Under the pieces are notes generated by a model, which searched no databases, was not told the origin of the DNA, and was given only the letters and a program-made list of their open reading frames with translations. Positions 1 through 64,000 of a stretch of 64,000 nucleotides of DNA are shown here, piece after piece; within the stretch, counting starts at the first letter, position 1; each line of letters begins with the position of its first letter. Source of the DNA: Dyella sp. OK004 (GTDB taxonomy: Bacteria > Pseudomonadota > Gammaproteobacteria > Xanthomonadales > Rhodanobacteraceae); the NCBI RefSeq assembly GCF_900114495.1, contig NZ_FOZI01000001.1:577469-641468 (forward strand), given 5' to 3'. The position numbers and the translations under genes were made by a program.

Positions 1-180
1 CGACTCCTGGCTCCGATAGCGCGGCATCCAAAAGACTGATGGAAGGACGCGTACCCGCGTGCTGGGAGCGCGCCGCCTTGATCGCATCTCAAGCCTGTCT
101 TGCAAAGAGCTCACTACTGCCGCGCTTCGCCACGAATTATCTTGGCTAACCGTTAGACTAGTTCGAGCATCCGCGCCGCG

Positions 181-1125
181 ATGTCTACTTCCCCGTCCTC
201 GCTCATGACTGACTCGTCCCCTACACCCGCCACCAGCGCGGTGCCAGCCCCCGTCGCCGATTCGCGCGTATTGATTCCGCTCGCGCTGTTTGCGCTGTAC
301 ATCATCTGGGGCTCGACCTACCTGGGTATCCGCTACGCGCTGGAAAGCTACCCGCCGTTTCTGCTCGCGGGCATGCGCTTCCTCTGCGCCGGCGTGCTGC
401 TGTTCGGCTTCCTGCGACTGCGCGGCGTGGCCAGACCAACACCGCTTCAATGGCGTAACGCGGCGATCACCGGCACTCTCCTGCTCGGCTTCGGTAACGG
501 CCTGGTGTGTTTCGCGGAGCAGAGTGTAAGTTCCGGCATCTCTGCCGTCGCGGTCGCCAGCATGCCGCTGTTCGCCGCCTTATTCTCGGGCATGTACGGG
601 CAATGGCCGAGCCGGCGCGAAAGCATCGGCCTGCTGATTGGCTTCGCCGGCGTCGTCGTACTGAACCTCGGCACCGGACTGTCGGCATCGCGCCTGGGTG
701 CGCTGGCGCTGATCGTGGCGGCCGGCAGTTGGGCCTTCGGCTCGATCTGGAGCAAGCGCCAGGAGATGCCCGCGGGTCCGATGAATACCGCCGCGCAAAT
801 GCTTTGCGCCAGCGTCGCCCTGTTGTTGGTGGGCTTTGGCACCGGCGAACACTTCCCGGCGCAACCGACGCTGCGCGCCACGTTGGCAACGGGCTATCTG
901 GTGGTCTTCGGTTCGCTTGTCGCCTTCAGCGCCTACCTTTATGTGCTGAAACATGCACGGCCGGCCGTGGCGACCAGCTATGCCTACGTCAATCCGCCGG
1001 TAGCTGTGTTGTTCGGCGTGCTGTTTGCCGGTGAGCATGTCGCACCGTACGATCTGGCCGGCATGGCGGTCATTCTGGTCGGCGTGGGCATCATCACCAT
1101 GTTCAAGCAGCGGGCAAAGGCGTAG
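181..1125 (+). CDS. EamA-family drug/metabolite exporter
   Basis: A 314-residue, very hydrophobic inner-membrane protein with the ten-helix, two-repeat layout of the drug/metabolite transporter superfamily. The IIWGSTYLGIRYALE stretch near residues 40-55 and the repeat-2 stretch SYAYVNPPVAVLFGV near residues 265-280 are typical of EamA (YedA/RhaT-like) carriers, which export amino acids, metabolites or drugs. The first 30 residues are polar and Ser/Pro/Thr-rich, so translation may begin later, for instance at Met9. No strong Shine-Dalgarno sequence precedes the ATG at 181. The gene stands alone, and the 180 bases before it show no gene I can support. The substrate cannot be inferred. Confidence 0.85.
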   Translation: MSTSPSSLMTDSSPTPATSAVPAPVADSRVLIPLALFALYIIWGSTYLGIRYALESYPPFLLAGMRFLCAGVLLFGFLRLRGVARPTPLQWRNAAITGTLLLGFGNGLVCFAEQSVSSGISAVAVASMPLFAALFSGMYGQWPSRRESIGLLIGFAGVVVLNLGTGLSASRLGALALIVAAGSWAFGSIWSKRQEMPAGPMNTAAQMLCASVALLLVGFGTGEHFPAQPTLRATLATGYLVVFGSLVAFSAYLYVLKHARPAVATSYAYVNPPVAVLFGVLFAGEHVAPYDLAGMAVILVGVGIITMFKQRAKA

Positions 1126-1265
1126 CAGGCTTCTTTAAGCCAGCATTTGGCGCTATCAAGGCACGGACCAAGCTGTTCTTGATCTAAGCAACATACCTGC
1201 GACCAAGATCGTATTGCCCACGTTTCCCCATAGGCTGACCATCTGCTCATTTGGGGAGACTGGCT

Positions 1266-2678
1266 ATGCAAACCGCGAAAGAAGGCGCACTGGCACGTGC
1301 GGCCCTACGCAGCTCAGCGTGGGCTGAGCGCTGGTTCCCGGATGCCTGGGTGTTCGCTGCCCTGGGTGTCATGGTGGTGGCGGCTGCGGCACTGGGCTTC
1401 GGCGCAACACCCACGGTGACGGTCAATGCCTTCGGCGACGGCTTCTGGAGCCTGATCCCCTTCACCATGCAGATGGCTTTCGTGGTGATCGGCGGCTACG
1501 TAGTTGCCACCGCACCCGTAGTGGCGCGCTTTATAGACCTGCTGGCGCGGGTGCCGCGCACCGGGCGCGGTGCGATTTGCTACGTGGGTCTGATCAGCAT
1601 GCTGGCGTCGCTGCTGTCGTGGGGCTTCTCGCTGGTATTCGGCGGATTGCTGGTGCGCTCGCTCGCGCGTCGCGACGACTTGCGCATGGATTATCGCGCT
1701 GCCGGCGCGGCGGCCTACCTGGGTCTGGGTGCGGTGTGGGCGATGGGTCTTTCCTCATCGGCCGCGCAGTTGCAGGCCAACCCGAAAAGCATGCCGCCCG
1801 GGTTGCTCAATATCACTGGCGTGCTGCCTTTCAGCCAGACGATTTTCTTGTGGCAGTCAGTCGTGCTAACCACCGTACTGATCGCCGTATCGCTTCTGAT
1901 CTGCTGGTTCACCGCACCCTCGGATGCAAGTGCACGCACGGCGCAGGACTTTGGCGTCACTGAAAGCGCCACACCTCCGCTGCCGCCGCGCACGCGGCCC
2001 GGCGAGTGGCTCGAATACAGCCCACTGCTATCAGTACTGATCGGCCTGCTCGGTCTTGGCTGGCTGGGCTACGAGTTCGCCACCAAGCCGGCGGTGACGG
2101 CGATCGCCAATCTCAACACCTACAACTTTCTATTCCTCACCGTGGGCTTGTTGCTGCACTGGCGGCCGCGTAGCTTTCTCAACGCCGTGGCACGCGCAGT
2201 GCCGAGCACAGCCGGCGTATTGATCCAGTTTCCGTTGTACGGCGGCATCGCCGCACTGCTCACGCATGCACCCGGCTTTGCCGACGAAACGCTGGCCCAT
2301 CGGCTGTCGGGTCTGTTCGTGCATATCGCTTCGACCGATACCTTCTCACTGGTGATGGGTATCTACTCTGCCGTACTCGGCTTTTTCGTACCCTCTGGCG
2401 GCGGCAAGTGGCTGGTGGAGGCGCCCTATGTAATGCAGGCTGCGAACGATCTGCACGTGCATCTCGGCTGGGCAGTACAGGTGTACAACGCCGCCGAGGC
2501 GCTGCCGAACCTGATCAATCCGTTCTGGATGCTGCCCCTGCTTGGCGTGCTGGGGTTGAAAGCGCGCGACGTGGTCGGCTTCACCTTCATGCAGCTGGTG
2601 GTGCACGTGCCGCTGGTGCTTGGCCTGCTGTGGCTGCTTGGGTTGACGCTGACGTATGTGCCGCCGGTGATGCCTTGA
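1266..2678 (+). CDS. Short-chain fatty acid transporter, AtoE family
   Basis: A 470-residue polytopic membrane protein matching the AtoE/TIGR00366 short-chain fatty-acid permeases in length and in sequence. It has an early WFPDAWVF stretch and a GFFVPSGGGKWLVEAPY motif near residue 385, both typical of this family. These proteins are thought to bring acetoacetate, butyrate or similar acids across the inner membrane. The frame is open from a TTG at 1251, but ATG 1266 is preceded by GGGGAG seven bases upstream, so I start there. No thiolase or CoA-transferase genes lie beside it, so it is not in an ato operon, and its real substrate is open. Confidence 0.82.
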   Translation: MQTAKEGALARAALRSSAWAERWFPDAWVFAALGVMVVAAAALGFGATPTVTVNAFGDGFWSLIPFTMQMAFVVIGGYVVATAPVVARFIDLLARVPRTGRGAICYVGLISMLASLLSWGFSLVFGGLLVRSLARRDDLRMDYRAAGAAAYLGLGAVWAMGLSSSAAQLQANPKSMPPGLLNITGVLPFSQTIFLWQSVVLTTVLIAVSLLICWFTAPSDASARTAQDFGVTESATPPLPPRTRPGEWLEYSPLLSVLIGLLGLGWLGYEFATKPAVTAIANLNTYNFLFLTVGLLLHWRPRSFLNAVARAVPSTAGVLIQFPLYGGIAALLTHAPGFADETLAHRLSGLFVHIASTDTFSLVMGIYSAVLGFFVPSGGGKWLVEAPYVMQAANDLHVHLGWAVQVYNAAEALPNLINPFWMLPLLGVLGLKARDVVGFTFMQLVVHVPLVLGLLWLLGLTLTYVPPVMP

Positions 2679-2687
2679 TGGCGTGGT

Positions 2688-2740
2688 TCGCACACAAGGT
2701 ACGCTCCTATAGGTGGTGTAGGAGCGCACCCTGTGCGCGA
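2688..2740. repeat. REP-like inverted pair (site 1)
   Basis: Two copies of a palindromic element face each other. The right copy (2718-2740) starts GTAGGAGCGCACC and is exact. The left copy (2688-2710) is its reverse complement with a few substitutions. The pair sits just after the AtoE-type stop codon, between convergent genes, and could fold into one long cruciform or transcript hairpin. Similar pairs occur near 5.2, 40.3 and 47.8 kb. No RAYT transposase lies in the window. Confidence 0.8.
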
Positions 2741-2758
2741 TAACCAGACACAACCTGC

Positions 2759-3634
2759 CTAACCACCCGTCGCCGCGCGCAATGCAGCAGCAAGCACTCT
2801 CACCGCTTCTCGCGTGCGCGTATCGGTAGCGCGGTTGTAGAGCACCACCTCGGTCATCGGCAGGCGCGGCAAGCCCAGACGATCACCGATATCAACCAGG
2901 TTGGGCGGACAAACGCGTCGCGGCAGCGGCGCCACGGCAAGTCCCGCGGAAGCGGCGGCGACCACGGCGGGTAAGCCACCGCCTACGAAAACTTCGGTCC
3001 ACGGAATATGAGCGTCGTCCAGCGTTTTCAGCGCGCCTGCACGCACCGTGCACGGCGCCGCCAGGGAAGCAATGCGCAGCGGCTCATCCGCCCGCTGCTC
3101 CCAATCGGGCACGGCATACCAGGCATACGGCTCCACAAACAGGCGTTCGCCATCGGTGCGTGCGCCATCGCGACATACAAAGGCCGCATCCACTTCACCG
3201 CGATCGAAGGCGCTGACCAAACCATAGGAAGGGCCGATGCGCACCTCGATTCGCAGCGAGCGGTCATAAGCGCCCACCTTGGCCAGCAGAAGCGGCAGAT
3301 CGGTACCCGCCGCTTGATCGCTGATGCCGATGCGCAGACTCATCCGCGTGCCGACATGACCATTCACCGCGCGCTCGTGCGCATCCAGCAATTCGCGCGC
3401 CGCGCCGAGAAATTCCGCGCCTTCCGTCGATAGCCGCACGCGCCGCGGCGTGCGCTCGAGCAGACGCCGGCCGAGGCGATCCTCCAGCCGTTTCAGCTTC
3501 AGGCTGACCGCGGATTGGGTGGTGTCCAGCGCTTCGGCGGCGCGGGTGAAGCTGTTCAGATCGGCCACCAGCACAAAGGCCTGCACGGCATCCAGATCCA
3601 GCGGCCGGGCGAGATAACCATTTTCAACATTCAT
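2759..3634 (-). CDS. LysR-family transcriptional regulator
   Basis: A 291-residue LysR-type regulator. The N-terminal winged helix-turn-helix is at about residues 14-75 (LDAVQAFVLVADLNSFTRAA, then TTQSAVSLKLKRLEDRLG), and an effector-binding domain follows. It is transcribed divergently from the MFS exporter gene at 3750, with a roughly 115 bp shared intergenic region. This is the usual layout for a LysR protein controlling its neighbour and itself, so the MFS gene is the inferred target. The effector is unknown. The 3' end abuts REP site 1. Confidence 0.9.
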   Translation of the reverse strand: MNVENGYLARPLDLDAVQAFVLVADLNSFTRAAEALDTTQSAVSLKLKRLEDRLGRRLLERTPRRVRLSTEGAEFLGAARELLDAHERAVNGHVGTRMSLRIGISDQAAGTDLPLLLAKVGAYDRSLRIEVRIGPSYGLVSAFDRGEVDAAFVCRDGARTDGERLFVEPYAWYAVPDWEQRADEPLRIASLAAPCTVRAGALKTLDDAHIPWTEVFVGGGLPAVVAAASAGLAVAPLPRRVCPPNLVDIGDRLGLPRLPMTEVVLYNRATDTRTREAVRVLAAALRAATGG

Positions 3635-3749
3635 GACTGAAATATCCGACCATGAGTTTTTCTTATCTTAGGCCGGGACTAGCATCTCCGCCATCACTTT
3701 GAACGGGCACCGGCCGAAACGGCCTGGTTGCCGATCACCGGAGAAAACC

Positions 3750-5186
3750 ATGAGCACACATGACGCCGCGGGCGATCCGCGGCGCTGGCTGGCTTTGCCT
3801 GTTTTGTTGACCGGCGCTTTCCTGCCGCCGCTGGATTTCTTCATCGTGAACGTGGCGCTGCCGTCCATCCGCACGGCATTGCACACCAGCGCGGCACAAC
3901 TGCAATTTGTGATTTCCGCCTACTCGGCGATCTATGCGGTGTTCCTGATCACCGGCGGTCGTCTAGGTGATTTGTTCGGTCGCCGGCGCATGTTTCTGCT
4001 TGGCATCACAGGGTTCACTCTGGCCTCGCTGCTGTGCGGTCTGGCGTGGTCACCTCAAGCCTTGCTCGCCGGCCGCATGTTGCAGGGCGTGACGGCTGCG
4101 GCGCTCGCACCGCAGGTGCTGGCTTCGATCCGCGTCATGTTTCCCTCCGCCGAGCAACCACGCGCACTAGCCCTGTATGCCGCCACCTTTGGCCTGGCCG
4201 CCACGCTCGGCCAGCTGCTGGGCGGCGTACTGATCTCGACGCACTGGTGGGGCTTGAGCTGGCAATTAATCTTCCTGGTCAATCTGCCAGTGGGTATCGC
4301 GGCGCTGATCGGTGGCGCCTTGCTGTTGCGCGAATCACGTGCCACGCAGGCGATGCGCCTGGATCTCGGCGGCGTCGGCCTGCTTTCGCTCGCGTTGGGT
4401 CTGCTGGTGTATCCGTTGGTGGAAGGGCGCGAACAACATTGGCCGGTGTGGACCTACCTGATGCTGGCGGCATCCTTGCTGACGTTTGCCATCTTCTTCC
4501 GCTTCGAAGCGCGAGTCGCACGACGTGGCGGCACACCACTGATCGACGTACAGCTGTTTCGCCATGGCGACTTCTCCCTCGGCATCCTCATCACTCTGGG
4601 CTTCTACCTGACGTCCGCGTTCTTTCTGACTTACGCGGTGTATATGCAGAGCGGCCTGCAGCGGAACGCGCTGCAAACCGGACTTGCCACCCTGCCCTTC
4701 ACGCTCGGCTATTTCGTGGGCTCGATGAGCGCCGCACCGCTGATGGACCGGCTGGGTCATCGCGCCCTGCCGCTTTCCTGCGCGGCTCAGGCATGGGGCT
4801 TCGGCATCGTAGTGGCCTCAGTAACGCATGCGCTTCCCGATGCTCTGTTGATCCCGGGGCTGGTGATTGCCGGACTGGGTTTCGGCATCGGACTGCCATC
4901 CTTGATGAAGGTAGTGATCAGCGGCGTGGATACCCATCATGCGGGCCTCGCCTCCGGCATGGTGATCACCTCGCTGCAGATCAGCGCCGCACTCGGCGTG
5001 GCGATCATCGGCGGCGTCTTCTACAGCGCGCTGGGCGAACACACTGGCGTGGACGCCTATGCGCACGCCTTTGCGTTGGGGCTTGGCTGCAACATCGCGG
5101 CCCTGGTGCTCAATACGCTGCTATCGCTGGCGCTTGGCCGAGCAAAAACAGAAGCAACCGCATCCATAGCAACAGCACATCAGTGA
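3750..5186 (+). CDS. MFS transporter, DHA2/EmrB-QacA type
   Basis: A 478-residue major facilitator with the 14-helix drug:proton antiporter-2 layout. Helix 1 carries LDFFIVNVALPSI, followed by the motif-A-like loop GGRLGDLFGRRRMFLLG near residues 70-87 and a motif-C-like stretch GLAATLGQLLGGVL near 150. These proteins export drugs or small metabolites with proton motive force. An in-frame TTG exists at 3699, but ATG 3750 has GGAG six bases upstream and gives a normal N-terminus. The leader contains a small GGCCG/CGGCC hairpin at 3712-3724. It is divergent from the LysR gene, which probably regulates it. Confidence 0.88.
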   Translation: MSTHDAAGDPRRWLALPVLLTGAFLPPLDFFIVNVALPSIRTALHTSAAQLQFVISAYSAIYAVFLITGGRLGDLFGRRRMFLLGITGFTLASLLCGLAWSPQALLAGRMLQGVTAAALAPQVLASIRVMFPSAEQPRALALYAATFGLAATLGQLLGGVLISTHWWGLSWQLIFLVNLPVGIAALIGGALLLRESRATQAMRLDLGGVGLLSLALGLLVYPLVEGREQHWPVWTYLMLAASLLTFAIFFRFEARVARRGGTPLIDVQLFRHGDFSLGILITLGFYLTSAFFLTYAVYMQSGLQRNALQTGLATLPFTLGYFVGSMSAAPLMDRLGHRALPLSCAAQAWGFGIVVASVTHALPDALLIPGLVIAGLGFGIGLPSLMKVVISGVDTHHAGLASGMVITSLQISAALGVAIIGGVFYSALGEHTGVDAYAHAFALGLGCNIAALVLNTLLSLALGRAKTEATASIATAHQ

Positions 5187-5196
5187 TGCATTGAAC

Positions 5197-5276
5197 GTAG
5201 GAGCGCACCCTGTGCGCGATAACCGGACGAAGCGATGTGTTCATCGGTGTGCATCGCGCACAGGGTGCGCTCCTAC
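5197..5276. repeat. REP-like inverted pair (site 2)
   Basis: Two near-perfect opposed copies of the GTAGGAGCGCACC element: 5197-5219 forward and 5254-5276 as reverse complement, separated by about 34 bases. It lies immediately after the MFS stop and directly next to the terminator of the opposing ABC operon, so it occupies the whole space between convergent transcription units. Confidence 0.88.
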
Positions 5277-5310
5277 AAAAAAAAGGGGCCGCTTTGCAGC
5301 AGCCCCTTTC
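5277..5310 (-). terminator. Rho-independent terminator of the ABC export operon
   Basis: An 8 bp stem (AAAGGGGC at 5282-5289 with GCCCCTTT at 5302-5309) is followed on the minus strand by a run of eight T. It sits just downstream of the last permease gene (stop at 5315). Confidence 0.85.
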
Positions 5311-5314
5311 TCGA

Positions 5315-6634
5315 TCACAACTCGCGCAATGCCGTGGTCACCGGCAATCGCGCAGCGCGCAGCGCTGGGTATATGCCACCAATAAAGCCGATAGCCAATG
5401 CCCACTTAAGACCGACCCAAAGCAGCGCCGGCGTCACCCTGAACTCGAACGTCAGCTGGCCCGTCGTGCCAGCCGCCAGTGTCGACGCGGTATAGCCGTT
5501 GAAGATCAACCAGGCTATCGCACCGCCAAGCGCACCACCGATCAGAGCAAGCAGCATGGTCTCCAGCATGACCGCCATAACCACCGGCAGCCCGCGGAAG
5601 CCAATCGCCCGCAAGGTGGCGATTTCGCGTGCCCGTGCAGCGATCGCCGCGAACATCGTATTGAGCGCGCCGAACACCGCACCGATGGCCATGATCGCGC
5701 CAACCACGATGCCGATGACGGTGATCGCCTTGGAGGTGCCTTCGGACTGTTTGCTGAAGTAGTCCAGCGTGGTCGTTACATCAACCTGCAGACGCGGATC
5801 CGACGTCAGCGCTGCCTTGAACTGATCGAAAGCAGCAGGTCCGGTGAGGCGTGCGAACACCGTCGTCACGCTGGAGCCGCGCCGATAGGCTGGGCCGATC
5901 ACGCCAGCGTCGCCCCACAACTCGGAATCCATGGCGTCGTTGGAAGCGAAGATGCCCGTAACAGTCCACTTCTGGTTGCCCAGCTTGATCTCTTTCCCCG
6001 GCTCCAGCCCGGCAAACTGACGCTGCGCGCCCTTGCCGGCGACCAGCTCGTACTTGCCCGGTTCGAACTTGCGCCCGGCGATGATCTTCGCGTTGGGACG
6101 AAGCTGCCAGGCCTCGTCGCCGATGCCGCGCAATTGCACGCTACCGAAATCCTCTTCCGGATTGCCGCCCTTCATCGGCAGATTGGCGGCGACGACCAGC
6201 TCCGGCGAGGCAATCGGCTTGCCTTTATCGTCCTTGGCGATGCCGGGTGCCTGCGCAATAACTACGGTGTTGTCGTGATCCAGTACGGAGGAGACCTCTG
6301 CCGAGGAAGCGCCGCGCATCACGATCGCGGTGTCTTCGGAGCCGGTACGGCGCAGGGTTTCGCGATAGCCCTCGGCCATCGCGAACATCGCCACCAGGAC
6401 CCCGACCACACCGGCGATGCCGATGACGATGACCGCGGAAGATCCCAGACGCTGCGCCATGGTGCTGACGCCAACGGCGGTGATCGACGCCGTCTGCCGG
6501 CCGCGCCGGCTCAGCAACAGCCACAGGGCCAGCGCCACCAGCAACACCAGCAGACCCTGCCAGGGCAGCCAGAGGAACAAAGCCACGCCCGCGACAACGA
6601 CCAGGAAGGTAAAAAGACCGATCAAAAATTTCAT
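5315..6634 (-). CDS. ABC transporter permease, FtsX/MacB-like, with two extra N-terminal helices
   Basis: A 439-residue permease, the last gene of the four-gene operon 9802-5315. The core is MacB/FtsX-like: one helix near residue 70, a large periplasmic domain, then three C-terminal helices with the signature RAREIATLRAIGFRG near residue 340. Before the core there are two additional hydrophobic segments (about residues 4-22 and 25-40), giving roughly six predicted helices rather than four. ATG 6634 has GAGGAG nine bases upstream. A longer frame to 6694 would run into the preceding permease gene (stop at 6646). It probably pairs with the neighbouring permease as a heterodimer in an efflux or lipoprotein-handling complex. 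The substrate is unknown. Confidence 0.85.
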   Translation of the reverse strand: MKFLIGLFTFLVVVAGVALFLWLPWQGLLVLLVALALWLLLSRRGRQTASITAVGVSTMAQRLGSSAVIVIGIAGVVGVLVAMFAMAEGYRETLRRTGSEDTAIVMRGASSAEVSSVLDHDNTVVIAQAPGIAKDDKGKPIASPELVVAANLPMKGGNPEEDFGSVQLRGIGDEAWQLRPNAKIIAGRKFEPGKYELVAGKGAQRQFAGLEPGKEIKLGNQKWTVTGIFASNDAMDSELWGDAGVIGPAYRRGSSVTTVFARLTGPAAFDQFKAALTSDPRLQVDVTTTLDYFSKQSEGTSKAITVIGIVVGAIMAIGAVFGALNTMFAAIAARAREIATLRAIGFRGLPVVMAVMLETMLLALIGGALGGAIAWLIFNGYTASTLAAGTTGQLTFEFRVTPALLWVGLKWALAIGFIGGIYPALRAARLPVTTALREL

Positions 6635-6645
6635 GGCATCGCTCC

Positions 6646-7806
6646 TCAGCGCCCGGCCAATGCGTCGACGATATTCAGGCGCATCGCACGCCACGCGGGG
6701 AGGCCGCCGATAATCAATCCGATCGCGATGGCCAGCCCGATGCCCAGTGCCCAGCTCTTGGGACCGACTTCGGCGTGAGTGATCATGCCGCCGCTCGACG
6801 ATGTCAGGATAGGCGCAAGCAAACTCACCAGCCCCAGGCCAATCACCCCGCCGAGCAAGAGCAGCAGCACGGATTCCGCCAACACCATGGCCAGCACGCT
6901 ATGGCTGGAAAAACCAATGGTCTTGAGCACGGCCAGTTCCGAGGTGCGCTCGCGCACAGCCTGCATCATCGTATTGCCGGTCAACAGCACCAGGGTGAAG
7001 AACACCGCACCCATGATCGACGTCACGATCAGGCCGACGTCAGCCATCTGCTTGATCCAGTTCCTGGTCGCGGCCTGCTCGGTCTGCGTCTTTGTCTCAT
7101 GATCGGAATTGGCAGACAGCGCATCGATGCTCTTGGCTACGCGATCGGCTTGATTGATGTCAGTCACACGACTGACGTACCAACCGACCATGCCGCGGTT
7201 GTAAGGCGTGGACTCGTCGAAGTTCTTCCAGTGCATCAGGATCATCTGACTCTGGAAGGCGCTTTGATTCTTGGAATGCATCACGCCGACCAGCTCGAAG
7301 TTCCAGTTCTTGCTGCCGTCCTTGTTGGGGAAAATCTGCGACTGCAGCGGAATCTTGTCGCCGACCTTCCAACCGTATTTCTTGACAATGACCTCACCCG
7401 CCAGGATGCCGTTGAGGTTCTTGTCGTATGCCTGACGCTGATCCGGCGCGACCTCGACCTCCGGGTAGAGATCCAGATAGTTCGGACTCGTCGCGAAGGT
7501 AAAAACCTGGTTGTGCGGATCCTGGTAGGCGCCGCCGAACCAGTTGACGTAGGCCACGTCCTTGACGCCGTTGATGGCGGCGATCTGCGCACCGAGTCCC
7601 TGCGGCAACGGCTGGATAAAGGACAGCCGTGCACCGGTCTGCAGACGTTCGGCGCCATTCGCCGATTGGCCGGCTTCGGCAAACGAGACGCGCACTGCGT
7701 CGAGCAAGCCGAACAGCAGGAACGCCGCAATGATCGACACCAGCGTAAGAATGGTACGGGTCTTGCGCCGGAACAGCGCCGCCCAGATGAGATGAAGATA
7801 TTTCAT
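6646..7806 (-). CDS. ABC transporter permease, FtsX/MacB-like
   Basis: A 386-residue permease with the standard MacB topology: an N-terminal helix (residues about 17-37), a periplasmic MacB core domain (about 40-265), and three C-terminal helices with RERTSELAVLKTIGFSSHSV near residue 290. It starts at ATG 7806, with GAGGA upstream, ten bases after the ATPase stop. It ends 11 bp before the second permease, so the two are co-transcribed and presumably form the membrane dimer energised by the ATPase at 7817-8509. Confidence 0.88.
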   Translation of the reverse strand: MKYLHLIWAALFRRKTRTILTLVSIIAAFLLFGLLDAVRVSFAEAGQSANGAERLQTGARLSFIQPLPQGLGAQIAAINGVKDVAYVNWFGGAYQDPHNQVFTFATSPNYLDLYPEVEVAPDQRQAYDKNLNGILAGEVIVKKYGWKVGDKIPLQSQIFPNKDGSKNWNFELVGVMHSKNQSAFQSQMILMHWKNFDESTPYNRGMVGWYVSRVTDINQADRVAKSIDALSANSDHETKTQTEQAATRNWIKQMADVGLIVTSIMGAVFFTLVLLTGNTMMQAVRERTSELAVLKTIGFSSHSVLAMVLAESVLLLLLGGVIGLGLVSLLAPILTSSSGGMITHAEVGPKSWALGIGLAIAIGLIIGGLPAWRAMRLNIVDALAGR

Positions 7807-7816
7807 CGCTGCATCC

Positions 7817-8509
7817 TCACGCCGTGACCTGCTCGACCAGCGTGCCCTTGTCGAGATGCAGGGTGTGGTTGGCGTACTCGGCCGCCTTGGGATCGTGGGT
7901 AACCATCACGATGGTCTTGCCATGCTCGCGGTTGAGCGTGCGCAGCAAACCGAGCACGTCTTCCGCCGACTGACGGTCCAGGTCGCCAGTGGGCTCGTCG
8001 CAGACCAGCAAGGTCGGGTCGGAGACGATGGCGCGCGCGATGGCTACACGCTGCTGCTGACCGCCGGAGAGTTCGGACGGCTTGTGTGTGCCGCGTTCGT
8101 CCAGGCCCACCAGCTGCAGCGCGATGCTGGCATTCTTGCGGCGCTGCGTGGCGGAAAGCTTGGTCAGCAAAAGCGGCAGTTCCACATTGCGCTGCGCCGA
8201 CAGCATCGGCATCAGGTTGTAGAACTGGAACACGAAGCCCACGTTGGACGCACGCCATTTGGCGAGCGCGCCCGCGCCAAGCTGGTCGATGCGCTGGCCG
8301 CCGACGGTGATGCTGCCGCCGCTCGGCGAATCCAGCCCGCCGATCAGGTTGAGCAAGGTGGTCTTGCCCGAACCCGACGGCCCCATCAGCGCGAGGAAAT
8401 CGCCCTCGGCGATGTCGAGGTTGATGTGATGCAGTACTTCCACTTTCTGCTTGCCGCGCTCGTACACCTTGGAAAGATCGCGGACTTCAATCAGCGTGCC
8501 CATACCCAT
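7817..8509 (-). CDS. ABC transporter ATP-binding protein, MacB/LolD type
   Basis: A 230-residue nucleotide-binding subunit. Walker A is GPSGSGKTT (residues 43-51), the ABC signature LSGGQQQ is at 147-153, and Walker B LLVCDE is at 167-172. Such stand-alone ATPases of the LolD/MacB class couple ATP hydrolysis to mechanotransmission by FtsX-like permeases rather than to classical transport through the membrane. ATG 8509 has GGAGAG upstream; a second in-frame ATG at 8503 is possible. It lies between the adaptor gene and the permease genes of the same operon. Confidence 0.93.
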   Translation of the reverse strand: MGMGTLIEVRDLSKVYERGKQKVEVLHHINLDIAEGDFLALMGPSGSGKTTLLNLIGGLDSPSGGSITVGGQRIDQLGAGALAKWRASNVGFVFQFYNLMPMLSAQRNVELPLLLTKLSATQRRKNASIALQLVGLDERGTHKPSELSGGQQQRVAIARAIVSDPTLLVCDEPTGDLDRQSAEDVLGLLRTLNREHGKTIVMVTHDPKAAEYANHTLHLDKGTLVEQVTA

Positions 8510-8557
8510 GCCTGCTCTCCTGATGCTTTGTTGACCGTCAATGTCGTGCGTTGATGT

Positions 8558-9802
8558 TTACGGCTTGCCGGCCTGCTTCACAGGCGTGCCGTCTTTCAAT
8601 GCTGCAGGGGGCGAGACCACCACGGTTTCGCCAGCCTGTACCGCCGTGGGTAGCAAACGCAGATCGCCGAATGCCTGCGCCGACGGCTCCACTGCGCGTT
8701 GATGCGCGCGTTCGTCGCTCACCACAAACACCGCCGCATGCCCATCGCGCTGCGCGATGGCATTGGCCGGCACCAGCACGCCTTTCGGCAGCTGCGCGCT
8801 TGCCTGCTTGGCGGCCTGCTCCAGGAATGACACGCGCACACCCATGTCGGGCACGATGCGCGGGTCTTTCTGATCCAGCGCCACGCGCACTTTCACCGTG
8901 GCCTTGCCGCGGTCGGCAGCCGGCACGATGGCGATGACGTGGGCGGGGATCTTCCAATCAGGGTAGGCGTCGAGCACGGCCTCGGCCGGCATGCTGGCTT
9001 TTACGCGGCCGATGTAAGCCTCGTTGACGTCCACGTCGATTTCCAGCGAATCCATATCGACGATGGTGCCCACGCCGGTGCGGGTGAAGCCGCCGCCAGC
9101 GGACAGCGGCGAGATGATCTCGCCGACCTGCGCCGCCTTCTGCGTAATCACGCCGGTGAACGGCGCGTGCACCACGGTGTAGTCGAAGTTCACCTGCGCC
9201 TGCGTGGTCTGCGCATCAGCCGCAGCCGCCAGCTTGCGCTGCGAATTGAGCTGCGCCGCGGTGCTCGCCACCAGCGTGCGCGCCTGCTCTTCCTGTTGCT
9301 TGCTCACCAAGCCGCTGGCCACCAGCGTGCGCAGGCGCGCCGCGTCGTGCTGTGCTTGGTCCAGCTGCGCCTGCAGCTGCAGGATCTGTGCATGCGCTGC
9401 CAGGGCATTGGCCTTGGCCGAATCCAGCCCGGCGCGATAACCGTTGTCGTCGAGGCGGGCCAGTACCTGCCCTTTCTCCACGTGATCGCCCTCCTCGATC
9501 AGCACCTCGGTCAGCGTGCCGGTGATCTGTGCCGAGACGGTGGCCTGGCGGCGCGCCGTGATATAGCCGGTAGCCTGCAACACTGCGCCGGCACCGGTAT
9601 TCGCACTGGGCGCGATCGCCGTGGCCGTCTGCACTTCGACCGCGCTGGCGCGGCCGAGCAGCAGCCAGGCACCGCCGCCGAGTAAAACCAGCAGTACCAG
9701 CACCGCCGCCACTATCCAGGGCCAACGGCCCGGTCCCTGCGCGTGGTCCTCGCGCTGGTGGCGTTCAATGCGTAGTTCCTTTAAAAGATCCGCGTTCTTC
9801 AC
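8558..9802 (-). CDS. Periplasmic adaptor (membrane fusion) protein, MacA/HlyD-like
   Basis: A 414-residue membrane fusion protein, the first gene of the ABC operon. It has a short cytoplasmic N-terminus, one helix (about residues 27-47), a biotinyl-lipoyl-like half (GYITARRQATVSAQITGTL near 75), a long helical hairpin rich in Gln/Ala (about 120-200), the second lipoyl half (VVHAPFTGVITQKAAQVGE), and beta-barrel regions. I start it at GTG 9802 because GGGGAG lies six bases upstream; the frame extends to 9880 but with an atypical N-terminus. It should bridge the inner-membrane permeases to an outer-membrane TolC-type channel, which is not encoded in this window. Confidence 0.87.
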   Translation of the reverse strand: MKNADLLKELRIERHQREDHAQGPGRWPWIVAAVLVLLVLLGGGAWLLLGRASAVEVQTATAIAPSANTGAGAVLQATGYITARRQATVSAQITGTLTEVLIEEGDHVEKGQVLARLDDNGYRAGLDSAKANALAAHAQILQLQAQLDQAQHDAARLRTLVASGLVSKQQEEQARTLVASTAAQLNSQRKLAAAADAQTTQAQVNFDYTVVHAPFTGVITQKAAQVGEIISPLSAGGGFTRTGVGTIVDMDSLEIDVDVNEAYIGRVKASMPAEAVLDAYPDWKIPAHVIAIVPAADRGKATVKVRVALDQKDPRIVPDMGVRVSFLEQAAKQASAQLPKGVLVPANAIAQRDGHAAVFVVSDERAHQRAVEPSAQAFGDLRLLPTAVQAGETVVVSPPAALKDGTPVKQAGKP

Positions 9803-10052
9803 ACCCACTCCCCGCCTGGCTCCAGCCAGTTGCACGATGGTCGACACGATGATGGACGGGCAGCATGGCAGCCAGAGCACCGCATCAACCGTTAGCGATG
9901 ACAGGTGTCACACGAGCGGCAGGACGCCCACTCGAATAGCAGCTGTCTCCTTATCGTCGAACTTGTACCCCCGGAATCGACATCGATAAAGCACACAGGC
10001 GATACCTGCCACGACATCCTATCGACTCACCCTGCTGCTAACCTTGCGCGCC

Positions 10053-10739
10053 ATGTCATATGTGATCCCCACCCCTGCCGTTCCGAGCCTGCCGATCATC
10101 GGCAGCGACCAACGCTTTCCGCTGCGCCGCGTGTTCTGCATCGGCCGCAATTACGCCGAGCACGCCCGCGAAATGGGCTCCACCGTGGACAAGGACACGC
10201 CGCTGTTCTTCTGCAAGCCGGCCGACGCCGTGGTAACCGATGGTGCCGATGTGCCCTATCCGCAAGCCACCGCCGACCTGCATCACGAAGTGGAAATGGT
10301 GGTGGCGTTGGGTGCCGGCGGCCGCGACGTGCCGGTCAAGCACGCATCCTCGCTGATCTGGGGCTACGGCGTTGGCCTGGACCTGACCCGCCGCGACCTG
10401 CAGGCGATAGCCAAAGCCAAGAGCCATCCCTGGGACGTCGCAAAAGCTTTCGATCACTCCGCCCCGGTCTCGGCCCTGCGCTCAGCGACAGAAGCGCAGC
10501 CGAACGCCAACACCTTGCTCAGCCTGAGCATCAACGGCAGCGTGCGCCAGCAGACCCGGCTCGGTGACATGGTGCATAGCGTGGCGGAGATCATCGCCAT
10601 CCTCTCTACCCTGTTCGAGCTGAAAGCCGGCGACCTGATCTTTACCGGCACGCCCGCCGGTGTGGCCGCGCTGCAACGCGGCGACCGCTTTCATGCCGAG
10701 CTGGAAGGCATCGCCACGCTGGATGGCCGGGTTGCCTGA
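10053..10739 (+). CDS. Fumarylacetoacetate hydrolase-family protein
   Basis: A 228-residue cytosolic enzyme of the FAH superfamily. The N-terminal IGRNYAEHAREMG, the FFCKPADAV segment, the metal-ligand stretch LHHEVEMVVALG and GLDLTRRDLQ are family hallmarks, and FTGTPAGVAALQRGD closes the domain. The length fits the short YcgM/acylpyruvase-like members that hydrolyse or decarboxylate beta-diketo acids, rather than full-size fumarylacetoacetase. ATG 10053 has no clear Shine-Dalgarno. A TGCTAACCT element ending eight bases upstream looks like an extended -10, so a very short or absent leader is possible. It is a single-gene unit. Confidence 0.88.
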   Translation: MSYVIPTPAVPSLPIIGSDQRFPLRRVFCIGRNYAEHAREMGSTVDKDTPLFFCKPADAVVTDGADVPYPQATADLHHEVEMVVALGAGGRDVPVKHASSLIWGYGVGLDLTRRDLQAIAKAKSHPWDVAKAFDHSAPVSALRSATEAQPNANTLLSLSINGSVRQQTRLGDMVHSVAEIIAILSTLFELKAGDLIFTGTPAGVAALQRGDRFHAELEGIATLDGRVA

Positions 10740-10755
10740 ATCCCCCCGTCTAGAT

Positions 10756-10817
10756 CAGCGCTTGCGCGCTATTCGTATGCGCGAGCGCTGCGTTACAGTC
10801 GCCCCGCCATACGGGGC
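10756..10817 (+). other. Two hairpins between the FAH-family gene and mscL
   Basis: The first is a 12 bp stem (10756-10767 with 10779-10790, one G-U pair) with an 11-base loop and no T-run. The second is a 6 bp GCCCCG/CGGGGC stem (10801-10806 with 10812-10817) that ends just before the mscL Shine-Dalgarno sequence. They may act as an end-of-gene structure and as a leader structure of mscL. No function is proven. Confidence 0.4.
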
Positions 10818-10835
10818 AAACAAAGGGAGAGCAGC

Positions 10836-11240
10836 ATGAGCATGATTAAAGAGTTCAAAGAATTCGCCATGCGCGGCAACGTCATCGACCTGGCGGTCGG
10901 TGTGGTCATTGGTGGTGCCTTCGGCAAGATCGTCACCTCCTTGGTCGACCAGATCATCATGCCGCCTATCGGCATGCTCACCGGCGGCATTGATTTCTCC
11001 GCCATGAAGTGGGTGCTCAAGCCCGGCGATGACAGCGATCCGAAGCACAAGATCGCCGAGGTGGCGATTCAGTACGGCTCCTTCATCAACGTGCTGATCC
11101 AGTTCATCATCATCACCTTCGCCATCTTCATGGTGGTCAAGGCCATCAACCGGCTCACCCGCAAGCAGGAGGCCGCGCCCGCCGCGCCGCCGCCGACCGA
11201 GGTGCTGCTCACCGAGATCCGCGATCTGCTGAAGAAGTAA
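10836..11240 (+). CDS. mscL: Large-conductance mechanosensitive channel MscL
   Basis: A 134-residue inner-membrane channel that opens under membrane tension and relieves hypo-osmotic shock. The N-terminal helix and first transmembrane segment are highly characteristic ([20 protein letters not shown], then [19 protein letters not shown]). The second helix is at about residues 87-110, and the charged C-terminal helix ends [11 protein letters not shown]. The length is normal. It has a GGGAGAG ribosome-binding site and its own strong terminator, so it is monocistronic. A small hairpin precedes the ribosome-binding site. Confidence 0.97.
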
Positions 11241-11257
11241 GGCAGTCGTCAGCCAAG

Positions 11258-11291
11258 AAGGCCGGGCATGCTCAGATGCCCGGCCTTTTTG
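11258..11291 (+). terminator. Terminator of mscL
   Basis: A 12 bp perfect stem (11258-11269 with 11276-11287), a 6-base loop and a T-run. Confidence 0.93.
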
Positions 11292-11376
11292 TTGCTCATA
11301 AACATAAACATGACTTCTGGCCTAAGCGCCTGAACGGCCCGGCGCCATAATCGTGGTTTCCCCCGAGGAGTCCCCG

Positions 11377-12819
11377 ATGCGCCGTCTGCCTCTTACTTTG
11401 CTTGCCGCCAGTCTCGCTCTCGCTACTGGCCTCGCCAGCGCCGCCGACAAGGCCACCGTGATTCCGCAGGCCGCGGTGAAGACCGCCGAGCAGCTGCGCG
11501 ACAAAGCCATGGACGACAACACGGGCTATAAAATCGTCGAATCGCTCACCACCGAAATCGGCGCCCGCATCGCCGGCGGCCCCAATGACCAGCGCGCCCG
11601 CGACTGGGCGGTGGCCAAGTTCAAGGAGCTGGGCTACGACAAGGTCTACACCGAGACCGTGACCTACCCGCTGTGGGAACGCCGCAGCGAGCACGCGGAA
11701 ATCGTCGCGCCGTTCCCGCAGTCGCTGTCGCTGATCGCACTGGGCTACTCCGCCGGCACGCCCAAGGACGGCCTCACCGCCGAAGTGGTGAAGTTCGACA
11801 GCCTCGACGCGTTGAAGAAAGCCGACCCGGCCAGCGTGAAGGGCAAGATCGTCTACGTCACCGTGCACATGGAGCGCCACAAGGACGGCCACGATTACGG
11901 CATCGGTTCGGGCGTGCGCGTGGGCGGCCCGGTGATCGCTGCCAAGATGGGCGCGGCCGGCTTCCTGCTGCGCTCCGCCGGCACCGACGCGCATAGCCGC
12001 ACACCGCACACCGGCGTCACCGGCTTCCGCGATCCGAAGGATGCGATCCCCGCCGCCGCGCTCTCCAACCCTGACGCCGACCAGCTCGACCGCGTGCTGG
12101 CCTATGGCAAGCCGGTCAAGGTGAAGCTCGACCTCGACGTCGGCTTCAACGGCAGCTACACCGGCGCCAACGTCATCGGCGAAATCACCGGCAAGAAGCA
12201 TCCCGACCAGGTCGTCGCCATCGGCGGCCACCTTGACTCGTGGGATCCGGGCACCGGTGCCATCGACGATGGCGCAGGCGTCGCCATCGCCATGGCCGCC
12301 GGCAAAATGATCCGCGACCTGCCACAGCGCCCCGACCGCACCATCCGCGTCATCGCCTTCGCCAACGAAGAAATGGGCCTGTGGGGCGGCCGTGCCTACG
12401 CCGACAAACATGCGGCAGACGTCGGCAAGCACCAGCTCGGCACCGAATCCGACTTCGGCGCCCGCAAAATCTGGCGCATGACCGCCAGCGTCAAGCCGAG
12501 CGCCGTCGGCGCCATCGAACAGATCGCCAAAGTGATCGAACCCATCGGCGTCGCCTACGACGCCAAGCGTCCGGGTGGCGGCGGCTCCGACCTCTCGCAG
12601 ATGCACGGCAAAGGCATGGCCGCGTTGACGCTTACCCAGGACGGCACCGACTACTTCGACTACCACCACACCGCCAACGACACCCTCGACAAAATCGACC
12701 CGAAGGAACTGGCGCAGAACGTAGCCGTCTATGCAGCGTTCTCGTACATGGCCGCACAGGCCGACGGTGATTTCGGTTCGGCACCGGGCGCGTTTGCGAA
12801 GGACGGCGCGAGCGACTGA
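11377..12819 (+). CDS. Secreted M28-family zinc metallopeptidase
   Basis: A 480-residue exported aminopeptidase-like enzyme. The signal peptide occupies about residues 1-22 (MRRLPLTLLAASLALATGLA, ending in an A-S-A cleavage site). A PA-like insert lies around residues 110-230. The M28 metal ligands follow: GGHLDSWDPG with IDDGAGVAIA (His/Asp), FANEEMGLWG (Glu-Glu), GGGGSDLSQM (Asp) and DYHHTANDTLD (His). It should cleave N-terminal amino acids or dipeptides from peptides in the periplasm or outside the cell. GAGGAG precedes ATG 11377; an in-frame GTG at 11353 would add eight residues before the signal peptide. A terminator follows directly. Confidence 0.93.
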   Translation: MRRLPLTLLAASLALATGLASAADKATVIPQAAVKTAEQLRDKAMDDNTGYKIVESLTTEIGARIAGGPNDQRARDWAVAKFKELGYDKVYTETVTYPLWERRSEHAEIVAPFPQSLSLIALGYSAGTPKDGLTAEVVKFDSLDALKKADPASVKGKIVYVTVHMERHKDGHDYGIGSGVRVGGPVIAAKMGAAGFLLRSAGTDAHSRTPHTGVTGFRDPKDAIPAAALSNPDADQLDRVLAYGKPVKVKLDLDVGFNGSYTGANVIGEITGKKHPDQVVAIGGHLDSWDPGTGAIDDGAGVAIAMAAGKMIRDLPQRPDRTIRVIAFANEEMGLWGGRAYADKHAADVGKHQLGTESDFGARKIWRMTASVKPSAVGAIEQIAKVIEPIGVAYDAKRPGGGGSDLSQMHGKGMAALTLTQDGTDYFDYHHTANDTLDKIDPKELAQNVAVYAAFSYMAAQADGDFGSAPGAFAKDGASD

Positions 12820-12840
12820 TCGGTTTTACCTCACCAACAA

Positions 12841-12870
12841 AAAAGGCGGCCATGGGCCGCCTTTTTTGTT
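12841..12870 (+). terminator. Terminator of the M28 peptidase gene
   Basis: An 11 bp stem (AAAAGGCGGCC with its complement), a 3-base loop and a T-run at 12862-12867. Confidence 0.92.
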
Positions 12871-12894
12871 GCGAGTGATTGAAGCGCTATCTCA

Positions 12895-13275
12895 AGCACT
12901 CACCCCAACCCTCCCCTGTCCCACGGGACTAGCTTCGCGTCGCAAGCAGGGGAGGGGGCAGAAGCTCCGCGCGATGGTGAGGGCTGAACGATCAGGCCCA
13001 AAGAAAACCATCCCGACGTCTGACACTGGAAAAAGCGCAGCTACAGAGCACACCGCCTGCTCTTCAGGCCATTTCTCTTTGGTTACTTTCTCTTTGGGCC
13101 AGCAAAGAGAAAGTGACCCGAGCCGCGGCAGCGGTTCGGAAGCCCGCGGCAGGCGAGCCAGAGCACGCAGACGCTAAAACCAGGCGACAACGCCACTGGA
13201 TTCCGGCCTTCGCCGGAATGACGAAGTAGGAGGGAATGGCGCGAGACCGAACCCTCTCCCGAAGGGAGAGGGAGC
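12895..13275. repeat. Composite intergenic repeat, copy A
   Basis: This fills the gene-free stretch 12871-13282. It is modular. A CACCCCAACCCTCCCC...GGGGAGG inverted block lies at about 12899-12958. A core of roughly 235 bp (12988-13224) follows and closely matches 57219-57455. It contains a near-perfect CTTTCTCTTTG/CAAAGAGAAAG hairpin (about 13083-13117) and ends with an ATTCCGGC/GCCGGAAT hairpin (about 13200-13219). A final CCCTCTCCC/GGGAGAGGG hairpin lies at 13252-13272. Small open frames through it are not credible genes. It sits between the M28 terminator and the end of the RND pump gene. Confidence 0.85.
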
Positions 13276-13282
13276 AAAGGCG

Positions 13283-16200
13283 TCAGCTTGCGTGAGCCTC
13301 CGCAGAAGCCCCCTTCCCACCCTTAGAAAACCGCTGCTGCAACCGATCCAAATAAAGATAAATCACCGGCGTCAAATACAACGTCAACACCTGCGACACC
13401 GCCAACCCACCCACCACCGCCAGACCCAACGGCCGCCGCGTCTCCGCACCCGCACCAATCCCCAACGCAATCGGCAACGTACCCGCAAACGCCGCCATCG
13501 TCGTCATCATGATCGGCCGAAAACGCACACGGCACGCTTCATAGATCGCCACTGCCGGCGCCATCCCCTCATCACGCTGCCGCTCCAACGCAAAGTCGAT
13601 CATCATGATCGCGTTCTTCTTCACAATACCGATCAGCATCACGATGCCGACGAAAGCGAACAGATCCAGCGATGCATGGAACAACACCAGCGTCAGCAAC
13701 GCGCCCACCGCCGCGGCAGGCAGACCGGAAAGAATCGTGAGTGGGTGAATGAAGCTCTCGTACAGAATGCCGAGCACCAGATAGATCACGAACACCGCCA
13801 GCAGCAACAGCAACCCCATGCCCTGCATGGAATCCTGAAACGCCTGCGCGGTGCCCTGCACGCTGCCGGTGATGGTGGCCGGCAGACCCATCTTGCTCAT
13901 GGCCGCATCAATGCGCGTCACCGCTTCGCTCAGGCTCACGCCCGGCGCGAGATTGAACGAGACCGTGACTGCGGGCAGCTGGCCCTGATGATTCACCGTG
14001 AGCACCTGCGGCTTGCGCTTGAAGGTCGCCACGGTATCCAGCGGTATCAGCTTGCCATTGTTGGAGGTGACGTAAAGCTGCGAAAGCACATTGGGGTCGC
14101 TCTGCAGTGAACGCGATACCTGCAGGATCACCCAGTACTGCGTGGCCGCACCGTAGATAGTGGAGATCTGGTTCTGCCCGAAGGCCGAGCCCAGCGCGGA
14201 CTGCACCTGCGCCATGGTCAGGCCCAGTGGCGCGAGCTTTTCGCGATTGACCTCCACCATGATCGCCGGACTGTTGAGGTCAAGGTCGTTGGTGACGTCC
14301 TGGAAACCCGGAATCTGCTGGAAGGCCTGGGTCACCCGGCCGCTCCAGTCGTATAGCAGCGACAGATCGATCGATTGCAGCGTGTACTGGTACTGCGCCT
14401 TCGATTGGCGGCCACCGATCTGGATCGACGGCGGATTCTGGATATAGGTGCGGATGCCCGGTACCTGCGCAAACTTCTTGCGCAGCTCCTGGATGATGCC
14501 GTCCGGATCGAGCTTGCGATCACTCGCCGGCTTCAGCAGTAGCAGCAGCGAGCCGTTGTTGACCGTGCTGCGCGGACCACCGGCGCCGACGCTGGACATA
14601 TAGGCGGCGATATTCGGATCGGTGGCGACGATCTCCGCCAGCTTCTGCTGGCGTGCCGCCATGCTGTCGAAGGAAACATCCTGCGGGCCTTCCGTGGTGA
14701 CGCGCAGCTGGCCGGTATCGCCGGCGGGAATGAAATCCTTTGGCGCGATGTAGAACAGCAGCACCGTGGCCGCAAGGCTCAGCGCGAAACCGAACAGCAC
14801 CACCCGCGGACGATCCATGCACCAGCGCAGACTCGTAGCATAGCCGTGCTGCACGGCGCCGAAGCCGCGATCGAAGCCGGCAATCAACCAGTTCTTTTTC
14901 TCATGGTCGTGAGCCTTGATGAAGCGGCTGCACAGCATCGGCGTGAGCGTGATCGCCACGATGCCGGAGATCAGGATGGAGACGCTGATGGTTACCGCAA
15001 ATTCGTGGAACAGGCGTCCGACAATACCGCCCATGAACATCACCGGGATAAACACGGCGATCAGCGACAAGGTCATGGAGAAAATGGTGAAGCCGATTTC
15101 GCTGGCGCCTTTCAACGCCGCTTCATATGGAGGCAATCCTGCCTCCATATGCCGCACGATGTTTTCCAGCATCACGATGGCGTCGTCCACCACGAAGCCC
15201 ACCGCGAGTGTCAACGCCAGCAGCGAAAGATTGTCCAGGCTGTAACCCAGCGCAAACATCACGCCGAAGGTGCCGATCACCGAGATCGGCAGGGCTACCG
15301 CGGGAATCAGCGTGGCCGACAGATTGCCCAGGAACAGATAGATCACCGCCACCACTAGCACGCCAGCCAACAACAGGGTGAACTGCACGTCGTCCACCGA
15401 GGCACGAATGGACAGCGAGCGGTCGTACAACGTGTTGAGCTTTACTGAGGGAGGCAGCCCCGCCGTAAAGCCCGGCAGCAGCGCCTTGATGCGGTTGACC
15501 GTTTCCACGGTATTGGCACCGGGCTGACGCTGGATGGCCAGCACGATCGCGCGCTCGCCGTTGTACCAGCTGGCCGCCTGATCGTTCTGCACGCTGTCAA
15601 ACGCCCGACCGAGATCGGCAATACGCACCGGCGCACCGTTGCGATAGGCCACCACCACGTCGTTGTACGCATCCGCGCGCATCAACTGGCCTTCGCTACG
15701 GATCGGCAACTGCTGGCGGCTGCCGTACAGCGAACCGGTGGCCTGGTTGACGTTGGCATTGGCGATGGCGCTCTGCACCTCATCGATACCGACACCGCTG
15801 CCGACCAGCCGCTCCGGATTCACGCTTACGCGCACCGCGTATTTCTGCGAGCCGTACACGTTCACCTGCGCCACACCGTCCACCATCGACAGGCGCTGCG
15901 CGAGTTCGGTCTCGGCGTACTCGTCTACCTGCGATAGCGGCAGGGTAGATGAGGTCATGGTGAGGAACAGAATTGGAGCATCCGCCGGATTCACCTTGCG
16001 AAAGGTGGGCGGCGTAGTCATCTCTTTCGGCAGCTGACGCAGCGCAGCGGAAATCGCGGACTGCACATCCTGCGCGGCGCCGTCGATGTTGCGCTCCAGC
16101 TCGAAGGTCAGCGTGATGTTGGTGGAGCCCAGCGCACTGGTCGAACTCATCGAGCTGATGCCGGCGATGGTCGACAGCTGCGCTTCCAGCGGTGTCGCTA

Positions 16201-16387
16201 CCGCCGACGCCATGGTTTCCGGCGAGGCGCCGGGCAGACTGGCGCTGATGTTGATGGTGGGGAAATCGACGTTCGGTAGCTCGTTCACCGGCAGGCGCGG
16301 GTAAGCCGCGATACCGAATACCAGCAACGCCGCCATCAGCAGCGTGGTCATCACCGGCCGTCGGATACAAAGTTCGGGCAGATTCAT
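13283..16387 (-). CDS. RND efflux pump permease, MdtB/MdtC-like
   Basis: A 1034-residue inner-membrane proton-driven multidrug pump of the HAE1 RND family. The N-terminus (PELCIRRPVMTTLLMAALLV) and PRLPVNELPNVDFPTI are typical of the MdtB/MdtC branch. Helix 4 carries LAVGFVVDDAIVMLENI with the two conserved aspartates of the proton relay. Two large periplasmic loops and twelve helices are present. It follows the adaptor gene with a 4 bp gap. Only one permease is encoded, unlike the E. coli MdtBC heteromer, so it may work as a homotrimer. No outer-membrane TolC-type gene is in the cluster. Confidence 0.93.
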   Translation of the reverse strand: MNLPELCIRRPVMTTLLMAALLVFGIAAYPRLPVNELPNVDFPTINISASLPGASPETMASAVATPLEAQLSTIAGISSMSSTSALGSTNITLTFELERNIDGAAQDVQSAISAALRQLPKEMTTPPTFRKVNPADAPILFLTMTSSTLPLSQVDEYAETELAQRLSMVDGVAQVNVYGSQKYAVRVSVNPERLVGSGVGIDEVQSAIANANVNQATGSLYGSRQQLPIRSEGQLMRADAYNDVVVAYRNGAPVRIADLGRAFDSVQNDQAASWYNGERAIVLAIQRQPGANTVETVNRIKALLPGFTAGLPPSVKLNTLYDRSLSIRASVDDVQFTLLLAGVLVVAVIYLFLGNLSATLIPAVALPISVIGTFGVMFALGYSLDNLSLLALTLAVGFVVDDAIVMLENIVRHMEAGLPPYEAALKGASEIGFTIFSMTLSLIAVFIPVMFMGGIVGRLFHEFAVTISVSILISGIVAITLTPMLCSRFIKAHDHEKKNWLIAGFDRGFGAVQHGYATSLRWCMDRPRVVLFGFALSLAATVLLFYIAPKDFIPAGDTGQLRVTTEGPQDVSFDSMAARQQKLAEIVATDPNIAAYMSSVGAGGPRSTVNNGSLLLLLKPASDRKLDPDGIIQELRKKFAQVPGIRTYIQNPPSIQIGGRQSKAQYQYTLQSIDLSLLYDWSGRVTQAFQQIPGFQDVTNDLDLNSPAIMVEVNREKLAPLGLTMAQVQSALGSAFGQNQISTIYGAATQYWVILQVSRSLQSDPNVLSQLYVTSNNGKLIPLDTVATFKRKPQVLTVNHQGQLPAVTVSFNLAPGVSLSEAVTRIDAAMSKMGLPATITGSVQGTAQAFQDSMQGMGLLLLLAVFVIYLVLGILYESFIHPLTILSGLPAAAVGALLTLVLFHASLDLFAFVGIVMLIGIVKKNAIMMIDFALERQRDEGMAPAVAIYEACRVRFRPIMMTTMAAFAGTLPIALGIGAGAETRRPLGLAVVGGLAVSQVLTLYLTPVIYLYLDRLQQRFSKGGKGASAEAHAS

Positions 16388-16391
16388 TGCG

Positions 16392-17519
16392 TCAGCCGCC
16401 CGTCTTCACGCGCGCGCGGCTGCCATCGATCAGCAGCATCTGGCCTTCCGTCACCACCTGCTCGCCCGCTTCCAGGCCCTTGTCGATTACCGCTCGCCCG
16501 GCTGCCGTTGGGCCGGGCGTGATGTAGCGCTGTTCCACCTTGCCGTCGTGACCCAGCACGAATACGAAGCTACCCCTGGACGAACTCTGCAGTGCCTCCA
16601 CTGGCACACTGACCGCGTTGGCGATGCGCGCAGTGGGCAGGATCACCTGCACGAACTGGCCCGGCGTGAGGCGCGCATCGGCGTTGTCGAAGCGGCCCTT
16701 CAGCACGATGGTGCCGGTAGTGGCATCCACAGCGTTGTCGATGAATTCCAAAGCGCCACTGAGCGGTTTGCCCTTGTCACCGGGAATCGTGGCTGTCACC
16801 GGTACATCGCCACGCGCCCGCGAGGCGCGCACGGCGGCGAGGCTGTCCTCTGGAATATTGAACGCCACGCGGATCGGATGGATCTGGTTGAGCACCAGCA
16901 GGTCGGTGCTGTCCGCGGTGACCTGCGCGCCGGGCCACACCAGCGGCGAACCGATGACGCCGTCGAACGGGGCCACGATACGCGCGTATTCCAGCTGGGT
17001 CTGGGCCAGCTCCTGTGCGGCGATATCACTTTGCAGCACCGCCTTCGCTACGCCGAGATTGGCCTGATAGGTGTCGTAGTCGGCCTTGGAGACGAAGCCT
17101 TTGGCCAGCATGTCGCTATAGCGCTGCTGATCCGCCTGCGCCTTCAGTAATTGCGCCTGGTCTCGCGCCACGGTGCCGCGCGCCTGATCCAGCTGGGCTT
17201 TGAGCAGGCGCGTGTCGATCTGCACCAGCAGATCGCCCTTCTTCACCTGCGCGCCGGGAGTGAACCCCAGCGATTCGAGCTGGCCCGACACGCGCGAACG
17301 CAGGGTGACGGTGGACCAGGCTTCGGCACGCCCTACTAGTTTCAGACTGAGATCCACGTCGCCGCGGGTCGCGGTGGCGGCCTGCACCGGCACTTCGGCA
17401 TTGGCCGACGAAGCAGCCTTCGGCGTCGACGCGGCATCGTGGCCGCTGCGGAATACCAGCATTGCCGCCGCAAGCAGCGCCAACACCAGCACGATCAGGA
17501 GCAATTTCTTCCAGGACAT
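16392..17519 (-). CDS. RND periplasmic adaptor, MdtA-like
   Basis: A 375-residue membrane fusion protein. It has an N-terminal anchor helix (about residues 5-25), a lipoyl half (LRSRVSGQLESLGFTPGAQV), a helical hairpin (about 105-170), a second lipoyl half (ARIVAPFDGVIGSPLVWPG) and the beta-barrel and membrane-proximal domains. It links the RND pump at 13283-16387 to an outer-membrane channel. ATG 17519 has only a weak GCGGAA upstream. A 209 bp gap separates it from marR, which lies upstream in the same direction. The gap is long enough for a separate, MarR-controlled promoter. Confidence 0.9.
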   Translation of the reverse strand: MSWKKLLLIVLVLALLAAAMLVFRSGHDAASTPKAASSANAEVPVQAATATRGDVDLSLKLVGRAEAWSTVTLRSRVSGQLESLGFTPGAQVKKGDLLVQIDTRLLKAQLDQARGTVARDQAQLLKAQADQQRYSDMLAKGFVSKADYDTYQANLGVAKAVLQSDIAAQELAQTQLEYARIVAPFDGVIGSPLVWPGAQVTADSTDLLVLNQIHPIRVAFNIPEDSLAAVRASRARGDVPVTATIPGDKGKPLSGALEFIDNAVDATTGTIVLKGRFDNADARLTPGQFVQVILPTARIANAVSVPVEALQSSSRGSFVFVLGHDGKVEQRYITPGPTAAGRAVIDKGLEAGEQVVTEGQMLLIDGSRARVKTGG

Positions 17520-17728
17520 GGGGTTCCGCTTTCAGGCTATTCGGCCGGCAACACCGGCATGGGGCGCGAGGAGGTGCAAGGATGCCCGCATTCCTTCTCC
17601 AAACGCCCGGCGACCCCGTCCGCGCACCTTCGCACAGGACAAATGGACCCTACTATGCCGCGAGAATTCACGGCCATGACAGGGACTAATGGCACTGGTC
17701 GGTCCCCGGCGAGACCGCACCGCCGCAA

Positions 17729-18187
17729 TCAGACCACGTCGCCGTCCGTCGGCTGGTCCAGCGCCTGCAGGTTTTCCTTGATGCGATTGAGCACGTCCAT
17801 GGCCTGCTGCATTTCGGCCAACTCGATGCCCTTGGTGGCATCCTTACGCAGGCCGCGTCCGATCAGCTCCATGTCGGCGATCACGTCGCGGGCCTGCTCG
17901 GTGACATAAAGGCGCCAGGCACGGCGGTCGCGCGGGTCGGGACGTCGCTCGACGAAGCCGGCGGACTGCAGGCGATCGATCACCCGCCCTACCGCGATCG
18001 GCTCCATTTCCAGAAATTCGGCCAGCTCGGTTTGGCGCAGCCCTTCGCGGTGGTACAACACCTTGGTCGCGCGCCATTGCGCGCGGGTCAGGCCGAACTT
18101 CACGGCCCGCCGATCGAAATGCTTGCGGAACAGCAGGGTCACGTCGTTGAGCAAATAGCCGAACGAGATGTCTTCTGTTTTGGTCAT
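17729..18187 (-). CDS. MarR-family transcriptional regulator
   Basis: A 152-residue winged-helix dimeric repressor. The recognition region is LRQTELAEFLEMEPIAVGRV (about residues 52-71), followed by the wing ERRPDPRDRRAWRLYVT. It is upstream of the RND adaptor and pump genes in the same orientation and divergent from the macrodomain gene (65 bp apart). The usual role would be ligand-relieved repression of the efflux operon and of itself. I could not identify a confident palindromic operator by eye. Confidence 0.9.
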   Translation of the reverse strand: MTKTEDISFGYLLNDVTLLFRKHFDRRAVKFGLTRAQWRATKVLYHREGLRQTELAEFLEMEPIAVGRVIDRLQSAGFVERRPDPRDRRAWRLYVTEQARDVIADMELIGRGLRKDATKGIELAEMQQAMDVLNRIKENLQALDQPTDGDVV

Positions 18188-18252
18188 GACCCTTTGAACC
18201 CTCTAGCGCCCCATCGGCAAGCATAAGCCGCAAGAAACCGCGACACCACGCC

Positions 18253-18774
18253 ATGCCTATCGAGATCATCACCGCCGACATTACCCGACTGGCCGTGGAC
18301 GCCGTTGTGAACGCCGCCAACCCCACCCTGCTGGGCGGTGGCGGGGTCGATGGCGCCATCCATCGCGCTGCCGGCCCGGGCTTGCTTGAGGCCTGCCGCC
18401 AGCTGCCGGAGAGCAGCCCGGGCATACGTTGCCCCGTGGGCGAGGCGCGCATGACCGGGGGCTTTGCGCTGCCAGCGCGCTATGTCATCCATACGGTGGG
18501 GCCGGTGTGGCATGGCGGCGATCGCGGTGAGCCCGCCTTGCTGTCGAGCTGCTACCGGCAAAGCCTGCAACTGGCCGCTGCGCATGGTTTGCGCACCGTG
18601 GCATTCCCGGCGATCAGTTGCGGTATTTACGGCTATCCGCCCGAACGCGCGGCCCCGGTGGCGCTGGCCGCACTACGCGAAACCCTGCAGGAACACACCG
18701 ACATGCGAGTGCAGCTGTGCTGTTTCGATACGCGCATGGCCGCGATCTGGCGGCATGCGCTCAATCCAGCTTGA
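18253..18774 (+). CDS. Macrodomain protein, O-acetyl-ADP-ribose deacetylase (YmdB-like)
   Basis: A 173-residue single macrodomain. The ADP-ribose-binding loops are clear: [20 protein letters not shown] (about residues 19-38) with the catalytic Asn/Asp region, and [14 protein letters not shown] (about 120-133) for the diphosphate loop. Members of the MacroD/YmdB class hydrolyse O-acetyl-ADP-ribose and can remove mono-ADP-ribose from proteins. YmdB also modulates RNase III in E. coli. The gene is divergent from marR, and its 3' end overlaps the 3' end of the convergent batD gene by 14 bp. Confidence 0.92.
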
Positions 18775-20455
18775 ACGGATACAGCGGCGGCAACACAGAC
18801 GATGCCCGCTCACTCCCCGATGCATGCCATTGGAAGCCATCGCGGAATGAGGCGGCCAGACGCTCACCTAGCGCACGCTCTGCATCGCCGGCATAGAGCC
18901 TGCGTTGCAGCGCATCGATCACTTCGCGCTGCGATGCCGACGACAGTGCCGCCGCCAGGGCGCCGAGATTCGCCAATCCTGGTCGCTCCGCACGCGCCCA
19001 GGCCAGCAAGGCATGCGCCTGGGCGGGGGCATCATCGCCACGCGCCGCAAGCAGGAAGGCTGCACGAAACTCGCGTAAGGTCGTCGGTGCGGCGGCGGCT
19101 ATCGGCGCCACTTTGAGCACAGGCTTGCGGCGGCGCCAGCTGAGCCACCCAAACACACTGACAAGCCACAAGCCGCCGCTGCCCAAAGCTATCCAGCGCC
19201 ACGGCACCGTGTGCTGTGTGGCAGGTGCCGCAGCCGACGGTTCGTCGGCGGGCTTGGTTACCGATGCGGCGTTCGCCTGCGTCGAGGCTGTGCCCACCGC
19301 AGGCAGCACGGTGTAGTGGCGGGCCGGAATGCGCGCGACTTCCGGCTTGTCGGTCTGCACGTTCCACCAGGTCAAGGTGGTCTCGGGAATGGTCAGCTCG
19401 CCGGCCCGATTGGGCACGACGGCAAACGACTGCTGGCGTCGCCCGATCAGCCAGGGGCCACTGACGTGAGTGCCGGTGACCGGCTTGTCCGGATAAACCG
19501 TGGCGCCATCGAGCGACGGCAGGCTGAGTGCCGGCAGCGCCTCGTACGGAAGGCCAGTGGCCTGCAGATTCATGGTGAGGTTGATCGACTGACCAACACG
19601 CACGTCGTTCTGCGCCGGACCACCTTCCATGTTGAGCTGGAGTTCGCGCGCAGGCAGCCACGCTGTCTTGCCTGCGTTGTCGGGCACCGGACGCACGTCG
19701 ATCGAGACGGCCGGCGAGACCGCGGATACCGGCCGTGTGCTGCCGAAAAAGCTGTTGGGATCGGCCATATCGATCAGCTCGCCCTGGAACGACACGGGCG
19801 CGATTTCGATATGGCCGGCATGTTGCGGAATCAGCGCATAGCGCCGCTCGATCACGTTGAAGCGGCGGCCACCACGCTCGGCCTGGTAATTCAGGTCGTC
19901 ACCAAGCTTGCTCAGCTCCACACCGTTCGCCTGCGGCTCGTCCATCCCGCCATTGCTGAGGCTGGTGGCGAAGTACAAGCGCACCACATACGTCATCTGC
20001 TCACCGACATAGGCACGCTGCGGTTCGGCCGAAGCGTCGACGAACACATCCTTGTTCCCGGCAGCGGCGGCCTGGCTGTCTGGCGCCACGACTTCCAGCG
20101 GCAACGGCGCTGTCGTACCACCGGCGAAATTCAGCGCAGGAATGGTCAGGTGACCGATGTGTTTCGGGCGCAGCGCAATGCCAAAGGTGAGCTCCGCACT
20201 GCGCCGGCCGTTGACGATGCTCAGGCTGGTGTTGTTCGAGGTGCCGAGTACGGCGAAGTCGTTGGACAGCGCGCTCAGATCCGGCGCGTTTAAGGCACCG
20301 CCGCCAGCCACGCGCAGATTCAAGGTCACCGTTTCACCGAGTTCCACCTTGTTGCGATCCAGTGTTGCCTGCACCTCAGCAGCCGAGACCCACCAAGGCA
20401 GGCAGCACAGGAGAAGAAGCACATAACGGCACACGCGGCGAGCAAGCACGATCAA
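18761..20455 (-). CDS. BatD-family protein
   Basis: A 564-residue protein, last gene of the MoxR/Bat operon. It has a signal peptide (about residues 1-25, ending WWVSAA), repeated beta-sandwich regions beginning [18 protein letters not shown], a helix near residues 420-440 ([20 protein letters not shown]) and a C-terminal helical cytoplasmic tail. BatD proteins are thought to assist envelope stress tolerance with VWA partners in the periplasm. The likely start is TTG 20455, which overlaps the upstream TGA as TTGA with GGAGAGGG just before it. GTG 20449 is an alternative. Its 3' end overlaps the macrodomain gene. Confidence 0.85.
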
Positions 20456-22356
20456 TCACCCTCTCCGGCGCTGGCGCCATGGCGCTGCCGGTATTCCAGT
20501 TCGAACTTGCGCCGTAGCAGCGCACCCGGATCGTCAGGTACGCGCTGCAAGGCGCGACGGACATCGGCAGGCAGCTTGGCCTGCGGACCGTCGGCGGCGA
20601 CGGCACCCAGTTCGTGACTGCTGTCCTTCTTGTCTGCTGCTTTGCCTTGCGCCTGAAGTGCGCGATCCATCTGCTGCTGCAAGGCTTGTTTTGCCTGCTC
20701 GGTGCGTGCCTGTTGTTCCGCCTGCTCCTGTGCCGACATCGGTTTGGCCGCGCCGGATGACGAGGCGCCCGCCGGCTGCGCTTCATCCTTGCCCTTGCCG
20801 GAAGGATCATGCGACTGATCGGACGGCTGCCCCTGCTTACCGGACTGTCCCTCACCCTGCTCGCCCGAGGATGGCTTTTGTCCCTGCTCGCCGTTCTTGG
20901 GCTGTGACGAAGATTGATCGTCGCCCTTGTCTGACTTGTCCTTAGCCGACTTGTCTTTACCGCCCTGCTTGTTCTCTGGCGGCTGTGGCGGCTGTTTGCG
21001 CATCCAGTCCTCCACTGCCTTGCGGTTGGCCTTGGCGTCTTCGTTCGCAGGGCTCGATTTCAATGCGCGATCGTAGGCAGCCAGTGCATCCTGATAGTGG
21101 CCCTGCTTGGCCAGCGCATTGCCGAGGTTGTAGGCAGCATCTGGCCCCGCTGCATCCTGCAGCGCCTGTGCGGCAGCGCTGTAATCGCCAGCACGATAGG
21201 CGGCCACCCCGCGCAGCGCTGGATCGTGTGCCAATTGCTGTGCCTGTTTCGCCTGCCCTTGCCGCAACGCCTGCGCCGCCTGCTGATCCGGACGTCGCCA
21301 CAGATCACTCCAGGTACTGGCCTGCGCCGTATCCGGCAACGCCGGCAACAGGATCAACGCCAACAACAGCAACCAGCCACGACGAAATGCCAGTGCCACG
21401 ATGGGCAACAAGGGCAACAACAACCAGGGGCCGCGATCCTGCCACTGGTCGCTGACAAGGCCGCTCGCCAGCGCACCCTGACCGGCCGCCCGCGCCGATG
21501 GACGCAACGCCTCGATGTCGGTGTTGTTGTCGCTCATTGGCACGAAGCGCCCGCCACCGGCTTCGGCTACCGCCTGAAGCGATGCGTCATCGCGTTGCGC
21601 GAGCACTACATCGCCGTGCTCGCCACGCAGCAGTCCGCCGTCGCCCATGGGCACTGGCCCGCCTTGCGTCGTACCTACCGCGAGTACGGACACATTGACA
21701 CCTTCGGCGCGCGCCTTGCGCGCTGCGGCCGCCGCAGCCGCATCAGCGCTATCGGTCATCAGGACCACCGAACCGCCACCGGCCTTCGCGTCGCGAATCA
21801 ACGCGACGCCGCGTTGAATGGCCTGTGCCGCATCGTTGCCGTCGGTGGGCATGGTGTCGGGCGAAAGTGCATCGAGCAGATCGTCAAGGCTGCTGGCATC
21901 GGAAGTCAGCGGCGCAACCACGAACGCCTCACCCGCATAGGCAATAAGTCCGTTCAGGCCATCGCGATTGGCTGCCAGCAGATCGCGCGCCTTGTAGCGT
22001 GCGCGATCCAGGCGCGACGGCGCGACATCCTTCGACAGCATGTGCTGCGACAACGAGATGGCGATGACCTGAGCTGCGCGATTGGCGTAGAGCGGCGACG
22101 CGACGCGGCTCCAGGTCGGACCCGCCAGCGCCAGCGCGCATAGAGCCCACCCCAACGCGAGCAACAGCGGCGGCAGACGACGATGTCCGGCCCTTCCTTG
22201 CAGCAAATGCGGCAACAACTCGGGATCGACCAGTCGCGACAACTCGCGCTGCGCTTGACTGCCGCGCGCTGCCAATGCCCACAACACAGGAACAGCCAGC
22301 AGGGCGAGCAGCCACCAGGGCCGCAAGAAATGAAACTGGTTCCAGAACTCACTCAT
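20452..22356 (-). CDS. BatB-BatC fusion: VWA domain plus TPR protein with degenerate metal site
   Basis: A 634-residue membrane protein. Two N-terminal helices (about residues 13-30 and 62-80) precede a von Willebrand A domain (about 95-285). A transmembrane pair follows near 310-343, then a TPR-like region (about 380-435) and a Lys/Asp/Gly/Gln/Ser-rich linker (about 455-560) before a conserved-looking tail. In the VWA domain the expected DxSxS metal motif reads SLSQH (residues 101-105), while the later Thr171 and Asp202 positions are kept. Metal binding is therefore doubtful. BatB and BatC are separate genes in some species and fused here. ATG 22356 overlaps the batA stop as ATGA. Confidence 0.87.
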   Translation of the reverse strand: MSEFWNQFHFLRPWWLLALLAVPVLWALAARGSQAQRELSRLVDPELLPHLLQGRAGHRRLPPLLLALGWALCALALAGPTWSRVASPLYANRAAQVIAISLSQHMLSKDVAPSRLDRARYKARDLLAANRDGLNGLIAYAGEAFVVAPLTSDASSLDDLLDALSPDTMPTDGNDAAQAIQRGVALIRDAKAGGGSVVLMTDSADAAAAAAARKARAEGVNVSVLAVGTTQGGPVPMGDGGLLRGEHGDVVLAQRDDASLQAVAEAGGGRFVPMSDNNTDIEALRPSARAAGQGALASGLVSDQWQDRGPWLLLPLLPIVALAFRRGWLLLLALILLPALPDTAQASTWSDLWRRPDQQAAQALRQGQAKQAQQLAHDPALRGVAAYRAGDYSAAAQALQDAAGPDAAYNLGNALAKQGHYQDALAAYDRALKSSPANEDAKANRKAVEDWMRKQPPQPPENKQGGKDKSAKDKSDKGDDQSSSQPKNGEQGQKPSSGEQGEGQSGKQGQPSDQSHDPSGKGKDEAQPAGASSSGAAKPMSAQEQAEQQARTEQAKQALQQQMDRALQAQGKAADKKDSSHELGAVAADGPQAKLPADVRRALQRVPDDPGALLRRKFELEYRQRHGASAGEGD

Positions 22357-23339
22357 GCATTCGCCGCCTGCGTGCGGCGACGCGCTTGCGGAAGCATGGC
22401 AAGCAGGAGACACAACGCACCTGCCAGCAAGGGCCAGCGGAATAGTTCGTGTCGTGGCCGCAACTCCGGCCCTTGCTGCGGCATCGGTTCCAGCGCGTCG
22501 ATGGCGCGATAGGCCGAGGCCAGCTCATTCGTATCGGTAGCGCGGAAATAGCGGCCGCCGGTTTCTGTCGCCATGGTGCGCAACATGCCTTCGTCCAGAT
22601 CGGCGGACGGATTGACGGTACGTGTGCCAAATAGATCAGGCACACGCATTTCCGTCGCACCGATGCCGATGGTGTAAACACGCACACCGGCGGCCTTGGC
22701 CGCACGCGCCGCATCCAGCGGCACGATACTGCCTGCGTTGTTCACACCGTCAGTAAGCAGTACCAGCACACGCGCCGGCTCCGGCAACGCGGAGAGACGT
22801 TTCACCGCTACCGCCACCGCATCGCCGATGGCGGTTTCGGTACCGGCCAGGCCAACAGTTGCGCTCTGCAGCTGGGCACTCACCGCGGACAGATCGTAGG
22901 TAAGTGGCGTCACGAGGAAGGCGCGGCTACCGAACAAAATCAGCCCCAGTTCGTCGCCAGCGCGACGGGTAATGAAATCGCCGGCAATCGCCTCGACGGC
23001 ACCGAACCGGCTGACCGGCTGTCCGGCGAGCTCCATATCGTCCGTGCGCATGCTGCCGGAGAGATCCACCGCCAGCATCATCGCGCGACCGCTGCGCTGC
23101 TGCGCCTGCGGCGGCCCCACCCATTGCGGCCGCGCCACCGCAGCCACTAGGCACAACCATGCAAGCACCAGTAGCCAGGTGCGTATACCAGTTGATGTCT
23201 GCTCCGCCACGCTAGCGAGGTGCAGGCCGGGATGTGGCAGGTGCAATGCCTGCTCCGGTGCAGCCGGACGCAGCCAGCGACGCAACAGCCAGGGCAGCGG
23301 CAAAACCAGCGCGATCCAGGGCCAGGCGAACTCAGGCAT
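22353..23339 (-). CDS. BatA-like VWA domain protein
   Basis: A 328-residue membrane protein with an N-terminal helix pair (about residues 5-25 and 52-70), a VWA domain and a C-terminal helix near 300. The MIDAS motif is intact: DLSGS at residues 92-96, with TDGVNNAG near residue 200 for the third ligand. It is probably a periplasm-facing adhesion-type domain working with the BatB/C, BatD and MoxR proteins of this operon. Its start overlaps the DUF4381 gene end by 8 bp, and its stop overlaps the batB/C start. Confidence 0.9.
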   Translation of the reverse strand: MPEFAWPWIALVLPLPWLLRRWLRPAAPEQALHLPHPGLHLASVAEQTSTGIRTWLLVLAWLCLVAAVARPQWVGPPQAQQRSGRAMMLAVDLSGSMRTDDMELAGQPVSRFGAVEAIAGDFITRRAGDELGLILFGSRAFLVTPLTYDLSAVSAQLQSATVGLAGTETAIGDAVAVAVKRLSALPEPARVLVLLTDGVNNAGSIVPLDAARAAKAAGVRVYTIGIGATEMRVPDLFGTRTVNPSADLDEGMLRTMATETGGRYFRATDTNELASAYRAIDALEPMPQQGPELRPRHELFRWPLLAGALCLLLAMLPQARRRTQAANA

Positions 23340-23835
23340 GGGCGCGCACTCCCCGAGGCTTCAATGCCAGCGAAAGCCAGCGACGCACGGCATCGGCAAC
23401 GCCGTCCATCTCTGCATCGGCAGCTGGACGGTACATCGCCGTTTCCAGCGCCATCAGCCGATCCAGCGTGGAAGCGTCGACCGGAACTCGCGCCAGACAA
23501 TCGCGCCAGCTGTCGCCGCGATGGTGGATCGCCTGCGTATCGTAGGTGCGCGCGGCGCGGCGTAGCCATTGATGCAGAGCGGCGGCCAGTGCCTCGGGTT
23601 GCCGGGCGTGGCGTTGCTCCAAAGCATCGATGTCCGCCATCACGGTATCGATGCGACGGCGCCAGCGTCGGCGGCGCCAGCTCATCCATGCAACTACACA
23701 CAAGACGAGCACGATCAGCACTGCAATGGCCCACCAGCCGGGTGCCAACGGCCACCAGGACGGATCGGGCGGCAGGTGGATATCGCGCAGCACTGGGCCA
23801 TCGGCCGGTGTGGGAAGCTGAGCGGCAGGCATCAT
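23332..23835 (-). CDS. DUF4381 domain membrane protein of the Bat operon
   Basis: A 167-residue protein with a short N-terminus containing LRDIHLPPDPSWWPLAPGWW, the signature of DUF4381, followed by one helix (about residues 33-52), a basic RRRRWRRRI stretch and a helical cytoplasmic region. The family has no assigned biochemical role. It is almost always found between DUF58 and VWA genes in Bat-type operons, as here, so it is probably a structural partner. ATG 23835 overlaps the preceding TGA as ATGA. Confidence 0.85.
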   Translation of the reverse strand: MMPAAQLPTPADGPVLRDIHLPPDPSWWPLAPGWWAIAVLIVLVLCVVAWMSWRRRRWRRRIDTVMADIDALEQRHARQPEALAAALHQWLRRAARTYDTQAIHHRGDSWRDCLARVPVDASTLDRLMALETAMYRPAADAEMDGVADAVRRWLSLALKPRGVRAHA

Positions 23836-24770
23836 CGTCCCTGCCCTACGCCAGCTAGCAAACCGATTACAGCATCGAGCGGATCGACCACCGTATCAAT
23901 GGTGCGCTGACGCAGGCCGAGCGCCTGCGCCAATGCCGCAAGCTTTGCCTGACCAACACCCAGCGCCTGCTGAAATTCACGGCGCTGACGCTCTGCCTGT
24001 AGCACCACTTCACGGCGCACACCGTCATGTTCAAGCGGGTAGCGCCCCGCTGGCGCGGTGGCCAATTCGAGTACGTCGCCGACAATCAGCACGCCGATAT
24101 CGGCATGCCGGCGCAGATCGAGCAGGCGGCCGCGTGCAAGTTCGTCGCAACTGAGACCGTCGCTGATCAGCAGTACGCGGCTTGAGCTGCGTACCAATCG
24201 ACCGGCGCGCAACAATGCCTCCGACAAGGACTCGTTACGCCCTTCAACGTCAGCGCCCCCATTGGCAAGCGCGCCGCAGAACGCCAGGGCACCGCGTGTG
24301 CCACCTTGAGGCCGCAGCATGTGCGTGCGCTCACCGAAGGCCATGGCACCGACGCGTTCACCTGCGCGCACCGCCAGCCAGGCGGCCATCGCCGCGGCGC
24401 GCGCCGCCTGCACCGATTTGAAGCGAGCGCGGGTGCCAAAGCGCATGCTGGCGTGCGTATCCAGCAGCACCAATACGCGACCTTCGCGTTCTTCCTGGAA
24501 TAACTTGGTATGCAGCTTGCCGCTGCGCGCAGTAAGCCGCCAGTCGAGCCGGCGCACATCGTCACCGGGCTGATAAGCACGAGACTCCGCGTAATCCATG
24601 CCGCGGCCGTGGAGCCGGCTGGATTGCTGCCCGGCCGGCGTCACTCTGCTTTCGCGTTTCGGCAAAGCGATGCGCGCCACTCGCGCACGCAGCGCTAGCA
24701 ACTCGGACAAGGAGATGCTGACGCGCCCGTCGCCATCGCCATCGCCATGGGGTGACAACACGGCATTCAC
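23832..24770 (-). CDS. DUF58 domain protein
   Basis: A 312-residue cytoplasmic protein of the DUF58 family. The core motif is clear: YQPGDDVRRLDWRLTARSGK (about residues 65-84), then FQEEREGRVLVLLDTHASMR, which corresponds to the start of a VWA-like fold. DUF58 proteins pair with MoxR ATPases and VWA proteins. The N-terminus contains a short HGDGDGDG run. The start is GTG 24770, which overlaps the moxR stop as GTGA. A TRGALAFCGAL helix and a long C-terminal helical part complete it. Confidence 0.88.
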   Translation of the reverse strand: MNAVLSPHGDGDGDGRVSISLSELLALRARVARIALPKRESRVTPAGQQSSRLHGRGMDYAESRAYQPGDDVRRLDWRLTARSGKLHTKLFQEEREGRVLVLLDTHASMRFGTRARFKSVQAARAAAMAAWLAVRAGERVGAMAFGERTHMLRPQGGTRGALAFCGALANGGADVEGRNESLSEALLRAGRLVRSSSRVLLISDGLSCDELARGRLLDLRRHADIGVLIVGDVLELATAPAGRYPLEHDGVRREVVLQAERQRREFQQALGVGQAKLAALAQALGLRQRTIDTVVDPLDAVIGLLAGVGQGR

Positions 24771-25762
24771 GGCAGCGGCACGAGATCCAGGAGGCGAGAG
24801 ACCACTTGGTCGCTGCGTATACCTTCCGCTTCCGCTTCGTAGCTGAGCAGGACGCGGTGGCGTAGCACCTCGTGCGCTATCGCATGGACGTCTTCCGGCA
24901 ACACATAGTCACGCCCAGTCAGCCAGGCATGCGCGCGCGAACAGCGATCCAGCGCAATGGTGCCGCGCGGGCTGGCACCCCAGGCGATCCAGCGCTTCAG
25001 TTCGGGGCCATAGGCGCCGGCGTCGCGGCTCGCCAGCACTATCTGTGCGAGATACGACTCCAGCGCCGGCGCCATATGCACCGAAAGCGCCGCCTCGCGC
25101 GCGGCGAATACATCCGCCTGACTCAGCGTGGCGCGTTCCGGCGGCTGCGGATGCAAGCTGCGGCGCGCCTGCTCTCGTGCCAGTTGCAGGATGGCCAGTT
25201 CGGACGATGCGTCCGGATAGCCGATGGTAACGTGCATGACGAAGCGGTCCAGCTGCGCTTCGGGCAGGGCGAAGGTGCCCTCCTGCTCAATCGGATTCTG
25301 CGTCGCCATCACCATGAACAGTTCCGGCAGGCGCCAAGTGCTGCGGCCGACGGTGATCTGCCGCTCCGCCATCGCCTCCAGCAGTGCCGACTGCACCTTG
25401 GCCGGCGCGCGGTTGATCTCGTCGGCCAGCACGATGTTATGGAACAGCGGACCGCGCTCAAACTCGAAACTGCCGGATTGCGGACGGAAGATATCGGTAC
25501 CGGTGAGATCGGCTGGCAGCAAATCTGGGGTGAACTGCACGCGATGGAAATCCGCCTCGATGCAAGCGGCCAGCGCCTTCACCGCGGTCGTCTTGGCCAG
25601 CCCCGGCGCGCCCTCGACCAGCAGATGCCCATCGGCCAGCAGCGCCACCAGCAGGCAGTCGATCAGGTGCGGCTGACCGATGATGCTTCGCTGCAATTCC
25701 TCACGCAGCTTGGTGAATGCCTGTTGCAGATGGGAGGCGGGATGAGGCTGGGGCATGTCCAT
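24767..25762 (-). CDS. MoxR-family AAA+ ATPase
   Basis: A 331-residue AAA+ ATPase. Walker A is EGAPGLAKTTAVKAL (about residues 47-61), Walker B is NIVLADEINRAPAKVQSALL (near 110-130), and sensor 1 is MVMATQNPIEQEGTF. MoxR proteins act as chaperones that assemble or activate VWA-domain partners, which here would be the DUF58 and Bat proteins encoded downstream. It is the first gene of the six-gene overlapping operon ending at 18761. ATG 25762 is preceded by CGGAAAA; the frame is open to 25801. Confidence 0.93.
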   Translation of the reverse strand: MDMPQPHPASHLQQAFTKLREELQRSIIGQPHLIDCLLVALLADGHLLVEGAPGLAKTTAVKALAACIEADFHRVQFTPDLLPADLTGTDIFRPQSGSFEFERGPLFHNIVLADEINRAPAKVQSALLEAMAERQITVGRSTWRLPELFMVMATQNPIEQEGTFALPEAQLDRFVMHVTIGYPDASSELAILQLAREQARRSLHPQPPERATLSQADVFAAREAALSVHMAPALESYLAQIVLASRDAGAYGPELKRWIAWGASPRGTIALDRCSRAHAWLTGRDYVLPEDVHAIAHEVLRHRVLLSYEAEAEGIRSDQVVSRLLDLVPLP

Positions 25763-25872
25763 CGAGTTTTCCGGTGTATTTCGTGCGGCTACAGACCGCA
25801 ACTTTCCATGGAAGTTTACTCATTGCAGCCATTGGCGCCGCGTAACTGATGGCATACAGCCTTTCCCGCGCA

Positions 25873-25902
25873 AAGAAAAAGGGCGGCCTAGGCCGCCCTT
25901 TT
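25873..25902 (-). terminator. Terminator of the pil operon
   Basis: A GGGCGGCC-TA-GGCCGCCC hairpin (25881-25898) followed on the minus strand by a T-rich run, about 20 bases after the pilQ stop. Confidence 0.88.
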
Positions 25903-25922
25903 CATCTTGCCCTGCATGACGA

Positions 25923-28130
25923 TCAGCGCAGGCTTTCACTCAAAATGCGCGGTGTCACGAAGATCAGCAGCTCCGCCTTGTCGTTCTGGCGAGATGTCTT
26001 GCGGAAGAGTATTCCCACTCCAGGGATGTCACCCAAACCCGGAACCTTGGTGGTGGAATTGGCCTTGGTGATTTCATAGATGCCGCCGAGCACTACGGTC
26101 TGGCCGTTGTCCACCAGCACCGAGGTATTGATCTCACGCGTATCGATCTGCGGCACCTTGCCATTCGGCGTGTCGACGAACTGGGCCAGGGCATCCTTCT
26201 TTACGTTGATCGCGAGATAGACGCGGTTATCAGCCGTGATCGTTGGCGTTACCTTCAGTTCCAGCACGGCGTCCTTGAACTGCACCGAGGCGGTTGGCGC
26301 AGCACCGCCGGTTGCACCGCCGTTCTGATAGGTCACATAGCCGATTTGCTGGCCCTGGCGAATCACGGCTTCCTGCTGATTCGCTGTAATCACACGCGGA
26401 CTGGACACCACCTCACCACGACCTTCGGTTTGCGCTGCAGACAGTTCGAGATCGATCGCGTAATTCGCACCGAGAATGGCCAAGCCAAAACTTCCACCCT
26501 TCGTAGTGGTGGGGAGATTCACGTTCATACCGCTGGCCGTACCATTGCCGTTGGCCGTGCCGCCTATCGAGGTGACATTGCCGCCACCAAGACCCGCTTG
26601 CAGGTTAGGAGTAGCGGCGGCTGCGTTCTGAAACTGTGTGTTGTTGGCGCGACCCTGCAGGCCAAACTTGGCACCCAATTCACGAGTAAAGCTGTCGGTG
26701 GCGACCACAATGCGCGACTCGATCAGCACCTGCTGCACGGGCTTGTCCAGCACCGCGATCAAATCGCGCAATTCGCGGATTTTCTGCGGGTTGTCATTGA
26801 TCAATAAGGTGTTGGTGCGCTCGTCGAACGAGACGCTGCCACGCGCAGACAGGAAGCCATGAGTGCCACCGCCAGCGCCGCCACCACCACTTGCCATGCT
26901 GCCCTGGGTCAGCAATTTGGCGATGTCCTGCGCCTTGCCATAGCTGATCGGCACGTAATCAGTGACCAGTTCCGCGCTGTCTTCAGCCTTGATACGCGCG
27001 TCGGCCACGTTCTGTTCGTACTTCGCCAGCTCTTCCTGCGGCGCGATCCAGATCACGTTGCCGTTGCGGCGCTTGTCCAGACCCTTAGCGCGCAGCACCA
27101 CGTCCAGCGCCTGATCCCACGGCACATTGATAAGGCGCAGGGTGATAGCACCGCCCACGGTATCGGAGGCCACCAGGTTCTGACCGGACATGTCGGCGAT
27201 CAGCTGCAGCACCGAACGGACCGGGATGTCCTGGAAATTGAAGGTGACGCGATTGCCGTTATAAACCGGATCTTGTCCGCGCAGCGGCTTGCCGTTGGGA
27301 CCCACGTTGGGATCCTTCTTCTTCGGCGCGACTTCGACCACATACTGGTCGGCAGTCTGGTAAGCGGACGTTTCGATGCTGCCTTTGGTGGCGATTTCCA
27401 TATGGGCGCCGCCGCGCGGGCCGGCCTTGGTCACGATGGACTGCACCGGCGTAGCGAAGTCAAGCACATCGAGGCGCTGCGCCAGATTCTGCGGCAGGTT
27501 CACGTGATCGAGATTGACCACCACCTTGTCGCCTTCGCGCTTCATGTCAGCGTTGGCGCCAGCAGCGCTGAAGTTGATCAGCACACGGCCTTCGCCGTTC
27601 GGACCGCGACGGAAGTCGATATTCGACACCGCAGGACCGCTTGCCGACGATGGCAGCGCCTTCGACGGATCGATGGTGGATGCCGTGGTGACGGTCTGTG
27701 CCTCGGTGCCGTTGTTAACGGTGAACACAAGGCTGTTGCCGTCGGCGCGGGTGCGGTAAGTGGCGTCGCGCATCAGCTCCACGATCACACGGGTGCGCCC
27801 GCCGGCGGCAACAGCGGACACGCCCGAGGTTGAACCCTTGCCGATGTCGAGATGACGGGCAGCCGAGTTATCGGTGTCGGCGAAATCGATCGCGATGCGC
27901 GGTGGATTGCCGGTGGTGAAGATCTTTGGTTCCGGCGCGGGCCCATTGAAGTTCAGATGCAGCTCGATACGCCCACCAGGCAGCGTGTCGTAGCTGATGT
28001 CCTTCAGCGTATTGGTAGCGGCGGCCACGATGCCGGACCACGCGGCGCTGGCAATCAGCAATCCGGTGACCACTCGACGACTCGCTTGGCGCATGACACG
28101 GCCCCGAACAGGTTGGATAAGGTTGGTCAT
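25923..28130 (-). CDS. pilQ: Type IV pilus secretin PilQ
   Basis: A 735-residue outer-membrane secretin that forms the gated pore for the type IV pilus. It has a signal region (about residues 1-38), two AMIN domains that bind peptidoglycan (beginning near 45 and 160), secretin/TonB N-terminal and N1 domains (about 290-480, including VTFNFQDIPVRSVLQLIADM), and the C-terminal secretin barrel (about 490-735, with VVLGGIYEITKANSTTKVPG and GILFRKTS). Gly/Asn/Thr-rich loops occur near 555-590. It is the last gene of pilMNOPQ and has its own terminator. ATG 28130 follows an AGGGG; Met13 is an alternative. Confidence 0.96.
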   Translation of the reverse strand: MTNLIQPVRGRVMRQASRRVVTGLLIASAAWSGIVAAATNTLKDISYDTLPGGRIELHLNFNGPAPEPKIFTTGNPPRIAIDFADTDNSAARHLDIGKGSTSGVSAVAAGGRTRVIVELMRDATYRTRADGNSLVFTVNNGTEAQTVTTASTIDPSKALPSSASGPAVSNIDFRRGPNGEGRVLINFSAAGANADMKREGDKVVVNLDHVNLPQNLAQRLDVLDFATPVQSIVTKAGPRGGAHMEIATKGSIETSAYQTADQYVVEVAPKKKDPNVGPNGKPLRGQDPVYNGNRVTFNFQDIPVRSVLQLIADMSGQNLVASDTVGGAITLRLINVPWDQALDVVLRAKGLDKRRNGNVIWIAPQEELAKYEQNVADARIKAEDSAELVTDYVPISYGKAQDIAKLLTQGSMASGGGGAGGGTHGFLSARGSVSFDERTNTLLINDNPQKIRELRDLIAVLDKPVQQVLIESRIVVATDSFTRELGAKFGLQGRANNTQFQNAAAATPNLQAGLGGGNVTSIGGTANGNGTASGMNVNLPTTTKGGSFGLAILGANYAIDLELSAAQTEGRGEVVSSPRVITANQQEAVIRQGQQIGYVTYQNGGATGGAAPTASVQFKDAVLELKVTPTITADNRVYLAINVKKDALAQFVDTPNGKVPQIDTREINTSVLVDNGQTVVLGGIYEITKANSTTKVPGLGDIPGVGILFRKTSRQNDKAELLIFVTPRILSESLR

Positions 28131-28150
28131 TGCATCAGCCCCTGTGATTC

Positions 28151-28693
28151 TTATTTCTCGCCAAGCGCGATGCTGGCTGAGCGTTCCATCCAGCCGCCGT
28201 TTCCGTTGGAAACCAGCTCGACCAACTCAATGTGGTCTTCGCTGATGGCGGTGACGTGACCGTAGTTCTGGCCCATGTATTCGCCCCGATGGACGCGATG
28301 GATCACGCCACCCGGATCCTTGATCAGTACCTCGGTACCCCCTCCGGTACCCACGGTGCCGACCATCTTGAGGCTGTCCAGCGCGAACACCTCCAGCGGC
28401 TCCTTGGTGCGGTCCTGGTCGGGACGCGGACCGGCATTGGCACCGCCATTGTCCAGTTCGGCCGTGCTCGGGCTGAACGGATCACGCCTACCCTGATCGT
28501 TGTACAAGAAGGTTTCGAAGGTTTTTATCACCGGCAACGGCGGGATCGGTGCGCCTTTCTTCTGCTTCTCTTGGGCAACCCAGTCGCGCACATCGGACAT
28601 GCCGCGTGTGCAACCACCGAGCACCAGGACGGCACCGAGCATCAGCGCGACGCGCGCCACCTGCAAAGGTCTGAGGGCTATCGACTTGCTCAT
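28151..28693 (-). CDS. pilP: Type IV pilus assembly lipoprotein PilP
   Basis: A 180-residue inner-membrane lipoprotein. The lipobox VLGGC gives a modified Cys near residue 28. A disordered segment with QGRRDPFSP follows, and the C-terminal beta domain (about 100-180; LDSLKMVGTVG, VIHRVHRGEYMGQNYG) binds the PilQ secretin. It connects the PilMNO platform to PilQ. ATG 28693 overlaps the pilO stop as ATGA. Confidence 0.96.
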   Translation of the reverse strand: MSKSIALRPLQVARVALMLGAVLVLGGCTRGMSDVRDWVAQEKQKKGAPIPPLPVIKTFETFLYNDQGRRDPFSPSTAELDNGGANAGPRPDQDRTKEPLEVFALDSLKMVGTVGTGGGTEVLIKDPGGVIHRVHRGEYMGQNYGHVTAISEDHIELVELVSNGNGGWMERSASIALGEK

Positions 28694-29346
28694 TTCCGCC
28701 CCCCGTTCTTGGCAGCCGACGGCGATTTGGCGTTGGCAGCCTTGGCTTCAGCGCTCTCGTCGTCTTCCAGATAGCGATAGGTCTTCACTGTGCCTTGCAG
28801 CACCAGCTGACCATTTTTGTCCTTGGGCGTCAGCGAGACGTCGTGCAGGGTCAGGATGACTACGCGCGGCAACGAAGCCACACCGCTGATGAAGGTGCCG
28901 AACTGGTGATAGGTGCCCACCATGCGCAGCTGGATCGGCTTCTCCGCGTAGAAATCCTTCGGCACTTCGGCGCCCGGCTGGAACAGCTCGGTCTCGAGGC
29001 CAGCCGACAACGCGGTCTGCGAGATATCCACCAACAGCTCTGGCATTTCGGTCTTGCTGGGCAGCTGGCGCAGCAACTGGCGCAGCATGTCCTGCATTTC
29101 GTCGAGCTGCTGCTGCAAGGCCTCGAGATTGACCGCCTTGGCCTGTTTCGTCGCGAATTCCTGCTTGAGCTGCTCTTCTTTGCCGACCAGCTGCGTCAGC
29201 GAATCCTGCTGATCGCTTACAACGAAGTACCAGCCTGCAAGTACGACGAGACCAAAGAGCAGCGCGGTGAAGAACAACTTGATCGATTTCGGCCAGCCAC
29301 CGACGTTATTGCGATCGAGACTGCGCAGGTCATTGAGGAACTTCAT
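28690..29346 (-). CDS. pilO: Type IV pilus assembly protein PilO
   Basis: A 218-residue bitopic inner-membrane protein with a helix at about residues 25-45, a coiled coil (about 50-95) and a ferredoxin-like periplasmic core (about 100-190) containing RMVGTYHQFGTFISGVASLP. It dimerises with PilN and aligns the pilus machine. The C-terminal tail is Ala/Lys/Ser-rich. It overlaps pilN and pilP by ATGA junctions. Confidence 0.96.
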   Translation of the reverse strand: MKFLNDLRSLDRNNVGGWPKSIKLFFTALLFGLVVLAGWYFVVSDQQDSLTQLVGKEEQLKQEFATKQAKAVNLEALQQQLDEMQDMLRQLLRQLPSKTEMPELLVDISQTALSAGLETELFQPGAEVPKDFYAEKPIQLRMVGTYHQFGTFISGVASLPRVVILTLHDVSLTPKDKNGQLVLQGTVKTYRYLEDDESAEAKAANAKSPSAAKNGGRK

Positions 29347-30106
29347 GGCTTGGCTCCTCCGTTACCTGCCGTGCTCGCCGGCTTCGGCGCTTCCTGAGCA
29401 GCCGGCGCAGGTTTGGCCGGCGTCGCGGTGACAGCTTGTGCTGCCGCCGTCAGAGCCTGACGTGCAGCGACCGTACCCGCTGCGGCAGGCGCTGCGGGGG
29501 CAGCCGCTGTACTGCTGCCTGCGGGCAGGATCGGGGTGTGATCGGCGTCTGCGTTCTCGTCAGCCTTGGGCCGGCTGAGCGCGACATCCAGGCCGAAGGA
29601 GTACGGCATGCGCGAATCGCCGTGGGTATTTTCGGTCTTGCGCAGATCGGCATGACCCATCCATGGCGACGACTCGATATTGCGCATGTACTCGGCGACG
29701 CTGGCATTGGATTGGGCTACGCCGTCCAGCGTCATCGATTCGCCACTCTGCTTGAGACCGCTGAGGCGCGCGCTGGCGGGAATGGTCTTCACCAGTTCGT
29801 CGAACAGATGGACCATCTGCGAACGGTTGGCCTGCAGCTGTTCGATGATCTGTTTGCGTGCCAGCAGGCGCTCACGCACTTTTTCCAGATCCTTGATCTT
29901 GGCGATGCGGTCGTCGAGCTGTTTGATCTCGCCTTGCAGATAGGTATTGCGCTCGTTCTGGTTGTCGATGCGCTGATCCATCCAGAACATCCACAGCAAT
30001 ACAAACAGGATGGCCGCGGCGAACGCCGCGCCGAGCTGCATGAAGAACTCGCGCTCGCGCTGCTTGCGGCGTTCGTTGCGCCAGGGAAGTAGGTTGATGC
30101 GTGCCA

Positions 30107-30107
<1 letters not shown>
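29343..30107 (-). CDS. pilN: Type IV pilus assembly protein PilN
   Basis: A 254-residue bitopic protein. The N-terminal INLLPWR motif (residues 4-10) is the peptide that docks into PilM in the cytoplasm. It is followed by a helix (about 24-43), a coiled coil and a periplasmic ferredoxin-like domain. The last 55 residues form an Ala/Pro-rich tail that looks longer than in many homologues. The start codon overlaps the pilM stop by one base (TGATG). Confidence 0.95.
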
Positions 30108-31252
<1,145 letters not shown>

Positions 31253-31387
31253 CGGCCTACAACAACTTTCTCGACTGATTGGCGTGACGGCTTGCACACT
31301 TAGGGGCATCGCCCCCGATGGCCTGATTCTTGCTCGCCGCTCTTCTAATGTGCCGGTCAGCACCCGTTCTGCAGATACTGCTACATC

Positions 31388-31393
31388 TATACT
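31388..31393 (+). promoter_or_regulatory. Candidate -10 element for the PBP1a gene
   Basis: TATACT lies 38 bases upstream of the PBP1a ATG in the 266 bp divergent region shared with pilM. The matching -35 is poor. Confidence 0.35.
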
Positions 31394-31431
31394 CTGTCGT
31401 GTTTTGACTCAGGTCTCGCAATATCCACACC

Positions 31432-33960
31432 ATGCAAATTCTCAAGCGTCTGCTGCGCTGGGTACTGATCCTTGCCTTTACCGGATTACTGCTGGCCGTT
31501 GCCGCGGTCGGTGTGGCTTATTGGCTGGTTTCCCCTCGCATGCCTTCGGTCGCCGCGCTGAAGGACTACCACATGCAGGTTCCGCTGCGCGTACTCACCG
31601 CGGATGGAAAGCTGATCGCAAGTTTCGGCGAAACCCGGCGAATCCCGGTGGGGATCGCCGACGTGCCGGAACGGCTCAAGCACGCCGTACTCTCCGCCGA
31701 AGATGCGGACTTCTATAGCCACCCTGGCGTGGACTGGCACGGCATCGCGCGCGCCGGCTGGCATGTGATTGTTTCGGGTGGCGATAAAGGGCCCGGCGGC
31801 TCGACCATTACCCAACAGGTTGCGAGAAACTTCTTCCTTAGCCCCGAGAAGTTGTATTCGCGCAAGCTGACCGAGATCTTCATCGCCCTGCGTATGGAGA
31901 ACCAGCTGAGCAAGGATCAGATCCTCGAGCTCTATCTCAACAAGATGTTCCTGGGCCATCGCTCCTACGGCGTGGCGGCGGCAGCCTCGTATTACTACGG
32001 CAAGACACTGGATCAGCTGAGCGTGGCCGAGTGCGCGTTGATCGCCTCCACCTTCCAGCTGCCGTCGGTAGTCAACCCACTTAACAACCCCAAGCGCGCC
32101 ATTACGCGCCGCAACTGGGTGCTGGGCCAGATGCTGCAGAACCGTTACATCAGCAAGGCCGAGTACGAGCAGGCCATTGCCGAACCCAACCATGCCTATC
32201 CGCATGAGCCGCCGATCGAGGTGGACGCACCCTATCTGGCCGAAATGGTGCGTCTGCAGGCACTGGACCGCCTGGGCAACGATGCCCTGACCGAAGGCTA
32301 CGTGATCAAGACCACGGTGCAGAGCATGCGACAGCAGGCTGCTGTGGATGCGTTGCGCGCTGGCCTGATCGATTATGACCGACGCCATGGCTGGCGCGGC
32401 CCAGAGGATCATCAGGAACTGGCCGACAATGCCGGTAATGAGGACTACGACCGTGTGCTGTCGAGCTATACCGATATCGCCGGTATGCATCCGGGCATCG
32501 TTACAGCGGTGTCCGGCAACGAAGCCACCGTGTATTTGTCTAGCCGCGAACAGACCAAACTCGGCTTCAGCACCATGGAATGGGCGCGCCCTTATATCAG
32601 TGAGACCCGTATCGGAGCGGCGCCAAAGAGCGTCGGCGCCGTGCTCAAGCGCGGCGACATCATTCGCCTGTCGCGCAACGAGAAGGGCGAGTGGGAACTG
32701 ACCCAGATCCCGAAGGTGCAGGGCGCGTTGGCCTCGGTCAATCCGGAGGACGGTTCGCTACAGGCACTGGTCGGCGGTTTCAACTTCCTGCGCAGCAAGT
32801 TCAACCGCGCCGTGATGGCCGCGCGCCAGCCGGGCTCCAGCTTCAAGCCCTACATCTACTCGGCCGCGTTCGAACGTGGCTTTACCCCGGCTTCCATCAT
32901 CAACGATGCGCCGCTGGCGCTGCCCGATCCGTCGCGTCCCGATGGGCTATGGACGCCGTCAAACGACGACGACAAGTTCGACGGCCCCATCCGCCTGCGC
33001 GAAGCGCTGGTGAAGTCGAAGAACCTGGTTTCGGTGCGCCTGCTCGACGCCATCGGCGTGCGCTTCGCCCGCGACTACATCACCCGCTTCGGCTTCTCGC
33101 TTGATGCGCTGCCCGGCAATCTGTCGATGGCGCTCGGCACGGCATCGGTGTCGCCGATGAGCATGGCGCGTGGTTACTCGGTATTCGCCAATGGCGGCTA
33201 TCTGGTCACGCCCTATTTCATCAGCGAGATCGACGACCGCGATGGCAAGCCGGTGTACCAAGCCAACCCGGCGCGCGCTTGCCGCACCTGCCAGGAGCGC
33301 CTGCTCGATACGCGCCCGCCGGGTCCGCCGCCCACCACCAGCACGGCGCCCGCCAACTCCGTGGCTAGCGCCAGCTCGGCTGGCGCACCAGCCACCGCGA
33401 CCAGCAGCGACATTGGCGGCGCCGTGCTACCGGCCGACGCCCACGGCAACGGCGCTCACCCGCCGGTACTCGCGCCGCAGGTGATCGACGTACGCAACGA
33501 CTATCTGGTCACCTCGCTGATGCAGGACGTGATCAAGCGCGGCACCGGCTCGGCCGCCATGGCCCTTGGCCGCGACGACCTGGCCGGCAAGACCGGCTCC
33601 ACCAACGAGCATCGCGACGCATGGTTTGTCGGCTTCAACGGCGACCTGTCCACCGCGGTGTGGGTCGGCTTCGACGATTTCAGCTCGCTGGGTCGCGGCG
33701 AGTTTGGCGCCAAGGCTGCCCTGCCGATCTGGATGGGCTATATGGGCGCTGCGCTCAAGGATCGGCCCTCGGCCACCTTGTCGATGCCGCCTGGTATCAG
33801 TACGGTGCAGATCAACCGGGCCAGCGGCCTACCTTCCGCTGCCGGCGACCCCAACAGCATGCCCGAGATGTTCAAAGTAGAAGACGTGGACCGCCTGCGC
33901 CAGCAGGCCAGCCAGCAGCAGGAGGACCCTGACCAGCAACACGCCTACGACATCTTTTGA
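31432..33960 (+). CDS. mrcA: Penicillin-binding protein 1A (bifunctional peptidoglycan synthase)
   Basis: An 842-residue class A PBP with an N-terminal anchor helix (about residues 9-31). The glycosyltransferase domain (about 50-230) has catalytic Glu90 in LSAEDADFYSHPGVD and GGSTITQQVARNFFL. An OB-like insert follows (about 320-430). The transpeptidase domain has PGSSFKP (catalytic Ser near 468), SKNLVSVR, and GKTGSTNEHRDAWFVGF (KTG near 720). An Ala/Pro/Ser/Thr-rich insert (about 625-680) interrupts the transpeptidase domain between ACRTC and the KTG motif. The gene is divergent from pilMNOPQ, a conserved layout in Pseudomonas and xanthomonads. Confidence 0.96.
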   Translation: MQILKRLLRWVLILAFTGLLLAVAAVGVAYWLVSPRMPSVAALKDYHMQVPLRVLTADGKLIASFGETRRIPVGIADVPERLKHAVLSAEDADFYSHPGVDWHGIARAGWHVIVSGGDKGPGGSTITQQVARNFFLSPEKLYSRKLTEIFIALRMENQLSKDQILELYLNKMFLGHRSYGVAAAASYYYGKTLDQLSVAECALIASTFQLPSVVNPLNNPKRAITRRNWVLGQMLQNRYISKAEYEQAIAEPNHAYPHEPPIEVDAPYLAEMVRLQALDRLGNDALTEGYVIKTTVQSMRQQAAVDALRAGLIDYDRRHGWRGPEDHQELADNAGNEDYDRVLSSYTDIAGMHPGIVTAVSGNEATVYLSSREQTKLGFSTMEWARPYISETRIGAAPKSVGAVLKRGDIIRLSRNEKGEWELTQIPKVQGALASVNPEDGSLQALVGGFNFLRSKFNRAVMAARQPGSSFKPYIYSAAFERGFTPASIINDAPLALPDPSRPDGLWTPSNDDDKFDGPIRLREALVKSKNLVSVRLLDAIGVRFARDYITRFGFSLDALPGNLSMALGTASVSPMSMARGYSVFANGGYLVTPYFISEIDDRDGKPVYQANPARACRTCQERLLDTRPPGPPPTTSTAPANSVASASSAGAPATATSSDIGGAVLPADAHGNGAHPPVLAPQVIDVRNDYLVTSLMQDVIKRGTGSAAMALGRDDLAGKTGSTNEHRDAWFVGFNGDLSTAVWVGFDDFSSLGRGEFGAKAALPIWMGYMGAALKDRPSATLSMPPGISTVQINRASGLPSAAGDPNSMPEMFKVEDVDRLRQQASQQQEDPDQQHAYDIF

Positions 33961-34063
33961 CGGCGACAGCCGGCAGTGACCCTGCCGGCTCGACGCAAGG
34001 CCGCACAGCGGCCGCACCTCCCATACAGACGTCCGCAATATTGACCGAGGAGGGACTACGACC

Positions 34064-34738
34064 ATGGCGCGAGGCGAACACCATCGCATCCACGCACAGG
34101 ACCGCGTTCAGCGCAATCGCTTGCGTATCGCCCAGGAAGCGGCGCGATTGATGAGCGAACACGGGATCCGTGACTTCCACCACGCCAAACTCAAGGCCGC
34201 CGAGCGGCTTGGCATCCTCGACGCGCAAGCCCTGCCCCGCAACAACGAAATCGAGGATGCGCTGCGCGAGCACCAGCGCATATTCCACGCGGAGAGCCAA
34301 CCCCAACTGCTGCAGGAGCGGCGCGAAGCCGCGATTGAAGCCATGCGTTTCCTGCACGCATACGAACCACGCCTGGTCGGTACCGTGCTCGACGGCACTG
34401 CGGACAGCCATTCGGCGATCTGCCTGCACGTATTCAGCGACGATCCAGAAGCCGTCACGCTGTTCCTGCGTGAGCACGGCGTGCCGGTCGAAACGCAAAC
34501 CCGCCGGTTGCGCACCAGTCGCGACGAGCAAGCCGAATATCCGGTGCTGCTGTTCGCTGCTGACCAGCTACCATTCGACATTACCGTGCTGCCACTCGAT
34601 GCGCTGCGCCAGCCGCCACTGGATCGAGTGGATGAGAAACCCATGCGACGCGCATCACTGGCAACCGTGGAGACCTTGCTCGCCGAGGGCGAGGAGGGCG
34701 ACGATTTCGAACGCAAACTGGCCGCCGCACTGCGCTGA
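34064..34738 (+). CDS. Conserved-looking protein of unknown function between mrcA and gltA
   Basis: A 224-residue soluble protein that I do not recognise. The N-terminal half is helical and very charged (RVQRNRLRIAQEAARLMSEH, then a region on IEDALREHQRIF). The central part reads as a mixed alpha/beta fold (EPRLVGTVLDGTADSHSAIC, LHVFSDDPEAVTLFLREHGV) that could resemble a nucleotidyltransferase-like domain, but I see no GS...DxD active site. The tail is acidic (LLAEGEEGDDFERK). It has no signal peptide or helix in the membrane. GAGGAGG lies about ten bases before the ATG. It has a bidirectional terminator shared with gltA. Confidence 0.8.
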   Translation: MARGEHHRIHAQDRVQRNRLRIAQEAARLMSEHGIRDFHHAKLKAAERLGILDAQALPRNNEIEDALREHQRIFHAESQPQLLQERREAAIEAMRFLHAYEPRLVGTVLDGTADSHSAICLHVFSDDPEAVTLFLREHGVPVETQTRRLRTSRDEQAEYPVLLFAADQLPFDITVLPLDALRQPPLDRVDEKPMRRASLATVETLLAEGEEGDDFERKLAAALR

Positions 34739-34761
34739 CCGGCATACTCGAAACCCAACAA

Positions 34762-34793
34762 AAAAAAGCCCGGCGAGAGCCGGGCTTTTTTTG
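34762..34793. terminator. Bidirectional terminator between the unknown gene and gltA
   Basis: AAAAAAGCCCGGC-gaga-GCCGGGCTTTTTT. It has A- and T-runs on both sides and serves the convergent genes. Confidence 0.93.
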
Positions 34794-34809
34794 CATCGGT
34801 GCGTGCGGC

Positions 34810-36105
34810 TTAGCGCTTGCTAGCCGGCATATAGTCGCGCACGTCAGCACCGGTGTAGATCTGGCGCGGACGGCCGATGCGCGCGCCGGGGGTTTCGTGC
34901 TGTTCGATCCAGTGCGCGATCCAGCCGGCGGTACGGGCGATAGCGAACATCACGGTGAACATCTCAGTCGGGATACCCAGCGCCTTGTAGATGATGCCGG
35001 AGTAGAAGTCGACGTTCGGATACAGCTTGCGCTCGACGAAGTAATCGTCCTTTAGCGCAGCCTCTTCCAGCTTCATGGCGACGTCGAGCAGCGGGTCATT
35101 GACGCCCAGCTCGGCGAGCACCTTGTGGCACATCTCGCGGATGATCTTCGCGCGCGGGTCGAAGTTCTTGTACACGCGGTGGCCAAAGCCCATTAAGCGG
35201 AAGTTGTCGTTCTTATCCTTGGCGCGCTTGACCGCGGTTTCCACCTTGTCCGGCGTGCCGATCTCCTCAAGCATCTTCAGCACCGCCTCGTTGGCGCCGC
35301 CGTGTGCCGGGCCCCACAGCGCGGTAATGCCGGCGGCGATCGAGGCGTACGGATTGGCACCGGTGGAGCCAACCAGACGCACCGTCGAGGTCGATGCATT
35401 CTGCTCGTGGTCGGCGTGCAGGATGAACAACAGATCCAGTGCCTTGGCGGCGACTGGACTCATCTCCAACGGCTCACTCGGCACTTCGAACATCATGTGC
35501 AGGAAGCGATCGACATACTCGAGGTTGTTGCGCGGATAGCGCATCGGCCAGCCGATCGAGTAGCGGTAGCAGGCCGCAGCGATGGTCGGCATCTTGGCGA
35601 TCAGGCGCACAGCAGCGAGCTTGCGGTCCTCGGCGTTATCCACGTCCAGATCGTCGTGATAGAACGCCGACAACGACGCCACCGAAGCAGCCAGCATGGC
35701 CATCGGGTGGGCGTCGTGATGGAAGCCCTTGAAGAAGTCCTTCTGCGACTCGTGCATCATCGTGTGATGCGTGATCTGGTGCTCGAAGTTGTCGAACTGC
35801 GCCTTGTTCGGCAGCTCGCCGTTGAGCAGCAAGTAAGCCACTTCAAGGAAGCTCGACTTCTCAGCCAGCTGCTCGATCGGGTAACCACGATACAGCAGCA
35901 CACCCTCGTCGCCGTCGATGTAGGTAATGGCGCTCTTGGTGCTGGCGGTACTGCCGTAGCCCGGGTCGTAGGTGAAGTGGCCGGTGTCCTTGTACAACGT
36001 GCCGATGTCGATGCAGGCCGGACCGAGCGTACCGCTCAGCAGGGGCAGCTCACTGCTGCGGTTGCTCGACTCATCCACCAGCTTGACGATTTTGGTATCG
36101 GACAC
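34810..36105 (-). CDS. gltA: Citrate synthase
   Basis: A 431-residue type II (hexameric, NADH-sensitive class by length) citrate synthase. It condenses oxaloacetate and acetyl-CoA at the entry of the TCA cycle. Catalytic residues are visible in [19 protein letters not shown] (His), [15 protein letters not shown] (His) and the later Asp in the [11 protein letters not shown] region. [17 protein letters not shown] binds CoA and oxaloacetate. GTG 36105 is chosen because AAGGAGG lies five bases upstream; the frame stays open to 36237 without family features. An extended -10 (TGC-GATAAT, near 36211-36219) is a possible promoter. Confidence 0.97.
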
Positions 36106-36267
36106 GGAAACCTCCTTCACGAATGTCACCACCGGGGCACCTGGCGGCGCCTGCCGGCGAGGGAATGTAGAGACACCGCGCCGGGGGATGGCGGCGATGC
36201 AACACCGACCATTATCGCACATCGATCCGGCGGACATCCCCTAGCGCATGGTCGGATGGCGGACACG

Positions 36268-36302
36268 AAAAAACATGGGGCGAGCTCTCGCTCGCCCCAT
36301 GT
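36268..36302 (-). terminator. Terminator downstream of rpmE2
   Basis: A 13 bp stem (36273-36285 with 36290-36302), a 4-base loop and a T-run on the minus strand. It lies 53 bases after the rpmE2 stop. Confidence 0.88.
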
Positions 36303-36354
36303 CCGTATGACAGAACGCCGGACCGTCAGGCCCGGCGAACGCGTCTAGCGCGAA

Positions 36355-36600
36355 TTACTTCTGCGCGTAGCGACGACGGAACTTGTCGACGCGGCCGCCC
36401 ACGTCCAGCGTCTTCTGCTTGCCGGTGTAGAACGGGTGCGAATGGCTCGAGATATCCACCTTGATCAGCGGGTACTCGTTGCCGTCTTCCCACTTGACGG
36501 TTTCCTTGCTGGCAATCGTCGAACGCGTAAGGAACGCGAACTCGGACGACAGGTCCTGGAACACCACCGGGCGGTAATTCGGATGGGTATCGGGCTTCAT
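36355..36600 (-). CDS. rpmE2: 50S ribosomal protein L31 type B
   Basis: An 81-residue L31 paralogue. [18 protein letters not shown] and [20 protein letters not shown] are diagnostic. It lacks the CxxC zinc ligands of the type A protein, so it is the zinc-independent form that many bacteria use when zinc is scarce. ATG 36600 gives the standard length; a longer frame reaches 36663. No Zur-like palindrome is evident to me upstream. Confidence 0.95.
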
Positions 36601-36694
36601 GACGGACTCAAAGCGGTGGGTGAAAAGAGCGGCATTGTAACGACGACTGGCCGGCATTGGCAAGTCGGTCAGGGACTTGTCGATGCCATCGGAC

Positions 36695-37627
36695 TCAGGC
36701 AGCGCCCAGCGCCCGTCTCACCATGGCTGCGAACCGCGCCTGGTCCACCTCCAGCACGATCCGGGTGTTGGCCCGATGCCCCAGACGTCCCGCCCAGTCC
36801 ACCACCGTGGCACCTCGGGTCAGGCGACCATCTAGCTCCACCGCGGCGTGCCGCTCTTCGCTGCGGGTGACGATGGAAGGATCGATCGCCACCGCCATGG
36901 CCAACGCGTCCGCAGCGATGATGCCGCGCCGCTTGCTCCTAGCATTGAACGAGCGGGCCGTGCGAAATACCTGGCCGAAGAACGCCGCGCGATGGTCACC
37001 CGCCGCGAGCCAGCCGTCGAACTCGGTTTCATCGAAGGCGTGACGGAGCGTCGCTTCCCAGTCGACCAGATCGAAATGCGGGAAGGCCTCGAACACGACA
37101 TGCGCCGCCTCGGGATCGAAGCCGATATTGAATTCCGCCGGGATATTGCCGGTATTGCCGTGACCCGTCACTGCACCGCCCATCACGACCAGGCGCTTCA
37201 CCCGTTGCGGCAAGCTGGGATCTAGCCGCAGGGCCAGCGCCACATTCGTCAGGGGTGCCAGTGCAACCAGGGTCAGCTCACCGGGACGCTCGTGGGTCAG
37301 GCGTAACAACGCCAGGGCAGCCTGCTCGTCCGACGCGGTGACCTTAGGCTCAGGGAAGCCGACATCGCCGAAACCGTCCATGCCGTGCACGAATGCAGCA
37401 TCCTCCTCCGGCGCGCGCACCAGCGGCGTCGGGCAACCACCGAACACCGGCGCTGTCGCACCCACCAGATCCATCAACGTACGCGCATTGCGCACGGTGT
37501 GCTCAAGCCCCACGTTGCCGGCGGCAATGCTAAGGCCGGCGATATCGGCATGCGCGTGTGCCATCAAAATGGCCAGAGCGTCGTCTACGCCCGGATCGGT
37601 GTCGATGAGGAGTTGTGGCTTGGTCAT
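36695..37627 (-). CDS. Nucleoside hydrolase (inosine-uridine preferring family)
   Basis: A 310-residue enzyme that cleaves the N-glycosidic bond of ribonucleosides for salvage. The calcium-binding N-terminal motif [14 protein letters not shown] is at residues 8-21. [12 protein letters not shown] (near 125) and [16 protein letters not shown] (near 160) form the ribose pocket. The C-terminal region keeps the conserved Asp in [14 protein letters not shown] 37627 has AAGGAG upstream. It is a single gene. Base preference cannot be read from sequence by eye. Confidence 0.94.
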
Positions 37628-37710
37628 GAAGGCTCCTTGGGTGAGCCCTCTAGCTTATTGGGATCAGGAGACGGGGAACAGAAGCGGGCCACGTAGTTTC
37701 GCAACCTGTT

Positions 37711-39819
37711 TCACGCGTGTGCATAGCGAGCAGCGCCACCCACCCAGCGCTCGATCAATTGCTCGGCGCGCTTTGCATGGTGGCTCAGCATCTTCGCACC
37801 CACTTGCTGCACAGCCGGCAGCAAATGCGCATCGCGGGACAGGTCGGCAATGCGGAAACTGAGCTGACCGGTTTGACGGGTACCCAGCACTTCACCTGGG
37901 CCACGCAGCTCCAGGTCCTTTTCGGCAATGCGGAAGCCGTCATTCGTGTCCCGCATCACTTGCAAGCGCTCACGCGCAAGCTGACCTAACGGTGGCTGAT
38001 AGAGCAATACGCAGTTGGAGGCGACCGCGCCACGCCCCACTCGCCCGCGCAACTGGTGGAGCTGGGCCAGACCTAGCCGCTCACTATTCTCGATTACCAT
38101 CAGGCTGGCATTGGGCACGTCCACGCCGACCTCGATCACCGTAGTTGCCACCAGCACGGCCAGTTCGCCCGCCTTGAAGGCATCCATCACCGCCTGCTTT
38201 TCCTTGGGCTTCATGCGGCCATGAATCAGCCCCACCTTGCAGTCAGACAGTGTCGCGGATAGCTCGGCATGCGCCACCTCGGCGGCCTGCGCACGCAACT
38301 GCTCGGACTCCTCGATCAAGGTGCAGACCCAGTACACCTGCCGCCCCTCGCTGCAAGCTGCATGAATACGCTCGATCACTTCGATACGGCGCGCATTGGA
38401 AATCGCGATGGTCTGTACCGGTGTTCTTCCAGGTGGCAGTTCGTCGATGGAAGAGACGTCCAGATCCGCATACGCACTCATGGCCAGAGTGCGTGGGATC
38501 GGCGTAGCGGTGAGCACCAGCTGATGCGGCACCTGATCGCCCTCCAGCCCCTTGTCGCGCAAGGCAAGGCGTTGCTGCACGCCAAATCGATGTTGCTCAT
38601 CAACGATAACCAGCCCGAGCCGCGCAAAAGCCACACCCTCCTGCATCAGAGCATGCGTGCCCACCACAACCGGCGCACCCGACGCAACGCGCGAGAGAGC
38701 TTGCTGTCGCGCCTTCCCCGTGACCTTTCCAGCGAGCCACTCCACTTCGATACCCAGCGGCTGCAACCAATGACGGAAGTTCCGCAGATGCTGCTCAGCC
38801 AGCAATTCAGTGGGCGCCATCAGTGCCACCTGATAACCCGTCTCCGCCGCGGCCAGCGCCGCCAGTGCGGCAACCACGGTCTTGCCGCTGCCCACATCTC
38901 CCTGCACCAGACGCAGCATCGGGCGAGGCTTCGCGATATCGGCGGCGACGTCATCAGACACGCGCTGCTGCGCGCCGGTCAGAGAGAACGGCAAATCAAC
39001 CAGCAAACGTTTGCGCAGCACACCATCGCCACCCAATACCGGCGAATGCCGGCGGCGCACCGCTGCGCGCATCCGCTTGAGGCTGAGGTGCTGGGTAAGC
39101 AATTCCTCGAAAGCGAGGCGCTGCTGCGCCGAATGGCGGCCGAGCGTCAGCTGCTCCACAGGCGCATCCGCCGGTGGCCGATGGACGTAGAGCAAGGCAT
39201 CGCGCAAGGAAGTGAGGCCATGCTCCGCGGCCAGCTCCGGAGGTATCAGCTCCAGCTGCTCGTCAGGCGGAAGTAGCGCCAATGCCTTGGTAATCACACC
39301 GGCGATGCGTTTCTGACCCAAGCCTTCGGTGGTGGGATACACCGGCGTGAGGCGATCCTCGACCACTGGCTCCGCATCGTCAGCCAAGCGCTGGTATTGG
39401 GGATGCACCATTTCCAACCCCTGCGACCCCAGGCGCACTTCGCCATAAATCAGCAAGCGGCGCCCAGGCTGCAGCTGATCGACCTGGGCACGATGAAAAT
39501 GGAAGAAACGCAGCAGCAGCGTTTGTCGCGAGTCGTCACTGACGGCGACTTTCAATTGCGGCCGATAGCGAAAACCACGTTCGACCGCCTCCACCACACC
39601 CAGCACCTGTACCTGATCGCCCGCGCGCAGCTCGGCGATGGTGCTGATACGCGTGCGATCCTCATAGCGCAACGGCAGGTGGAACCACAGATCCTGCACA
39701 CGCTCGAGTCCCAGGCGCCGCAGCGCATCGGCCAGGGCCGGCCCGATACCCGGCAGCGAAGCGACCGGCCTCAAGCCGGCTGCGTCAGCGATAAGAAGCT
39801 TGTCAGATGAAACAGACAT
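37711..39819 (-). CDS. recG: ATP-dependent DNA helicase RecG
   Basis: A 702-residue branch-migration helicase that remodels stalled replication forks. An N-terminal helix-hairpin and wedge/OB domain (about residues 20-180; QDLWFHLPLRYEDRT) precedes the motor. Motifs are VQGDVGSGKTVVAAL (Walker A), IVDEQHRFGVQQR (DEQH box) and VLTATPIPRTLAMS (motif III). The C-terminal helicase lobe contains GRVGRGAVASNC. ATG 39819 is chosen for a normal N-terminus, but ATG 39843 is also possible since neither has a strong Shine-Dalgarno. It follows ridA and spoT in the same direction. Confidence 0.96.
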   Translation of the reverse strand: MSVSSDKLLIADAAGLRPVASLPGIGPALADALRRLGLERVQDLWFHLPLRYEDRTRISTIAELRAGDQVQVLGVVEAVERGFRYRPQLKVAVSDDSRQTLLLRFFHFHRAQVDQLQPGRRLLIYGEVRLGSQGLEMVHPQYQRLADDAEPVVEDRLTPVYPTTEGLGQKRIAGVITKALALLPPDEQLELIPPELAAEHGLTSLRDALLYVHRPPADAPVEQLTLGRHSAQQRLAFEELLTQHLSLKRMRAAVRRRHSPVLGGDGVLRKRLLVDLPFSLTGAQQRVSDDVAADIAKPRPMLRLVQGDVGSGKTVVAALAALAAAETGYQVALMAPTELLAEQHLRNFRHWLQPLGIEVEWLAGKVTGKARQQALSRVASGAPVVVGTHALMQEGVAFARLGLVIVDEQHRFGVQQRLALRDKGLEGDQVPHQLVLTATPIPRTLAMSAYADLDVSSIDELPPGRTPVQTIAISNARRIEVIERIHAACSEGRQVYWVCTLIEESEQLRAQAAEVAHAELSATLSDCKVGLIHGRMKPKEKQAVMDAFKAGELAVLVATTVIEVGVDVPNASLMVIENSERLGLAQLHQLRGRVGRGAVASNCVLLYQPPLGQLARERLQVMRDTNDGFRIAEKDLELRGPGEVLGTRQTGQLSFRIADLSRDAHLLPAVQQVGAKMLSHHAKRAEQLIERWVGGAARYAHA

Positions 39820-39900
39820 TGCCGCAAGCCTACCCGAGCACATGGCGCTCGCGTAGCCGGCACCGCGGCAATTCGCGTCAGCGCCGGCCTGATAGCTGGA

Positions 39901-40284
39901 TCAGTCCAGCACCATCACCGCATCCACTTCCACCTCGGCGTCTTTTGGCAGACCCGAGACTTCGATGGTGGAGCGTGCGGGATACGGCGCCTGAAAATAG
40001 TCGGCCATCACCGTGTTCACGGTGGCGAAGTTCGCCAGGTCAGTGACATAGATTCCTACGCGCACGATCTTCGACAGCGAACCACCCGCCGCCTCGGCCA
40101 CAGCCTTCAAGTTATCGAACACCCGGCGGGTCTGCGCGGCAATATCACCCCCGACCAGACTGCCGGTAGCCGGATCCAACGGGATCTGGCCGGAGAAGTA
40201 CACCGTGCTGCCGGCGCGCACTGCCTGGGAATATGGGCCGATGGCGGCAGGAGCTTTATCGGTAGAGATGATGCTGCGAGACAT
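39901..40284 (-). CDS. ridA: RidA-family imine/enamine deaminase
   Basis: A 127-residue trimeric enzyme that hydrolyses reactive 2-aminoacrylate produced by PLP enzymes. [20 protein letters not shown] (about residues 9-28), the YPARSTIEV motif with the catalytic Arg (about 102-110), and the [10 protein letters not shown] tail are all present. ATG 40284 has GAGG upstream; a longer frame runs to 40368 through REP sequence. It lies between spoT and recG in a widely conserved order. Confidence 0.95.
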
Positions 40285-40314
40285 GGCACAAACCTCAGGC
40301 AGAAAACGCCAAGT

Positions 40315-40475
40315 GTAGGAGCCCACCCTGTGGGCGAAAAGCCTGTGGAGCGCGGCACTCGACTCCATTGACGCCGGCTACTACGAACGCGGACACCGGG
40401 GTGCACAGCGGGAGGCGAAGAATCGTGCTGGTAGGACGCTCATCGCGCCCTTTCGCGCACGGGGTGCGTTCCTAC
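40315..40475. repeat. REP-like elements between ridA and spoT (site 3)
   Basis: A forward copy (40315-40337, with GTAGGAGCCCACC and a compensating GGGCGA) and a reverse copy (40453-40475). The reverse copy contains the TAG stop codon of spoT (40472-40474). The two are separated by about 115 bases, a much wider spacing than at the other sites. Confidence 0.8.
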
Positions 40476-42640
40476 AGAGGGTAGCGATAGGCGCCGCTGA
40501 CCACGCCGGTGCGTCGTACGCGCCGGATCACATCGGCCAAGTGCTTGCGGTTCTTCACTTCCAGCGCGAACAGCAAAGTCGCCGCCGCAGCATCGCGCTC
40601 GACGTACTCCACATTCTCGATGTTCGAGTTGGCGGCGGCGATCGCGGCAGCTACCGTCGCCAGCACACCTGGACGATTGATGACCTCGATGCGCAATTCG
40701 GCGCGATAGTCGCCCTGCACGTCGCGATCCCATTCGATCGCCACGCAGCGTTCCGGGGACTTGCGCAGCTCCACCACATTCGGGCATTCGACCCGGTGCA
40801 CCACGATGCCCTTGCCCGACGACAGATAGCCGATGATCTCGTCGCCCGGCAGCGGATGGCAGCAATTGCCAAAGCTCAGCACACCACGCTCAGCGCCGGT
40901 GATGCGGATCTTTTCCGTCACATGCGGCGACGGCACCGATGCTCCGCCCTTCTGCTTGCCCCGCGCTGCCAGCAACTGGCCAGCAACCACGTCCGGCATG
41001 CGATTGCCGAGAGCGATGTCGGAAAGCAGCTCTTCCAGGCGCTTGAGCTTGGACGCTTCAAGGAAACGGTCCAGCACCGCAGCAGGAATCGCATCGAGGC
41101 TGCTGCCCTGCGCGTCGAGTGCGCGATCAAGCATACGATGGCCGAAATCCACGGCATCTTCGTGCTGTAGATGTTTCAGATACTGGCGAATCGCGGTGCG
41201 CGCCTTGCCGGTAACCACCGATTCCAGCCATGCGGGATTCGGCAAGGCGGACGGCGCAGTGATGATTTCCACCAGCTGCCCTGACTCCAGTCGTGTGCGC
41301 AGCGGCAGCAGCTTCTTGTCCACGCGTGCGGCCACCGCGTGGTCACCCACGTCGGTGTGCACGGCATAGGCGAAATCGAGCGCGGTCGCATTGCGCGGTA
41401 GCGAAAGAATGTCGCCGCGCGGCGTGAACAGATAGACCTCGTCCGGGAACAGATCGATCTTGACGTTCTCGATGAATTCCGACGACGACGCCGTATTCGC
41501 CTGGCTATCGGCCAGCGATGACAGCCATTCGCGTGCCCGCGCCTGCGCACTGTTGGCCGGACCACTGTCGGTCTTGTAGGCCCAGTGCGCAGCCACGCCG
41601 CGCTCGGCCACCGAATCCATCTCCGCCGTGCGGATCTGCACTTCGATCGGCGCACCAAACGGCCCGAGCAGCACGGTGTGCAGCGACTGGTAGCCGTTGG
41701 CCTTGGGAATGGCGATGAAGTCCTTGAAACGGCGATCCACTGGCTTGTACAGCGAGTGCACTGCGCCCAACGCCATGTAACAGCTCATCGCGTTGTCCAC
41801 CACCACGCGGAAGCCGTACACATCCATCAGCTGCGCGAAGCTCTTGTGCTCGTTGCGCATCTTGGAATAGATACTCCACGGCGACTTGATGCGGCCGATC
41901 ACCCTGGAACCGATGTGTTCCGCGGTGAGGCGCGTGGACAGTGCCGCTTCGATCTTGCCCATGGCCTCGCGACGATTGCCCAGCGCCGCGCGGATGCGCT
42001 CGCTGATCACACGATAGCGATCGGGGTGCAGCGCACGGAAGCCCAGGTCCTGCAGCTCCGCCTTGAACTTGTTCATGCCCAGGCGCTGCGCAATGGGCGC
42101 GTAGATCTCCAGCGTCTCGCTCGCGATACGGCGACGCGATGGCGCATCTTTCGCACCCAGCGTGCGCATGTTGTGCAGGCGGTCGGCCAGCTTGATCAGA
42201 ATCACGCGCAGATCGCGCGCCATCGCCAGCAACATCTTGCGGAAGCTTTCCGCATCCGCCTCCTGGCGGCTGCTGAAGCGCATTTTGTCCAGCTTGGTGA
42301 CACCGTCGACCAGCTCGGCCACGGTCTCGCCGAACTCGCTGGCAAGCTCGCTACGGCTCAGCTCGGTATCTTCCAGCGTGTCGTGCAGGATCGCCGCGAT
42401 AATGGTCTCGGCATCCAGGCCCAGTTCGGCGAGGATGCCGGCCACGGCGACCGGATGGGTGATATAGGGTTCACCGCTTTTGCGCGCCTGGCCCTCATGG
42501 GCCTGCGCGCCAACCTCATAGGCGCGGGTCACGCGCACCACCTGCGACTCGGGCAGGTAGGCCACGCGCTCTTTCAGAGCCAACACATACGGTGGCAGGG
42601 CCGACGTATCCACAATCTCGGGATGCGTGGCCGCCGGCAT
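40472..42640 (-). CDS. spoT: Bifunctional (p)ppGpp synthetase/hydrolase SpoT
   Basis: A 722-residue RSH enzyme. The HD hydrolase domain (about residues 45-200) has the intact ILHDTLEDTELS motif. The synthetase domain (about 230-345) carries RFKDFIAIPKANGYQSLHT; the basic RxKD version is typical of SpoT-type rather than RelA-type enzymes. TGS (about 380-445, DEVYLFTPRGDILSLP), helical and ACT domains (about 640-720, INRPGVLATVAAAI) follow. It should both make and degrade ppGpp. It is downstream of rpoZ. The last codon and TAG stop lie in a REP element. Confidence 0.97.
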   Translation of the reverse strand: MPAATHPEIVDTSALPPYVLALKERVAYLPESQVVRVTRAYEVGAQAHEGQARKSGEPYITHPVAVAGILAELGLDAETIIAAILHDTLEDTELSRSELASEFGETVAELVDGVTKLDKMRFSSRQEADAESFRKMLLAMARDLRVILIKLADRLHNMRTLGAKDAPSRRRIASETLEIYAPIAQRLGMNKFKAELQDLGFRALHPDRYRVISERIRAALGNRREAMGKIEAALSTRLTAEHIGSRVIGRIKSPWSIYSKMRNEHKSFAQLMDVYGFRVVVDNAMSCYMALGAVHSLYKPVDRRFKDFIAIPKANGYQSLHTVLLGPFGAPIEVQIRTAEMDSVAERGVAAHWAYKTDSGPANSAQARAREWLSSLADSQANTASSSEFIENVKIDLFPDEVYLFTPRGDILSLPRNATALDFAYAVHTDVGDHAVAARVDKKLLPLRTRLESGQLVEIITAPSALPNPAWLESVVTGKARTAIRQYLKHLQHEDAVDFGHRMLDRALDAQGSSLDAIPAAVLDRFLEASKLKRLEELLSDIALGNRMPDVVAGQLLAARGKQKGGASVPSPHVTEKIRITGAERGVLSFGNCCHPLPGDEIIGYLSSGKGIVVHRVECPNVVELRKSPERCVAIEWDRDVQGDYRAELRIEVINRPGVLATVAAAIAAANSNIENVEYVERDAAAATLLFALEVKNRKHLADVIRRVRRTGVVSGAYRYPL

Positions 42641-42773
42641 GGTAGGTCGGCCGCCGCTCAGGCAGCCTCCTCACGATGCGGCAGGGAAAGCAGGGGGCCG
42701 GCTTCGACGCACCATCGCATGGCACCGGCTGAGCCGGTGCGCGTGGAGCATCGTTTACAGCCGGCGCCATCCA

Positions 42774-43064
42774 TCAGTCGTCGCCGCCCTTGGAAAGGTC
42801 GTCATCGACCTCGGCCGCGGCCCATTCCAGCGCTTCGCGCTCGGCGCGCTCGCGCTCGGCCTTGTCGATCTCGTCGATGGTGGCCTGGTCGATGCGGCGA
42901 TCCGCAATCTCGCGCAAGGCGAGCACGGTGGGCTTGTCATGGTCGGGATTGACTGCCGGCTCGGCACCCTTGGAGAGCTGGCGGGCGCGCTTGGTCGCCA
43001 TCAGCACCAGTTCGAATCGGTTGTCGACCACCTCGAGGCAGTCTTCGACAGTAATGCGTGCCAT
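42774..43064 (-). CDS. rpoZ: RNA polymerase omega subunit
   Basis: A 96-residue omega subunit. [20 protein letters not shown] and [13 protein letters not shown] are diagnostic of the beta-prime-binding core. The C-terminal tail is acidic and ends DDLSKGGDD. In other species omega, with beta-prime, forms ppGpp site 1, which fits its place upstream of spoT. AAGGA lies upstream of ATG 43064. A promoter candidate is at 43102-43130. A 133 bp gap separates it from spoT. Confidence 0.97.
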
Positions 43065-43101
43065 GTGAAATCCTTAGGGAATAAACGACTTATAGGTCAC
43101 C

Positions 43102-43130
43102 AGTGTAGCCATCGGGCGCTTTGCTGGCAA
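43102..43130 (-). promoter_or_regulatory. Candidate sigma-70 promoter for rpoZ-spoT
   Basis: On the minus strand TTGCCA (43130-43125), a 17-base spacer and TACACT (43107-43102). The predicted start is about 30 bases before the rpoZ ATG. Confidence 0.55.
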
Positions 43131-43251
43131 TGCAGCATCCCCGTATGATGCGCAGTTCAGCAGGCCTGCAGCGCCAGCCGGCCAGACTGCCGGGCGGTAC
43201 ACAATTCAAGTACTAGGAAGTACACTTTTTGGACCCCAGCGGATCCCCTTG

Positions 43252-44088
43252 ATGCCGATGCAGCCCCTCATTCGACTTTCCCTGCGCTGCCTGCCGTTGC
43301 TGGCCGTGGCGCTTCTGGCCGGCTGCAGTATCGCCAAACCGCGCACAGACGATCCGCACGAGCAGTTCAACCGCAAGGTCTACGCCTTCAACGACTCAGT
43401 CGACAAGGCCGTGATCCGTCCAGTGGCCGTGGGCTACCGCAAGGTCACCAATCCACCGGTACGTCGTGCGGTGAGCGACTTCTTCACCAATATCCGCATG
43501 CCGATCACGGTGGCGAACGATCTGCTGCAGGCGCGCCCGATGCAGGCCGCGCGCAGCACCGGACGCTTCCTGGTCAACCTGACCCTGGGCGTCGGCGGCT
43601 TCTTTGACCCTGCCAGCCAGCTCGGCCTGCCGCTGGAAGACAACGATTTCGGTATCACCCTCGCCCGCTGGGGCGTACCTGAGGGCGATTTCCTGATGCT
43701 GCCCCTCATCGGCCCGACCACGGTGCGCGATGTATGGCGCCTCCCGGTGGACAGCTATTTCTTCGATCCACTGAGCTACTACTCGCGCAACCACAGCTTC
43801 AAGGCCGGTCAGTACTACCTGCCATCGATGCTGTACCTGGTCACGTTACGCGCACGTGCCATCGACGCGGAGAGCTTCCTGCAGTCGGCCTACGATCCGT
43901 ACGCATTCCTGCGTGACGCCTATCGCCAGCAGCGCATCTATCAGATCTACGACGGCAACCCGCCCACTGATGTGATCGAGCAGATGCAGGGCCTGAAGGA
44001 CAAGAACTTCGATCCCGAGGAACTGCTGGACGAGCAGCACAAATGGGAAAAGAGTCAGTCCGGGCAGCCGCAACCGACCAAGAACTGA
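43252..44088 (+). CDS. mlaA: MlaA-family outer-membrane lipoprotein
   Basis: A 278-residue MlaA/VacJ lipoprotein. The signal peptide ends in a lipobox (LLAGCS, Cys near residue 25). DPHEQFNRKVYAFNDSVDKA, SDFFTNIRMPITVANDLLQ, and GDFLMLPLIGPTTVRD form the characteristic ring-shaped domain that extracts phospholipids from the outer leaflet and passes them to MlaC. The frame starts with TTG 43249 directly before ATG 43252, and ATG 43258 is also possible. It converges on mlaFEDCB, so the whole Mla system is in one place. Confidence 0.94.
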   Translation: MPMQPLIRLSLRCLPLLAVALLAGCSIAKPRTDDPHEQFNRKVYAFNDSVDKAVIRPVAVGYRKVTNPPVRRAVSDFFTNIRMPITVANDLLQARPMQAARSTGRFLVNLTLGVGGFFDPASQLGLPLEDNDFGITLARWGVPEGDFLMLPLIGPTTVRDVWRLPVDSYFFDPLSYYSRNHSFKAGQYYLPSMLYLVTLRARAIDAESFLQSAYDPYAFLRDAYRQQRIYQIYDGNPPTDVIEQMQGLKDKNFDPEELLDEQHKWEKSQSGQPQPTKN

Positions 44089-44094
44089 GATACG

Positions 44095-44121
44095 AAAAAG
44101 GGGCCGCAAGGCCCCTTTTTT
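44095..44121. terminator. Bidirectional terminator between mlaA and mlaB
   Basis: AAAAAGGGGCC-gcaa-GGCCCCTTTTT, symmetrical, between the convergent mlaA and mlaFEDCB units. Confidence 0.93.
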
Positions 44122-44140
44122 CCTTTCCGCACCACACGTT

Positions 44141-44449
44141 CTACGCCAGCAGCGAATCCACCTCGCAGACCTGCGCCAGCACGCGCATGCCCTCGGGCAC
44201 GTTGCGCACGTGGAGCCGACGCCCCTGCTCTGCCGCCTTGGACAGCACCGCCAGCACGCAGGCCAGACCCGCACTGTCGCTATGCCGGATACCGGAGAGA
44301 TCGAGCTGCGTATGACCGTTGCCCGCCACGGCGGAGGTGATGGCCGACAGCGCATTCGCCGCCGTGACGAACGTCAGCGCACCGGATACGCTCAAGGTAT
44401 CCGGTGCCGCGGCATTCAACTGAAACGAGGCGCTGGCGGCGGTCGTCAT
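44141..44449 (-). CDS. mlaB: STAS-domain protein MlaB
   Basis: A 102-residue STAS-domain subunit that binds MlaF and stabilises the MlaFEDB transporter. The LDLSGIRHSDSAGLACVLAVL segment contains the conserved DSAGL turn of STAS domains. ATG 44449 shares one base with the mlaC stop (TGATG); a GTG directly before it at 44452 is an alternative. It is the last gene of the mlaFEDCB operon. Confidence 0.9.
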   Translation of the reverse strand: MTTAASASFQLNAAAPDTLSVSGALTFVTAANALSAITSAVAGNGHTQLDLSGIRHSDSAGLACVLAVLSKAAEQGRRLHVRNVPEGMRVLAQVCEVDSLLA

Positions 44450-45123
44450 CACTGCGCGGCCTTGCCGTCCTTTTCCAAGGTTTCCAGCGCCTTCGAGCCC
44501 TGGGTCTCCAGGTTCGTGATCAGCTTGTCGAGGCCCACCTTGCGGATCTCGGCGTCGACCTGGTTGCGATAATTGGTGACGTAGGAAATGCCTTCGATGA
44601 TCACGTCGTAAGCCTTCCAGTCGCCGCTGCGGCTCTTGCGGAAGGCATAATCCACGGCCACGGTCTTGCCGTCGTCCAGTACTACCTGGGTGCGCACCAC
44701 GGTGCGCTTGTCGTTGAGGTCGCCACTGAACGGCAGCACCTTTACGCGACCGCGCGTGTAGTTGACCAGACCCTCTGCATAGCGATGGGTGATGGAATTG
44801 TAGAAGGCCTTGGCAAAACGCTCGCGCTGCTGCGGCGAGGCGTCGCGGGCGTGCTGGCCAAGCACCAGGATCGACGCGTAATCAATGTCGAAGTGCGGCA
44901 GGAACACATCATCGATCACCGAGATCAGCTTCTCCTGATCCTTCTTCAGCTCGGCCTGATGGCCATCGATAGCATTGCCCAACTGATCGACGATGGTTTG
45001 CGCCACCTGCACGGGGGATTGCCCCGCAGCCGGCGTCTGCGCGGCGTTCTGAGCAAAAACCGGTGCGGCGACCACACCGCTGAAAGCGATGGCGGTGGCA
45101 AGAGCCAGACTACGCAACATCAT
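44449..45123 (-). CDS. mlaC: Periplasmic phospholipid-binding protein MlaC
   Basis: A 224-residue secreted Ttg2D/MlaC protein that shuttles phospholipids between MlaA and MlaD. It has a signal peptide (about residues 1-25, ending PVFAQ), then a helical/beta domain with VFLPHFDIDYASILVLG, FYNSITHRYAEGL and the C-terminal AYDVIIEGISYVTNYRNQV, which is strongly conserved. AGGAG lies six bases before ATG 45123. Confidence 0.95.
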   Translation of the reverse strand: MMLRSLALATAIAFSGVVAAPVFAQNAAQTPAAGQSPVQVAQTIVDQLGNAIDGHQAELKKDQEKLISVIDDVFLPHFDIDYASILVLGQHARDASPQQRERFAKAFYNSITHRYAEGLVNYTRGRVKVLPFSGDLNDKRTVVRTQVVLDDGKTVAVDYAFRKSRSGDWKAYDVIIEGISYVTNYRNQVDAEIRKVGLDKLITNLETQGSKALETLEKDGKAAQ

Positions 45124-45162
45124 GGGTAACTCCTGGAAATTCTGTCTCGGGGAAGGGCTGGC

Positions 45163-46035
45163 TCAGTGCTTGCCAGCCGGGGGAGTGGTCGAACCGGAGT
45201 TGTCGGCAGGCTTCTTGTCGCTGGGCGAGCCATTGACCAGGAATTTGCCGATCAGGTCTTCGAGCTGCAGGGCCGACTGCGTCAACACCAACTCGTCACC
45301 GTTCTTGAGCATGTCCGGCGAGCCGCCGGGCTGGATCGCAACATACTGAGTACCGATCAAACCGCTGGTGAATACCGCCGCCGCCGAATCGTCGGGAATC
45401 TGGCTGTATTTCTTGTCGATCGCCAGCATCACCTCGGCGTCCAGCTTGACCGGGTCGGCCTTCACCGACTGCACGCTGCCGATCGCCACACCAGCCATCT
45501 TCACCGGCGCACCGATGGACAGCGCACCAACATTGGTGAAGCGCGCCTTGACCGTATAGCTGCCGGAGAGATTGTCCGCCGCGCCGCCAGCGCCGAAGAA
45601 CTTGCCGAGCATCTCTTCCAGCTGCTGCGCCGGACGGGTCAGCGCCAGCGTGCCGCCATCGGCCATGGTCTTTGCAGAACTGCCGTACTGGATACCCACG
45701 TACTGATCACCGAGCAGGCCACTGGTAAAGATCGTCGCCACGGAGTCGTCAGGAATCTTGTCGTAACGCTTGTCGATGGCCAGCTTGACGTCAGCCGTCT
45801 CCTTGCCCGGATCAAGCACGATCGACTGCACCTGACCAATGCGCACACCTGCCACCTTCACCGGCGCACGCTCCTTGAGCTGGCCGATGTTGGCGAAGTG
45901 CGCCTCCACCGTGTAGCTCGGGCCGCGGCTGGTGTTGGCGACCGACGTGGTCTGGGTGGCGAGATAGCCGAGCGCGGCAAAGCCGAGCACGATGAACAGG
46001 CCGGTGCCGACGGCATAGGATTGTCTCTGGCTCAC
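45163..46035 (-). CDS. mlaD: MlaD with two tandem MCE domains
   Basis: A 290-residue inner-membrane protein with one N-terminal helix (about residues 8-27). Two MCE domains follow: 41-118 and 160-237. They align along their whole length. APVKVAGVRIGQVQS pairs with APVKMAGVAIGSVQS. IPDDSVATIFTSGLLGDQYV pairs with IPDDSAAAVFTSGLIGTQYV. The E. coli protein has one such domain in about 183 residues. The linker and C-terminal tail contain a shared QQLEEMLGKF/LQLEDLIGKF segment, so the duplication includes it. MCE domains form hexameric rings, so this protein should give two stacked rings. The start is GTG 46035 with GAGG upstream. Confidence 0.94.
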   Translation of the reverse strand: MSQRQSYAVGTGLFIVLGFAALGYLATQTTSVANTSRGPSYTVEAHFANIGQLKERAPVKVAGVRIGQVQSIVLDPGKETADVKLAIDKRYDKIPDDSVATIFTSGLLGDQYVGIQYGSSAKTMADGGTLALTRPAQQLEEMLGKFFGAGGAADNLSGSYTVKARFTNVGALSIGAPVKMAGVAIGSVQSVKADPVKLDAEVMLAIDKKYSQIPDDSAAAVFTSGLIGTQYVAIQPGGSPDMLKNGDELVLTQSALQLEDLIGKFLVNGSPSDKKPADNSGSTTPPAGKH

Positions 46036-46084
46036 GGCACGATCCTCAGTAAAAAGTGATGGGATACGGTTTTCATATCGGGGC

Positions 46085-46858
46085 TCACATCAGGAACGCG
46101 GTGAGCACGAAATCGAGCGCCAGGATGGCGATCGACGAAGCGACGACGGTACGGGTAGTGGCATAGGCCACGCCCTCGCTGGTCGGCGGCGTGGTGTAAC
46201 CCTGGAACACGGCGATCAGCGAGACCACGACGCCAAACGCCACACTCTTCCACAGCACGCCATTGATCACGTCCTTCACCAGATCCACGGTCGCGGTCAT
46301 GTTCGACCAGAAGGTACCGTTGTCGATACCCAGCCAGCTCACGCCAACCAGATGACCGCCAAAGATGCCCAGCGCGCAAAACACACAGCACAGCAGCGGC
46401 ATGGCAATCACACCGGCGAGGAAGCGCGGCGCAACGACGTAGGCCATCGGGTCGACTGCCATCATTTCCATCGCGGCGATCTGGTCGGTGGCACGCATCA
46501 GGCCAATCTCCGCGGTCACCGACGTGCCCGCGCGACCGGCAAACAGCAGCGCCGTCACCACCGGACCCAATTCGCGGTAGATCGCGATGGCCACCACGGT
46601 GCCGGTAGCCGAGGTGCCGCCGAAGATCGACAGCACGTCATACAGCTGCAGCCCCAGCACCATGCCTACGAACAGACCGCAGACCATGATGATGATCAGG
46701 CTCATCGCACCGACGAACCAAAGCTGGCGCACGGTCTCGCGCACGTGCTTCAAGCTGCGCGGGACGGCAGCCAGAATCTGCAACAGGAACAGCGCGCAGT
46801 CGCCGATCTGGCTCAGCGATCGAATAACAATATTGTCGCGTGCCGGCTGCGCGCTCAT
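46085..46858 (-). CDS. mlaE: MlaE-family permease
   Basis: A 257-residue permease of the MlaFEDB complex. FVGMVLGLQLYDVLSIFGG, ELGPVVTALLFAGRAGTSVT, AEIGLMRATDQIAAMEMMAV and DPMAYVVAPRFLAG are hallmark stretches of the MlaE family. It has five to six helices. ATG 46858 overlaps the mlaF stop as ATGA and follows GGGGGG. The longer frame to 46957 only runs back into mlaF. Confidence 0.95.
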   Translation of the reverse strand: MSAQPARDNIVIRSLSQIGDCALFLLQILAAVPRSLKHVRETVRQLWFVGAMSLIIIMVCGLFVGMVLGLQLYDVLSIFGGTSATGTVVAIAIYRELGPVVTALLFAGRAGTSVTAEIGLMRATDQIAAMEMMAVDPMAYVVAPRFLAGVIAMPLLCCVFCALGIFGGHLVGVSWLGIDNGTFWSNMTATVDLVKDVINGVLWKSVAFGVVVSLIAVFQGYTTPPTSEGVAYATTRTVVASSIAILALDFVLTAFLM

Positions 46859-47688
46859 GCGCCCCCCTTGAAGCCAAGCGCGGCCGCGTAATCGCCCGCC
46901 GGATACTGGAACGGCACCGGGCCATCGGCCTCGCCACCGAAGAACTGCCGCGTCCACGGCGAACCATCGCTGGCGATGGTCTTGGGATCGCCATGCGCCA
47001 CCACTTTGCCGTTGGCGATCAGGTACACGTGATCCGCCACCTGCTGCACCGCCGCCAGCTCATGCGCTACCAGCACGCTGGTGATACCCAGGGTCTGGTT
47101 GAGCGTGCGGATCAGCTTGAGGACCTGGTTCAACGCAATCGGATCGAGACCGACAAACGGTTCGTCGTACAGAATCAACATGGGATCGAACACGATCGCA
47201 CGCGCCAGCGCCACGCGCCGCGCCATACCGCCAGAAAGCTCGCTCGGCATCAGCTTCGCGGCGCCGCGCAGGCCAACCGCCTGCAGCTTGGTCAACACGA
47301 TGTTGCGGATCAGTACTTCCGGCAGCTCGGTGTGCTGGCGCAGCGGAAACGCCACGTTCTCGAACACATCGAAGTCAGTCAGCAAAGCCGAGTTCTGGAA
47401 CAGGTAGCCGATGCGCTCGCGCAGCTCGAACAACTGCTCGCGACTCAGCGTCGCCACGTTCTCCCCATCCACCACCACCTCACCGACCTGGCCGCGCATC
47501 TGCCCGGTGATGTGCTTGAGCAGGGTGGTCTTGCCGGTACCGCTGGGGCCCATGATGGCGGTGACCTTGCCGCGCGGAATATCCAGATCCAGCGCATCGA
47601 AAATGGTCTTGCCGTTGAGCACCGTGGTCAGGCCACGGACGCGCACGATGGCGCTGTCATCGGGCTTGGCACGAACGGAGTCGGTCAT
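46855..47688 (-). CDS. mlaF: ATP-binding protein MlaF
   Basis: A 277-residue ABC ATPase. Walker A is GPSGTGKTT (residues 47-55), the ABC signature LSGGMARR is at 151-158, and Walker B LILYDE is at 171-176. The sequence MARR after LSGG is usual in MlaF. It drives phospholipid movement by MlaEDB. It is the first gene of the operon. ATG 47688 is chosen; the frame is open to 47718. The C-terminal tail (FFGGEADGPVPFQYPAGDY) is the extension that wraps to the partner ATPase. Confidence 0.95.
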   Translation of the reverse strand: MTDSVRAKPDDSAIVRVRGLTTVLNGKTIFDALDLDIPRGKVTAIMGPSGTGKTTLLKHITGQMRGQVGEVVVDGENVATLSREQLFELRERIGYLFQNSALLTDFDVFENVAFPLRQHTELPEVLIRNIVLTKLQAVGLRGAAKLMPSELSGGMARRVALARAIVFDPMLILYDEPFVGLDPIALNQVLKLIRTLNQTLGITSVLVAHELAAVQQVADHVYLIANGKVVAHGDPKTIASDGSPWTRQFFGGEADGPVPFQYPAGDYAAALGFKGGA

Positions 47689-47809
47689 GGGCGGAATGGC
47701 CAGTCGAAAGGCGATCAAAGTAGCCGAAGACGGCCCCGAAGGCTATGCGGGGCGCCGCTTTGCCGCTTGGCGCCGGTTCATGCGCACATACATCCGGACA
47801 TAAATCTCG

Positions 47810-47886
47810 GTAGGAGCGCACCCCATGCGCGACAAACCTGCGAGGTACCGTTGCCAGGATGAGTCGCCCACAGGGTGGGCTCCTAC
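47810..47886. repeat. REP-like inverted pair (site 4)
   Basis: A forward copy (47810-47833, GTAGGAGCGCACC with GTGCGCGA replaced by ATGCGCGA) and a reverse copy (47863-47886), separated by 29 bases. It is located between mlaF and gmk. Confidence 0.85.
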
Positions 47887-47902
47887 CTATAAGGCAAGGC
47901 CG

Positions 47903-48544
47903 TCAGGCCAGGAGTTCGGCGATCAGGGTCTCGTGCCGCCGCCATTGCAAGGCACTGCGCTGACGCACCGCCCGCACGATGGACTGCAAGTCTCCCAGCG
48001 CATCCTCGAAACGATCGTTGACGATGATGTAGTCGAACTCGTGCGCGTGGGCGATTTCTTCGCGCGAATTGTGCAGGCGGCGCTCGATCACTTCAGCGCT
48101 GTCCGAGGCGCGGCCACGCAGCCGCCGCTCCAGCTCCACCCGCGACGGCGGCAGGATGAACACGCTGACGCAATCGGGCTTGCTCTTGCGGATCTGCCGC
48201 GCGCCCTGCCAATCGATCTCCAGCAGCACATCCCTGCCTTGGCACAGCAACTCCGCCACGGTAGTGCGCGAGGTGCCATAGAGGTTGCCATGCACTTCGG
48301 CATGCTCGAGAAAAATACCTTCGGCGATCTCGCGTTCAAACTCCACGCGCTCGACAAAGTAATAGTGCCGCCCGTACTGCTCACCCGGACGAGGCGGGCG
48401 CGTGGTATGCGAAACAGACAGCGAAATCGCCGGCTCGCGCTCGAGCAGCGCGTTAACCATGGTGGACTTGCCCGCACCCGAAGGCGCGGCCACCACGAAC
48501 AGGGTGCCTTCCAGCGTGCCGACGTCGGAAGCAGGCGCACTCAT
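47903..48544 (-). CDS. gmk: Guanylate kinase
   Basis: A 213-residue enzyme converting GMP to GDP with ATP, essential for GTP and ppGpp pools. The P-loop is APSGAGKST (residues 20-28). SVSHTTRPPRPGEQYGRHYYF binds GMP, and LLEIDWQGARQIR is the second conserved block. ATG 48544 overlaps the yicC stop as ATGA. The next feature downstream is a REP pair and then mlaF. In related genomes I would expect rpoZ-spoT here. Confidence 0.96.
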   Translation of the reverse strand: MSAPASDVGTLEGTLFVVAAPSGAGKSTMVNALLEREPAISLSVSHTTRPPRPGEQYGRHYYFVERVEFEREIAEGIFLEHAEVHGNLYGTSRTTVAELLCQGRDVLLEIDWQGARQIRKSKPDCVSVFILPPSRVELERRLRGRASDSAEVIERRLHNSREEIAHAHEFDYIIVNDRFEDALGDLQSIVRAVRQRSALQWRRHETLIAELLA

Positions 48545-49401
48545 TCGATGTTCTGCACCTGTTCGCGCATCTGCTCGATCAGTACCTTCAGCTCCACCGC
48601 GGCATTGGTGCTGCGCGCGTCGATCGACTTGGAGCCGAGCGTGTTCGCCTCGCGGTTGAATTCCTGCATCAGGAAATCCAGGCGGCGGCCGACCGGCTCT
48701 TTCAGGCCCAGCACGCGGCGGGCTTCAGAAATATGCGTGGTGAGGCGATCCAGCTCCTCGTCCACGTCGACGCGGGTGATCTGCAATACCAGCTCCTGCT
48801 CCAGGCGACCGGGGTCGGCCGGCTGTTTCAGGTCGGCCAGGCGCGTTTCCAGCCGGGTACGCAAGCCTTCGCGGATCTGTGGCATCCAGGTGCGTACGTC
48901 GGCGACGATGCGCTCGATGCCATCCAGGCGCTCCTTCAGCAGTTCACCCAGCTTGGCGCCTTCGCGTTCGCGCGTCGCGGTGAGTGCGGCAAGCGCGTCG
49001 TCGAGCACACCGAACAGCGCGGCTTGCAGAGTGTCCTGATCGACCTCGGCCTGCTGCATCACGCCAGGGAAACGCAAAAGTTCGGTGAACTCGATGCGCA
49101 GGCTGGGAAAGCGCGACTCCAGATCCATCGCCAGCTCGGACAACCGCCCAAGCACCGCGTGATTGATCTGCAGGCTGTCACCTTTGGCCTCGCTGCGCAG
49201 GCGCACCGTAAGGTCCACCTTTCCGCGCGACAGCCGGGCTGCAATGCGCTCGCGCAAGGCCGACTCGAAGTTGCGCAGGTCATCCGGCAGGCGCGGACTG
49301 AGCTCCAGGTAACGGTGGTTTACCGTGCGCAGCTCGCAGCTGAGCGTACCGACCGGACCGGAGGTCTCGGCGAAAGCGTAGGCGGTCATGCTGCTGATCA
49401 T
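48541..49401 (-). CDS. yicC: YicC-family endoribonuclease
   Basis: A 286-residue YicC protein. Members from E. coli and Bacillus have been described as endoribonucleases affecting sRNA and stress responses. The N-terminus MISSMTAYAF, the segment ELRTVNHRYLELSPRLPD (near residue 22-40) and the C-terminal GRRLDFLMQEFNREANTLGS are diagnostic. ATG 49401 is chosen over a long upstream extension to 49566; Met5 is an alternative. It is divergent from rph and overlaps gmk by ATGA. Confidence 0.94.
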   Translation of the reverse strand: MISSMTAYAFAETSGPVGTLSCELRTVNHRYLELSPRLPDDLRNFESALRERIAARLSRGKVDLTVRLRSEAKGDSLQINHAVLGRLSELAMDLESRFPSLRIEFTELLRFPGVMQQAEVDQDTLQAALFGVLDDALAALTATREREGAKLGELLKERLDGIERIVADVRTWMPQIREGLRTRLETRLADLKQPADPGRLEQELVLQITRVDVDEELDRLTTHISEARRVLGLKEPVGRRLDFLMQEFNREANTLGSKSIDARSTNAAVELKVLIEQMREQVQNIE

Positions 49402-49485
49402 GGAAACCTGAGTCTGCGGATGGCTTGAAAGGCCGCAATGGTAAACTCTCCCACCCTGCCTTGCCCAATCGGCCCCTTGCCTCCC

Positions 49486-50217
<732 letters not shown>

Positions 50218-50218
50218 C

Positions 50219-50737
50219 ATGTCGCTGCTGATCCGCCGGCCCCGCCCCGATCCCGACGATCTCAACGAGATTCTCGCGGTTCATCGCGCCGCTTTCGGGC
50301 GTGAGGACGAGGCGCGGCTGGTGGAACAGTTGCGTGCTTCCGGGCGCAACACATTTGAGCTGCTCGCCGAACAGCATGGCGAAATCGTTGCGCACCTGCT
50401 GTTCTCACCGATTCGCATCGAACACGGTGACGACAATCAGGCGCTGGGGCTGGCACCGATGGCCGTACTGCCCGCATGGCAGCGCCGCGGCGTGGGCACG
50501 GCGCTGATCCACGATGCGTTGCAGGCGCTGGCCGCAAGCCCTTTCCGCGCCGTCGTCGTACTCGGCGACCCCGCCTACTACGGCCGTTTCGGCTTCACCC
50601 CGGCCTCCGCCTTTCATCTGCACGACATCTACGGTGGCGGTGATGCCTTTATGGCGCTGGCGCTATGTGAAGGCGGCTTGCACGATTATCGCGGCCAGAT
50701 CGATTACGCCCCCGAATTCGCCAACCTCACCGACTGA
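50219..50737 (+). CDS. GNAT-family N-acetyltransferase (YhbS-like)
   Basis: A 172-residue acetyltransferase. Motif A is LGLAPMAVLPAWQRRGVGTA (acetyl-CoA pyrophosphate loop RRGVGTAL), followed by VVLGDPAYYGRFGFTPAS. This pattern is typical of the YhbS subgroup. Its ATG begins one base after the rph stop, so it is co-transcribed and probably translationally coupled. The acceptor substrate is unknown. Confidence 0.9.
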   Translation: MSLLIRRPRPDPDDLNEILAVHRAAFGREDEARLVEQLRASGRNTFELLAEQHGEIVAHLLFSPIRIEHGDDNQALGLAPMAVLPAWQRRGVGTALIHDALQALAASPFRAVVVLGDPAYYGRFGFTPASAFHLHDIYGGGDAFMALALCEGGLHDYRGQIDYAPEFANLTD

Positions 50738-50740
50738 GCT

Positions 50741-51340
50741 ATGTCACGCATCGTTCTCGCCAGCAGCAACCGCGGCAAACTTGCCGAGTTCAATCACCTA
50801 TTTGCCGACAGCGGCTTTGAAGTCGTCACGCAGGGCAGCCTGGGCGTCAAGGACGCAGAAGAAACCGGCTTGACCTTCGTCGAGAACGCTTTGCTGAAGG
50901 CGCGCAACGCGGCACAGATCACCGGCCTGCCCGCGCTGGGCGACGACTCCGGCTTGTGCGTGGACCACCTGCGTGGCGCGCCCGGCCTGTACTCGGCGCG
51001 CTACAGCGGCATCCATGGCGATGCCGCCGCGAATAACGCCAAGCTGCTGCACGAGATGGATGGCGTACCGACCGAACAACGCGACGCTTTCTTTATCTGC
51101 GTACTGGTACTGGTGCAGCATGCCGACGACCCGGCACCGCTGATCGCCGAAGGCCGCTGGCACGGCCGCGTGCTCACCGAGCAGCGTGGCACACAGGGTT
51201 TCGGCTACGACCCACTGTTTCTCCCGCACGGCCACACCAGCAGCGCCGCCGAGCTGGAGCCCGCCGTGAAAAACCATCTCAGCCACCGCGGCCAGGCGCT
51301 TGCCGCACTGCATGCGCGACTGGCCGAACTGCACGCCTGA
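50741..51340 (+). CDS. rdgB: dITP/XTP pyrophosphatase RdgB
   Basis: A 199-residue Ham1/RdgB enzyme that removes non-canonical purine NTPs. LASSNRGKLAEFNHLF (N-terminus), TFVENALLKARNAA, LGDDSGLCVDHLRGAPGLYS and TQGFGYDPLFLPHG are the conserved nucleotide and metal motifs. It begins three bases after the GNAT stop in the rph-GNAT-rdgB-hemW operon. Confidence 0.97.
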   Translation: MSRIVLASSNRGKLAEFNHLFADSGFEVVTQGSLGVKDAEETGLTFVENALLKARNAAQITGLPALGDDSGLCVDHLRGAPGLYSARYSGIHGDAAANNAKLLHEMDGVPTEQRDAFFICVLVLVQHADDPAPLIAEGRWHGRVLTEQRGTQGFGYDPLFLPHGHTSSAAELEPAVKNHLSHRGQALAALHARLAELHA

Positions 51341-51342
51341 CC

Positions 51343-52509
51343 ATGTCGCTGCTCGCGCCACCGCTATCGCTGTACGTACACATGCCGTGGTGCGTGAAGA
51401 AGTGCCCCTACTGCGACTTCAACTCGCACGGCCTGCGCGATGAGCCACCGCCGTATGCGCTCTACACCGATCTGCTATTGGCCGATCTGGATGCCGACCG
51501 CACGGACTTCGGCGCCGCGCTGGAGGGCCGTACCGTACAAAGCATCTTCTTCGGCGGCGGTACACCGAGCCTGTTCGCGCCAGAGCTGATTGCCCGTTTT
51601 CTTGATGGCGTGCGCGAGCGGCTGCCACTCGCCGATAACACCGAAATCACCCTGGAAACCAACCCCGGCACGGTCGAGCATGGTCGCTTCGATGGCTATC
51701 TCGCCGCTGGCGTAAACCGCCTTTCCTTCGGCATCCAGAGCTTCGACGATGACAAGCTCAAGCGCCTCGGCCGCATCCATTCCGCCGCCGAGGCGGAAGC
51801 CGCCGTGAAGTCGGCCCAGGACGCCGGCTACGACAACTTCAACCTCGATCTGATGTATGCGCTGCCGGAGCAAACGCAGGAAGGCGCCTTGGCTGACGTT
51901 GAGCGCGCCGTTGTCCTGCAGCCCACGCATATCTCCCACTACCAGCTCACCCTGGAACCCAACACCGCCTTTGCCGCGAACCCACCGCCGCTCCCCGACG
52001 ACGACCATGCCTGGGCCATGCAGGAAGCCTGCGAGCAGCGCCTGGCCGCTGCCGGCTACGGTCAGTACGAGATCTCCGCCTACGCGCGCCCCGGCCGGCG
52101 CTGCGTGCACAACCTCAATTACTGGCAGTTCGGCGACTACCTGGGCATCGGTGCCGGCGCCCACGGCAAGCTCAGCGATACGACCGGCGGCAACGTCCAG
52201 CGCCGCTGGAAGACCCGCCACCCGCGCGCCTGGCTGGATGCCGCCGGTGGCCCTGGCCGCATCGGTGGCGACAACCCTGTGGCCGGGGGCGAGCTGCCCT
52301 TCGAGTACATGCTCAACGCCCTGCGCCTGATCGACGGCGTGCCCATGGCCGAATTTGCTGAGCGCACCGGCCTGCCCCTCGAACGCATCGCTGAACCACT
52401 GGCCCAGGCCCGCCAGCGTGGCTGGCTTACGCCGGACCTTCAGCGGCTGCAGACCACACCGCTGGGGCAGCGCTTCCTCAATGACGTGATCGCCAGTTTT
52501 CTCGACTAG
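51343..52509 (+). CDS. hemW: Radical SAM heme chaperone HemW
   Basis: A 388-residue radical SAM protein. The cluster motif is CVKKCPYCDF (Cys17, Cys21, Cys24). IFFGGGTPSLFAPELI and SFGIQSFDDDKLKRLGR are typical of the HemN/HemW group. The CxxxCxxCxF form and the position next to rdgB favour HemW, which inserts heme, rather than the coproporphyrinogen oxidase HemN. It starts two bases after the rdgB stop. Confidence 0.94.
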   Translation: MSLLAPPLSLYVHMPWCVKKCPYCDFNSHGLRDEPPPYALYTDLLLADLDADRTDFGAALEGRTVQSIFFGGGTPSLFAPELIARFLDGVRERLPLADNTEITLETNPGTVEHGRFDGYLAAGVNRLSFGIQSFDDDKLKRLGRIHSAAEAEAAVKSAQDAGYDNFNLDLMYALPEQTQEGALADVERAVVLQPTHISHYQLTLEPNTAFAANPPPLPDDDHAWAMQEACEQRLAAAGYGQYEISAYARPGRRCVHNLNYWQFGDYLGIGAGAHGKLSDTTGGNVQRRWKTRHPRAWLDAAGGPGRIGGDNPVAGGELPFEYMLNALRLIDGVPMAEFAERTGLPLERIAEPLAQARQRGWLTPDLQRLQTTPLGQRFLNDVIASFLD

Positions 52510-52584
52510 CGCGTCCGGCCGATGGCCGGCGGGGCGGGGCAAGGCATAGACTGGGGTCCCCAGGGGGAAATCGGCGGAACTGCC

Positions 52585-54837
52585 ATGGATGTCGAACAGG
52601 GTCGACGTCAGCCGCTTGCATCCGGACGCAACGATCGTCTCGACAACGAACGTTGGAGTCCGCGCGCACGTCGCCTGATCGAAGAAACGCACGCCTTGTG
52701 CAACAGCTGGCTGGAAGCGCCGCTGCGCAGCTGCCTCACCGACGCCGAGCAGCAGCTCTACATACTGGCTGAGCGCAGCCACAGCCATCTCGATCAGCAG
52801 TTGCATATGGGCGTGCGCCAGCAATTGCAGCTGCATCGTGCACAGTTCGAGCAAAGTTTCTTTACCGCGGTGCGCCGGCGCTTCGGCCGCCTGGGTGCTG
52901 CCCCGGAGGACGTTGCCAGCGCGCAGCAGCATCCGCTCGCCCTGCTCGATCAGACTGAACACGAACAGGCCGCCGCCCTGGAAAAAGCCGGCGCGCGCAG
53001 CGAGGCACGCCATGGATCGCTGTTGTTCGAACTGAGCTATCGCTTCGCCGTATTGGTCAGCCAGCCACCGCTTGAAGGCGATGCCCTGCCGCTGGGGCCT
53101 CAAGCTCTGGCGCGCGCCTTTCTCGAAGCCAGCCATACTTTGGACATGCCGGTACGGCATCGCCTGCTGATGCTGGAGAGCTTCGACAGTCTGGTGATCC
53201 GCCATCTGGCGACGCTCTACGAAACGGTTAACCAGCACCTGAGCTGCGACGGCATCCTGCCGCAGCTGCGCGCTTTTCGCGTGGCGCGTAACGGCGGCGA
53301 GCGCAACCGCGCCGCACCCCCTGCGGCCGCATCACGCGAACCGGAGCGTGCCGCCGCACCGGACCATGCGGCGGCGACAACCCAACGCAGCGAACCCATC
53401 GCCGTACTCGAGACCCTGCGCGATCTGCTCGCGCAACAACGCAGCGGCTACGGCGTCGGCCCGGCAGGCGACCGGCCTGCCACGGCCGAAGAACTGCAAC
53501 TCGCCCTCGGCGCGCTGCAGCAGCATCTGACCGACATGACGCATCAAGCCACTCGCGAACTGCGCAGCGCGCAGCGACTGCGCGAAGAGCTGATGATGCA
53601 ACTCAACGCCGGCAAAAGCGCGGAGGTACAACGCACGCAACTTTCGTCCGAACAAGGCGACACGGTGGAACTGTTCGCCATGTTGTTCGAGCAGGTCGCG
53701 CAGCAACTGCAGCAGGGCGGCAACGCACACACCCTGCTGGGTGATCTGCAATTGCCGTTGCTGCGCATGGCAGTGAGCGATCGCGGCTTCTTCGACCACC
53801 ATGAGCACCCGGCGCGCCGCCTGCTCGGCACCGTAGCCGAGGCCGCCAACGACTGGCTCGACGGTGGCGAAGGCGATCCGGACCGCTCGCTGGCCGCCAA
53901 ACTCAGCCAATTGGTGGAGCGCGCACGGCGCGAGCCGCCCAGCGCAGGGCTTTACACCAGCCTGCTCGCCGATATCGAACACCATCTGTCCATGCTCCAT
54001 CGCAAGGCACAGGTCGCCGAGCGTCGTCAGGTCGAAGCCATGCAAGGCCGCGAACGGCTGGAGCAGGCGCGTCGGCAGGCAGCCCAACTAATCGCTGACC
54101 GCTTTGAGGCCTCGCCGCCACGCGGTCTGCTACGCACCCTGCTGGAACGCGCCTGGTCGGACGTACTTGCGCTGACCTTGCTGCGCAATGGCGAAGACAG
54201 CGAAGTCTTCGCCGTACGCCTACGCATTACCGATCAGTTGCTCGGACGCCTGCCGGTGGATGACCGCGAGCAGCTGCTGTTCGAGGTGGAAACTGGCTTG
54301 CAGCAGATCGGCATGCACGCCGACGAAGCCAGCCAGGTGGCGCAGCGCCTGCTCGGTACGCCCGAGCCGGCCAGCCTTGGCGAGAACACGCCCACCGCGA
54401 CCGGACTGGCGCTAAAGCTCAAGCAACACCAGCGCCTTGGCGAGCATCAGGGCGCGGAGCCGACTGCAGCGATCTCAGCGACGGCAACACCCGTACTGCC
54501 CGCGCATCACCTGACGCCGCAAGAGCAACGCATCCACGACCATTTGCTCAAATTGCCCTTCGGCAGCTGGTTCGAGTTCATCGATCCCGCCAGCGGCCGT
54601 ATCACGCCACGCAAGCTCGCGTGGTTTTCGCCGATCTCGGGCAACAGTCTGTTCGTGACCCGGCGCGGCCTGCGCAGCGAGGAAATTTCGCTGGAACAAC
54701 TCGCCCGCGAAATCGCCTGCGGCCGTGTCCGTGAGGCACCGCCCAGCCGCGATAGCCTGCTTGACCGCGCCATGCACGCACTCACCGGCAATCTGCGCCA
54801 GCCACCTGCCACCCGTCCGGAGGGCGACCGGCGATGA
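52585..54837 (+). CDS. DUF1631 family protein
   Basis: A 750-residue, mostly helical cytoplasmic protein rich in Gln, Arg and Glu, with no signal or membrane segment. I assign it to DUF1631 from the N-terminal block on RLIEETHALCNSWLEAPLR, the VTRRGLRSEEISLEQLAR region and the overall length. The C-terminal 90 residues (from LPFGSWFEFIDPASG to SLEQLAREI) read as a PilZ-like beta domain, with RKLAWFSPISGNSLFVTRRG where PilZ proteins have similar strands. Homologues are sometimes mis-named thymidine phosphorylase. ATG 52585 follows GGCGGAA; the frame is open to 52522. It overlaps the PilZ gene by ATGA. Confidence 0.85.
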   Translation: MDVEQGRRQPLASGRNDRLDNERWSPRARRLIEETHALCNSWLEAPLRSCLTDAEQQLYILAERSHSHLDQQLHMGVRQQLQLHRAQFEQSFFTAVRRRFGRLGAAPEDVASAQQHPLALLDQTEHEQAAALEKAGARSEARHGSLLFELSYRFAVLVSQPPLEGDALPLGPQALARAFLEASHTLDMPVRHRLLMLESFDSLVIRHLATLYETVNQHLSCDGILPQLRAFRVARNGGERNRAAPPAAASREPERAAAPDHAAATTQRSEPIAVLETLRDLLAQQRSGYGVGPAGDRPATAEELQLALGALQQHLTDMTHQATRELRSAQRLREELMMQLNAGKSAEVQRTQLSSEQGDTVELFAMLFEQVAQQLQQGGNAHTLLGDLQLPLLRMAVSDRGFFDHHEHPARRLLGTVAEAANDWLDGGEGDPDRSLAAKLSQLVERARREPPSAGLYTSLLADIEHHLSMLHRKAQVAERRQVEAMQGRERLEQARRQAAQLIADRFEASPPRGLLRTLLERAWSDVLALTLLRNGEDSEVFAVRLRITDQLLGRLPVDDREQLLFEVETGLQQIGMHADEASQVAQRLLGTPEPASLGENTPTATGLALKLKQHQRLGEHQGAEPTAAISATATPVLPAHHLTPQEQRIHDHLLKLPFGSWFEFIDPASGRITPRKLAWFSPISGNSLFVTRRGLRSEEISLEQLAREIACGRVREAPPSRDSLLDRAMHALTGNLRQPPATRPEGDRR

Positions 54838-55196
54838 ACCCGAACGTCAGCTCCATCGATCAGCGCCGAGCCCAGCGCAAACGCGCCAACTTCACCGTGG
54901 TCGTCACCGACGCGATCAACGACCGACCGCTTGGCCATCTTGGCAACCTCTCCGCTACTGGCATGCTGCTGATCAGCGTGTATCCGCCGCACCGCGAAGC
55001 GATCTACCAGGTAAGCCTGCCACTCCCGGGTCTGGGCACGCATGCGCAGACCATCGAGCTCGGTATCCAGGAGCAATGGCACGAAGCTGCGGCCAACCCG
55101 GGCCAGATCTGGTCCGGCTATCGCATCGTGGCGATCAGCCAGACCGATGCCGCCCTGCTCGATGCCTGGCTGGCGCTACCGGGCGGGCACGGATAG
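54834..55196 (+). CDS. PilZ-domain protein
   Basis: A 120-residue single PilZ domain. The c-di-GMP-binding signatures are present: basic RRAQRKRANF (residues about 10-19) and NLSATG (about 38-43), the [D/N]xSxxG motif. It should bind c-di-GMP and signal to a partner, most simply the DUF1631 protein, because the genes overlap as ATGA. A role in motility or pili is plausible but not shown by the sequence. Confidence 0.92.
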   Translation: MNPNVSSIDQRRAQRKRANFTVVVTDAINDRPLGHLGNLSATGMLLISVYPPHREAIYQVSLPLPGLGTHAQTIELGIQEQWHEAAANPGQIWSGYRIVAISQTDAALLDAWLALPGGHG

Positions 55197-55320
55197 CCAA
55201 GGTTGGCAGCGCAACACCTGCGCGCGATCATGTAGGGCTAGTCCCCAGCGCTGCGCATGCGGTGCATTGATCGGCTTGCCTCCACCATGATAGCGAGGCG
55301 GGCCCACGCCAGGAACATCC

Positions 55321-56643
55321 ATGACCGACCGTCTCGCCCCGCTCTATCCCCAGCACTTGGCCACCCTGCGCGAACGCGCCGACCGGGCGCTTGTACTCGG
55401 TGGCTACGACCATTTGGTGATCGCCGCCGGCACGCCGCTGCGCAAGTTCCTCGACGACCAGGATTACCCCTTCGTCGCCAGCCCGCATTTCAAACACTGG
55501 CTACCGCTGACCGATGCGCCGGGCAGCTGGATCGTGCATACGCCGGGACGGAAGACCAAGCTGGTGTTCCTGCAGCCGCGCGACTACTGGCACGTGGTGC
55601 CGGAGGCGCCGCGCGGCTATTGGGTGGAACATTTCGACATCGTGATCGTGCGCAGCGCGGCCGAAGCCGTGGCGCAGCTGCCGGGTGCTACTGCGCGCCG
55701 CGCGATCATCGCCCCCGAATGCCCGAGCGTACCGGGTGTGGAAGCCAACAACCCGCAGGCCGTAGTCGATTACCTGCACTGGCACCGCTCGTATAAGACA
55801 CCCTACGAACTGGAACTGATGCGTGCCGCCAGCCGCACCGGCGCACGCGCGCACCGCGCGGCGGAGCATGCATTCCGTAACGGCGCCAGCGAACTCGGCA
55901 TCCATCAGGCCTATCTGGCTGCAGCTGGCGCCATCGATGCAGAGCTTCCTTACGCAAGCATCGTCGGCCTCAACGAACACGGTGCCGTGCTCCATTACAC
56001 CCACTTCGATCGCGCCGCCCCCGACTATAGCCGCTCCTTTCTGATCGACGCCGGCGCCAGCGCCGCGGGTTATGCCAGCGATATCACGCGCACCTATGCC
56101 GGCAAAGGCGAGGACGAGTTCCAGGCGTTGATCAACAGTGTCGAAGCCGCCCAACTTAGCTTCGTCGCGAAAGTGCGCGCCGGGCAAAGCTACCCCGAAC
56201 TGCACATCCATGCGCATCACGTGCTGGCCGGTGTGCTGCGCGAGCATGGCCTTATCCGCATGAGTGCCGAAAGCGCGGTGGAATCCGGCGTCACCGCCGC
56301 CTTCTTCCCGCACGGCCTGGGTCACCCCATCGGCCTGCAGGTTCACGACGTTGCCGGCTTCCAGCAAAGCGAACACGGCGGCAACATCCCTCGCCCCGAC
56401 GGCCACCCTTATCTGCGCATGACACGCGTGCTCGAACCCGGCATGGTGGTCACCATCGAACCCGGCCTCTACTTCATCGACATGCTGCTCAACGAACTGC
56501 GCGATAAGCCCTTCGCCGCCGACATCGACTGGACCAAAGTGCAGACCTTCCGCCCCTACGGCGGCATCCGTATCGAAGACGACGTGGTCTGCACCACCGA
56601 CACCCCCGAAAACCTCACCCGCGACGCCTTCGCTCAGCTCTGA
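55321..56643 (+). CDS. pepQ: Xaa-Pro dipeptidase
   Basis: A 440-residue M24B metallopeptidase that hydrolyses Xaa-Pro dipeptides and, in some homologues, organophosphates. It has an N-terminal non-catalytic domain (about residues 1-165, QPRDYWHVVPEAPRGYW) and a pita-bread domain with the metal ligands in LIDAGAS and SDITRTY (two Asp), HGLGHPIGLQ (His), TIEPGLYF (Glu) and IRIEDDVV (Glu). The length and sequence fit PepQ rather than PepP. A separate PepP is at 60789-62099. Confidence 0.94.
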   Translation: MTDRLAPLYPQHLATLRERADRALVLGGYDHLVIAAGTPLRKFLDDQDYPFVASPHFKHWLPLTDAPGSWIVHTPGRKTKLVFLQPRDYWHVVPEAPRGYWVEHFDIVIVRSAAEAVAQLPGATARRAIIAPECPSVPGVEANNPQAVVDYLHWHRSYKTPYELELMRAASRTGARAHRAAEHAFRNGASELGIHQAYLAAAGAIDAELPYASIVGLNEHGAVLHYTHFDRAAPDYSRSFLIDAGASAAGYASDITRTYAGKGEDEFQALINSVEAAQLSFVAKVRAGQSYPELHIHAHHVLAGVLREHGLIRMSAESAVESGVTAAFFPHGLGHPIGLQVHDVAGFQQSEHGGNIPRPDGHPYLRMTRVLEPGMVVTIEPGLYFIDMLLNELRDKPFAADIDWTKVQTFRPYGGIRIEDDVVCTTDTPENLTRDAFAQL

Positions 56644-56645
56644 TC

Positions 56646-57089
56646 ATGTCGGCGAACATGCCCCCACTGCTCGGCCCCGCCCCGCTGCCGCCACGCGCGG
56701 CCAAGCGAAGCCGTGCCCTGCCGTGGATCATGCTCGCCGTCGGCCTGCTGCTCGGCCTCGCCATAACCATCGGCGGCATCGCGTGGTGGGGCTGGCACCA
56801 ATTCGTCACTCAGGCCACCGCCGAGATGAACGAACATCCCGTCGTCGCTGAACACATCGGCCACATCCGTCGCGTCGATGTCGACTGGTCCACCACCACC
56901 GACGAGCCCGATGACGACACCTTCGCCTTCCATGTCACCGGTGATCGCGGCAACGGCACTGTGATAGCGCGCTTCCTCACCGAAGACGACGATCACGAAC
57001 GCATCGACGGCGGCAGGCTGGTGATGGCCGACGGCTCCAGCATTGATCTGACGCTGGATGATGAAGTGAGCGAAGACGACGCGCGTTGA
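56646..57089 (+). CDS. Small membrane protein, possibly Coa1-like
   Basis: A 147-residue protein with a basic Pro/Ala-rich N-terminus, one membrane helix (about residues 28-48, LAITIGGIAWWGW at its end) and a small soluble domain with NEHPVVAEHIGHIRRVDVDW and FAFHVTGDRGNGTVIARFL. The pattern of a residue-pair helix, then a strand with VTGDRGNG, resembles bacterial Coa1/cytochrome-oxidase-assembly-1 domain proteins, but I cannot confirm this. It begins two bases after the pepQ stop, so it is probably co-transcribed with pepQ. It lies about 575 bp before the cyd operon. Confidence 0.75.
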   Translation: MSANMPPLLGPAPLPPRAAKRSRALPWIMLAVGLLLGLAITIGGIAWWGWHQFVTQATAEMNEHPVVAEHIGHIRRVDVDWSTTTDEPDDDTFAFHVTGDRGNGTVIARFLTEDDDHERIDGGRLVMADGSSIDLTLDDEVSEDDAR

Positions 57090-57159
57090 TCCAGCACCCG
57101 CTGAAGTCCAGCAATTCACCCCAACCTCGAAAGTAGCAACGCGATCCCGAGCACCCGCC

Positions 57160-57540
57160 CCTCACCCCAACCCTCTCCCCGGAGGGGAGAGGGAGATGCG
57201 GCGCTTCGAAACGGATAGACGATCAGGCCAAGGAAAAAACTTCCCCGACGCCTGACACTGGAAAAGGCGCAGCTACAAAGCACACCGCCTGCTCTTCAAG
57301 CCATTTCTCTTTGGTTACTTTCTCTTTGGGCCAGCAAAGAGAAAGTGACCCGGACCGCGGCGGCGGTTCGGAAGCCCGCGGCAGGCGAGCCAGAGCACGC
57401 AGACGCGACAACCGAGCAACAAGGCACTGGATCCCTGCCTACGCAGGGATGACGAGTAGGTAGAGATATCGCAAGGGCCGAACCCTCACCCCAACCCTCT
57501 TTCCCACAGGGACTATCTTCGGGTCGTCGGAGAGAGGGCG
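57160..57540. repeat. Composite intergenic repeat, copy B
   Basis: This occupies most of the gene-free stretch 57090-57663. The order of modules is the same as copy A: a CACCCCAACCCTCTCCCC/GGGGAGAGGG block (about 57166-57195), the core (57219-57455) with the CTTTCTCTTTG/CAAAGAGAAAG hairpin (about 57313-57348), an ATCCCTGC/GCAGGGAT hairpin (57430-57450), and another CCCCAACCCTC...GAGAGGG block (about 57487-57537). It lies in the same orientation as copy A, 44.2 kb away. The bases 57090-57159 and 57569-57650 show no gene. Confidence 0.85.
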
Positions 57541-57554
57541 CGAAGCTGCATAAC

Positions 57555-57568
57555 CTGATCCAGATCAT
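57555..57568. promoter_or_regulatory. FNR/Anr-like box upstream of cyd
   Basis: CTGAT-CCAG-ATCAT matches the FNR/Anr consensus TTGAT-N4-ATCAA at the central eight defined bases. It lies about 100 bases upstream of cydP, as expected for a low-oxygen-controlled bd oxidase. A clear -10 for this site was not found. Confidence 0.5.
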
Positions 57569-57663
57569 CCCCCTGCGACATCCCACCTCTGCGACAACAC
57601 TTCGCGCGACATCCACATCCCCAATGGTTATCCTGCCCCGCAGCTGATCCAGGGGAACACCAG

Positions 57664-57888
57664 ATGTCGATGTCGTCTGCCCAACCCAGCAGCGCACCTC
57701 AAGGCCGCCCACTGCGACGGCTGGCGCGCGAACTGATCCTCATCGTGATCGTCAAGATCGTGTTGCTCACACTGATCTGGTGGATCGCCATCGCCCCGCA
57801 TCCACGACCCGACACCCGTCCGACCGCGATCGAACAACTGCTCGCTCCCGCCACCTCATCCTCCGCTGCGCACAAAGGCCAGCCATGA
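57664..57888 (+). CDS. cydP: CydP, putative small subunit of cytochrome bd oxidase
   Basis: A 74-residue protein with a short polar N-terminus, a basic RRLARE stretch, one membrane helix (about residues 24-43, LILIVIVKIVLLTLIWWIA) and a Pro/Thr-rich tail ending near LLAPATSSS. This is the typical shape of CydP, the small protein found before cydA in many gammaproteobacteria. Its TGA overlaps the cydA ATG as ATGA. AGGGGAA lies upstream of ATG 57664. Confidence 0.85.
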   Translation: MSMSSAQPSSAPQGRPLRRLARELILIVIVKIVLLTLIWWIAIAPHPRPDTRPTAIEQLLAPATSSSAAHKGQP

Positions 57889-59441
57889 TCATCGATGCCG
57901 ATGTCGTCACCCTGTCACGCCTGCAGTTCGCGTTGACAGCGCTCTATCACTTCCTGTTCGTCCCGCTCACGCTCGGCTTGGTGTGGATGCTTGCCATCAT
58001 GGAGAGCGTCTACGTGATGACCGGGCGCGAAGTGTGGAAACGCATGACCCAGTTCTGGGGTGTGCTGTTCGGCATCAACTTCGCCATGGGCGTCGCTACC
58101 GGCGTCACCATGGAGTTCCAGTTCGGCATGAACTGGGCCTACTACGCTCACTACGTGGGCGATGTGTTCGGTACCCCACTGGCCATCGAAGGACTGATGG
58201 CGTTCTTCCTGGAAGGCACGCTGGTCGGCCTGTTCTTCATGGGCTGGAAGCGCATTTCCAGGGTGAAGCACTTGCTGGTCACTTGGTTCCTGGCGCTGGC
58301 CACCAGTCTCTCCGCTCTGTGGATCCTGATCGCCAACGGCTGGATGCAGAACCCCGTAGGCTCGGCCTTCAACGCTGAAACTATGCGCATGGAAGTCACC
58401 TCCTTCGCCGAAGTAGTGTTCAATCCGGTGGCACAGGCGAAGTTCGTGCACACGGTGAGCGCCGGCTACGTGATGGGCGCGATGTTCGTACTCTCCATCA
58501 GCGCCTGGTATCTGCTGCGCGGACGCAACGTGGATTTCGCCAAGCGCTCGATGACGGTGGCCGCCAGTTTCGGTCTTGCCGCAGCGCTGTCGGTGGTGGT
58601 GCTGGGCGATGAATCGGGCTATGCCGTCTCAGAAAACCAGAAGATGAAGATGGCCGCGATCGAGGCCATGTGGGAAACCGAACCCGCGCCGGCCTCGTTC
58701 ACCGTGTTCGGCATTCCCGACGTGCAGAATCGCACCACACACTATGCGTTGCGCCTGCCCTGGGTGATGGGCCTGATCGGCACACGCTCGATCGACAAAC
58801 CCATTCCCGGCATCGCCAACCTGGTCGAAGAAACCAAGGGCAAGATCGACAACGGCATCCAGGCCTATGACGCCATGCTGGTGCTGCGCGAGGACAAGAA
58901 CAACGCACAGGCCAAGGCCATTCTGTCGGCGCACGACAAGGACCTGGGTTATGCGCTGCTGCTCAAGCACTTCATCGATGATCCGCGCCAAGCCACACCT
59001 GAGGACATCCAGAAGGCCGCCGACAGCACCATTCCGAATGTGCCGGTACTGTTCTGGTCATTCCGCATCATGGTGGCCTGCGGCTTCTACTTCATCGCGC
59101 TGTTCGCGTATTCGTTCTGGCTATCCAGCAAGCGCAAACTCGATCACAAGCGCTGGTATCTAAAGCTCGCGCTGTGGAGCCTGCCATTGCCGTGGGTCGC
59201 CGCGGAGCTGGGCTGGATCGTGGCCGAGTACGGCCGCCAGCCCTGGGCGATCGAGGGCATCCTGCCGACGGCGCTGGGCGTGTCTTCGGTGACGTCTGGT
59301 CAGGTGTGGACGTCACTCGGCGGCTTCGTGCTGTTCTACACCGCGCTCGCGGTCGTCGATGCAGTGCTGATGGTGAAATTCGCCCGCAAGGGACCGGATG
59401 GCCTAGGCCTCTGGCCTTCCACCACCGCGACCAAGGCCTGA
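57885..59441 (+). CDS. cydA: Cytochrome bd ubiquinol oxidase subunit I
   Basis: A 518-residue quinol-oxidising subunit. [20 protein letters not shown] contains the axial heme His22. The quinol loop has the long C-terminal insert (about residues 270-390), so this is an E. coli-like long-Q-loop CydA rather than the short-loop cyanide-insensitive Cio[18 protein letters not shown] carries the GRQPW signature. Nine helices are expected. The ATG at 57885 overlaps cydP; the frame is open to 57780 without homology-like content. An FNR-like box lies upstream of the operon. Confidence 0.97.
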
Positions 59442-59451
59442 GGAGAACGTC

Positions 59452-60582
59452 ATGTTCGACTATGAAACCCTGCGAGTGATCTGGTGGGCGCTGCTCGGTG
59501 TGTTGCTGATCGGCTTCGCCGTGATGGACGGCTTCGATTTCGGCATCGCTGCATTGCTGCGCGTGCTGGGCCGCAATGACGAAGAACGCCTGGTCTTGCT
59601 GGAAACCATCGAGCCCACCTGGGAAGGCAACCAGGTGTGGTTCATCCTCGGCGGCGGCGCGGCCTTCGCGGCGTGGCCGATGCTTTACGCGGTGTCGTTC
59701 TCCGGCATGTACCTGGCGATCTTCCTGGTGCTGCTCGCCTTCATTCTGCGACCGGTGGGCTTCAATTTCCGCGGCAAGATCCATGACACGCGTTGGCGCA
59801 ACCTGTGGGACTGGGTGCTGGTGCTATCCGGTGTCGTGGTGATGCTGATTTCCGGTGTGGCGTTCGGCAACCTGTTCCTGGGCGTACCGTTCCAGTTCGA
59901 CGGCGACCTGCGCATGAGCTGGCACGGCAGCTTCCTTGAGCTGCTGCATCCGTTCGCGCTGGTGGCCGGCCTGGTGTCGCTGAGCATGTTGCTGGCCCAT
60001 GGTGCCTGCTGGGCGGCGATGAAGGCCGACCAAAGCATTGCAACACGCGCCGCCACCCTCGCCCGCTGGTTCACGCTGGCCTATGTGGTGCTGTATGTCA
60101 TTGCCGGCATCTGGCTCGCCTACGGCGTACCCGGCTATGCCATCGTCGGCCCGGTGGTGACTGACGGCGTATCCAACCCGCTGTACAAGGAAGTCGCGCG
60201 CGGCAGCAGCTGGTTCGCCAGCTACATGCAGCATCCCTGGTTCTGGTCGGCGCCCCTGCTGGCGATCCTGGGTGCGGTAGGTGTGCAGCTCACCGTCGCC
60301 AAGACCGGCCTGGCAGGCTTCATCAGCAGCAGCCTGATGGTGGCCGGCACCATCCTCTCGGCAGGTTTCGCATTGTTCCCGTTTCTGCTGCCGTCACGGC
60401 TCGACCCACGCTCCAGCCTGACCGTGTGGGACGCATCGTCTAGCCACACCACGCTGGGTTTGATGCTGGGTGCCACGGCGATCTTCATGCCGCTGATCAT
60501 TCTCTACACCAGCTGGGTTTACCGGGTATTGCGCGGGCGTGTGACGCTCGAGCACGTCCGCGATTCCAGCCATACCTACTGA
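59452..60582 (+). CDS. cydB: Cytochrome bd ubiquinol oxidase subunit II
   Basis: A 376-residue membrane subunit partnering CydA. The N-terminus [38 protein letters not shown] and [20 protein letters not shown] are diagnostic. Eight or nine helices are predicted. GAGGAG lies before ATG 59452, and the gap from cydA is 10 bp. The C-terminus has a short charged tail. Confidence 0.97.
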
Positions 60583-60597
60583 CCGGAGCCTAAAACC

Positions 60598-60729
60598 ATG
60601 TGGTATTTTTCCTGGATTCTCGGTCTCGGCCTGGCCTGCGCCTTCGGCATCCTCAATGCGATGTGGTACGAGGTGCATGCGACGGATGAAGCGGATCGGC
60701 GCAGGGACCAAAGCAAGAACGACGCCTGA
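60598..60729 (+). CDS. cydX: CydX, small essential subunit of cytochrome bd oxidase
   Basis: A 43-residue single-helix protein. MWYFSWILGLGLACAFGILN is the characteristic CydX N-terminus (W-Y/F-F-x-W-I-L-G), followed by MWYEVHATDEADRRRDQSK. It is required for bd oxidase stability and activity in E. coli. It begins 15 bases after the cydB stop with CGGAG upstream and ends just before the terminator. It is short enough to be missed by automated annotation. Confidence 0.95.
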   Translation: MWYFSWILGLGLACAFGILNAMWYEVHATDEADRRRDQSKNDA

Positions 60730-60736
60730 AAGAACG

Positions 60737-60767
60737 ACGGCCCGCATCGCCAGATGCGGGCCGTTTG
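60737..60767. terminator. Terminator between cydX and pepP
   Basis: A 12 bp stem (60737-60748 with 60753-60764), a 4-base loop and a short T-rich tail on the plus strand. It serves cydX and perhaps convergent pepP. Confidence 0.82.
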
Positions 60768-60788
60768 TACGTCCAAATGCCGCTTGCT

Positions 60789-62099
60789 TCAGCGCCGTGC
60801 GAGCAGCGCTTCAATTTCCTCGGGATCTCTCGGCACAGCCGCAGTAAGCACCTCATGCCCATCGCGCGTTACCGCCACGTCGTCCTCGATACGAATGCCG
60901 ATGCCACGCCAACGCTCTGCCACGGAGCGCTCATTGACCGGAACATAGATGCCCGGCTCAACGGTCACCACCATGCCCGGTTCGAGCAAGCGCGGCTCAC
61001 CATCCACGCGGTAGTCACCGACGTCATGCACATCCAGGCCTAGCCAATGGCCGGTCTTGGCCGGGAAGAACAGTTTGTAGCTGCCCTCGGCGATCGCCGT
61101 GTCAGCGTCGCCCCTGAGCAAGCCGAGCGAGCAAAGGCCTTCCACGATCATCCGTACTGCCACTTCATGCGCAGCGCTGAAAGATTGCCCCGGCCGCACC
61201 TCGTCGATGGCGGCCTGCTGCGCGGCCAGCACGACTTCGTAGAGCGCGCGCTGTTCGCGGCTGTAGCGGCCACCGACGGGGAAGCTGCGGCTGATGTCCG
61301 AGGCGTAGCATTCGAGCTCAGCGCCCGCATCGATCAACAGCAAGTCACCTTCGCGCAACGGTGCACGGTTCGCCTGGTAGTGCATGACGCAGGCGTTCGT
61401 ACCGGATGCGACGATCGGCGGGAAAGCGGGCACCGCGCCGTGGCTGCGCATGACGCGCGTTAGCTCTGCTTCAACTTCGTATTCATGGCGCCCAGGCGTC
61501 GCGATCCGCATCGCCGCCAGATGCGCTTCCGCCGCGATGGCTGCCGAGGCGCGCATCAACTTCAGTTCCGTCCGCGACTTGTACAGGCGCAGGTCATGCA
61601 GCAGATGCCCCAGCGCGACAAACTCCTTCGGCACCACACCACCGCCGCGCAACTGGCGCAGGCGGCGCATCCAGCCCAGCAGCTGCGCGTCGAATTCCGG
61701 CTCGCGCCCGAAGTGGCAGTACACGCGCGCCCTGCCCTCGATCATGCCGGGCAGGATGTCGTCGATGTCGTCGATGGGAAACGCGTCGTCCATGCCGTAA
61801 TCGCTGACGGCGCGTTCGGTACCAATGGATTCGCCATGCCAGCGCTCATGCTCAATATCACGCTCGCGGCAGAACAGCACAGCCTCGCCGTGCCGGCGGC
61901 CGGGCAGCATGGCCAGGACGGCGCCTGGCTCGGGGAAACCGGAGAGGTAATGCAGGTCCGAGTCCTGGCGATACGGCCAGGTGGCATCGGCGTTGCGGAT
62001 GCGCTCGGGTGCGGCAGCGATCAACAGGACGGCGTCTTCGCCAGCCATCTTCATCAGCTGGCGCCGACGACGGGCGAATTCGTCGGGCAGGATATTCAA
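60789..62099 (-). CDS. pepP: Xaa-Pro aminopeptidase
   Basis: A 436-residue M24B aminopeptidase P. The N-terminal domain begins EFARRRRQLM and contains RQDSDLHYLSGFPEPGAV. The catalytic domain has the ligands in LIDAGAE (Asp), SDISRSFP (Asp), TGHWLGLDVHD (His), TVEPGIYV (Glu) and GIRIEDDV (Glu). It removes an N-terminal residue before Pro. The start is TTG 62099, which overlaps the upstream TGA as TTGA; no other nearby start fits. It is coupled to the UPF0149 gene. Confidence 0.93.
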   Translation of the reverse strand: MNILPDEFARRRRQLMKMAGEDAVLLIAAAPERIRNADATWPYRQDSDLHYLSGFPEPGAVLAMLPGRRHGEAVLFCRERDIEHERWHGESIGTERAVSDYGMDDAFPIDDIDDILPGMIEGRARVYCHFGREPEFDAQLLGWMRRLRQLRGGGVVPKEFVALGHLLHDLRLYKSRTELKLMRASAAIAAEAHLAAMRIATPGRHEYEVEAELTRVMRSHGAVPAFPPIVASGTNACVMHYQANRAPLREGDLLLIDAGAELECYASDISRSFPVGGRYSREQRALYEVVLAAQQAAIDEVRPGQSFSAAHEVAVRMIVEGLCSLGLLRGDADTAIAEGSYKLFFPAKTGHWLGLDVHDVGDYRVDGEPRLLEPGMVVTVEPGIYVPVNERSVAERWRGIGIRIEDDVAVTRDGHEVLTAAVPRDPEEIEALLARR

Positions 62100-62665
62100 T
62101 GCACGGTGTCGCTATTGGGTTTGTTGCGGCCTCCGACGCATTCGGCGTGCAACAGCATGGCGCCGACGCGCACGAATTCATGCACTTCGATCAGGGCATC
62201 TTCGTCCTCGGCTTCGTCGCCGAACTCGAACTCGGACTTGGCGATGGAACCGAGGTCATTGAGGATTTCCTGCGCATCCTCCGACAGCTTGCCGTGTTTG
62301 TCCGATCCGGCCAGCCCGAACCCACCCAGGAAACCGCGACACCAGTCGACCAGCGCTTCGACACGTTCCGACAGCGGGCGATCGTCGGCGGGCAGCAGGG
62401 GTTCGAAACCCAGTTCGGGGTCGGCCAGTTCGGCCTCGCTTTGCTGGACCAGACGATCCAGGAGCGCCTGGTCAAGTGGCGATGGCGTCACCGGCTCGGT
62501 GCCCTCCAACTCCAGCAAGGCGAGCAGCGACTGCTTGCCGGGACGCCCGCCTGCGGACAAATAACCGCACACGGAACCGTGCAGTTCGCTGGCATCCACA
62601 CCGAGTTGCAGGCGCCTTGCGACGGCGTCCAAATCCTCGTGGCCAATCAGCTCCATAGCCGCCAT
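62096..62665 (-). CDS. UPF0149/YecA-like protein
   Basis: A 189-residue YgfB/YecA-type protein of the UPF0149 family. GSVCGYLSAGG, LVDWCRGFLGGFGLAGSD and a Cys in the acidic C-terminal tail region (EDEDALIEVHEF) are typical. It has no SEC-C zinc motif at the end. In gammaproteobacteria this gene sits next to pepP, as here. ATG 62665 has GAGGAG upstream; ATG 62656 is possible. It overlaps pepP through TTGA. Confidence 0.9.
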   Translation of the reverse strand: MAAMELIGHEDLDAVARRLQLGVDASELHGSVCGYLSAGGRPGKQSLLALLELEGTEPVTPSPLDQALLDRLVQQSEAELADPELGFEPLLPADDRPLSERVEALVDWCRGFLGGFGLAGSDKHGKLSEDAQEILNDLGSIAKSEFEFGDEAEDEDALIEVHEFVRVGAMLLHAECVGGRNKPNSDTVH

Positions 62666-62750
62666 GGCGGTACTCCTCAAAGGGCAAGCAGGCAGTTTAA
62701 TGCAGTGGTTGGCAAAGCGCCGAAGCACCTGCAGACTTCGCCAAACCTCC

Positions 62751-62759
62751 TGTTATAGT
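62751..62759 (+). promoter_or_regulatory. Extended -10 promoter for a leaderless TIGR02449/zapA transcript
   Basis: TG-T-TATAGT (62751-62759) ends seven bases before the ATG at 62767, so the predicted start of transcription falls at or within a base or two of the start codon. There is no Shine-Dalgarno sequence in the seven-base gap. Confidence 0.55.
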
Positions 62760-62766
62760 TCCTCGC

Positions 62767-63006
62767 ATGAGCACGCCTGATACCGTCAAGCCTGACCCCG
62801 TCAAGCAAGAGATCGCCGCGCTGGGCGAGCAGCTCGACCGCCTGCTCGACATGGTGCGCCGGCTCAACGAGGAAAACCGCAGCCTGCGGCATAGCCAGGA
62901 ACAACTGGCCAGCGAACGCGCCGGCCTGATGGCCCGCAATGAGCAGGCGCGCAGTCGCGTCGAGGCAATGATCCAGCGCCTGAAGGCGCTCGAGAACAAC
63001 GGCTGA
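62767..63006 (+). CDS. Small coiled-coil protein (TIGR02449-like)
   Basis: A 79-residue protein made almost entirely of one heptad-patterned helix (EQLDRLLDMVRRLNEENRSL, then QEQLASERAGLMARNEQ). TIGR02449 proteins are found just before zapA and are of unknown function, with a possible role beside ZapA in cell division (ZapB-like). The gene lies 8 bases upstream of zapA. The first codons are preceded by an extended -10 rather than a ribosome-binding site. Confidence 0.85.
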   Translation: MSTPDTVKPDPVKQEIAALGEQLDRLLDMVRRLNEENRSLRHSQEQLASERAGLMARNEQARSRVEAMIQRLKALENNG

Positions 63007-63014
63007 GTATCCCG

Positions 63015-63320
63015 ATGAGCACTCCCAGTGAACCGGTCGCGCTGCGACTGATCGACCGCGAATTCCTGATTGCCTGCGCACCGGAAGAACGCGAGGGCCT
63101 ACTGGAGTCGGCGGCCTACCTGGACCGCAAGATGCGCGAACTTCGTGCCAACGCCAAGACACCGGGCTTCGACCGCCTGGCCGTCCTGGCGGCCATCAGC
63201 ATCACGCATGAGTTCCTGGCGCTGCGCAAGCAACACAGTGGTCATGACCAGAGCGTTAGCGACGGCTTGGCCGCGCTGCGACATAAGCTTGCTGCCGCAC
63301 TCGACGCACCCCTAAAATAG
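63015..63320 (+). CDS. zapA: Cell division protein ZapA
   Basis: A 101-residue FtsZ-ring stabiliser. The N-terminal domain has VALRLIDREFLIACAPEERE, and MRELRANAKTPGFDRLAVLA leads into the C-terminal coiled coil that dimerises. It bundles FtsZ filaments. It overlaps the 6S RNA promoter at its 3' end. The order zapA-6S RNA-ygfA is conserved in gammaproteobacteria. Confidence 0.94.
   Translation: MSTPSEPVALRLIDREFLIACAPEEREGLLESAAYLDRKMRELRANAKTPGFDRLAVLAAISITHEFLALRKQHSGHDQSVSDGLAALRHKLAAALDAPLK
63289..63318 (+). promoter_or_regulatory. Promoter of 6S RNA
   Basis: TTGCTG (63289-63294), an 18-base spacer and TAAAAT (63313-63318), inside the last codons of zapA. The predicted start is about 63325, which agrees with the 5' end of the folded RNA. 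Confidence 0.65.
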
Positions 63321-63324
63321 TCCT

Positions 63325-63514
63325 CGGCGTTTACTGCGGTGTGCGCCAGCACACTCTTACATTTGCCTTGTTCCTAAATACGGCCCCGGGTCGGCTCTTC
63401 ATCGGTTGTTGTGCATGTCCGCTGCGTGCGGAAAGCCTTGAGACCATGTGGCCCTCCCACCTGATCCATCGTGGATCAAGGTCGTTTGGTGGGCAGCGGC
63501 ATCGCGGTGAACGC
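63325..63514 (+). ncRNA. ssrS: 6S RNA
   Basis: A roughly 190-nt RNA between zapA and ygfA. A 13 bp closing stem pairs GTTTACTGCGGTG (63329-63341) with CATCGCGGTGAAC (63500-63512) using three G-U pairs. The interior matches 6S landmarks: GCGGAAAGCCTTGAGACC, CACCTGATCC...GGATCAAGG and the 3' AGCGGCATC. Such RNAs bind sigma-70 RNA polymerase in stationary phase and act as templates for pRNA. The promoter lies in zapA. No gene is credible in 63321-63616. Confidence 0.9.
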
Positions 63515-63570
63515 CACCCCTTTACCGCTACGGCCGAGTTTGTTCCGACATCGGCCGGGCCCGCGGAACC

Positions 63571-63600
63571 GCCCGCAGCAACCGCTGCGGGCGTTCTCTT
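63571..63600 (+). terminator. Hairpin with T-rich tail between 6S RNA and ygfA
   Basis: GCCCGCAGC-aacc-GCTGCGGGC (63571-63592) followed by GTTCTCTT. It may end 6S precursor transcripts or attenuate read-through into ygfA. Confidence 0.6.
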
Positions 63601-63616
63601 GAGGAGACGCGTCACC

Positions 63617-64000
63617 GTGGACGCCACCGCCCAGCGCCGCGAACTGCGCCAGCAGCTGGCCGAACGCCGCCGCGCACTCACGCCACCCCAGCGCATTGCC
63701 GCCGCCCAAGGGCTGCGGCGCAGCCTGGAACAACTCCCCGAATATTTCACCGATCTGCGCGTTGCCGGCTACTGGGCCAGCAACGGCGAGCTGCCGTTGA
63801 ATCTGGTGATTCCGCCCCTGGCGACGCGCGGCCAGCAGTTCCTGTTGCCGGTAATCGGCCCGGGGAAGCGCCTGCGTTTCGCCCCCTGGCAGTCCGGTGA
63901 AGAGGTCCAGCCGAACCGCTACGGCATTCCCGAGCCGGTTGCGCCCAAAGAATTGCTGGAACCGTTCCAGCTCGACCTGGTGCTGGTGCCGCTGGTGGCG
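63617..64000 (+). CDS. ygfA: 5-formyltetrahydrofolate cyclo-ligase (partial, runs off the window)
   Basis: The first 128 codons of a 5-formyl-THF cyclo-ligase (MTHFS), which converts 5-formyl-THF to 5,10-methenyl-THF with ATP. The start RRELRQQLAERRRALTPPQR, the NRYGIPEP substrate motif (near residue 100) and DLVLVPLVA at the window edge are all typical. GTG 63617 has GAGGAG ten bases upstream; no ATG is nearby. The order 6S RNA-ygfA matches E. coli. Confidence 0.93.
   Translation, partial: MDATAQRRELRQQLAERRRALTPPQRIAAAQGLRRSLEQLPEYFTDLRVAGYWASNGELPLNLVIPPLATRGQQFLLPVIGPGKRLRFAPWQSGEEVQPNRYGIPEPVAPKELLEPFQLDLVLVPLVA

Follow-up and report, generated by a model that had tools for sequence, protein, structure and literature searches.

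MlaD of Escherichia coli and Pseudomonas aeruginosa, a component of the MlaFEDB transporter (e.g. PDB 6xbd, 7ch8), has a single MCE domain per chain and forms one hexameric ring. PqiB and LetB (YebT) are anchored single chains with three and seven consecutive MCE domains, respectively, and form stacked hexameric rings according to PMC12436622; they are paired with PqiA or LetA and work without an ATPase. Two MlaEF-type transporters also have an MCE component that is longer than E. coli MlaD, namely the Veillonella system with its elongated MlaD (PMC10665443) and the Mla-Pqi chimera with MpcD (PMC12436622); both lack MlaC, and a C-terminal beta-barrel or a helical needle accounts for the additional length. 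Isom et al. 2017 (PMC5561183) list MCE types with one, three and seven domains, other multi-MCE proteins being much rarer in Proteobacteria, and Grasekamp et al. 2023 (PMC10665443) confine the short MlaD to Proteobacteria.

Here we describe a MlaD from Dyella sp. OK004 that has two MCE domains per chain. It shares with the E. coli and P. aeruginosa proteins the N-terminal anchor, the MCE fold, the helix that follows it and the setting in an mla operon. Like PqiB and LetB it is an anchored chain with consecutive MCE domains, but it accompanies MlaFEB and MlaC, and unlike in Veillonella MlaD and MpcD its additional length is a second MCE domain in a system that has MlaC. It is a variant for which we found no description in the literature searched for the phrase "two MCE domains", although other wordings are possible and Supplementary Table S1 of PMC5561183 may list two-MCE entries. 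Among the best 20 of 255 papers from a literature search, which was mostly limited to papers outside subscription, none connected MlaD to Rhodanobacter, Dyella, Luteibacter or Frateuria.

Architecture of MlaD and its operon in Dyella sp. OK004

In the window (the whole 64-kb stretch of DNA that was analysed), mlaD occupies positions 45163-46035, as a sequence-only reading of the same DNA had it, and lies on the minus strand, with a GTG start codon at 46035 and the stop codon at 45163-45165. Its 290-aa product is a variant of MlaD, set apart from the standard protein by two PF02470 domains. This Pfam MlaD/MCE profile scores 144.1 bits on the entire protein (cut-off 25.1) in two stretches, residues 40-118 (45682-45918, 80.5 bits) and 159-237 (45325-45561, 72.1 bits); the sequence-only reading had placed the domains at residues 41-118 and 160-237 and had named a profile search as the check that could overturn their number, and this search finds two domains, not one. 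TIGR04430, the NCBIfam MlaD equivalog, also matches in two stretches with 286.1 bits against a cut-off of 135, and its best lone stretch, with 152 bits in the genome search, is by itself above this cut-off, while the generic MCE model TIGR00996 is barely passed (141.1 bits, cut-off 140.5). In the Foldseek alignments shown, a single OK004 domain is mostly 36-43% identical to MlaD of E. coli or P. aeruginosa. The MlaD of Dyella subtropica is 93% identical to that of OK004.

The two halves of the protein (residues 37-150 and 156-272) are identical at 63 of 111 positions (57%) in a gapless alignment with a BLASTP E-value of 1e-42, and their Smith-Waterman score of 308 compares with a mean of 29.4 (SD 5.6, maximum 66) in 1000 shuffles. 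The repeat extends to the helix behind each domain, which reads QLEEMLGKF in the first half and QLEDLIGKF in the second, as the sequence-only reading had noticed. At the DNA level the halves are only 68% identical (222/328, gaps included), hence the duplication is not recent.

From the N-terminus, the chain comprises a hydrophobic membrane helix at residues ~11-28 (45952-46005; modelled as a helix at 12-25 with low confidence), followed by MCE domain 1, which is probably proximal to the membrane. The beta6-beta7 loop of domain 1 (residues 117-131, 45643-45687) has diverged from that of single-domain MlaD. It is followed by a conserved helix at residues ~139-147 (45595-45621; modelled at 139-146) and by a Gly-rich linker of 11 residues, GAGGAADNLSG (148-158, 45562-45594), in which the confidence of the model is low. 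MCE domain 2 is probably distal to the membrane; its beta6-beta7 loop (residues 236-250, 45286-45330, PGGSPDMLKNGDELV) is as in single-domain MlaD and is the putative MlaC-docking loop. A modelled helix at residues 258-268 (45232-45264) and a polar tail complete the protein. An AlphaFold2 model of the monomer based on 28 sequences contains two MCE folds with a helix after each (mean pLDDT 62, pTM 0.38); most 10-residue blocks within the domains have pLDDT of 73-84, and the anchor, linker and tail are low. The model based on 44 sequences, five single-domain proteins included, was worse (pLDDT 40, pTM 0.31). A Foldseek search with the model returned chains of LetB, PqiB and MlaD, with rmsd of about 9-26 A in alignments that cover both domains, so that the relative placement of the domains is unreliable.

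The two-domain MlaD sits in an otherwise ordinary mlaFEDCB operon. Upstream of mlaD, on the same strand, lie mlaF, encoding the ATPase (46855-47718; PF00005, 105.1 bits; among NCBIfam models that of MlaF fits best, but its 352.8 bits fall short of the cut-off of 441), and mlaE, encoding the permease (46085-46858; NF033619, 357.4 bits, cut-off 315), whose ORF opens at 46957 and whose start probably lies at about 46858. Downstream follow mlaC for the periplasmic lipid carrier (44449-45123; PF05494, 160.8 bits) and mlaB for the STAS protein (44141-44452; PF13466, 52.2 bits), and past mlaB the outer-membrane lipoprotein gene mlaA (43249-44088, plus strand; PF04333, 224.6 bits) is convergent with the operon. 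All six components are thus within the window and reach their Pfam cut-offs, while among the neighbours of MlaD the NCBIfam cut-offs are reached by MlaE and missed by MlaF, MlaC, MlaB and MlaA. A PqiB-type identity of the protein was ruled out: the PqiB model NF008070 requires 525 bits and gives 25.7, mlaD is flanked by mlaE and mlaC instead of a PqiA/LetA gene, and there are two MCE domains, not three or seven. As side observations, 100 of the 127 loci fetched (repeats counted) have an mlaA match, so that mlaA seems to be commonly close to the operon in these bacteria, and OK004 encodes four more MCE domains elsewhere in its genome, of which a 314-aa frame contains one (C6:1078761-1078997) and a 563-aa frame three (C6:607174-608232).

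Distribution and origin of multi-domain MlaD

Among 117 genomes of Rhodanobacteraceae, the profile search gave two matches in 65, one match in 51 and none in one. Seventeen genera are entirely two-domain, nine entirely single-domain and none is mixed, i.e. the conserved two-domain clade that the sequence-only reading had named as a test of its proposal exists. In the 65 genomes, the frames that contain the best match are 283-349 aa long, and the adjacency of both matches in one frame is visible for part of these genomes. A scan of named genomes, biased to close relatives by its queries (peptide patterns of OK004 MlaD), yielded 46 loci, 41 of them two-domain (Dyella, Frateuria, Rhodanobacter and MAGs named to phylum level) and five single-domain, Rudaea and Tahibacter included. 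An artefact of a single assembly was ruled out, as 61 of the 123 loci with an mlaD match are two-domain (this number includes repeat fetches; 56 distinct domain pairs are left once identical ones are removed). So was, for Rhodanobacteraceae, the misreading of two mlaD genes as one: in each of the 61 loci a single open frame covers both domains.

In the order, 133 of the 200 genomes searched have a match, 105 with one and 28 with two, the latter all from Rhodanobacteraceae; a two-domain MlaD is therefore present in Xanthomonadales, where the sequence-only reading had sought it, but the order is too broad a unit. The class sample comprised 274 genomes, of which 228 gave a match; 22 of them, OK004 included, have at least two TIGR04430 matches. 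Three of the other 21 (G371, G385 and G541) have several domains per frame, and the remaining 18 (e.g. G303, G450) have separate single-domain matches at different sites in the genome; 17 of these 18 have two MlaD-type matches above the TIGR04430 cut-off. A second search of the class used a two-domain profile at E <= 1e-36 on 369 genomes, in a draw that overlaps the first sample. It matched 45, but only in OK004 and the same three genomes does an open frame contain a match to both domains; in the others one domain is matched, in some cases past a stop codon. A search of the phylum (398 genomes), at a threshold of E <= 1e-38 that may overlook distant two-domain forms, matched five genomes, of which two, both Rhodanobacteraceae, are two-domain. 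The two-domain form is thus a minority in the class sample, and did not turn out to be a standard form of gammaproteobacterial MlaD, either in these genomes or in the literature searched.

Beyond Rhodanobacteraceae, multi-MCE MlaD occurs in three further families of the class (f101, f160 and f115). The protein of G371 (f101) has 277 aa and two MCE domains. In f160, two MCE domains are present in G541, G654 and G655, while the other nine of 12 genomes have a single-domain match. In G385 (f115), a contig end cuts the gene off within its third domain, behind two others (L138, 4527-5552), and an overlapping piece at another contig end contains the last part of the middle domain and the whole of the last one (L139, 4489-4980); pieced together from these two contig ends, this MlaD apparently has three MCE domains. 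In G501, the other genome of the same order, TIGR04430 matches once, in a frame of 157 aa, and a search at E <= 1e-35 gave no match. In all three families mlaE adjoins the multi-MCE gene and mlaC lies within ~1.4 kb, as far as the contigs extend.

In order to trace the history of these proteins, we calculated trees of MlaE and MlaF combined and of the individual MCE domains, all for chosen subsets of loci. In the first MlaE-MlaF tree (40 rows, with four long-branched outgroup rows), the 22 two-domain rows of Rhodanobacteraceae fall on one side of a single branch (support 100/96), i.e. one change is sufficient. In the domain tree, domain 1 and domain 2 each cluster with 100/100 support, on stems of 0.71 and 0.39; single-domain Rhodanobacteraceae are represented there by only four rows, identical sequences under other locus identifiers having been dropped, and by ten in a later tree. 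The trees indicate that the two-domain form of Rhodanobacteraceae arose once: the MCE barrel and its following helix would have been duplicated in tandem in an ancestor of some members of the family. The nine domains from f160, whether first, last or single, cluster together (100/99), hence the duplication in that family was a separate one. In a second MlaE-MlaF tree (31 rows) the multi-domain state requires three changes, and a common origin of all multi-domain MlaD is rejected (AU p 2.3e-6). There f101 and f115 cluster (99/93), and with thin sampling these two may share one origin.

Conceivably, the duplication is neutral and the second domain leaves the working of the transporter unchanged, a reading in keeping with the ordinary genes around it. 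We consider it very improbable: the duplication is retained in all 65 sampled two-domain genomes from 17 genera, the two domains are reciprocally specialised (see below), and both are under purifying selection in the six pairs tested, with dN/dS of 0-0.20. The two-domain MlaD is a real, conserved and repeatedly evolved variant.

Residues retained in the first and last domains

Two contacts of E. coli MlaD served for orientation. PMC10245069 and PMC11289387 describe MlaC as pinched by the beta6-beta7 loop of MlaD (F118) and its central helices, and PMC7790496 describes Leu107 of the pore loop as contacting lipid on the MlaE side. We took the alignment columns that are at least 90% conserved in 36 single-domain MlaDs (including the unclassified MAG L043, placed there by similarity) and counted them as kept if conserved in at least 80% of the 56 first or 56 last domains of Rhodanobacteraceae. 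By Fisher tests, which treat the columns as independent, the N-terminal half shows a weak asymmetry, with 23 of 23 columns kept in the first domain versus 18 of 23 in the last (p 0.049). The loop and helix behind it differ far more, with 6 of 16 columns kept in the first domain and all 16 in the last (p 0.00025).

Two sites carry the same polarity in every lineage seen, although they were picked after viewing the alignment. An acidic residue directly after the pore loop SGLLG (Asp110 in OK004, 45706-45708) is present in 51 of 53 single domains and in all first domains (56/56 in Rhodanobacteraceae and 5/5 elsewhere), and is missing from all last domains (0/56 and 0/5) and from the one middle domain. 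Conversely, the column of E. coli F118 holds Gly in all 53 single and all last domains (56/56 and 5/5), but only in one of 56 and none of five first domains, and not in the middle one. These counts do not include the truncated third domain in L138 or the short initial fragment in L139. They represent only three to four independent lineages, because the 56 proteins of Rhodanobacteraceae stem from one event and three of the other five first domains belong to one family, and residue-level homology at the F118 column is approximate, because it holds Gly instead of Phe and the E. coli loop is longer. Position 108, the partner of E. coli Leu107, is Leu in 53/53 single and 61/61 first domains, and Ile in 55 of 56 last domains of Rhodanobacteraceae and three of five others. 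Taken together, the pattern of preserved residues suggests that an inner ring faces the membrane pump and an outer ring meets the lipid carrier.

Other candidate sites did not generalise. K54, R56 and R65 are kept by domain 1 and lost by domain 2 in Rhodanobacteraceae but behave inconsistently in other lineages, and the idea that they mark the membrane-proximal ring in general was rejected; the difference at Y117 is likewise inconsistent outside this family. Some last domains have SANLLG, STSIIG or STSLIG in place of the pore-loop motif SGLLG (L136 4142-4972, L137 4275-5126, L140 1489-2298, L141 1492-2301), a hint that the pore of the outer ring may differ.

The polarity bears on how the domains are arranged. 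It is conceivable that three MlaD chains form a single pseudo-hexameric ring with domains 1 and 2 in alternation, a tunnel one ring long and only three anchors around MlaE. Such a trimer would preserve six MCE domains per ring, and with the inter-domain geometry of the monomer model being unreliable, side-by-side domains are compatible with it. Both domains would then contact MlaE as well as MlaC, however, and a split of residues between top and bottom would be unexpected; moreover, the apparent three-MCE form of G385 (L138/L139) has the same polarity, the known multi-MCE proteins PqiB and LetB stack (PMC12436622), and just ~11 residues link the first helix to the next domain. We therefore regard the trimer as quite unlikely. 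Two stacked MCE rings are the best-supported inference, drawn from the polarised retention of residues.

Within a stack, domain 1 could be mainly a spacer or pedestal that lifts the MlaC-docking ring off the membrane, whether or not it closes into a lipid-conducting ring. In favour of this role, it has lost all but six of the 16 conserved loop and helix residues, and its stem in the domain tree is longer than that of domain 2 (0.71 vs 0.39). Against it, the pore loop with its acidic residue (SGLLGD, 105-110) and the helix residues L139, M142, L143, F146 and F147 of domain 1 are invariant in 28 aligned proteins, and dN/dS of this domain alone is 0.04-0.19 in the six pairs, so that a mere spacer seems unlikely, if slightly less so than the trimer.

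The most likely mechanism, and in our judgement a probable one, is a stacked double ring with split docking. The two-domain protein would serve an ordinary Mla phospholipid pathway as its functional MlaD; six chains would form a hexamer with two stacked MCE rings on MlaE, each ring with its own pore loop and helix, and the rings would enclose a continuous hydrophobic tunnel of roughly doubled length. Ring 1 would retain the features that face the membrane and MlaE, and ring 2 the loop and helix that dock MlaC; MlaC would exchange lipids with the outer ring, from or to which they would move between ring 2, ring 1 and MlaE.

MlaC docking and the meaning of a longer MlaD

The sequence-only reading had proposed that a second ring could change how MlaC docks. 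In this wording the proposal found no support. Domain 2 of MlaD retains all 16 conserved columns of the putative docking loop and helix, and on the side of MlaC none of the 16 docking positions listed is fixed differently between single-domain and two-domain taxa (36 and 55 rows of Rhodanobacteraceae). L76, L78, R153, E169, G170 and S172 (E. coli numbering) are alike in both groups, save for one Met at L76 and one gap among L76, L78, E169, G170 and S172 in the single-domain rows; R153 is Arg in 52 two-domain and 32 single-domain rows and His otherwise. Y82, I130 and R147 of E. coli MlaC are replaced equally in both groups. The lone MlaC column that passed the filter for fixed differences is a Gln versus a gap close to the N-terminus, and the aligned MlaC pieces average 219 versus 198 residues, partly an effect of BLAST ends. 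The MlaC-docking site of MlaD thus looks kept and shifted outward.

MlaC is perhaps not wholly unaffected. N179 is Asn in 54 of 55 two-domain versus 23 of 36 single-domain rows, and R186 is Arg in 47 of 55 versus 13 of 36. Both residues matter for binding in E. coli and have been tied to an "inward" docking state in PMC10245069; they may be under tighter constraint in the two-domain group.

More generally, we see an even chance that Mla systems have repeatedly lengthened the MlaD tunnel by copying the MCE domain within the gene, to two and once apparently to three, with docking split each time between a first ring for MlaE and a last ring for MlaC. If so, a Mla system of the shuttle type whose tunnel is partial would be a living step between the one-ring MlaD and bridge-type PqiB and LetB, and a conserved multi-ring MlaD that still uses MlaC would provide a natural test case for the relationship of shuttle and bridge systems. 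In such a protein one chain would separate the ring of the ABC transporter from the ring of the carrier, with predictions that can be made residue by residue, and the natural length variants would allow one to test how the length of the tunnel relates to the direction or rate of lipid transfer.
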